Virus record (IMG/VR): IMGVR_UViG_3300025000_000475
Coordinates: 1-20,777 of that record
Reading direction: 5' to 3' (one strand)
Length of the DNA stretch: 20,777 nucleotides
Source of the DNA: a virus
Shown: positions 1 through 20,777 of the stretch, one piece after another
Layout of the letters: every line of letters begins with the position of its first letter
Numbering within the stretch: position 1 is the first letter of the stretch
Notes under the pieces: model-generated
Database searches by the model: none
What the model was told of the DNA's origin: nothing
What the model saw: only the letters and a program-made list of their open reading frames with translations
Made by a program: the position numbers and the translations under genes

Positions 1-492
1 AGGTTAATGTTGCTTGAAGAAGGCATGAAACTTCAGTCTTTGGGCATCCCACCAGAAGACGCACAGTTTTTAGAGACAAGAAAATTTCAAAAATCAGAAA
101 TAGCTGGTATCTACCGAGTTCCGCCACACATGATTGGTGACCTCGAAAAGGCAACATTCAGTAATATAGAGCAACAATCTCTTGAATTTGTCCGTGACAC
201 TATACGCCCCTGGTGTGTTCGCTGGGAACAGTACATGTTTATGAAGTTACTTACTCCTACTGAGCGCAAAAAATATTTCATTGAGCATCTACTAGACGGT
301 CTTTTGCGCGGCGACATAACCAGTCGTTACACTGCATACGCCGTTGGTAGACAGTGGGGATGGCTCTCAGCCGATGACATTAGGGCTCTGGAAAACATGA
401 ACCCGTTGCCAGACGGTCAAGGGAAAAAATACCTCACCCCGTTAAATATGGCATCGGCAGACCAAACAGGACATGGAACCACAAAACAGTAA
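1..492 (+). CDS. Phage portal protein, HK97 family (C-terminal part, cut by the window edge)
   Basis: The portal forms the dodecameric ring at one capsid vertex through which DNA enters and to which the connector binds. The reading frame is open from base 1, so the true start lies to the left; about 163 codons are visible. Recognisable HK97-type portal features are the stretch GIPPEDAQFLETRKFQ followed by an arginine-valine-proline-proline-histidine motif and GDLEKATFSNIEQQS, which in this family precede the C-terminal helices. The last 25 or so residues are polar and probably disordered. The prohead protease gene follows 16 bases downstream, which is the standard portal-protease-capsid order. 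The family call is firm; the N-terminal two thirds cannot be judged. Confidence 0.93.
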   Translation, partial: RLMLLEEGMKLQSLGIPPEDAQFLETRKFQKSEIAGIYRVPPHMIGDLEKATFSNIEQQSLEFVRDTIRPWCVRWEQYMFMKLLTPTERKKYFIEHLLDGLLRGDITSRYTAYAVGRQWGWLSADDIRALENMNPLPDGQGKKYLTPLNMASADQTGHGTTKQ

Positions 493-508
493 TGGAGGTG
501 AGACTGAA

Positions 509-1234
509 TTGAGTAAAAACAAACCGCCGGTACTCTACAGAGAAATGACCTTTCAAAGGGACGCTATTGACGAATCATCACGTATAGCCACTTTAAGTTT
601 TTCGAGTGAGGCTCCTGTAATACGCCAGTCATGGTTTATGGGCGCATGGACTGAAATTCTTAGGCATGAAACACAGGCTATTGATATGATGAGGCTTAGG
701 GATATGGGTGTACTCTTGTATATGCACAGTTCCTATTCTCCTATCGGTAGCATCATGGAACCGTACCTTGATGAGAGTAAGCGCAAATGTATGGCAAAAG
801 CCCGCTTTGACACAGATCCGCAAAGCGATGCGGTATTTCAAAAGGTTCTAAGCGGTACTTTGCGCGGCGTTTCAGTAGGATACCGGGTGCTTGAAGAAGA
901 TTGGGAGGTAGTAAAAGACGGCAAGAAGTCTTCTTGTGGGCGTTTTACTGGTCCGTGCGAGATAGCAAACCGATGGACGCCTTACGAGGTAAGTATTGTC
1001 TCTCTACCTGCTGATGCTACTGTGGGTGTGGGCCGTTCAAATGAAACAGGTTTTGAAATGTCTGAATATATGTTTGGCCGTATGGCTGATGTTATAACTG
1101 AAAGGATTATGAAAAATATTCCTTTTGAGATACCTAAAAAACCGGAAAAAGAGGATGAACGCTCTGAGGAATCAGGAAAATTACAAATAAAGCGGCGAAA
1201 ACTCGACCTAATTTCCAGAATAGACACCATATAA
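509..1234 (+). CDS. Prohead maturation protease, HK97 family (peptidase S78)
   Basis: This serine protease cleaves the scaffolding N-terminus of the capsid protein during head maturation. The sequence shows the S78 pattern: a histidine in LLYMHSS (about residue 73) and a serine in TLRGVSVGYRV (about residue 122), fitting the known His/Ser pair, then the family-typical WTPYEVSIVSLPADATVGVGR. I place the start at the TTG at 509, because a GGAGG lies 10 bases before it (494-498). An ATG at 473 in the same frame would overlap the portal gene and has no such site. The C-terminal 40 residues are charged (KKPEKEDERSEE, then basic). The stop codon lies inside a strong hairpin (1217-1248). Confidence 0.92.
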   Translation: MSKNKPPVLYREMTFQRDAIDESSRIATLSFSSEAPVIRQSWFMGAWTEILRHETQAIDMMRLRDMGVLLYMHSSYSPIGSIMEPYLDESKRKCMAKARFDTDPQSDAVFQKVLSGTLRGVSVGYRVLEEDWEVVKDGKKSSCGRFTGPCEIANRWTPYEVSIVSLPADATVGVGRSNETGFEMSEYMFGRMADVITERIMKNIPFEIPKKPEKEDERSEESGKLQIKRRKLDLISRIDTI

Positions 1235-1248
1235 ATGGTGTCTATTCT
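1217..1248 (+). promoter_or_regulatory. Perfect 14-bp hairpin between protease and capsid genes
   Basis: The arms AGAATAGACACCAT and ATGGTGTCTATTCT are exact reverse complements around a four-base ATAA loop that belongs to the protease stop region. No T-run follows, so it is not a typical intrinsic terminator. It may stabilise or define the 5' end of the abundant capsid transcript; that role is inference. Confidence 0.6.
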
Positions 1249-1287
1249 ATTAAAATGTGCAAAAAAAATACCTAGGAGGATAAAAAA

Positions 1288-2547
1288 ATGTCATTAAGAG
1301 AAAAGAAACAAGCCCGTTTCGCCCTTGTTGGCGAGGCAAGAGTTATGCTTGATACTGCTGAAAAAGAAAAACGTGACCTTACAGCAGAAGAGAATGAGCA
1401 GTACGAAAGAATTATGGCCGATGTTGATCGTATTGGGGCCGAAATTCAATCCGAAGAACGCAAGCAGGAGCGTCGCTCTAAGGTTGATAATCTCACCCGC
1501 GATCTAGAAGCCAGTCAAGGACGTTTTGTTGGCGGGGAGGATCTTCAAGGGCAAAACAATGATGAGCAGCGCAGCCTTAGACCACGCGAAACTGAAGAAT
1601 ACCGCGCTGCATTTCGTGAGTACATTGTCAGCGGACGCGATGCACTGACCCCGCAGCAGATGCGCTCATTACAGGCCGACAGTGACATTAAAGGTGGTTA
1701 TACTGTAGCACCTATTCAATTCGTCACGGAATTACTGAAAGACGTTGATGACGCCTTGGTAATCCGTCAGTTGTCGCGTACATTTACACTTGACAAAGCC
1801 GAGAGTCTGGGCGTACCTACCCGCGAAAGTCGCTATGATGATTTTGAGTGGACTGGGGAAGTAAATACCGCCGAAGAAGACGATGGTATGACTTTTGGGA
1901 AGCGTGAATTAAGACCGCATCCTGTAAGTAAGCTTATTAAAATATCGGCCAAGCTTATGCGCCAGTCTATGCTTGACCCAGAAGGTCTTGTCCGTCAGGA
2001 AATATCCTATCTCTTAGGTGGAACTCATGAAAAAGCATATATGACTGGTCCTGGCTCTAATAGGCCACTTGGTATATTTACGGCCAGCGACGATGGTATT
2101 CCGACATCGCGTGACGTAAGCACTGGCAACACTGCAACCGATGTAAAAGGTGACGGCTTAATTGAGGCCAAATATGCGCTTAAATCTCAGTACGTGGCAA
2201 ATGCCAGATGGTTATTCCATCGCGATACTATGAAACGTATTCGCAAGTTGAAAGACGGCAACGGTAATTATATTTGGATGGCTGGCCTAACCAACGGGCA
2301 ACCTGATACAATTCTTGAGGTGCCCTACATCATGTCAGAATTTGCACCCAATATTTTTGCTGCCGGCCAGTATGTTGGCATTATCGGTGACTTCCGGTTC
2401 TATTGGATTGTTGATGCTCTTAATATGGAAATTCAGCGGTTAATTGAGCTGTTTAGCTTGAACAATAAGATCGGTTTTGTTATTAGGGCTGAAACAGATG
2501 CAATGCCGGTGAGAGCTGAAGCATTCGCCAGGGTGAAGTTAGGTTAA
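1288..2547 (+). CDS. Major capsid protein, HK97 fold
   Basis: This is the main shell protein. Residues 1 to about 115 are charged and helical, with a coiled-coil look (KEKRDLTAEENEQYERIMADV), matching the scaffolding delta domain that the upstream protease removes. From about residue 133 the HK97-fold body begins with GGYTVAPIQFVTELLKDVDD and ends with an acidic-aromatic tail (PVRAEAFARVKLG). The length of 419 residues fits the family when the delta domain is included. The start ATG has AGGAGG at 1275-1280. The gene sits directly after the protease and its stop codon is inside a terminator-like hairpin, so its mRNA is bracketed by two hairpins, which would suit strong and separate expression. 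Confidence 0.95.
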   Translation: MSLREKKQARFALVGEARVMLDTAEKEKRDLTAEENEQYERIMADVDRIGAEIQSEERKQERRSKVDNLTRDLEASQGRFVGGEDLQGQNNDEQRSLRPRETEEYRAAFREYIVSGRDALTPQQMRSLQADSDIKGGYTVAPIQFVTELLKDVDDALVIRQLSRTFTLDKAESLGVPTRESRYDDFEWTGEVNTAEEDDGMTFGKRELRPHPVSKLIKISAKLMRQSMLDPEGLVRQEISYLLGGTHEKAYMTGPGSNRPLGIFTASDDGIPTSRDVSTGNTATDVKGDGLIEAKYALKSQYVANARWLFHRDTMKRIRKLKDGNGNYIWMAGLTNGQPDTILEVPYIMSEFAPNIFAAGQYVGIIGDFRFYWIVDALNMEIQRLIELFSLNNKIGFVIRAETDAMPVRAEAFARVKLG

Positions 2548-2563
2548 TCCTAGCTTCACTTTT
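2533..2563 (+). terminator. Rho-independent terminator overlapping the capsid gene stop
   Basis: The arms GTGAAGTTAGG (2533-2543) and CCTAGCTTCAC (2549-2559) pair over 11 bp with one G-U pair around a TTAAT loop, followed by TTTT. The capsid stop codon TAA (2545-2547) is in the loop. It is probably partial, since co-directional genes follow 45 bases later. Confidence 0.7.
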
Positions 2564-2591
2564 CTATAAATAAAAAACAGGAGGTATAGCC

Positions 2592-3020
2592 GTGAATCTT
2601 TCAAGCGAGATCAAAATTACAAAAGTTAAAGCTGCTGAAGTAAGCGCCGGGACAGAAGTACTGAGCGATGAGATTAATATGGCCGGGTATGACGGAGTTA
2701 TGTTTTTTACAACTCTTGGCACAGCAAACGCAGGAAATTATATGAAGGCACAGCAGGACGATGCAACGGGGATGGCCAGCGCATCTGACCTGGAAAATAC
2801 TAAGGTTGTCGCTGAAGCAAACGCCCAGGTTGTTTGGTTGGATGTTTACCGCCCGCTAAAACAGTTTGTTCGCGTATCTGTTATTCGCGCTGGTGCGGCT
2901 ACAACCGTGGGGGAAATATATGCGCTACAGTATGCCGGGCGTATGCGCCCGGTCGATAACGTAATAACCAATACTATCATTGGCGAGTTGCATGTAAGCC
3001 CTGAAGAAGGAACTGCTTAA
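2592..3020 (+). CDS. Putative capsid-associated protein of unknown function
   Basis: A 142-residue protein with a GTG start preceded by CAGGAGGT with good spacing. I do not recognise a named domain. The sequence alternates short beta-like stretches (VMFFTTLGTANAGNY, VVWLDVYRPLKQFVRVSVIRA) with small polar loops, as expected for a small beta-barrel or beta-sandwich virion protein. It has no signal peptide and no membrane segment. It lies 44 bases after the capsid gene, behind a terminator-like hairpin, and is the first of four genes between capsid and connector. A decoration or head-stabilising protein is the likeliest role from position; this is inference only. Confidence 0.6.
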   Translation: MNLSSEIKITKVKAAEVSAGTEVLSDEINMAGYDGVMFFTTLGTANAGNYMKAQQDDATGMASASDLENTKVVAEANAQVVWLDVYRPLKQFVRVSVIRAGAATTVGEIYALQYAGRMRPVDNVITNTIIGELHVSPEEGTA

Positions 3021-3028
3021 TTAAAAAC

Positions 3029-3057
3029 ATGGACCGGGGTATAATTGCCCGGGCCAT
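3029..3057 (+). other. Weak intergenic hairpin
   Basis: ATGG-A-CCGGG (3029-3038) can pair with CCCGG-G-CCAT (3048-3057), with one mismatch and a nine-base loop. There is no T-run. It lies just before the ribosome site of the beta-helix gene. Its function is unknown. Confidence 0.3.
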
Positions 3058-3072
3058 TAAGGAGGCAAGCTT

Positions 3073-4047
3073 GTGTCATATAATTCGAAAGTATATCGCA
3101 AACAAGGCGGGGATGAGCTAGTTGTTGCTAATGGTGGCATAATTACCGTCGAGTCTGGTGGACAAATAAATGTGATCGCTCCCAGCGGTGCGATCTATTT
3201 TGTTGATGCAAATATCACGGCCAGCGGGGACGGTCTTAGTTGGGGTGCAGCCTTTAAAACGATGGCCGAAGCTTTCTCTGTCATCTCAAACGGCGACAGC
3301 ATTTTATTTCGCGGCAAGATCCGCGAACAACTTACCGCGCCAGTACAGGTGTTTGACGTAACAATTATCGGCGCAGGCAATAGACCGCGCCACGCTGACA
3401 GCACTCCCGATGGTGGTCAGGACGCGGCCAATACATGGACAATTCCTGTTAGTGGAGCCACCACTGCCCCGCTTTGTAAGGTTCTTCAGCAGGGTTGGAG
3501 ATTTGTCAATATATTATTTGCTGGACCTACTGATTCTGATTGTATTCAGTTATACCGTGATGCTGGCGCGGATGATGCTGAACGCGACGCATCGCATGCT
3601 GAGTTCATTAACTGCCGCTTTGCCTCCGGGTATAATGGCATTAATGACCTTGGTGGATGTTTTGGGGTCCTAGTGCAGGGTTGCCGCTTTCAGGCGCTTA
3701 CTAACTTCGCCATTCTCGGGGTCGGCAATATAGGTGTTGGTCAGAGTATGTGGGTTGTTGAGGATAATCATTTCTATGGCTTCACTAACGGCGTAAAGAT
3801 TGCTGCGTTTGGCTGCCGGATTAAGGGTAATACCTTTACTGATGGTGGAACGCCCAATACCACTGTGGTACTTAATACCAATAATGGCGGCGGTGCCGAT
3901 AACTTTGTCGTGGATAACTACTTCCAGACCAGTACAGCTAATTTTAATACGCCTGACATTGTTGGTAGTGCTACGGACGTGTGGAATAATACCAGTATTG
4001 ACGGTACGGCTGATATGATTGGCCGCGAAGTTGGACAGCCAGCGTAG
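3073..4047 (+). CDS. Right-handed beta-helix protein, putative capsid fibre or surface-binding protein
   Basis: A 324-residue protein; GTG start with GGAGGCAAGC just upstream. After a short glycine-rich beta lead (GGIITVESGGQINV), the stretch from about residue 40 has the PL-6/pectate-lyase-like look: YFVDANITASGDGLSWGAAFKTMAEAF, then DSILFRGKIREQL. From residue 140 to 300 there are regular short strands ending in N or G turns (FINCRF, VQGCRF, VEDNHFYGF, IKGNTF, VVDNYF), the classical parallel beta-helix ladder. Such folds serve in phages as trimeric fibres or polysaccharide-binding or -cleaving spikes. Catalytic residues cannot be assigned. The location beside the capsid gene, rather than with the tail genes, points to display on the head. 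Confidence 0.75.
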   Translation: MSYNSKVYRKQGGDELVVANGGIITVESGGQINVIAPSGAIYFVDANITASGDGLSWGAAFKTMAEAFSVISNGDSILFRGKIREQLTAPVQVFDVTIIGAGNRPRHADSTPDGGQDAANTWTIPVSGATTAPLCKVLQQGWRFVNILFAGPTDSDCIQLYRDAGADDAERDASHAEFINCRFASGYNGINDLGGCFGVLVQGCRFQALTNFAILGVGNIGVGQSMWVVEDNHFYGFTNGVKIAAFGCRIKGNTFTDGGTPNTTVVLNTNNGGGADNFVVDNYFQTSTANFNTPDIVGSATDVWNNTSIDGTADMIGREVGQPA

Positions 4048-4068
4048 TACAGAAGGGAGGCATAATAA

Positions 4069-5922
4069 TTGGCCTTTAGACGTATTGAAGTTTTTGAAAA
4101 ATACACCTGTCTCTCTACTGACGTAAAAACAACCGTGGGCATAGCAAATGATTCAACTTGTCTGGAGACTAACACAGGTGATTTATATACCTTTGACGGA
4201 GCTGATTGGAGGCTTACAAATCAAAATGTAAGCCTTACAGATTACGAAGCTATTGACGTAGACACCGGTGCAGGTACCGTAAACGCATTACCTATAACCT
4301 GGCGCAAGTCAGGCGCAGGTGGGCCAGAATTTGGGACAAGTATAAACCCGGTGCGAACCGACACAACGGGATCCACCACACAACCGGTAAGTAATGCAAA
4401 TCTAGACATTGCCCTTTCCGCTTTACGTGATGCAATTACCGGCACTGACGCGGCTGCCCGTACCCAAGGTCAGATAGAGGCTGCTGTCCTTGCGCTCAGA
4501 ACAGCATCGACGCTGGACACTTTGGAAACTGTCATTACTGCCATTAAGGATACTGACGGCATAAAAAAAATAACCGACGCTGTAACCGTTGGCTCTTCTG
4601 TACTACCGACCGGCGCAGCGACAGAGGCCACTCTTGTAGCCATTGGTCTGCTATTGACTTCTTTGGATGGTAAGGATTACGCTACACAGGCAACTCTTGC
4701 AAATATACTTACCCAATTAAATACTACCGGCCTAAAAAAGATTATTGATGCACTTCCGGCCGGGGACAATAATATCGGTAATGTTGACGTTGTTACATTA
4801 CCGGCAATCCCCGCAGGGACTAACAATATTGGTGACGTTGATGTTGTATCTTCAGTATTACCGACAGGCGCAGCAGTTGCAGCAAAGCAGGACGCATTGA
4901 TCGCTAAAGACTTTGCTACAGAGGCTACTTTGGCATCCGTACAGGCCACATTAGCACAAGGCGGTATCCCGGCGACTACCTTAGAAACCACACACCAAAA
5001 CGCAGCAACGACAGACGGTAATGGTACTGCCGCAGCAGTTTCCGGTTATGGACCAATCGCTTTTCAGGTTACAGGCACATTCGACACAGCAACCGTAACG
5101 TATAAAGGTAGTGTGGACGGTACTAATTATGAAGCGTTACCCGGTACCTCTGCTGTTACTGCAGTAGGTATTTCTAAATTCGATGTGTCGGGGTATAAAT
5201 CAGTTTTGGCGGTAATTTCTGGTGCCGGTGCAAGTACGAGTCTAACTATTAAATCGCTTGCTGTGGGTGTCGCTAGACCGCTTACTGCCGATGTAATCAC
5301 AGTCGGTAAAGCCGCCGATAATGCCGCCGCTAATGGTAACCCCGTGCTGTTTGCAGGTAAGTATAATACTACTCCTGCTACTCGTGATGAGGGGGATGTA
5401 GTTACCCTCCAGACCGATGCACAAGGGAACTTACTTACCAAACTAACTGGTAGTAATGTTGAACAAATATTAAATCAAAATTTACCTACAAAAGCCAACC
5501 TAATTGGTATTAGTGATGGTACTAAAATACAGGCTATGCAGGGTAATACAGAAGGAGTATTGCTTACTAGTGTTGCTAGGACAACATCTATAAGTAGTCC
5601 AAATCAAGTGAATTATAACGCTCGTGGCGCAATGCTTTCATTGAATATTTCTGCAAATCCTGGCAATACAGAAACTTTACAAGTTTCTGTAGATGCAATT
5701 GATCCCGTTAGTGGTGGAACTAGAGCTATAGTAACATTTCCTCTGGTAAATGCATCTAATGCAAGATATTTTTATTATGTTTATCCTGGTATAATTGAAA
5801 CTTTGGACGCATCCGGGGTTAGTGTGCAAGCGTTACCTCTGCCGAAGCAATGGAAAGCGGCAGTTACACATTCTTCAACAAGTTCATGGACGTATTCGCT
5901 TAGTTATTCATATATTATATAG
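4069..5922 (+). CDS. Modular fibre-like virion protein, putative head fibre
   Basis: A 617-residue, low-charge, Ala/Thr/Gly-rich protein with a TTG start 8 bases after GGGAGG. Visible modules: an N-terminal cap (residues 1-75, with TCLETNTGDLYTFDGADW); repeated ATEATL/ATQATLA stretches (about 175-310) that look like a trimeric stalk; two copies of an [LI]PAGxNNIGxVDVV repeat (229-242 and 247-260); a beta-sandwich-like region (about 325-400); a GNPV...GDVVTLQTDAQGNLL module (423-457); and a C-terminal beta domain (about 500-617) with DPVSGG, YPG and a final TYSLSYSYII. The GNPV and PAG modules recur in the tail-cluster gene at 14919. Base composition drops sharply near 5440, inside the gene. 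A surface appendage is well supported; head attachment is inferred from position. Confidence 0.72.
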   Translation: MAFRRIEVFEKYTCLSTDVKTTVGIANDSTCLETNTGDLYTFDGADWRLTNQNVSLTDYEAIDVDTGAGTVNALPITWRKSGAGGPEFGTSINPVRTDTTGSTTQPVSNANLDIALSALRDAITGTDAAARTQGQIEAAVLALRTASTLDTLETVITAIKDTDGIKKITDAVTVGSSVLPTGAATEATLVAIGLLLTSLDGKDYATQATLANILTQLNTTGLKKIIDALPAGDNNIGNVDVVTLPAIPAGTNNIGDVDVVSSVLPTGAAVAAKQDALIAKDFATEATLASVQATLAQGGIPATTLETTHQNAATTDGNGTAAAVSGYGPIAFQVTGTFDTATVTYKGSVDGTNYEALPGTSAVTAVGISKFDVSGYKSVLAVISGAGASTSLTIKSLAVGVARPLTADVITVGKAADNAAANGNPVLFAGKYNTTPATRDEGDVVTLQTDAQGNLLTKLTGSNVEQILNQNLPTKANLIGISDGTKIQAMQGNTEGVLLTSVARTTSISSPNQVNYNARGAMLSLNISANPGNTETLQVSVDAIDPVSGGTRAIVTFPLVNASNARYFYYVYPGIIETLDASGVSVQALPLPKQWKAAVTHSSTSSWTYSLSYSYII

Positions 5923-5932
5923 GAGGAGTAAT

Positions 5933-6139
5933 ATGTTAAGCATAAAAATTTTTGAAAATTCTATAGAATATATATATATTATTACCAATAATGAAGATAG
6001 TTTTGAATATCGATGGGGGAAAATTCCTACTGAAGGTCAGACAGTAGAGGATTACATACAAAAATGCAAGCACGAAGCAGAACTTTTATCACAATATGAA
6101 ATTGACAAAAAGCAACCTCCACAGGAAATTACTATTTAA
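5933..6139 (+). CDS. Small hypothetical phage protein (68 residues)
   Basis: The ATG at 5933 follows AGGAGGAG by 5 bases and sits 10 bases after the fibre gene stop. The frame stays open further upstream, but there it lies inside the fibre gene. The protein begins with IKIFENSIEYIYIITNNED, aromatic and beta-like, and ends with a charged helix (VEDYIQKCKHEAELLSQYE). I recognise no family. It is AT-rich, like the 3' part of the upstream gene, so the two probably moved together. It may be a chaperone or partner of the fibre protein; this is a guess from adjacency. Confidence 0.6.
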   Translation: MLSIKIFENSIEYIYIITNNEDSFEYRWGKIPTEGQTVEDYIQKCKHEAELLSQYEIDKKQPPQEITI

Positions 6140-6160
6140 ACTAACGAAAATGCGTTAGTT
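6139..6160 (+). other. Intergenic hairpin 1 after the fibre cluster
   Basis: AACTAACG and CGTTAGTT are perfect reverse complements around a six-base AAAATG loop, starting at the stop codon of the 68-residue gene. Only GGTT follows, so terminator activity would be weak. Confidence 0.45.
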
Positions 6161-6168
6161 GGTTACAC

Positions 6169-6199
6169 AGACCGTCAAAAATTAACCGCCTGACGGTCT
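6169..6199 (+). other. Intergenic hairpin 2 before the connector gene
   Basis: AGACCGTCA (6169-6177) pairs perfectly with TGACGGTCT (6191-6199) around a 13-base loop. It comes 8 bases after hairpin 1 and ends 9 bases before the very strong ribosome site AGGAGGTGATC (6209-6219). It may be a processing site, an attenuator or a weak terminator. Confidence 0.45.
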
Positions 6200-6213
6200 T
6201 ACATATGTAGGAG

Positions 6214-6816
6214 GTGATCCACATTGCATTAAAATTAATCGCAGGGCCGACGGTTAATCCTGTCACGCTTGCTGAAGCAAAAGAGCATTGCCGGATTGAT
6301 GGTACCACAGAGGATACTTATATTGCAGGTCTTATATTAGCTGCTACAGAATATTGCGAAACACACCAGCGTCGGGCTTTTATAACTCAAACTTGGGATC
6401 TATGGCTTGATGATTGGCCTTATAAGGATCATATTAATATCCCACGACCTCCGCTGCAGTCAGTCGCATCGGTAAAGCATTATGACACGGAAAACACCGA
6501 ACATACCATGCTGGACACTGATTATCTTGTTGATGTTGTAAGTGAGCCAGGACGTGTTGTTTTGGGATATAGTAAACTATGGCCTACTGAGACTTTAAGG
6601 CCCGCAAATGCTGTCTGTGTACGTTTTACCGCTGGTTATGCGCCAGATGTTGAGGATCTGGCTGCTAATGTATCGCAGAAAATTAAGCAGGCTATTTTAC
6701 TGCTTGTCAGTCACTGGTATGAATACCGGGAGCCTGTGCAGGGTGGCAACATAAGTAAAGAAATAGAGTTCGCTGTTTCAGCCTTGCTTGGTCAGGACCG
6801 AATAATTTTAGTGTAG
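6214..6816 (+). CDS. Head-tail connector protein (HK97 gp6 / SPP1 gp15-like)
   Basis: This family forms the ring below the portal. The conserved opening ALKLIAGPTVNPVTLAEAKEHCRID and the following helices (IAGLILAATEYCETHQRRAF) are typical, as are a central Trp-rich segment and C-terminal helices that end in a short beta tail. The start is unusual. The GTG at 6214 is the only standard start in frame, but it lies inside the near-perfect ribosome site AGGAGGTGATC (6209-6219), and a stop (TAG, 6208) lies just upstream. The next sensible codon is ATT at 6223, 8 bases after GGAGG, which would give MALKLI as in relatives. I list the outer GTG as a conservative boundary. The next gene follows after 12 bases. 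Confidence 0.88.
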   Translation: MIHIALKLIAGPTVNPVTLAEAKEHCRIDGTTEDTYIAGLILAATEYCETHQRRAFITQTWDLWLDDWPYKDHINIPRPPLQSVASVKHYDTENTEHTMLDTDYLVDVVSEPGRVVLGYSKLWPTETLRPANAVCVRFTAGYAPDVEDLAANVSQKIKQAILLLVSHWYEYREPVQGGNISKEIEFAVSALLGQDRIILV

Positions 6817-6828
6817 GAGGCGGTTGCT

Positions 6829-7146
6829 TTGGGGGCGGGTAAATATAGACACAGAATAACAATTCAGCAACCGACCACTACCAAGGGCACAATGGGCGGC
6901 GTGAAAAATACCTGGTCTACCTTCGCAACTGTTCACGCGCAGAAAATTCACCAGGCGACAAGGGAGTTTTTCGCCGCACAGAAAGTTAATGCTGAGACAA
7001 CGGATTTGTTTGTTGTGCGGTATCTGGCAGGCGTTACAGCTAAGATGCGGGTTATTTTTGGCGACAGGACTTATGATATTATCGGGGCCCCGGATATGGA
7101 TGGTAGGCGGAGAGAGTTGTTTTTGTTGTGCAAGGAAGTGCTGTAG
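6829..7146 (+). CDS. Head closure / head-tail joining protein (SPP1 gp16-like)
   Basis: A 105-residue protein with a TTG start 8 bases after TAGGAGG. The pattern KYRHRITIQQPT...GGVKNTWSTFATVHAQKIH...REFFAAQKVNAETTDLFVVRYL...MRVIFGDRTYDIIGAPDMDGRRRELFLLCKEV is the standard head-tail adaptor beta-barrel of siphoviruses, which seals the portal channel and receives the tail. Its order after the connector and before the gp10-like gene is the usual one. The stop codon is immediately followed by the next ATG. Confidence 0.9.
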   Translation: MGAGKYRHRITIQQPTTTKGTMGGVKNTWSTFATVHAQKIHQATREFFAAQKVNAETTDLFVVRYLAGVTAKMRVIFGDRTYDIIGAPDMDGRRRELFLLCKEVL

Positions 7147-7557
7147 ATGAGCGCAGAAATTAGAGGTGAGCGAGAATTATACAAAGCCCTTAGACGCTTG
7201 GGAAACGCCGTAGATCCCGATAGGATTGAAAGAGTGCTGGTGCAAGCCGCTGAATTAATAACCGAGGATGCAAAAGCCAGGGCGCCAGTAAAAACTGGAA
7301 AGCTAAGAGACTCTATAAAAGTAAAGGTATGGATGAAACGTGGGGCTAAGACTGTCGTATTGGCCGCTGTCGATCATAATATAGCACCTCACAGTCACCT
7401 TGTTGAATACGGACACAAGCTATTTATTAAAGGTCGTAGGGTTGGCAGGGTAAGACCAAAGCCATTTTTTAGACCGGCCATTGATGCTAAAAGAGAGCAA
7501 GCAAGTCAGACAATACGCGATGGCATAAGGAGAATAATTGAGGAGGCAAGCCATTGA
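7147..7557 (+). CDS. HK97 gp10-like tail/neck protein
   Basis: A 136-residue protein starting directly after the previous stop. Family marks are the helical N-terminus ending in AAELITEDAKARAPVKTG, the KLRDSIKVKV strand, the HLVEYGHK motif and the C-terminal RPKPFFRPAIDAKREQ. Members of this family take part in tail completion or the neck, between the closure ring and the tail tube. The 3' end overlaps the next start by four bases (TTGA), which suggests translational coupling. Confidence 0.9.
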   Translation: MSAEIRGERELYKALRRLGNAVDPDRIERVLVQAAELITEDAKARAPVKTGKLRDSIKVKVWMKRGAKTVVLAAVDHNIAPHSHLVEYGHKLFIKGRRVGRVRPKPFFRPAIDAKREQASQTIRDGIRRIIEEASH

Positions 7558-7940
7558 GCATTGAAAAAGCTATATATGACGGCCTGTCTGCCGATGTTGC
7601 ACTTACGGCTTTAATTGGTGGTAGGGTTTATGCTGTTGACGCTCCTCAAGAAGCAGAATTGCCACATATCGTTTATTTTAAAGTAAGTCCTGGTAGACAG
7701 TATACACATGATGGCGACAGTAATCTACAAACACCAAGAATACAGGTGTCCTGCTACTCAGAAACATACGAGGGGGTTAAGGGTATTGTAGAAAAGGTAA
7801 TAAAAGCACTATACGGACTGCCTGCCACAAACGCCAATGTGCAGGCTGTTTTTGTTGAAGGCGAGCAGGATATGTTTGATTACGATACATCGGAATACCA
7901 TGTTCCAGTTGATTTTATAATCCATTATAGGGAGGTATAA
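7554..7940 (+). CDS. Tail terminator / tail completion protein (DUF3168-like)
   Basis: A 128-residue protein with a TTG start overlapping the upstream TGA, served by GAGGAGGCAAG (7540-7550). It shows the DUF3168 layout: an N-terminal helix (IEKAIYDGLSADVAL), LIGGRVYAVDAPQEAELPHIVYFKVS, a central IQVSCYSETYEGVKGIVEKVIKAL helix, and a terminal strand DTSEYHVPVDFIIHYRE. Such proteins cap the tail tube at the head end and set its final length. Its position just before the tail tube gene agrees. Confidence 0.88.
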   Translation: MSIEKAIYDGLSADVALTALIGGRVYAVDAPQEAELPHIVYFKVSPGRQYTHDGDSNLQTPRIQVSCYSETYEGVKGIVEKVIKALYGLPATNANVQAVFVEGEQDMFDYDTSEYHVPVDFIIHYREV

Positions 7941-7944
7941 ACTT

Positions 7945-8661
7945 ATGACCACAGCAGCAAACTCAGCATTTGGAAGTAAGCTAAAGCGAGCAGGCACGGC
8001 AATAGCCGAAATCAGTTCTATTGACGGTTTGAAATTAAGTGCTGAAACAATAGATGTTACAACACACGACTCTCCGGACGGCTACCGAGAATTCATACAG
8101 AGCCTTAGAGATGGCGGTGAAGTAGCAATTGAGGGTAACTTTATCCCTGGAGATACAAACGGCCAGATAGCTTTATTGACAGATTTCAATGCCGGTACAG
8201 CGCAATCTTTTCAAATAACTTTTCCTGACGCTACAGGAACATCGTGGACTTTTACCGCTATCGTTATAGGTTATGAGACAGGTGCTAAATTCGACGATAA
8301 ACTTACTTTTACCGCAACATTAAAAGTTACAGGCAAGCCCACTCTTGGCGTTACTGTATCTGCAGGATTGACAACTCCTTTCTTTGCTATTAGTAACTCA
8401 GCGGTAATAACTCCGGCCCAGGCGCAGGGAACGACTACATACGTTGCTACCGTTTTAACTGGCGTAACAAGTGTAACCGTAACACCTACTGCTACCGCAG
8501 GAACCATTACTGTAAATGGTAATACTGTAGCTACTGGAGTAGCATCAAGTGCTATTACTTTGGGTGCAGCAGGTAGTATAACGACTATTACTATTACCGT
8601 AACAGAAACTAACAAAACACCTAAGACATATACAATATATCTGTCTAGGGCCGCATCGTAG
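7945..8661 (+). CDS. Major tail tube protein with C-terminal cadherin/Ig-like domain
   Basis: The first 135 or so residues form the tube-building domain: short beta strands with ETIDVTTHDSPDGYREFIQSLRDGGEVAIEGNF, which is typical of lambda V-like and related tail tube proteins. Residues about 140-238 are an added beta-sandwich that fits the cadherin-like beta-sandwich pattern: TTYVATVLTGVTSVTVTPTA, then TITVNGNTVATGVASSAI and a closing TYTIYLSRA. Such domains decorate the outside of the tail tube and may bind cell-surface sugars weakly. The ATG start follows GGGAGGT. The protein is Thr-rich and has no membrane segment. Confidence 0.88.
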   Translation: MTTAANSAFGSKLKRAGTAIAEISSIDGLKLSAETIDVTTHDSPDGYREFIQSLRDGGEVAIEGNFIPGDTNGQIALLTDFNAGTAQSFQITFPDATGTSWTFTAIVIGYETGAKFDDKLTFTATLKVTGKPTLGVTVSAGLTTPFFAISNSAVITPAQAQGTTTYVATVLTGVTSVTVTPTATAGTITVNGNTVATGVASSAITLGAAGSITTITITVTETNKTPKTYTIYLSRAAS

Positions 8662-8671
8662 GAGGTAAGCA

Positions 8672-9037
8672 ATGGACGAGAGAGCAGTAGGAATACAACT
8701 GGATAAACCAAGAAAGTTAAGGTACACCTTCAATTCCGTGGCCGATCTCGAAGAAAAAGCAGGTACCGGAATAGGTGCCCTTATGTCTGAAGAAAAGATT
8801 GGATTTTATACGGTAAGGCTATTAACCTGGGCAGGTTTGAAGTGGCAGGATAAAGGACTTACCCTTGAGCGAACCGGAAACATGATTCAAACGTATTTTG
8901 ATAACGGTGGAGATTTTGTAACGCTGATGAACTTTATTACCGTGGCGCTGCAATTGTCCGGTATTTTGGGTAAGCCGACAGAAGAAGCTGTGGAAGAAAT
9001 TGACGAGGGAAACCAGAAGGCGAAGGCGCTAAATTAG
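8672..9037 (+). CDS. Tail assembly chaperone, short form (G-like)
   Basis: A 121-residue protein, ATG start after TAGGAGGT. The sequence has the fold expected of siphovirus tail assembly chaperones: a beta lead (KPRKLRYTFNSVADLEEKAG), then helices (GFYTVRLLTWAGLKW, NMIQTYFDNGGDFVTLMNFITVALQLSG), and a polar tail. These chaperones coat the tape measure protein during tail assembly and are not in the virion. Near its end the frame reads GAG GGA AAC, which contains the slippery heptamer GGGAAAC (9007-9013), so part of the ribosomes should shift by -1 and continue into the downstream frame, as in lambda G/GT. Confidence 0.88.
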   Translation: MDERAVGIQLDKPRKLRYTFNSVADLEEKAGTGIGALMSEEKIGFYTVRLLTWAGLKWQDKGLTLERTGNMIQTYFDNGGDFVTLMNFITVALQLSGILGKPTEEAVEEIDEGNQKAKALN

Positions 9038-9048
9038 CTGACCTTCGC
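9007..9048 (+). promoter_or_regulatory. Programmed -1 ribosomal frameshift signal
   Basis: The heptamer G GGA AAC (9007-9013) is in the right phase of the short chaperone frame (codons GGA and AAC) and fits X XXY YYZ. Six bases later starts a hairpin: GCGAAGG (9020-9026) with CCTTCGC (9042-9048), enclosing a second short stem GCTA/TAGC (9028-9031, 9035-9038). The -1 frame is open from 9004 to 9369, while frame 0 stops at 9037. Confidence 0.82.
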
Positions 9049-9369
9049 TTATTAGATCACATTGATAAACTGGAAGAATCGTCATATGAAATCGGCCTAA
9101 AGCCGTGGGAGTTTTGGCGGTTGACGCCTGCCGAATTTTCTAGGATTTTAAGCGGGTATAGTCGAAGTGAAAAACAAAAATGGTATAGGTTTGGTATGTT
9201 GGCGGCGGTAGTCGCTAACTGCCATAGAGGTGAAAAGACTAAGCCGTTCAAGCCGGAAGATTTTATGCCGGTTCCCGAGAAGAAAAAAGTAAGACAGGCA
9301 TGGGAAGATCAGCTTGAACAGGTTAAGATGTTGAATGTCGCGTTTGGTGGAGACGAAAACCCCGGTTAA
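9013..9369 (+). CDS. Tail assembly chaperone, T-like extension made by -1 frameshift
   Basis: This frame encodes the second domain of the chaperone. Translated from the slip site, the fused product would have about 232 residues (114 from frame 0 plus 118). The extension contains LADLRLLDHIDKLEESSYEIGLKPWEFWRLTPAEFSRILSGY, and WEFWRLTPAEF is a hallmark of this domain, followed by a helical, basic region. A TTG at 9121 could serve as a separate start, but the conserved part begins well before it, which favours frameshifting. The gene ends in the loop of a terminator and meets the reversed gene head-on. Confidence 0.8.
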   Translation, partial: PEGEGAKLADLRLLDHIDKLEESSYEIGLKPWEFWRLTPAEFSRILSGYSRSEKQKWYRFGMLAAVVANCHRGEKTKPFKPEDFMPVPEKKKVRQAWEDQLEQVKMLNVAFGGDENPG

Positions 9370-9381
9370 CTGCCGGGGTTT
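9357..9381. terminator. Bidirectional terminator between convergent genes
   Basis: AAACCCCGG (9357-9365) and CCGGGGTTT (9373-9381) are exact reverse complements around a seven-base loop. The + strand chaperone stop and the - strand gene stop both fall in the structure. On the - strand it is followed by TTTTC; on the + strand the T-run is interrupted (TTTAGTTTATT), so it should act better for the reversed gene. Confidence 0.7.
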
Positions 9382-10330
9382 AGTTTATTGGATAAATAGC
9401 TGCAGTCGTAACTGCCATTTCATTATTAAGCTTACCAATACCCCATCCTGGTGTTGTAGTTTCACAGTAGTAATAATTCGTCCCATTATGATTGTAAAAA
9501 GATAGCTTGTTACCAATAACCTGATTATCTTCAAAGGCAATGCCGACAGCCATATGGTTAGGATACGACAATAAGGAAACCTTATAACCCATATTCAGTA
9601 GGATTGATGCGTAAAGTACGGATTTACAGTCGCAGTCGCCATTTTCTATGATAGTTTGAGCCGGGAGTTGTGTTTCCTGTACTTCATATGGTATTGAACC
9701 AACAAAACTGAGCGCAAATTCAGCAGTATGAAAATAATCGAACTTACTTTTATGCGCATGGTCTTTTAATATTTCTGCCAGGAAATTAGTATATTTTAGA
9801 TTACTATCTTCAATAACCCATGAAACTAAGTTATTACTTACTCTTGAATTAATGAGAATTTTTATGTTATCTGGAGCACTAGACAGTAACATTTTTTGCC
9901 CATAACCACTTTTACTGTTTACATAAGCATTTAATGTTTTTTGAATACTTTTATCCCAGTTTAAAAGATCTATTGGCGCCCCAACAGTCCATCTATAAGA
10001 AAAACCATTATAATCCCAGCTAAAATCCCTGGTGATAGCATTGTTAAAGTTTAATGTTTGAAGCGCTTCGCTTTTGTTCATTGGTAGGTTTAATAGATTT
10101 GTATTTAAATTTAAATTACTACTATCAAAGTGAATGGTTTTAGATAGAGTAAACATAACTATCAAAAGCAATACGATTGAAAATATATTAATATAATTCT
10201 TATTTTTCTTGGGGTGTCCACGAGTTTCTAAATCCAAGAGTAATGCCCCACAGTTTTGACATCTTTTTAACCATGAGTAATTCTTGGTTTTGCATTTCGG
10301 ACAAATATAAATAGGTGGTTTATTTTGCAT
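9380..10330 (-). CDS. Membrane-anchored zinc-ribbon protein with transglutaminase-like domain (putative moron)
   Basis: A 316-residue protein, opposite to all surrounding genes. Residues 10-27 form a zinc ribbon (CPKC and CQNC). Residues about 48-64 are one hydrophobic membrane segment. The C-terminal part (about 195-316) fits a transglutaminase-like cysteine-peptidase fold: ENGDCDCKSVLYASILLNMGY (candidate catalytic Cys233), PNHMAVGI (His259), and YYYCETTTPGWGIG, which resembles archaeal/bacterial DUF553-type proteins. The ATG at 10330 has GGGAG 7 bases upstream and an extended -10 promoter just before it. The coding sequence is very AT-rich (13 G+C in 60 bases at 10081-10140). It is not a structural gene by layout. 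Expression from a prophage, acting at the host envelope, is plausible; the substrate is unknown. Confidence 0.8.
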   Translation of the reverse strand: MQNKPPIYICPKCKTKNYSWLKRCQNCGALLLDLETRGHPKKNKNYINIFSIVLLLIVMFTLSKTIHFDSSNLNLNTNLLNLPMNKSEALQTLNFNNAITRDFSWDYNGFSYRWTVGAPIDLLNWDKSIQKTLNAYVNSKSGYGQKMLLSSAPDNIKILINSRVSNNLVSWVIEDSNLKYTNFLAEILKDHAHKSKFDYFHTAEFALSFVGSIPYEVQETQLPAQTIIENGDCDCKSVLYASILLNMGYKVSLLSYPNHMAVGIAFEDNQVIGNKLSFYNHNGTNYYYCETTTPGWGIGKLNNEMAVTTAAIYPIN

Positions 10331-10360
10331 TTGACATCTCCCGTTTATTTTTATTATATC
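10331..10360 (+). promoter_or_regulatory. Possible + strand promoter for the tape measure gene
   Basis: A consensus -35 TTGACA (10331-10336) is followed after 18 bases by TATATC (10355-10360), or after 17 by TTATAT. It would restart late transcription after the reversed gene and terminator, and it overlaps the - strand promoter. The -10 is imperfect. Confidence 0.4.
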
Positions 10361-10361
10361 A
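10353..10361 (-). promoter_or_regulatory. Extended -10 promoter of the reversed gene
   Basis: On the - strand the sequence reads TGATATAAT, a perfect TG-N-TATAAT extended -10 element. Transcription would begin about 10346, giving a leader of about 16 bases that contains the GGGAG ribosome site. No clear -35 is seen, which extended -10 promoters can do without. Confidence 0.6.
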
Positions 10362-10389
10362 CTACTAATATGCAGAGAGGAGGGTAAAA

Positions 10390-13149
10390 ATGGCTTCTCC
10401 ATTAGCAAGTTTATTTGTAGTTCTGGGGCTAAACGGCGATCAGTTCTTGAGAAACCTTCGACGCACCCAGCGCGAAACGGCAAGGGCAACCAAGATGATA
10501 AAAGACGCTTTTGCCAGTATTAAGATGACAGCAGCAACACTGTCTGTAGCTATAGTGTCCGGCGCAGCCACTAAAGCAATGATGGATTACAACAGTCAAA
10601 TTGAGCAGGGCGCAATAGCTTTTGAAATACTTTTAGGCTCCGCAGCAAAGGCAAATAAATTCATGCAGGACTTGGCCGACTTCGCTGCTAAAACTCCTTT
10701 TCAGTTTAATGACGTGCAAAATGCCGCTAAAAAACTATTGGCTTTTCAGTTTCAGGCAAAAGAAGTTTTACCAATGCTGCAAGCAATAGGCGATGCAGCG
10801 GCAATGAACGGTATGAGTCCAGATATAATTGACGGAATCGTAACCGCACTAGGTCAAATGAAAGCCAAAGGCAAAGCTTCGGCGGAAGAACTGAACCAAT
10901 TAGCTGAACGAAATATACCTGCAAGCGCTATTCTCCAAAAAGAACTTGGCCTGACTGGTGAGCAAGTAGCTAACATAGGCGATCAAGCTATATCCGTCGA
11001 TAGGGTTATTGCTGCCTTGCTTAGAGGTATGAACAAAACATACTCCGGCACGATGGATAAGATGTCTCAAACAATCAGCGGTCTATTCTCAACGCTAAAA
11101 GACAATATAATGATGCTCGGTGAAAGTGTATTTGCCGGACCATTCGAAAGATTAAGAGAATCTCTAAAATCTCTGACAGAAACATTATCAGATGTAGTCG
11201 ATACAGTCAGAGCTGGCGGCATCAAAGAGGCTTTTGAAAAGTTTTTTCCCAAAGACCTGCAACAGCCTTTTTTAGTTTCAATGGGCCTAATTAAAGATAT
11301 TTTTGTTAATATCGGCGGTACAATCAGCAACGTCCTGAGCGCATTAAAACCTTTGATATTAACTTTAACACCTTTATTTTTAGGCTTTGTGGATGTGCTT
11401 GCAAAAATGGCACATTGGCTGTCCGAAGTAAAACCACTTGTGATAGCTGTGACTGCAGCTTTGTTCGGATTATATGCGGTAGAGAAAACAATTGCCATAG
11501 TTTTAGCACTAAATAAGGCTTTAGAGGCATTATTCCTGGTTTTAAGTAAAAACTGGGTTGTATTGGTGATAGCGGTCCTGTTAGCTTTGGCGTTATCTAT
11601 TGATGCAGTACAGCAGAAAATTAATGCTTTATTTAAGTCTATAACCGACAACATCAAACTACCCGGCGTTGAAAACAAGCCGATGGATGATTATACGAAT
11701 TCTACTGATGACGCAAAGAAAAAGACAGACGAATTAAATAAGTCGCTAAAGAAAAATGTGCAGAGTTTTGACGAACTGTATCAAATCGAGTCCGATGCGG
11801 CAGCCCAAATAGGTAACACAATACCGAATACTGGAACTGAGAAACCAGAAGATAAAACAACACCTATCACATTACCCGATCCTACTGATTTGGAAGATAA
11901 ATTTCGCAACATAACAATGCCACCTATAACGTGGGGAGGTATTTTGCCAGATCCGACGCCATTACTGGACGGCTTTATAAGGGCAGTGCAGCGGGCACAA
12001 GAAATGATAGTAGCTTCATACGCAAACATAAATACCGGCATTAATAATATGATGCTGTCTGTTTCTGATGCTATGTCTATGGCAGCGGCAAACGCCGTTT
12101 CCGCATGGAGCGTAATCGAGTATACGATTGTTGATGCAATAGGCAGAATACTGGAATCGGCACAGACCGGATTTAGCGCGATGAACACTAATATACAAGC
12201 GTCAAGCCAGGGTATGCAGGAAAATATCCAGACATCGATAGATACAGTTGAAACAAGTCTATCCAGCTCCTGGGAGTCAATTAAAAATTACTCATCGGTA
12301 GCCTGGGAATTTATTAGATCCGGCGTATTTAGTGCATGGGAAGTAATAAAAACAGATACGGCAACAGCTTGGGATAACATAAAAAATAGCGTAAATACAG
12401 CATGGGAATCCATAAAGACCACATCAGTCACTGCATATGAAGCAATAAAATCAGGCGCAACTACTGCCTGGGAGATACTAAAAACTAACACACAGATAGC
12501 ATATGAAACCATAAAAACCCGCACCAATACGGCATGGGAAAGCATGAAAACAACTGCAGGGGCAGCATATGAAACGATAAAATCAGGCGCAATAGCAGCC
12601 TGGGAAACTTTAAAATCGAATACTGTTACGATATTCGCATCCATAAAAAGCAATGTCATAGCTGTCTTTGATAGTATGGTTAGTAAGGCAAAAGCAGCCT
12701 GGGAAAAGATAAAAAGTTATTTTGGCGGCGGTAGTGGTGGATCCGGTGGTTCCGGAAGTAACGTTGTTCAGTTCCCTTTTAGGCAAACAGAAACGGGAAC
12801 GGTATACGATCCAAGTAAATTGCCTGGTGCTGCCATATTACCTACTGGCGGTTTTATGCCAGGGATACCAGCAGGCGGCCTCATATCTATCCCAGCACTT
12901 GCAGAAGGTGGCATAGTAAGCAGTGATACGCTAGCTATGATAGGTGAGGGAATAAACAAGGAGGCAGTTGTCCCTCTTGATAGCAATGGGGGGATAATCG
13001 ACTATGGACGCATCGAAGCGGCGTTTATGAACGCGATGCAAACTCTAAATGTAACTGCCAAAATTGATACAAGCCTATCCAACATGACACAATTAACAAG
13101 GGCGCTACAGCCGGCAATGGCAAACGAATCTGCAAGGCGGGGTGGTTAA
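10390..13149 (+). CDS. Tail tape measure protein
   Basis: A 919-residue protein, the longest in the window, with an ATG start after GAGGAGGG. Residues about 65-245 form the conserved tape measure domain (MMDYNSQIEQGAIAFEILLGSAAKANKFMQDLADFA, then KGKASAEELNQLAERNIPA). Residues about 345-405 are strongly hydrophobic and may help DNA pass the membrane. Residues about 627-777 are fourteen 11-residue helical repeats, then a Gly/Ser linker (FGGGSGGSGGSGSN). The C-terminus has the usual AEGGIVSS...MIGEGINKEAVVPLD motif. It sets tail length; at about 1.5 angstrom per residue the tail would be near 140 nm. The tail chaperones normally sit directly upstream, but here the reversed gene intervenes. Confidence 0.93.
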   Translation: MASPLASLFVVLGLNGDQFLRNLRRTQRETARATKMIKDAFASIKMTAATLSVAIVSGAATKAMMDYNSQIEQGAIAFEILLGSAAKANKFMQDLADFAAKTPFQFNDVQNAAKKLLAFQFQAKEVLPMLQAIGDAAAMNGMSPDIIDGIVTALGQMKAKGKASAEELNQLAERNIPASAILQKELGLTGEQVANIGDQAISVDRVIAALLRGMNKTYSGTMDKMSQTISGLFSTLKDNIMMLGESVFAGPFERLRESLKSLTETLSDVVDTVRAGGIKEAFEKFFPKDLQQPFLVSMGLIKDIFVNIGGTISNVLSALKPLILTLTPLFLGFVDVLAKMAHWLSEVKPLVIAVTAALFGLYAVEKTIAIVLALNKALEALFLVLSKNWVVLVIAVLLALALSIDAVQQKINALFKSITDNIKLPGVENKPMDDYTNSTDDAKKKTDELNKSLKKNVQSFDELYQIESDAAAQIGNTIPNTGTEKPEDKTTPITLPDPTDLEDKFRNITMPPITWGGILPDPTPLLDGFIRAVQRAQEMIVASYANINTGINNMMLSVSDAMSMAAANAVSAWSVIEYTIVDAIGRILESAQTGFSAMNTNIQASSQGMQENIQTSIDTVETSLSSSWESIKNYSSVAWEFIRSGVFSAWEVIKTDTATAWDNIKNSVNTAWESIKTTSVTAYEAIKSGATTAWEILKTNTQIAYETIKTRTNTAWESMKTTAGAAYETIKSGAIAAWETLKSNTVTIFASIKSNVIAVFDSMVSKAKAAWEKIKSYFGGGSGGSGGSGSNVVQFPFRQTETGTVYDPSKLPGAAILPTGGFMPGIPAGGLISIPALAEGGIVSSDTLAMIGEGINKEAVVPLDSNGGIIDYGRIEAAFMNAMQTLNVTAKIDTSLSNMTQLTRALQPAMANESARRGG
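12268..12723 (+). repeat. Fourteen 33-base (11-residue) repeats in the tape measure gene
   Basis: The units follow [A/S][W/Y]ExIKxxxxx, for example AWEVIKTDTAT, AWESIKTTSVT, AYEAIKSGATT, AYETIKTRTNT. The first begins at 12268 and the last (partial, nine residues) at 12697, exactly 13 periods of 33 bases apart with no indel. The pattern fits a right-handed hendecad helix bundle within the tail lumen. Confidence 0.85.
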
Positions 13150-13488
13150 ATGAAAATAAACAGCACGACGATAAGAACCCCGACCACTTTTAAACCGGAA
13201 ACTTTTAAACTGTCAAAATCAGGACGTGTAGCAAATGGCGACATGACATTTGAGACTATTGCTATTAAGAAAAAATTTACCTTGTCCTATAACGACATAA
13301 CTGGCGCAGAACTTAAAGCCATACTTGATATACTTATGAGCACAACAAACTTTTTTACCTTTGAGTATCCCGATGAAAGTACGACAGCAACAGCGACAGT
13401 TTATGTAGGGGCGATACCTCGCGAACTTTGGACACTGACTGGTGGCAGGCGTTATAGCGGGGTAGAATTCAGTTTGATTGAAAAGTAG
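13150..13488 (+). CDS. DUF6711-like small tail protein
   Basis: A 112-residue protein whose ATG directly follows the tape measure stop. It starts with MKINSTTIRTPTTFK and contains SKSGRVANGDMTFETIAIKKKFTLSYNDITGAELKAILDIL, FFTFEYPDES and a closing YSGVEFSLIEK. This layout is one I associate with the DUF6711 family found between tape measure and tail hub genes in Gram-positive siphophages. A distal-tail or tape-end role is probable from position. It is all beta with one central helix; there is no signal peptide. Confidence 0.7.
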   Translation: MKINSTTIRTPTTFKPETFKLSKSGRVANGDMTFETIAIKKKFTLSYNDITGAELKAILDILMSTTNFFTFEYPDESTTATATVYVGAIPRELWTLTGGRRYSGVEFSLIEK

Positions 13489-13496
13489 GTGAGGCA

Positions 13497-14909
13497 ATGA
13501 TAACCGTATCAAGCGCCTATGAGACAGCCATTAATGCCAGTAGTCGCTACATAGTACCAAAGGTAGAAGTATATTTTGACGGAGACAGTAACCCTCCGAC
13601 AATTTTTACTGGTAGCGGTTTGACTAAAATCAGATTCTTAGAAGAAGCAAGCGCCGACAACGGAAATCCGCTTGGCCTTGTTTCGTCAAACGATATTGAA
13701 CTGAGCTTCGATAACAGCTCTCGTAACTTCACACCGACAAACACGGCTGGATTATATTACGGCAAACTTAAACCTAACGTGCTGGTTAAACCTTACCTGG
13801 GCCTTGAATTGCCGGGAGCGACATATGAATACATTCCTCTTGGCGTATTCAGAACAGGAGACTGGAGCAGTCCTTCGGGAACAGTCGAGGCAACAGTAAC
13901 CTGCTTTGACAGGTTATATGAGATTGGTGACAAGGACGTGCCAATGTTGCCGGTCAAACAGAATACTACCGTTGGAGAATTGTTTGTACTGCTGTTTACG
14001 GCACTTGGAATAACTGATTTCAGCGTTGACGCAAGCCTAAATCAGCCTATCCCCATTGACTGGTTACCTCAGGGCAATGTTCGTAACGCACTACAAACAC
14101 TCGCCGTAGCCGGTAACTGCAGTGTCGCCACTAACAGGTACGGCTATATCGTTGTCCGGTCAAACTTTATTACGGGGACAGTGGTGGAAACCTGGACAGA
14201 TGCAAACCAAATATTTACCGCAGAAAATCCACAGAAATACCTGGATACCTACAGTAAGGTAAAGATTAACTATTATCAGCCGTATATTAAGCCATCAGCT
14301 TCATTACTTAAGGTCGAAAATCTTAAAATACCCAACGGTGGCCTGACACTAACGAATATCAGCTTCACTACTGGCCCAGTGGCAACCGTTGATCAGGTTA
14401 TATTATCCGGTGCCGTTAATTCTCTGGTTGATAGCGTTGAATATGGGGCATGGGGCATAACCGTCACTATAACTAATACAAGCGTAGAGGAAACAGTAAC
14501 ACTTGAAGTCACCGGCAAAGCTATCGACAGCATATCATCAAGCTATGAATTGCAGGACGATACGGCAGTGGCGAGTTTCGGGGAGAAAGTTTTCCCGGTG
14601 GAGAATTACCTCATCCAATCCCTGGACGTTGCAAAAACCTACGCTGCTGAATTACTGCAATACGTCAAGGATCCGTTGGCTAATATCAGCTTAAGCATCC
14701 GGGGCAATCCGGCGGTTGAAGTCGGGGACGTTATTCAAATACAAAACGACACCGATAAAATAGGGACCGTTGATTTTGTACCTACTAGGATAACATTGAA
14801 CTATGATGGTGCCTTAGACTCTACTGTAGAAGGCAGAAAAGTCGCGGCAAATACTCGTTATACATGGGCTTATATCGGACCTGGAATGTATGAATATGTT
14901 GAATATTGA
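13497..14909 (+). CDS. Tail hub / tail tip protein
   Basis: A 470-residue, mainly beta protein. The ATG follows AGGTGAGG. The N-terminal part (SAYETAINASSRYIVPKVEVYFDG, then SSNDIELSFDNSSRNFTP) and the segment YEYIPLGVFRTGDWSS...ATVTCFDRLYEIG, with later QTLAVAGNCSVATNRYGYIVVRS, resemble gp27/hub-type phage tail proteins, as does the C-terminal LSIRGNPAVEVGDVIQIQND. These form the ring at the tail tip around which receptor-binding parts attach. No peptidase or lytic domain is visible. It lies between the DUF6711-like gene and the adhesin cluster, as expected for a hub. Confidence 0.75.
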   Translation: MITVSSAYETAINASSRYIVPKVEVYFDGDSNPPTIFTGSGLTKIRFLEEASADNGNPLGLVSSNDIELSFDNSSRNFTPTNTAGLYYGKLKPNVLVKPYLGLELPGATYEYIPLGVFRTGDWSSPSGTVEATVTCFDRLYEIGDKDVPMLPVKQNTTVGELFVLLFTALGITDFSVDASLNQPIPIDWLPQGNVRNALQTLAVAGNCSVATNRYGYIVVRSNFITGTVVETWTDANQIFTAENPQKYLDTYSKVKINYYQPYIKPSASLLKVENLKIPNGGLTLTNISFTTGPVATVDQVILSGAVNSLVDSVEYGAWGITVTITNTSVEETVTLEVTGKAIDSISSSYELQDDTAVASFGEKVFPVENYLIQSLDVAKTYAAELLQYVKDPLANISLSIRGNPAVEVGDVIQIQNDTDKIGTVDFVPTRITLNYDGALDSTVEGRKVAANTRYTWAYIGPGMYEYVEY

Positions 14910-14918
14910 GGTGATGAA

Positions 14919-15578
14919 ATGCCAACATTGCTTGTGGATGATAATAGCAAACCGATCCCGCAGTACCAAAATGTAGCGGGTACCGCTTACGAGGCTTTAA
15001 AAGGTGAAAATAACGGTATCTATATAACTGGTGACGAGGCCCACGACGCAACAGATGCAGGCAATCCAGTCAAAATAGGCGGTAAGGCGGCTTCCTCTGC
15101 GCCACCAGCTGTAACTGCCGGTGATAGGGTAAACGCATACTTCGACCTAAGCGGCAGGCTTGTTGTGTTGATTGATACGGCCTTGCCAGCCGGGACAAAC
15201 ATAATCGGTAAATTCGGTATTGACCAAACAACACCCGGCACAACAAACGGGGTGCAAGTTGTAGCGCCTCTCCCCGCGGGTACGAATAATATCGGCATAG
15301 TGAATAAATCGGCCTACAATTTTCTAAATGTCACTGCCGACGTGCAGGTAAAAGGCAGTGCAGGTAAGTTAAGAAAGGTCATTATCGGCAAAGTAACCGT
15401 GGCCGGCGATCTAACCCTTTACGACAGTCTTACTGAAACCGGAACCGTTATAGCTACTCTAGGACTTGAAACAACCGGAAACCCTAGAGAGTTAGAATTT
15501 GACACCACATTTGCCACGGGACTGTACGCCGGATTTGACGCAAGTCTGGTCGGAAATATAGCTTTTGTCTATGAATAG
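14919..15578 (+). CDS. Tail appendage protein sharing modules with the capsid-cluster fibre
   Basis: A 219-residue protein; ATG after GAGGTGATG. Modules by residue: an N-terminal anchor (1-45, DDNSKPIPQYQNVAGTAYEAL); GNPVKIGGK (48-56) with GDRVNAYFDLSGRLV (68-82); two PAG repeats (LPAGTNIIGKFGI at 89-101, LPAGTNNIGIVN at 118-129); and a C-terminal beta domain (about 130-219, KLRKVIIGKVTVAGDLTLYDS, ending NIAFVYE). The GNPV and PAG units match those in the gene at 4069, 10 kb away, next to the capsid gene. This is likely a trimeric tail appendage or an adaptor for one. Host-receptor binding is inference. Confidence 0.65.
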   Translation: MPTLLVDDNSKPIPQYQNVAGTAYEALKGENNGIYITGDEAHDATDAGNPVKIGGKAASSAPPAVTAGDRVNAYFDLSGRLVVLIDTALPAGTNIIGKFGIDQTTPGTTNGVQVVAPLPAGTNNIGIVNKSAYNFLNVTADVQVKGSAGKLRKVIIGKVTVAGDLTLYDSLTETGTVIATLGLETTGNPRELEFDTTFATGLYAGFDASLVGNIAFVYE

Positions 15579-15589
15579 AGGTGTAGGTA

Positions 15590-15922
15590 TTGGCCGAACT
15601 CTATAGCGCAAATAAAATAACCAACGGTGGTGCAGAGATAGGGAATACTACAGGTTGGACAATCTCCGAAGTAACCGTTGTTACGGGCGGCACAGAAGGG
15701 ACAAAATGTTTCAATATGGCCGATACCGCTAGCATGAGTCAAACGGTTAACGCCGGAGGAATACAACCTCCGGACATAAAAGCATCGTTTACATTTCTGC
15801 CAAAGTTTGAACCGACAGAAGGAGATCCCAAAATATACGCTCGTGTTGCTGTAGAGCATGAGTATGCCGATGGTAGCGCTGATTCGTTTACCATACCTTG
15901 TCGGTTTGATGCGGGGGTGTAG
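15590..15922 (+). CDS. Carbohydrate-binding-like protein, N-terminal half of a possibly split gene
   Basis: A 110-residue frame with a TTG start (AGGTGTAGG upstream). The opening NKITNGGAEIGNTTGWTISEV, then GTKCFNMADTASMSQTVNA, is the classic start of a CBM/galactose-binding-like beta-sandwich (N-G-x-E...GW...G...S-Q-T-V). The following strands (IKASFTFLPKF, KIYARVAVEHEYADGSADSFT) continue the fold, but the closing strands are missing. They appear after the stop, in the same frame, in the next gene (GGGYFDDFKLRL). Only TAG at 15920-15922 and GAT separate the two. Either this is one broken gene or a two-chain domain made by coupled translation. Surface or glycan binding is inferred from the fold. 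Confidence 0.6.
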   Translation: MAELYSANKITNGGAEIGNTTGWTISEVTVVTGGTEGTKCFNMADTASMSQTVNAGGIQPPDIKASFTFLPKFEPTEGDPKIYARVAVEHEYADGSADSFTIPCRFDAGV

Positions 15923-15925
15923 GAT

Positions 15926-16471
15926 ATGGTATGGGTAGTCGGTGAACTAAATAACCTAGCAATTGAATGGCTGGCAATAGAAGCTATATGTCCAGTAAGC
16001 GACAGTAAAGAATTGCTCAGCACTAAAATAAGAGCTGTCACAAAAAATTTAACAGGTGGCGGGTACTTCGATGATTTTAAACTCCGCCTTAATTTAACAA
16101 ACGAAAAAATAACAGGTAGCGAAAAAATATTCCTGCCCATTGAGGAATCGGCGGGAGATACCGAATTCCCTGTTTTCGGGGCTGTAGTTGATGCTCAAAT
16201 TGTCGCGGCGCATATTGTACCTAAATCAACGATTACTGGCAATACAGGCAGTCCTATGGTGCTGGAACTGGTTAATAAGAATACAGGCGATACAATCTGC
16301 ACTAAGACGTTTATTACAGGCACGAATGCCCCGGCGTATGAAGTAACAGACTTCGGTCCGGCGGATGCGGATGCAGGGGAGATAGATTTCGGATATGGCG
16401 TGTCGCTTAGAAAAACCGGTGGCATGACGTTACCGGAGTGCTTGATTATCGTGGAATGGAATTTGAGGTGA
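15926..16471 (+). CDS. Tail adhesin protein, C-terminal half of the possibly split gene
   Basis: A 181-residue frame starting with ATG 4 bases after the TAG of the previous gene and in the same phase. Residues 1-60 end in LLSTKIRAVTKNLTGGGYFDDFKLRLNL; the YFDDFKLRL strand is typical of the last strand of a CBM-like sandwich whose first strands are upstream. Residues about 75-181 form a separate beta domain (DTEFPVFGAVVDAQIVAAHIV, VSLRKTGGMTLPECLIIVEWNLR). A ribosome site is arguable: GGGGGTG lies about 8 bases upstream, otherwise only GGA next to the ATG. Role: probable receptor-binding or baseplate appendage; no enzyme motif is seen. Confidence 0.6.
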   Translation: MVWVVGELNNLAIEWLAIEAICPVSDSKELLSTKIRAVTKNLTGGGYFDDFKLRLNLTNEKITGSEKIFLPIEESAGDTEFPVFGAVVDAQIVAAHIVPKSTITGNTGSPMVLELVNKNTGDTICTKTFITGTNAPAYEVTDFGPADADAGEIDFGYGVSLRKTGGMTLPECLIIVEWNLR

Positions 16472-16475
16472 TGAT

Positions 16476-17915
16476 TTGAGTTTTACAGCGACACAAATAT
16501 CTTTTACGGTTAAGAAAAAACGCGATGTCGATATAGTTAAATATGGTAATAAGATTTTTACAGTATGGACAGAAGAGATTGATACCTATAATGATCATCA
16601 AATATTTTTAGGTATCTTAGATTTAGATACAAATATTTCTTCTGTAACACAAATAACTTCTACCGTTAAACCCAGGAGAACTGCCAGGGTAAAAGTTTAT
16701 AACAATAAAGTGTATGTTGTTTATTTAGAGCAGGCTTATTATAGTGGTTATGCTCGTTATAATTTATTTTTAACTGTTTGCGATTTAGACGGTAGTAATA
16801 TTACTATTACGCGATTAACCGATACTTTGAACGATGAAAACCGACACTGTATAGGCATCCATAACGATAAGATATATCTAACTTACGAGGAATATAATCC
16901 CAGTATAAAAATTGCAGTTGCATCGTGCGATCTAGACGGTAGTAATTTTACTTATACACTTAATTCTGTAGAAAATGCTTTTGCCCCTACTTTTGTTATT
17001 GATGCCAGTAAATTATGGGTAACATATTCGGATGATTTAGCGGGCGGTAGCACTTATCAAATTTTTCTCGCCTCATGCAACTTAGACGGTAGTGGTTGGA
17101 TTACTTTACAGAAAACTAACACCAATTTCAGGAAAAGATATCCCGTTATATGCAAAACTAATGATAAATTTTTTTGGTGCTGGGAAGAAAGAGATGCTAA
17201 TAGTCATTACCAACTTTGGACTGCCGAAAGTGATTTAACTGGTGAAAATTTTATTGCGACACAGAGAACTTTTTACTTAGACGACGATGTTCAGTATCCT
17301 AAAATAACAGCTAATAGTGAGAATGTATTTGTATCTTGGGCTCACTGGATTTTGACTGATACCTGGCATAAGCAGATATTTACAGGTACTATGGACATAA
17401 ATGGAGAAAATTGGAGCGAGGAACAAAATACAAGTGACGCAACAAGCAAATTTTACCCTTGTATTTTCGCTGACGATGAAAAACTCTGTTACGGTATCTT
17501 AGATAGCACGGTTAATAACGTAAATACTGTGCAAGTTTGGATTGGCATAATAAGTCTATATACACCACAACCATTAGTCTCAGATCCGCCCATAATCTTA
17601 AGTCCGATACCTATTAGATGCGCTAAACCGATGGTAATACTGCAAGCACCAACACCAGTAGGAGCGCCTTGGCTGCTACATTTCAAGCTGGAGAGCTTTT
17701 CAGATACGGAGGGGACTATCCCAATAGCAGTAGTGGACAGCAGTATTAACCCTGAGCTATTCGAATACAGCACAGACAACGGCTTAATTTGGACTGCTTT
17801 TCCGGAGACTGGTTTACCGCCGGATAAATATGATTCACTGGTGCGGGCAAGGTGCGAGGTAGGCCCAAGGCAACAAGTCTGGCTAAAAGCGAGTGTAGGA
17901 GCAGAGGACGCATAG
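16476..17915 (+). CDS. Beta-propeller tail adhesin
   Basis: A 479-residue protein with a TTG start after GAGGTGATG. Residues 1 to about 365 hold six similar units of about 55 residues, each with a strand such as KIFTVWTEE, KVYVVYLEQ or KIYLTYEEY, then a turn motif like CDLDGSNIT, CNLDGSGW, SDLTGENF or DINGENW. This is the look of a six-bladed beta-propeller. The rest (about 370-479) is a different beta domain (PWLLHFKLESF, LFEYSTDNGLIWTAFP, QQVWLKASVG), probably for assembly. The 5' part is AT-rich (18 G+C of 60 at 16561-16620) while the 3' part is not (31 of 60 at 17641-17700), so the propeller seems recently exchanged. Last of the tail genes: a likely receptor-binding protein. Confidence 0.7.
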   Translation: MSFTATQISFTVKKKRDVDIVKYGNKIFTVWTEEIDTYNDHQIFLGILDLDTNISSVTQITSTVKPRRTARVKVYNNKVYVVYLEQAYYSGYARYNLFLTVCDLDGSNITITRLTDTLNDENRHCIGIHNDKIYLTYEEYNPSIKIAVASCDLDGSNFTYTLNSVENAFAPTFVIDASKLWVTYSDDLAGGSTYQIFLASCNLDGSGWITLQKTNTNFRKRYPVICKTNDKFFWCWEERDANSHYQLWTAESDLTGENFIATQRTFYLDDDVQYPKITANSENVFVSWAHWILTDTWHKQIFTGTMDINGENWSEEQNTSDATSKFYPCIFADDEKLCYGILDSTVNNVNTVQVWIGIISLYTPQPLVSDPPIILSPIPIRCAKPMVILQAPTPVGAPWLLHFKLESFSDTEGTIPIAVVDSSINPELFEYSTDNGLIWTAFPETGLPPDKYDSLVRARCEVGPRQQVWLKASVGAEDA

Positions 17916-17951
17916 GTATACAAAAAGTATACAAGTATACTTTTTGTATAC
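17916..17951. repeat. 36-bp near-perfect palindrome built of GTATAC units
   Basis: GTATACAAAAAGTATAC (17916-17932) and GTATACTTTTTGTATAC (17935-17951) are exact reverse complements with two bases between. It follows the propeller stop with no gap. Each arm has two GTATAC hexamers; a fifth lies at 17975-17980. As RNA it would be a long A/U hairpin with A-tract and U-tract, possibly a bidirectional terminator. As DNA it could bind a dimeric repressor. Confidence 0.75.
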
Positions 17952-17976
17952 ATCAGTAAAATCAAGGGTTAAAAGT

Positions 17977-17996
17977 ATACCTCCAAACGGAGGTAT
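17977..17996 (+). promoter_or_regulatory. Hairpin masking the first ribosome site of the lysis cassette
   Basis: ATACCTCC (17977-17984) pairs with GGAGGTAT (17989-17996) around AAAC. The 3' arm carries the GGAGGT that would serve the TTG at 18003. TTTTATTTT follows, so it may instead act as an intrinsic terminator. Confidence 0.55.
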
Positions 17997-18002
17997 TTTA
18001 TT

Positions 18003-18239
18003 TTGGCTACCGGAGGTGGGAGGGGTTTGGAGGCTGAAATCTTAAAATCAGCAGCAAGCCAGGGCTTATGGGCAATGCTCTTTGTGGCGTTGCTTTTTTA
18101 TGTGCTCAAAAACAACAAGGAACGCGAGGACAAGTTGCTGTCGGCATTAGAAAAGCTTGGATGTCAGTATGAGGTACTAGCAAGAGATATGCACGAAATC
18201 AAGGAAGATGTAAAGGATTTGAAGGGGGTAGTGAAATAA
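18003..18239 (+). CDS. BhlA/UviB-type holin-like protein
   Basis: A small protein with one N-terminal membrane segment (SQGLWAMLFVALLFYVLK) and a charged helical tail (NNKEREDKLLSALEKLGCQYEVLARDMHEIKEDVKDLKG). This is the layout of the BhlA/UviB family found beside phage endolysins. Two in-frame TTG starts are possible: 18003 (78 residues, ribosome site GGAGGT inside a hairpin) and 18027 (70 residues, with GGAGGTGGG upstream). The second gives MEAEILKSAASQGLWA, closest to relatives, so it is the likelier main start; the outer boundary is listed. The stop overlaps the amidase ATG (TAATG). Role: membrane permeabilisation for endolysin release, by family. Confidence 0.8.
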   Translation: MATGGGRGLEAEILKSAASQGLWAMLFVALLFYVLKNNKEREDKLLSALEKLGCQYEVLARDMHEIKEDVKDLKGVVK

Positions 18240-18979
18240 TGAAAAAAGGAACTATCGACCCAGGACACGGTCAGGATCCTGGTGCAATAGGCCCAGGCAA
18301 AACCCACGAAGCAGATGTAAATTTGGTTGTATCGAAATTGGTTGGCGGTTATTTGAAGGACGCAGGTTTTGACATTGGTTATACCAGGGAAACAGATGTT
18401 AGGCTGGGTACAACGCTCAATGCCGATTTAAGCGCCAGGGCAGCTATAGCTAACGAGGCTGGTGCTGATTTCTTCATTTCTATTCATTGCAACTCAGCAG
18501 CGGATCCTTCCGCGCACGGGATTGAAGTATATACTACAAGAGGTAACACAAAGGCTGATGCTCTTGCCACAAGCGTTATTTCAAGCCTGGAGGCAGCACT
18601 GCCAGAGCTTACTTTTAGAAAAGATATGTCTGACGGCGACCCCGACAAGGAAGCCAATTTTGCTGTGTTGGCACAAACTAAAATGCCTGCAATACTGGTA
18701 GAGATGGCTTTCATGTCGAACCCGGCAGAGGAAAAATTGCTGACCAATCCGGAGTTTCAAAAGAGAGTTGCCAGAGCTATAGCTGATGGTGTGCTGAATT
18801 ATTATGGCATAGCTATTCCGGTACCGGTAGCAGGCCCGGAGCAATGGAAGTTAGAAATTATGGAACAGGCCAAGAAAGTAAGGCTAATTACTGGGGACCA
18901 CGACCCGGACGAACCTGCACCGAAGTGGTTTGTGTTAAAGTTGGCACTGAACACATTGAAAGCCAGTGCTTTAGTTTAG
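18239..18979 (+). CDS. Endolysin: N-acetylmuramoyl-L-alanine amidase (Amidase_3)
   Basis: This zinc enzyme cuts the amide bond between muramic acid and the stem peptide, lysing the host. Residues about 3-191 form the Amidase_3 domain with all expected ligands: His10 in IDPGHG, Glu24 in THEADVN, His83 in FISIHCNS, and the catalytic Glu155 in ILVEMAFMSN. A short Pro-rich linker (about 192-200) leads to a C-terminal 45-residue helical segment (EQWKLEIMEQAKKVRLI...PAPKWFVLKLALNTLKA), probably a wall-binding or dimer element. No signal peptide is present, so release depends on a holin. The ATG overlaps the upstream stop, which suggests translational coupling. Confidence 0.95.
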   Translation: MKKGTIDPGHGQDPGAIGPGKTHEADVNLVVSKLVGGYLKDAGFDIGYTRETDVRLGTTLNADLSARAAIANEAGADFFISIHCNSAADPSAHGIEVYTTRGNTKADALATSVISSLEAALPELTFRKDMSDGDPDKEANFAVLAQTKMPAILVEMAFMSNPAEEKLLTNPEFQKRVARAIADGVLNYYGIAIPVPVAGPEQWKLEIMEQAKKVRLITGDHDPDEPAPKWFVLKLALNTLKASALV

Positions 18980-19026
18980 CCTTAGCCATACGCTGGGGCT
19001 TTAAAAATATAGGGGGAGGATTACAC

Positions 19027-19197
19027 ATGAATAAATTTAAGTCGCGCAAGTTTTGGATGGCGGTTGTAGCTGCAGTTGTGGCAGTGGCAAACGAAGGATT
19101 GGGACTCAATATTCCGAGTGAAGCAGTGATGACCACAGCTGGCGTTGTTGTTGCCTATATTTTGGGTGAAGCCTATGTTGACGGGAAAAAGGCATAA
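19027..19197 (+). CDS. Small two-helix membrane protein, putative holin
   Basis: A 56-residue protein. The ATG at 19027 has GGGGGAGGA 8 bases upstream; the frame extends left into the amidase, but that part is only an overlap. It has a basic start (MNKFKSRKFW), a first hydrophobic stretch (MAVVAAVVAVANEGLGL), a short loop (NIPSE) and a second hydrophobic stretch (AVMTTAGVVVAYILGEAYVDG), then a basic tail (KKA). This hairpin-like topology fits a class II holin, and its place right after the endolysin agrees. It is the last gene before the late terminator. It may be the true holin, with the BhlA-like protein as accessory. Confidence 0.75.
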   Translation: MNKFKSRKFWMAVVAAVVAVANEGLGLNIPSEAVMTTAGVVVAYILGEAYVDGKKA

Positions 19198-19246
19198 AAA
19201 TATTATACCGAAAAACGCAAATAATAACATACGCGAATAACTTTCT

Positions 19247-19280
19247 AGCCCTGGCCCATGTGGTTGGGGCTTTTTTATTT
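19247..19280 (+). terminator. Rho-independent terminator of the late operon
   Basis: AGCCCTGGCC (19247-19256) pairs with GGTTGGGGCT (19262-19271) over 10 bp with three G-U pairs around a five-base loop, followed by a run of T (19271-19276) and ATTT. It lies 50 bases after the last + strand gene. Confidence 0.85.
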
Positions 19281-19282
19281 TG

Positions 19283-19309
19283 CAAAAGAAAAACCGCCCG
19301 CAGGCGATT
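19283..19309 (-). terminator. Rho-independent terminator of the reverse cassette
   Basis: Read on the - strand: AATCGCC, loop TGCG, GGCGGTT (seven pairs with one G-U), then TTTCTTTT. The stem is at 19292-19309 and includes the stop region of the small ribbon-helix-helix gene. It faces the + strand terminator, insulating the two operons. Confidence 0.75.
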
Positions 19310-19460
19310 ATTTTTTATCCTTATTTATTCTTTTTTCTATATACTCCTTGATAGCTTCATTGGTAACCGAAGCCTTAGAGTCTCCTGTTTGCTCAATATA
19401 TTTATTAAGCAGTTGGAGCGTTTCGTACTTTATTTGTGTGCTGTAAGCTATTTTAGCCAT
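19308..19460 (-). CDS. Small ribbon-helix-helix-like protein (50 residues)
   Basis: The ATG at 19460 lies one base after the stop of the ParB-like gene, with GGGAGG placed inside the end of that gene. The protein runs MAKIAYSTQIKYETLQLL, then NKYIEQTGDSKASVTNEAIKEYIEKR. A short beta strand followed by two helices with a TGDSKASVTNEAI turn is the Arc/MetJ/CopG-type ribbon-helix-helix pattern, often a DNA-binding autoregulator or antitoxin. The basic tail (INKDKK) fits. No toxin is visible next to it, so an autoregulator of this operon is the more likely role. It ends at a terminator. Confidence 0.75.
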   Translation of the reverse strand: MAKIAYSTQIKYETLQLLNKYIEQTGDSKASVTNEAIKEYIEKRINKDKK

Positions 19461-19461
19461 T

Positions 19462-19965
19462 TTATACCTCCCATGATTTTGAGTATTCGCGGTCCTTGAA
19501 TAGTGCGGCCAGTCCGGTTATCTGCTTCAGCCTCAAAAGTTCGTCAACATCCATTCCAAGGTGTTTCGCAATCCAGGAGTCCGACTTACCCATCTCAACA
19601 AGTTCAGCTACAATGTTACTCATTAGATCGATGTTATGCGTACCCCTGGCCCGGTTGTGACGAATAGTGGAAGCCATACGCCCACCTATTTCCTTGTCAA
19701 TAACTACTACAGGACACATACCATTCTCGCGCTCATAAATTCGCTTGCTGGTTTTTAATATTAAGTGTCGATGAAATCCGTCAACAACAATATATATTCC
19801 ATTTTCTGCATCATAATAGGTGACTACCGGCTGCGTAAATCCATCCTCCCATATAGACAACTCAAGAAGCTTCATCTCGGGAGGAGCTACGGCATTGGGG
19901 TTGTAATCATTAGCAACAACCCTTTCAACCGGTACTGGCTTAACATTATACACCGGACTTTTCAT
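19462..19965 (-). CDS. ibrB-like: IbrB-like ParB/sulfiredoxin-domain protein
   Basis: A 167-residue protein in the frame 19965 to 19462. The N-terminal half is a ParB-type domain: VERVVANDYNPNAVAPPEMKLLELSI, WEDGFTQPVVTYYD, and IYIVVDGFHRH, which replaces the usual GxRR motif. Next come RMASTIRHNRARGTHNI and a C-terminal helix-turn-helix-like part (SDSWIAKHLGMDVDELLRLKQITGLAALF). These segments match what I know of IbrB, the partner of IbrA in E. coli, rather than chromosome-partition ParB. ATG 19965 has AGGAG 10 bases upstream; TTG 19974 and GTG 19971 are too close to it. It overlaps the acetyltransferase gene by 20 bases, so it is co-translated. Its biochemical role is unknown. Confidence 0.85.
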   Translation of the reverse strand: MKSPVYNVKPVPVERVVANDYNPNAVAPPEMKLLELSIWEDGFTQPVVTYYDAENGIYIVVDGFHRHLILKTSKRIYERENGMCPVVVIDKEIGGRMASTIRHNRARGTHNIDLMSNIVAELVEMGKSDSWIAKHLGMDVDELLRLKQITGLAALFKDREYSKSWEV

Positions 19966-20368
19966 CGACACCAAACTCCTTTATGTATTCAGTGAAACTG
20001 CCCCTTTTCTTGCCTCCCATAAAGCCTTCCTTAATAAGCATCTCACATAGGTACTTATTTTTTGTTGTTAGTGTGACAATACCGCCCTTAATGTTTTTAG
20101 TGGCGTTCTTGAATAGTTCTTTAAAAACCCCTTTTTGCCGGTACCTATCAACGACATAGCAACTGCCAATTCGATAGTGAGATTTAGGTTTTTCCTGGAT
20201 GTAACAAAATCCAACAATCTTATTCATCTCAGTAGCAACTAACCACTCTTTGTCGTCATCGTCGTATATCTTATAACCTATTTCACGCTCAATATCCCGA
20301 CGAGCTAAAAACGGTCCAAGCGTGTTATAGAAATTCCTATCCTGATTCGTTAATCGTATAATTTTCAT
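19946..20368 (-). CDS. GNAT-family acetyltransferase
   Basis: A 140-residue protein; ATG with AGGAGG 5 bases upstream. The GNAT fold shows as EWLVATEMNKIVGFCYIQEK (strands 2-4), RIGSCYVVDRYRQKGVFKELFKNATKN (strand 4, pyrophosphate loop and helix 3; the usual Q/RxxGxG/A loop is altered to RQKGVF), then GGIVTLTTKNKYLCEMLIKEGFM (strand 5, helix 4, strand 6). It would transfer an acetyl group from acetyl-CoA; the substrate is not predictable. It lies between the DUF3440 gene (9-base gap) and the IbrB-like gene (20-base overlap), so it is a built-in part of this operon rather than a casual neighbour. Confidence 0.8.
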   Translation of the reverse strand: MKIIRLTNQDRNFYNTLGPFLARRDIEREIGYKIYDDDDKEWLVATEMNKIVGFCYIQEKPKSHYRIGSCYVVDRYRQKGVFKELFKNATKNIKGGIVTLTTKNKYLCEMLIKEGFMGGKKRGSFTEYIKEFGVDEKSGV

Positions 20369-20377
20369 GACAACCTC

Positions 20378-20777
20378 CTAAAGGTTCCGGTATTTCTCAA
20401 TTAACTGCCGTTGCCGCTCTACTTGGTTTTTGGTTTGAGCAAACGACAATCCTTTACAAAGATGATCATTTTTCAGAATACACATGGCCATTCTGCGCCA
20501 AGTGGGAGCATAGTGCTTGCTTTCAATATCCCCAGGGAGGCTGTCCTCGATCTTTGTATATCTAACAACCTTTTTATTTTTGTGTCCCCTGGTTGCTATC
20601 TTGTCGGTTACTACGGCAGATGCAGGCAGCTTTTCAAGACATTCATCCGGCAGTCCACAGCCATTTTTATTCCAGTAACGCATAAAACGGATAAACCGAC
20701 TAACATAGTTTTCGCGGGTTTCCGGTGGCAAACTGGCAAGCAGTAGCTTTGTGTAGCTTTTCCATGTATGCCCTTTA
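20378..20777 (-). CDS. ibrA-like: IbrA-like DUF3440 protein, C-terminal part (cut by the window edge)
   Basis: The frame is open to the right edge, so only the last 133 or so codons are seen. The stretch HTWKSYTKLLLASLPPETRENY, then MRYWNKNGCGLPDE, the KNKKVVRYTKIEDSL region, WRRMAMCILKNDHLCKGLSF and a final VERQRQLIEKYRNL fit the DUF3440 domain that follows the PAPS-reductase-like (ATP-pyrophosphatase) domain of IbrA proteins. The N-terminal nucleotide-binding domain should lie just outside the window. A TTG at 20731 could start a shorter form, but the conserved sequence continues upstream of it. Partner of the IbrB-like gene downstream; a sulfur- or nucleotide-transfer reaction is suspected, but not shown, for the family. 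Confidence 0.85.
   Translation of the reverse strand, partial: KGHTWKSYTKLLLASLPPETRENYVSRFIRFMRYWNKNGCGLPDECLEKLPASAVVTDKIATRGHKNKKVVRYTKIEDSLPGDIESKHYAPTWRRMAMCILKNDHLCKGLSFAQTKNQVERQRQLIEKYRNL

Follow-up and report, generated by a model that had tools for sequence, protein, structure and literature searches.

A reversed gene for a membrane-anchored, transglutaminase-like protein in the tail operon of a phage, a moron of probable Bacillota origin

Introduction

The tail operon of the phage described here contains a reversed gene. Its product, P0001, is predicted to combine a zinc ribbon, a single membrane helix, and an extracytoplasmic transglutaminase-like (TG-like) domain. The gene lies in a window of 20,777 nt, which is the whole stretch of DNA that was analyzed (positions 1 to 20,777 of IMG/VR record IMGVR_UViG_3300025000_000475). 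Classification of this gene as a phage moron is well supported by its place, composition, and sequence signals, and it is probably host-derived. We propose, at a probability of about 45%, that it is a self-contained "reverse moron": a captured surface enzyme with its own signals that would change the host surface, with the exclusion of other phages as the most likely benefit.

Position and control signals of the reversed gene

The reversed gene is located between the tail chaperones and the tape measure gene, as the original prediction had placed it. The frame is intact and begins at an ATG at 10330-10328 on the - strand. The gene and its surroundings are the following.

8672 to 9037, + strand: first tail chaperone, upstream (phrog_2115 tail protein, E 1.1e-18)
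9121 to 9369, + strand: second tail chaperone, chaperone T, upstream (PF06223, Phage_tail_T, E 1.6e-8)
9380 to 10330, - strand: reverse moron gene, product P0001 (316 aa), predicted zinc ribbon / single membrane helix / extracytoplasmic TG-like protein
10390 to 13149, + strand: tape measure gene, downstream (PF20155, TMP_3, E 2.7e-28)
18239 to 18979: amidase, lysis genes (Pfam)

Between positions 1 and 18979, every other long gene is on the + strand. No RNA families or tRNAs were detected in the 20,777-nt window. A second reverse cassette (19308-20776, -) follows the lysis genes and encodes a DUF3440 protein (PF11922, E 7.9e-31), truncated where the window stops, together with a GNAT acetyltransferase and a ParB_N-like protein. 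This cassette resembles what we take to be an IbrA/IbrB-type pair.

Three signals are predicted to serve the reversed gene.

10353 to 10361, - strand: extended -10 promoter element, TGATATAAT, a perfect match
10338 to 10342, - strand: Shine-Dalgarno site GGGAG, 7 nt 5' of the ATG
9357 to 9381, both strands: hairpin overlapping both stop codons, a predicted terminator in either direction, for chaperone T (+) and for the moron gene (-)

The original prediction of an own extended -10 promoter and a shared terminator thus holds at the level of sequence. The window contains two perfect extended -10 matches, against 1.35 expected by chance over both strands, and by our arithmetic a match on the correct strand inside any given ~60 bp has a chance of roughly 0.2%. 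The predicted promoter has no good -35, and a promoter scan of the window did not list the 10361-10353 (-) site. The second perfect match in the window, TGNTATAAT at 5787-5795 (+), precedes a short, AT-rich ORF (about 5930-6139). This ORF lies in an AT-rich dip of the window, a region in which the nearest phage differs. The hairpin folds on either strand, with z-scores of -4.6 (+) and -3.1 (-). Late transcription passing from chaperone T into the tape measure gene meets this hairpin, and the late operon would thus depend on read-through or on a second promoter.

The composition of the moron gene is also deviant. At 32.9% GC and a GC3 of 0.28, it is the lowest among all genes measured in the window, and only 0.25% of 951-bp windows match it in AT-richness. 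The flanking genes have a GC of 0.43-0.46, compared to 0.33 for the moron gene. The local counts first given for this difference (13 of 60 G+C at 10081-10140 against 26 of 60 at 10861-10920) are correct. The second lowest GC belongs to a 479-aa gene of the probable tail-fiber region (16476-17915, +), which has no Pfam or PHROG match.

Domain structure of P0001

The following parts of P0001 are encoded on the reversed gene.

10250 to 10303, - strand: C4 zinc ribbon CPKC-x10-CQNC (Cys10, 13, 24, 27), predicted cytoplasmic
10136 to 10186, - strand: membrane helix, residues 49-65 (hydropathy, and a helix in the model)
9383 to 10042, - strand: TG-like domain, residues 97-316 (alignments A1 and A3, model, fold search, relatives)
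9632 to 9634, - strand: Cys233 codon, putative nucleophile (G-D-C), the same residue in all 19 rows of A3
9554 to 9556, - strand: His259 codon, putative general base, likewise the same in all 19 rows of A3
9461 to 9463, - strand: Glu290 codon, putative third, acidic residue (in A3, E in 18 rows and D in 1)

P0001 is predicted to bind zinc through the C4 ribbon. Two CxxC pairs with ribbon spacing are present, in a region that is of low confidence in the AlphaFold model. The profile matches to PF00641 (E 5.5e-5, 22.8 vs 27 bits) and PF12773 (E 0.018) both lie under the curated cut-offs. Residues 49-65 are the sole membrane segment by hydropathy and in the model. The sequence before this helix is rich in Lys and Arg and the sequence after it is acidic or neutral, which suggests an N-in/C-out topology. 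The combination of a predicted zinc ribbon, one membrane segment, and an external TG-like domain is well supported, in agreement with the original prediction.

The C-terminal part of P0001 is a well-supported TG-like fold in which three catalytic-type residues are conserved. The AlphaFold model has a pLDDT >90 across most of this part, and the confident model and its PDB matches place it with the papain/transglutaminase-type folds. Nearly all PDB matches are TG-like, with VIA-align Z of about 7-8.5 over 116-143 residues. The matched folds are mainly transglutaminases, PNGase, LapG, bacterial TG-like proteases, and the pseudomurein endoisopeptidases PeiW/PeiP. Since the Foldseek E-values are weak (best 0.015) and the Z-scores lie in this range, the firmer argument is the sequence family. 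P0001 itself has no PF01841 or PF04473 match above the curated cut-off in a Pfam search, and two of its relatives exceed the PF04473 cut-off of 20.5 bits (L039, 21.2 bits; L115, 24.0 bits).

Alignment A3 contains 19 rows, with 18 further relatives added. Cys233, His259, and the acidic residue at 290 are kept from the phage to haloarchaea, and the Cys-His-Asp/Glu order of the transglutaminase-like superfamily is kept across the family. Haloarchaeal and Monoglobus proteins found by tblastn of plasmids have GDC, HM, and YYxxETTxxGWxxG in common. P0001 has GDCDC, where most relatives have GDCED. Both homology and the model therefore bear out the external Cys/His domain that had been claimed, and the structure prediction gave a TG-like fold with a conserved Cys233-His259-Glu290. 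P0001 has no usable match in PHROGs. A PADLOC match to BrxB (E 0.031) was too weak and was taken as chance.

Cellular relatives of P0001

The search for relatives of P0001 covered 398 genomes from a single bacterial phylum, a sample centered on a genome that bears a prophage. The sampled phylum includes a Clostridia bacterium (L057), and "Bacillota" is therefore used as its name. Relatives were found in 27 of the 398 genomes, the best at 48% identity (E 1e-57). The closest relatives are composed of a signal peptide, copper-amine-oxidase-N domains (PF07833), and the TG-like domain. Across the family, signal peptides, lipobox-like starts, SLH domains, or membrane anchors are found, which suggests that the TG-like domain works outside the cell.

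Three relatives (L117, L118, and L121) have the zinc ribbon, the membrane helix, and the TG-like domain, and match P0001 over residues 8-308. Their genes are chromosomal, with no phage genes in view nearby. These three chromosomal relatives with the same architecture indicate that the moron gene is probably host-derived, and a cellular (Bacillota) origin is probably the simplest reading of the sequences. In the tree, P0001 falls within a 14-member clade at 100/99. A single clade of P0001 and the zinc-ribbon relatives was neither supported nor rejected (AU p 0.126), and what was inherited jointly may be the whole architecture or the TG-like domain alone.

A pattern scan of viral contigs and tblastn of GenBank phages returned no close phage relatives of P0001. 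Three viral contigs encode small TG-like proteins of this superfamily that carry a membrane anchor (L042, 4539-5327; L044 and L045, 4677-5489); these are distant, and their gene neighborhoods are unrelated. In haloarchaeal plasmids, genes of the TG-like family directly adjoin grpE (L038, 2854-3930; L041, 2896-3657). Also close by are an Hsp70-family gene in L038 and a tubulin-like gene in L041, which makes for a recurring and unexplained neighborhood.

The junction as an insertion site

The junction between the tail chaperones and the tape measure gene had been described as nearly always uninterrupted. This is generally true: of 34 chaperone-T loci, 32 show no gap, and among 51 tape-measure clusters on viral contigs, a reverse gene occurs in only 1, where its product is the same protein as in L097 (below). 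The description does not extend to the known moron site of HK97 gp15, to the nearest phage, or to the sampled Bacillota, where inserts are found. In 5 of 25 tape-measure loci of Bacillota genomes, a reverse gene is present at this junction, and most of the products are membrane-anchored.

L089 and L092, - strand: zinc-ribbon membrane proteins
L097, - strand: membrane-anchored copper-amine-oxidase-N protein
L104, - strand: DUF4389 membrane protein
L108, - strand: unnamed protein

Several of these genes have a TATAAT, a Shine-Dalgarno site, or a terminator hairpin, and the proteins are mostly unrelated to one another. The reverse ORFs of L090, L091, L098-L100, and L181 were not counted, since they are probably mere shadows of genes on the forward strand. 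A gap in L006 was rejected as a moron because it holds a forward gene.

The nearest related phage (L046/L047) has 91% capsid identity and carries ~2.3 kb of different cargo at the same junction, followed by an unrelated tape measure gene. On the - strand, this cargo encodes an 85-aa zinc-ribbon membrane protein and a Cro/C1-type regulator; + strand genes, including one for an HNH-like protein, come after. In the relative-phage contig IMGVR_UViG_3300025011_000043 (L069, 1-2679), the junction is seen as a multi-gene cargo site, with a zinc-ribbon membrane protein and a Cro/C1-type regulator on the - strand and HNH-like and phrog_4652 genes on the + strand. Another relative (L049) has a reverse gene for a secreted copper-amine-oxidase-N and DUF4352 protein (16697-17332, -) one gene upstream, between the major tail protein and the first chaperone.

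The moron gene is thus absent from this place in the nearest phage, which has other cargo. Neither presence at the same place in all relatives without expression in lysogens nor a predicted fold without a catalytic cleft was found. Insertion at the junction, an own promoter and terminator by sequence, and deviant composition support the term moron well. The view that P0001 is not a virion part is likewise well supported, by its clade of cellular surface proteins, its absence from the nearest phage, and its TG-like fold.

Comparison with known systems

HK97 gp15 is a superinfection-exclusion moron that blocks DNA injection. Its gene is located exactly between a tail chaperone and the tape measure gene, as is the moron gene here. 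It is annotated as "moron product", has an annotated terminator after it, and encodes a single-helix membrane protein. Unlike P0001, gp15 is a YebO-like protein of 62 aa, encoded on the forward strand, without a zinc ribbon or enzyme domain. It matches PF13974 and phrog_5031, P0001 matches neither, and the two have no sequence relation. To our knowledge, gp15 is the sole tested membrane moron at such a site, and it excludes phages.

The Bacillota copper-amine-oxidase-N / TG-like surface proteins are homologous to P0001 over the TG-like domain, at up to 48% identity, and in L117, L118, and L121 the homology is nearly full-length, including the zinc ribbon and membrane helix. They differ in being chromosomal and outside phage tail operons, and most have a signal peptide and stalk domains instead. 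LapG, 3isr, 3kd4, and PeiW/PeiP have the same fold and Cys-His-acid order, at a sequence identity of just 9-15%. LapG, PeiW/PeiP, and similar proteins are extracytoplasmic enzymes that cleave adhesins or pseudomurein. PeiW and PeiP are lysins of archaeal viruses, not membrane-anchored morons. TcaA-type proteins have the same order of parts (zinc ribbon, membrane helix, external domain), but their external part is not TG-like and there is no established homology; relative L117 matches the NCBIfam TcaA model weakly (E 0.047), far under the cut-off.

We know of no zinc ribbon or enzyme domain in Ltp (TP-J34) or Sie2009 (Tuc2009). Ltp of the Streptococcus phage TP-J34 acts via the tape measure protein (PMC10883804). 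The prophage moron Tab also acts on the tape measure protein and is encoded elsewhere (PMC10884400). The papers searched included none on superinfection exclusion by TG-like or zinc-ribbon proteins.

Discussion

The expression state, activity, and substrate of P0001, and its exclusion of phages, are what we infer in the following model. The phage would have picked up a Bacillota gene for a membrane-anchored surface enzyme. This gene, inserted between chaperone T and the tape measure gene and oriented opposite to the tail operon, would be served by a promoter, a ribosome site, and a terminator of its own. With this promoter on the opposite strand, P0001 could be produced without late gene expression, in a lysogen or carrier state. 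One helix would hold P0001 in the cytoplasmic membrane, with the zinc ribbon in the cytoplasm and the Cys-His-Glu domain facing outward. There it would probably act on an amide bond, by cleavage or cross-linking, in a component of the envelope or in a protein of an arriving phage, thereby altering the host surface. The most likely benefit would be that other tailed phages are excluded at the DNA-injection step. Membrane proteins encoded close to the tape measure gene elsewhere act in this manner. By analogy, a membrane protein at a gp15-type site can reasonably be considered for a part in exclusion, and with its TG-like domain facing outward, P0001 could target the envelope or the incoming tail. 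A narrower version, enzymatic superinfection exclusion, appears improbable, in which a membrane-anchored cysteine protease or transamidase on the outer face attacks the arriving tape measure or tail-tip protein and the Bacillota junction is a dedicated reverse surface-guard site.

Lysogenic conversion without exclusion is somewhat unlikely, though it would suit the cellular relatives. In most cases, these are ordinary surface proteins that contain copper-amine-oxidase-N or SLH domains and are encoded on the chromosome, away from phage genes. The captured enzyme would then do the putative job of these relatives, the processing or anchoring of wall- or S-layer-associated proteins, for some other host advantage. 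However, membrane morons recur at this junction, and the tested one, HK97 gp15, excludes phages. The phage may also not be temperate. No member of the tyrosine and serine integrase families (phage_integrase, resolvase) was found in the window or in a 61.6-kb relative, which does encode a Cro/C1-type regulator next to its own cargo and a second XRE-like protein. P0001 could in that case act during lytic infection, where an early change to the envelope would help lysis or block secondary infection, and the promoter-like signal would make early expression possible. This is improbable given that the gene is inside and opposed to the late operon, so that late transcription would run against it, and that the lysis genes are elsewhere (see above).

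Strongly deviant composition and the lack of a close phage relative in the collections searched would both be expected of a recent neutral passenger, a captured host gene without a role for the phage. The intact frame with all catalytic-type residues kept, the well-formed promoter, ribosome site, and terminator, and the repeated finding of reverse genes at the junction, in sequences that are not related, make such a passenger quite improbable. A self-contained moron that alters the host surface is the reading that we prefer.

If P0001 does exclude phages, it would be, as far as we know, the first example of a TG-fold enzyme as a prophage surface guard. The site before the tape measure gene would then be a recurring place for reverse-strand cargo that could be mined for uncharacterized membrane proteins. 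Even without exclusion, the gene represents a family of cellular surface enzymes that is being moved by phages.

Follow-up and report, generated by a model that had tools for sequence, protein, structure and literature searches.

Alternative third genes, GNAT-like or EctC, beside the IbrA-IbrB pair of phages and bacteria

Introduction

Does a small acetyltransferase-like gene lodged between ibrA and ibrB in a viral genome belong with its neighbours and, if so, what might the three proteins do together? IbrA and IbrB were first described in E. coli as a regulator pair. Phages, plasmids and gut bacteria commonly carry them, as does E. coli K-12 (ybdNM); the phage copies are currently labelled PAPS reductases and partition proteins. 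The locus studied here lies in the window, a 20,777-base IMG/VR virus fragment. The initial annotation had proposed that IbrA, the acetyltransferase, IbrB and a small ribbon-helix-helix (RHH) protein form one functional system, carried as accessory cargo beside the phage late genes, with nucleic-acid or nucleotide modification, host takeover or defence against other phages as putative roles.

Organisation of the operon

All four - strand genes were confirmed, and their description as a tightly packed set is correct in every visible point, overlap and spacing included. In the order of transcription, the features are:

20378-20777, - strand: IbrA (DUF3440), C-terminal 132 amino acids, with the 5' part beyond the end of the window; Pfam PF11922, E 8e-31, profile positions 63-181
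19946-20368, - strand: GNAT-like protein, 140 amino acids, motif A RQKGVF; PF00583, E 8e-7; predicted GNAT fold
19462-19965, - strand: IbrB-like protein of the ParB/sulfiredoxin fold, 167 amino acids from the ATG, DGFHR motif; phrog_2159, E 8e-76
19308-19460, - strand: RHH protein, 50 amino acids; Arc-like phrog_3180, E 5e-4
19292-19309, - strand: terminator-like hairpin AATCGCCTGCGGGCGGTT + TTTCTTTT at the operon end; pattern match only

The IbrA and GNAT genes are 9 bases apart, the GNAT and IbrB genes overlap by 20 bases, and a single base separates IbrB from RHH. For the IbrB-like gene, alternative GTG/TTG starts are possible at 19971/19974. Each upstream gene contains or ends in a Shine-Dalgarno-like stretch (AGGAGG, AGGAG and GGAGG), so translation of the operon is probably coupled. 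The - strand hairpin (19309-19292) begins inside the RHH stop codon, and a convergent terminator-like hairpin on the + strand (19247-19271) closes the lysis cassette; terminator-like matches are not in excess in this stretch of the window, with 2 found against 1.7 expected from shuffles. Further into the window, an imperfect palindrome of 36 bases (17916-17951), 94% identical to its own reverse complement, sits between the last tail-region gene and a BhlA-type holin gene.

Two parts of the initial proposal need to be narrowed. Firstly, a position beside late genes describes the window but not the family, whose members are more often found beside helicase or replication/recombination genes. Secondly, the RHH gene shares a transcription unit with IbrB in the window, but its membership of the system was not borne out. 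Similarity searches detect it only in the nearest relatives (L003, L004, L008, L009) and in L025 and L099, and in the nearest relatives it may be separated from IbrB by an additional reading frame of 100 amino acids without a family match (6524-6826 in L009), which is missing from the window. Because of this restricted distribution, the RHH gene is not counted as part of the system and is regarded as a local addition.

A GNAT-like protein linked to IbrA and IbrB

The AlphaFold model of the window GNAT (pLDDT 89.6) has a plain GNAT fold. Its best match in the PDB is an Ard1 (Z 14.3), and 904 of the 999 chains ranked by Foldseek reach Z >= 8 against the model, with GNATs in the top rows. The canonical acetyl-CoA motif of GNATs is R/QxxGxG/A. 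An altered loop had been noted in the window protein, rightly, since it reads RQKGVF, and most viral members likewise carry F in place of G/A. By regular expression, 19 of 25 Bacteroidota GNATs have lost the R-x-x-G CoA-binding motif altogether, and acetyl transfer may therefore not be the function of the family.

The linkage of this protein to the pair is widespread. Each of the nine viral loci that the GNAT profile retrieved lies next to IbrA/IbrB. The order helicase-IbrA-GNAT-IbrB is found in Desulfosporosinus (L175, GNAT 59%) and in a deltaproteobacterium (L204, 51%), and four gene orders are known in total (HAGB, GAB, HGAB and BXGA). In Bacteroidota, the reading frame directly 5' of IbrA, labelled 'hypothetical protein' on a plasmid, belongs to the same GNAT subfamily. 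The phages, Desulfosporosinus, the deltaproteobacterium and the Bacteroidota therefore all have one GNAT subfamily beside the pair. For most Bacteroidota members, matches to the Pfam GNAT models are weak at best. Profiles built from independent viral and Bacteroidota sets, without a common sequence, match each other in hhalign at E 7e-16 (probability 98.6), and reciprocal HMM matches between the two groups mostly fall between 1e-8 and 1e-15. No GNAT relatives were found among isolated phages at E 0.01.

The linkage was also examined in 80 genomes of the genus Bacteroides. GNAT and DUF3440 are present in the same 36 genomes and are adjacent in 36 of 36; by coordinates, the GNAT lies about 0.7 kb from the DUF3440 domain, which is the length of the N-terminal part of IbrA. 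One of the 36 has a second DUF3440 copy without a GNAT. The GNAT beside IbrA/IbrB is not random cargo; it is a conserved partner. Its linkage in many other genomes of phages and bacteria, together with the PP-loop domain that relatives carry upstream of DUF3440, supports one functional system of IbrA, GNAT and IbrB, with the RHH protein left out.

An ectoine synthase-like protein in the same slot

In most phage IbrB loci, the gene between IbrA and IbrB is of the same size as the GNAT gene and encodes an ectoine-synthase-like cupin (EctC; PF06339, E 6e-40, above the NCBIfam ectoine synthase cut-off). After redundancy had been removed at 90% IbrB identity, 126 loci remained; 67 have EctC, 35 have GNAT, none has both, and 24 (about a fifth) have neither. 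Since this set includes loci that were retrieved by EctC, which biases the count, loci retrieved by IbrB alone were counted separately (n=90: EctC 44, GNAT 29, both 0, neither 17). The exclusion has a Fisher p of 6e-12, uncorrected for shared ancestry. On a tree of IbrA plus IbrB, EctC occupies practically a single clade (64 of 65 rows), so the exclusion reflects few evolutionary events; the GNAT is found on several separate deep branches and changes state 8 times. On a simple reading, tentative as to the direction of change, the GNAT would be an old partner, lost in some lineages and swapped for EctC in one large phage clade.

The 80 nearest viral EctC proteins all adjoin IbrA and/or IbrB, and in 12 of the 67 non-redundant EctC loci, including gp104 of phage Gaia, EctC and IbrB share one reading frame. 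IbrA and IbrB stay linked, and at most loci one small third protein, GNAT-like or EctC, is kept beside them, never both. Cooperation of GNAT and EctC within one phage was considered and rejected: PF06339 has no match in any GNAT-bearing record examined, even in contigs as long as 80 and 70 kb, and none of the 126 loci has both. An identity of the window GNAT with EctA was likewise rejected, since the protein does not match the EctA model at E <= 0.1.

That the four window genes stand together by chance, or with nothing in common but a promoter, is true to the extent that RHH is indeed merely a local neighbour. As a general account it is highly improbable, and for IbrA, GNAT and IbrB it is already refuted by the 36/36 adjacency in Bacteroides-genus genomes, the adjacency kept across rearranged gene orders, the one-frame EctC-IbrB proteins, and the absence of loci (0/126) with both alternatives.

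The residues of EctC were compared with the reference residues and mutant activities of PMC4795551. T40, Y52, H55, E57, G64, Y85, P109, G113, E115 and H117 are conserved in 67/67, H93 and F107 in 66/67, and L87 in 61/67. Position 105 is Ser or Cys, either of which is tolerated by the active enzyme (PMC4795551). As the active-site residues are kept, the enzyme is probably active, judging by sequence. Trp-21, which touches the ligand in the crystal structure of ectoine synthase (PMC4795551), is replaced, mostly by Gly. EctA and a class III aminotransferase (EctB type) were found in none of the 25 EctC-bearing records, which indicates that the product is not ectoine.

IbrA is a PP-loop protein without the redox motif of PAPS reductase

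Because the window ends inside IbrA, the full protein was taken from relatives, namely L003, L004, L008 and L009, whose IbrB is 89% identical to that of the window. In L009, IbrA (4300-5592) has 430 amino acids and matches both PF01507 (PAPS_reduct, E 2e-13) and PF11922 (DUF3440, E 2e-55). A PAPS-reductase-like PP-loop domain upstream of DUF3440, as expected by the initial annotation, is therefore present in relatives, with the PP-loop SGGKDS in L009. SGGKDS or SAGKDS is kept in 117 of 119 IbrA relatives, and the alignment has more than 50 near-invariant positions. The redox motif of PAPS reductase (CysH) is ECGLH; it occurs in 0/119 IbrA relatives, and CxxC in just 2/119. Cysteines are frequent at alignment positions 91 and 403, though invariant at neither, so thiol chemistry is possible. 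The nearest solved relatives of IbrA are CysD and FAD synthase, both of which are adenylyl transferases; among the PADLOC profiles, DndC comes closest to it (E 7e-9).

Phage PAPS reductase genes have been reported as auxiliary metabolic genes of sulfur metabolism (PMC10434257). The absence of ECGLH from all 119 relatives makes the PAPS-reductase and sulfur-metabolism labels doubtful for IbrA-type phage genes. It also bears on the suggestion that the locus serves small-molecule metabolism, in which the phage would make ectoine, a related solute or an antimetabolite, and IbrA would be a real PAPS reductase acting as an auxiliary metabolic gene. The ectoine-synthase active site kept in EctC and the annotation of similar phage genes (PMC10434257) are in keeping with such a role. 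It is improbable nonetheless, given the lack of ECGLH, the replacement of the ligand-contacting Trp-21, the one-frame EctC-IbrB proteins, and the 25 EctC-bearing records without EctA or an EctB-type aminotransferase.

IbrB and the case for a regulator

D-G-[FY]-H-R is present in 126 of 126 IbrB relatives, and the GERR motif of classical ParB is not. We take the DGxHR motif to be sulfiredoxin- and DndB-like. Compared with solved structures, the IbrB profile matches ParB/Noc (E 8e-5 to 3e-4) and, weakly, the serine kinases SbnI/SerK. The Pfam ParB_N score of the window IbrB is below the cut-off (14.5 against 26.3 bits); a ParB-type N-terminal domain was recognised from phrog_2159, the ParB/Noc structures and the adjacency to IbrA. 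The C-terminal part contains a helix-turn-helix-like region.

These features raise the question of whether the locus encodes a transcription-regulatory pair, in which IbrB would bind DNA through its C-terminal part, IbrA and the third protein would produce or alter a small effector molecule, and host or prophage genes would be switched. Annotators use the label 'co-activator of prophage gene expression IbrA/IbrB', IbrB matches the ParB proteins Noc and Spo0J, and PMC9068703 lists K-12 YbdM as a predicted transcription factor. However, a regulator has no need for a PP-loop enzyme with so many near-invariant positions, or for a cupin in which the active site of ectoine synthase is complete. Moreover, the window IbrB is 67-88% identical to the IbrB of phages from very different sources, which is unusual for a promoter-specific regulator. 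We consider this explanation possible but unlikely.

Further genes and the case for defence

Neighbouring genes were searched for in the fetched flanks of the loci. Two further genes recur in EctC-type loci, X (about 140 amino acids) in 62 of 67 and Y (about 93 amino acids) in 49 of 67:

6509-6901 in L045, 1446-1853 in L030, and 60+ other loci: gene X, without a Pfam or PHROG match
6869-7150 in L065, and 51 other loci: gene Y, a stand-alone DUF3440 C-terminal motif (P-S-W-K ... I-L-K-N-D) that adjoins X

The model of X is all-helical (pLDDT 93.3), with a best PDB Z of only 3.7. As a candidate diverged GNAT, X was rejected (hhalign probability 0.1). An independent-pairs test of EctC against X on the tree had 2 pairs only. 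In many GNAT-type and pair-only loci, a SNF2-like helicase lies directly upstream. Cysteine desulfurase, methyltransferase and deazaguanine genes were not found as conserved neighbours in the fetched flanks.

Single loci have other genes between IbrA and IbrB. L041, the sole member of the EctC clade without EctC, encodes a 1-Cys peroxiredoxin-like protein there (3868-4617). L012 has an insertion (4500-5567) for a 355-residue protein with a ParB/DGxHR-like stretch, and L026 one (4510-5262) with a reading frame of 250 amino acids that resembles a GIY-YIG homing endonuclease, both recognised by eye.

Could the locus be an anti-phage defence, superinfection-exclusion or toxin-antitoxin module of phages, prophages and plasmids? 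The DndC profile is the nearest to IbrA in PADLOC, many loci of the GNAT type and of the pair alone have a helicase with ZorD/DpdE-type similarity ahead of IbrA, and a Listeria IbrA/ParB pair has been listed as toxin-antitoxin by guilt by association (PMC7020466). However, that helicase is of an ordinary phage kind (phrog_62), GNAT, EctC, IbrB and X match no PADLOC model, and the conserved partners in EctC-type loci are X and Y rather than nucleases or translocases. Such a module is quite unlikely.

A possible modification module

We tentatively favour, with slightly less than even confidence, a reading in which a conserved, nucleotide-dependent modification module with an exchangeable third subunit exists in two forms, one of them IbrA-GNAT-IbrB. 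IbrA, a PP-loop ATP-pyrophosphatase that lacks the redox motif of PAPS reductases, would adenylylate and so activate a substrate. IbrB would supply NTP-driven and DNA-binding functions, and the third protein would finish or fit the added group. In this role the GNAT could acylate, or serve as a CoA-binding or structural subunit, and EctC could perform a dehydrating ring closure. By analogy with DndC-DndB and DpdA-DpdB-DpdC, we infer that the likeliest target would be DNA or its nucleotides. Several observations count against this reading: 24 of the 126 loci have neither GNAT nor EctC, the pairs on E. coli and Klebsiella plasmids stand alone, the fetched flanks show no conserved cysteine desulfurase, methyltransferase or deazaguanine gene, most Bacteroidota GNATs have lost R-x-x-G, and EctC is limited to one clade.

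It is tempting to go further and to speculate that IbrA-IbrB with GNAT or EctC, joined by X and Y where EctC is present, represents a hypermodification system for nucleic acids that has so far gone unrecognised. IbrA would then attach a group resembling an amino acid to a base, and EctC would close this group to a cyclic amidine. This more specific proposal is rather unlikely.

A mutually exclusive third subunit provides a chemical handle on IbrA/IbrB and leads to the prediction that IbrA does not serve sulfate reduction. A modification system of this kind would be undescribed and common to phages and bacteria. The literature searched, mostly without subscription papers, contained no link between IbrAB and EctC or between IbrAB and the GNAT.

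Comparison with known systems

The closest known loci are the IbrA/IbrB genes of E. coli and ybdN-ybdM of K-12, which likewise combine a DUF3440 PP-loop protein and a ParB-like protein in one operon; the E. coli IbrB is about 50% identical to that of the window. The pairs on E. coli and Klebsiella plasmids differ in that no GNAT or EctC lies alongside. A search by DNA similarity with a Xenorhabdus query found no E. coli chromosomal relatives; the K-12 pair is identified as ybdN-ybdM in PMC9068703. According to table 1 of that paper, deletion of ybdO in K-12 raises ybdN by 5.5 log2 and ybdM by 2.5, together with cysA, cysC, cysD, cysH, cysI, cysJ, cysN, cysU and cysW (2 to 3.2 log2). The rise of the cys genes with ybdN in this table hints at sulfur or acetyl-serine chemistry, and is confounded with the deletion of the regulator.

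Among phages, gp103-gp104 of Mycobacterium phage Gaia (annotated as PAPS reductase and as an ectoine synthase/ParB multidomain protein) and the locus of Pseudoalteromonas phage XCL1123 have IbrA followed by EctC and IbrB. The Gaia IbrB is 72% identical to the window protein. Both phages have EctC where the window has the GNAT, fused to IbrB in Gaia, and both have the additional gene X.

Two DNA modification systems share parts of this architecture. Dnd phosphorothioation also pairs a PAPS-reductase-like PP-loop enzyme (DndC) with a partner, DndB, that belongs to the ParB superfamily (PMC11662687). It differs in that CxxC is present in so few IbrA proteins, and in that the neighbour clusters of IbrAB loci have no DndD, DndE or cysteine desulfurase in the fetched flanks, where a small DndE could be missed. 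The Dpd 7-deazaguanine system similarly consists of a modifying enzyme (DpdA), a ParB-like partner (DpdB) and a separate finishing enzyme (DpdC). DpdB is described as a ParB-like ATPase that powers the insertion of the base, which DpdC then completes (PMC12839542). In contrast to Dpd, no TGT homologue was seen among the conserved neighbours of IbrAB, and the catalytic folds differ.

Finally, solitary (orphan) ectoine synthases, whose role PMC5924519 describes as unresolved, are likewise encoded without EctA and EctB. The IbrAB-linked EctC proteins differ from them in lying always beside IbrA and/or IbrB, in being sometimes fused, and in the replacement of Trp-21. The IbrAB loci thus offer a context for solitary ectoine synthases, which would gain a function if the hypermodification proposal were true.
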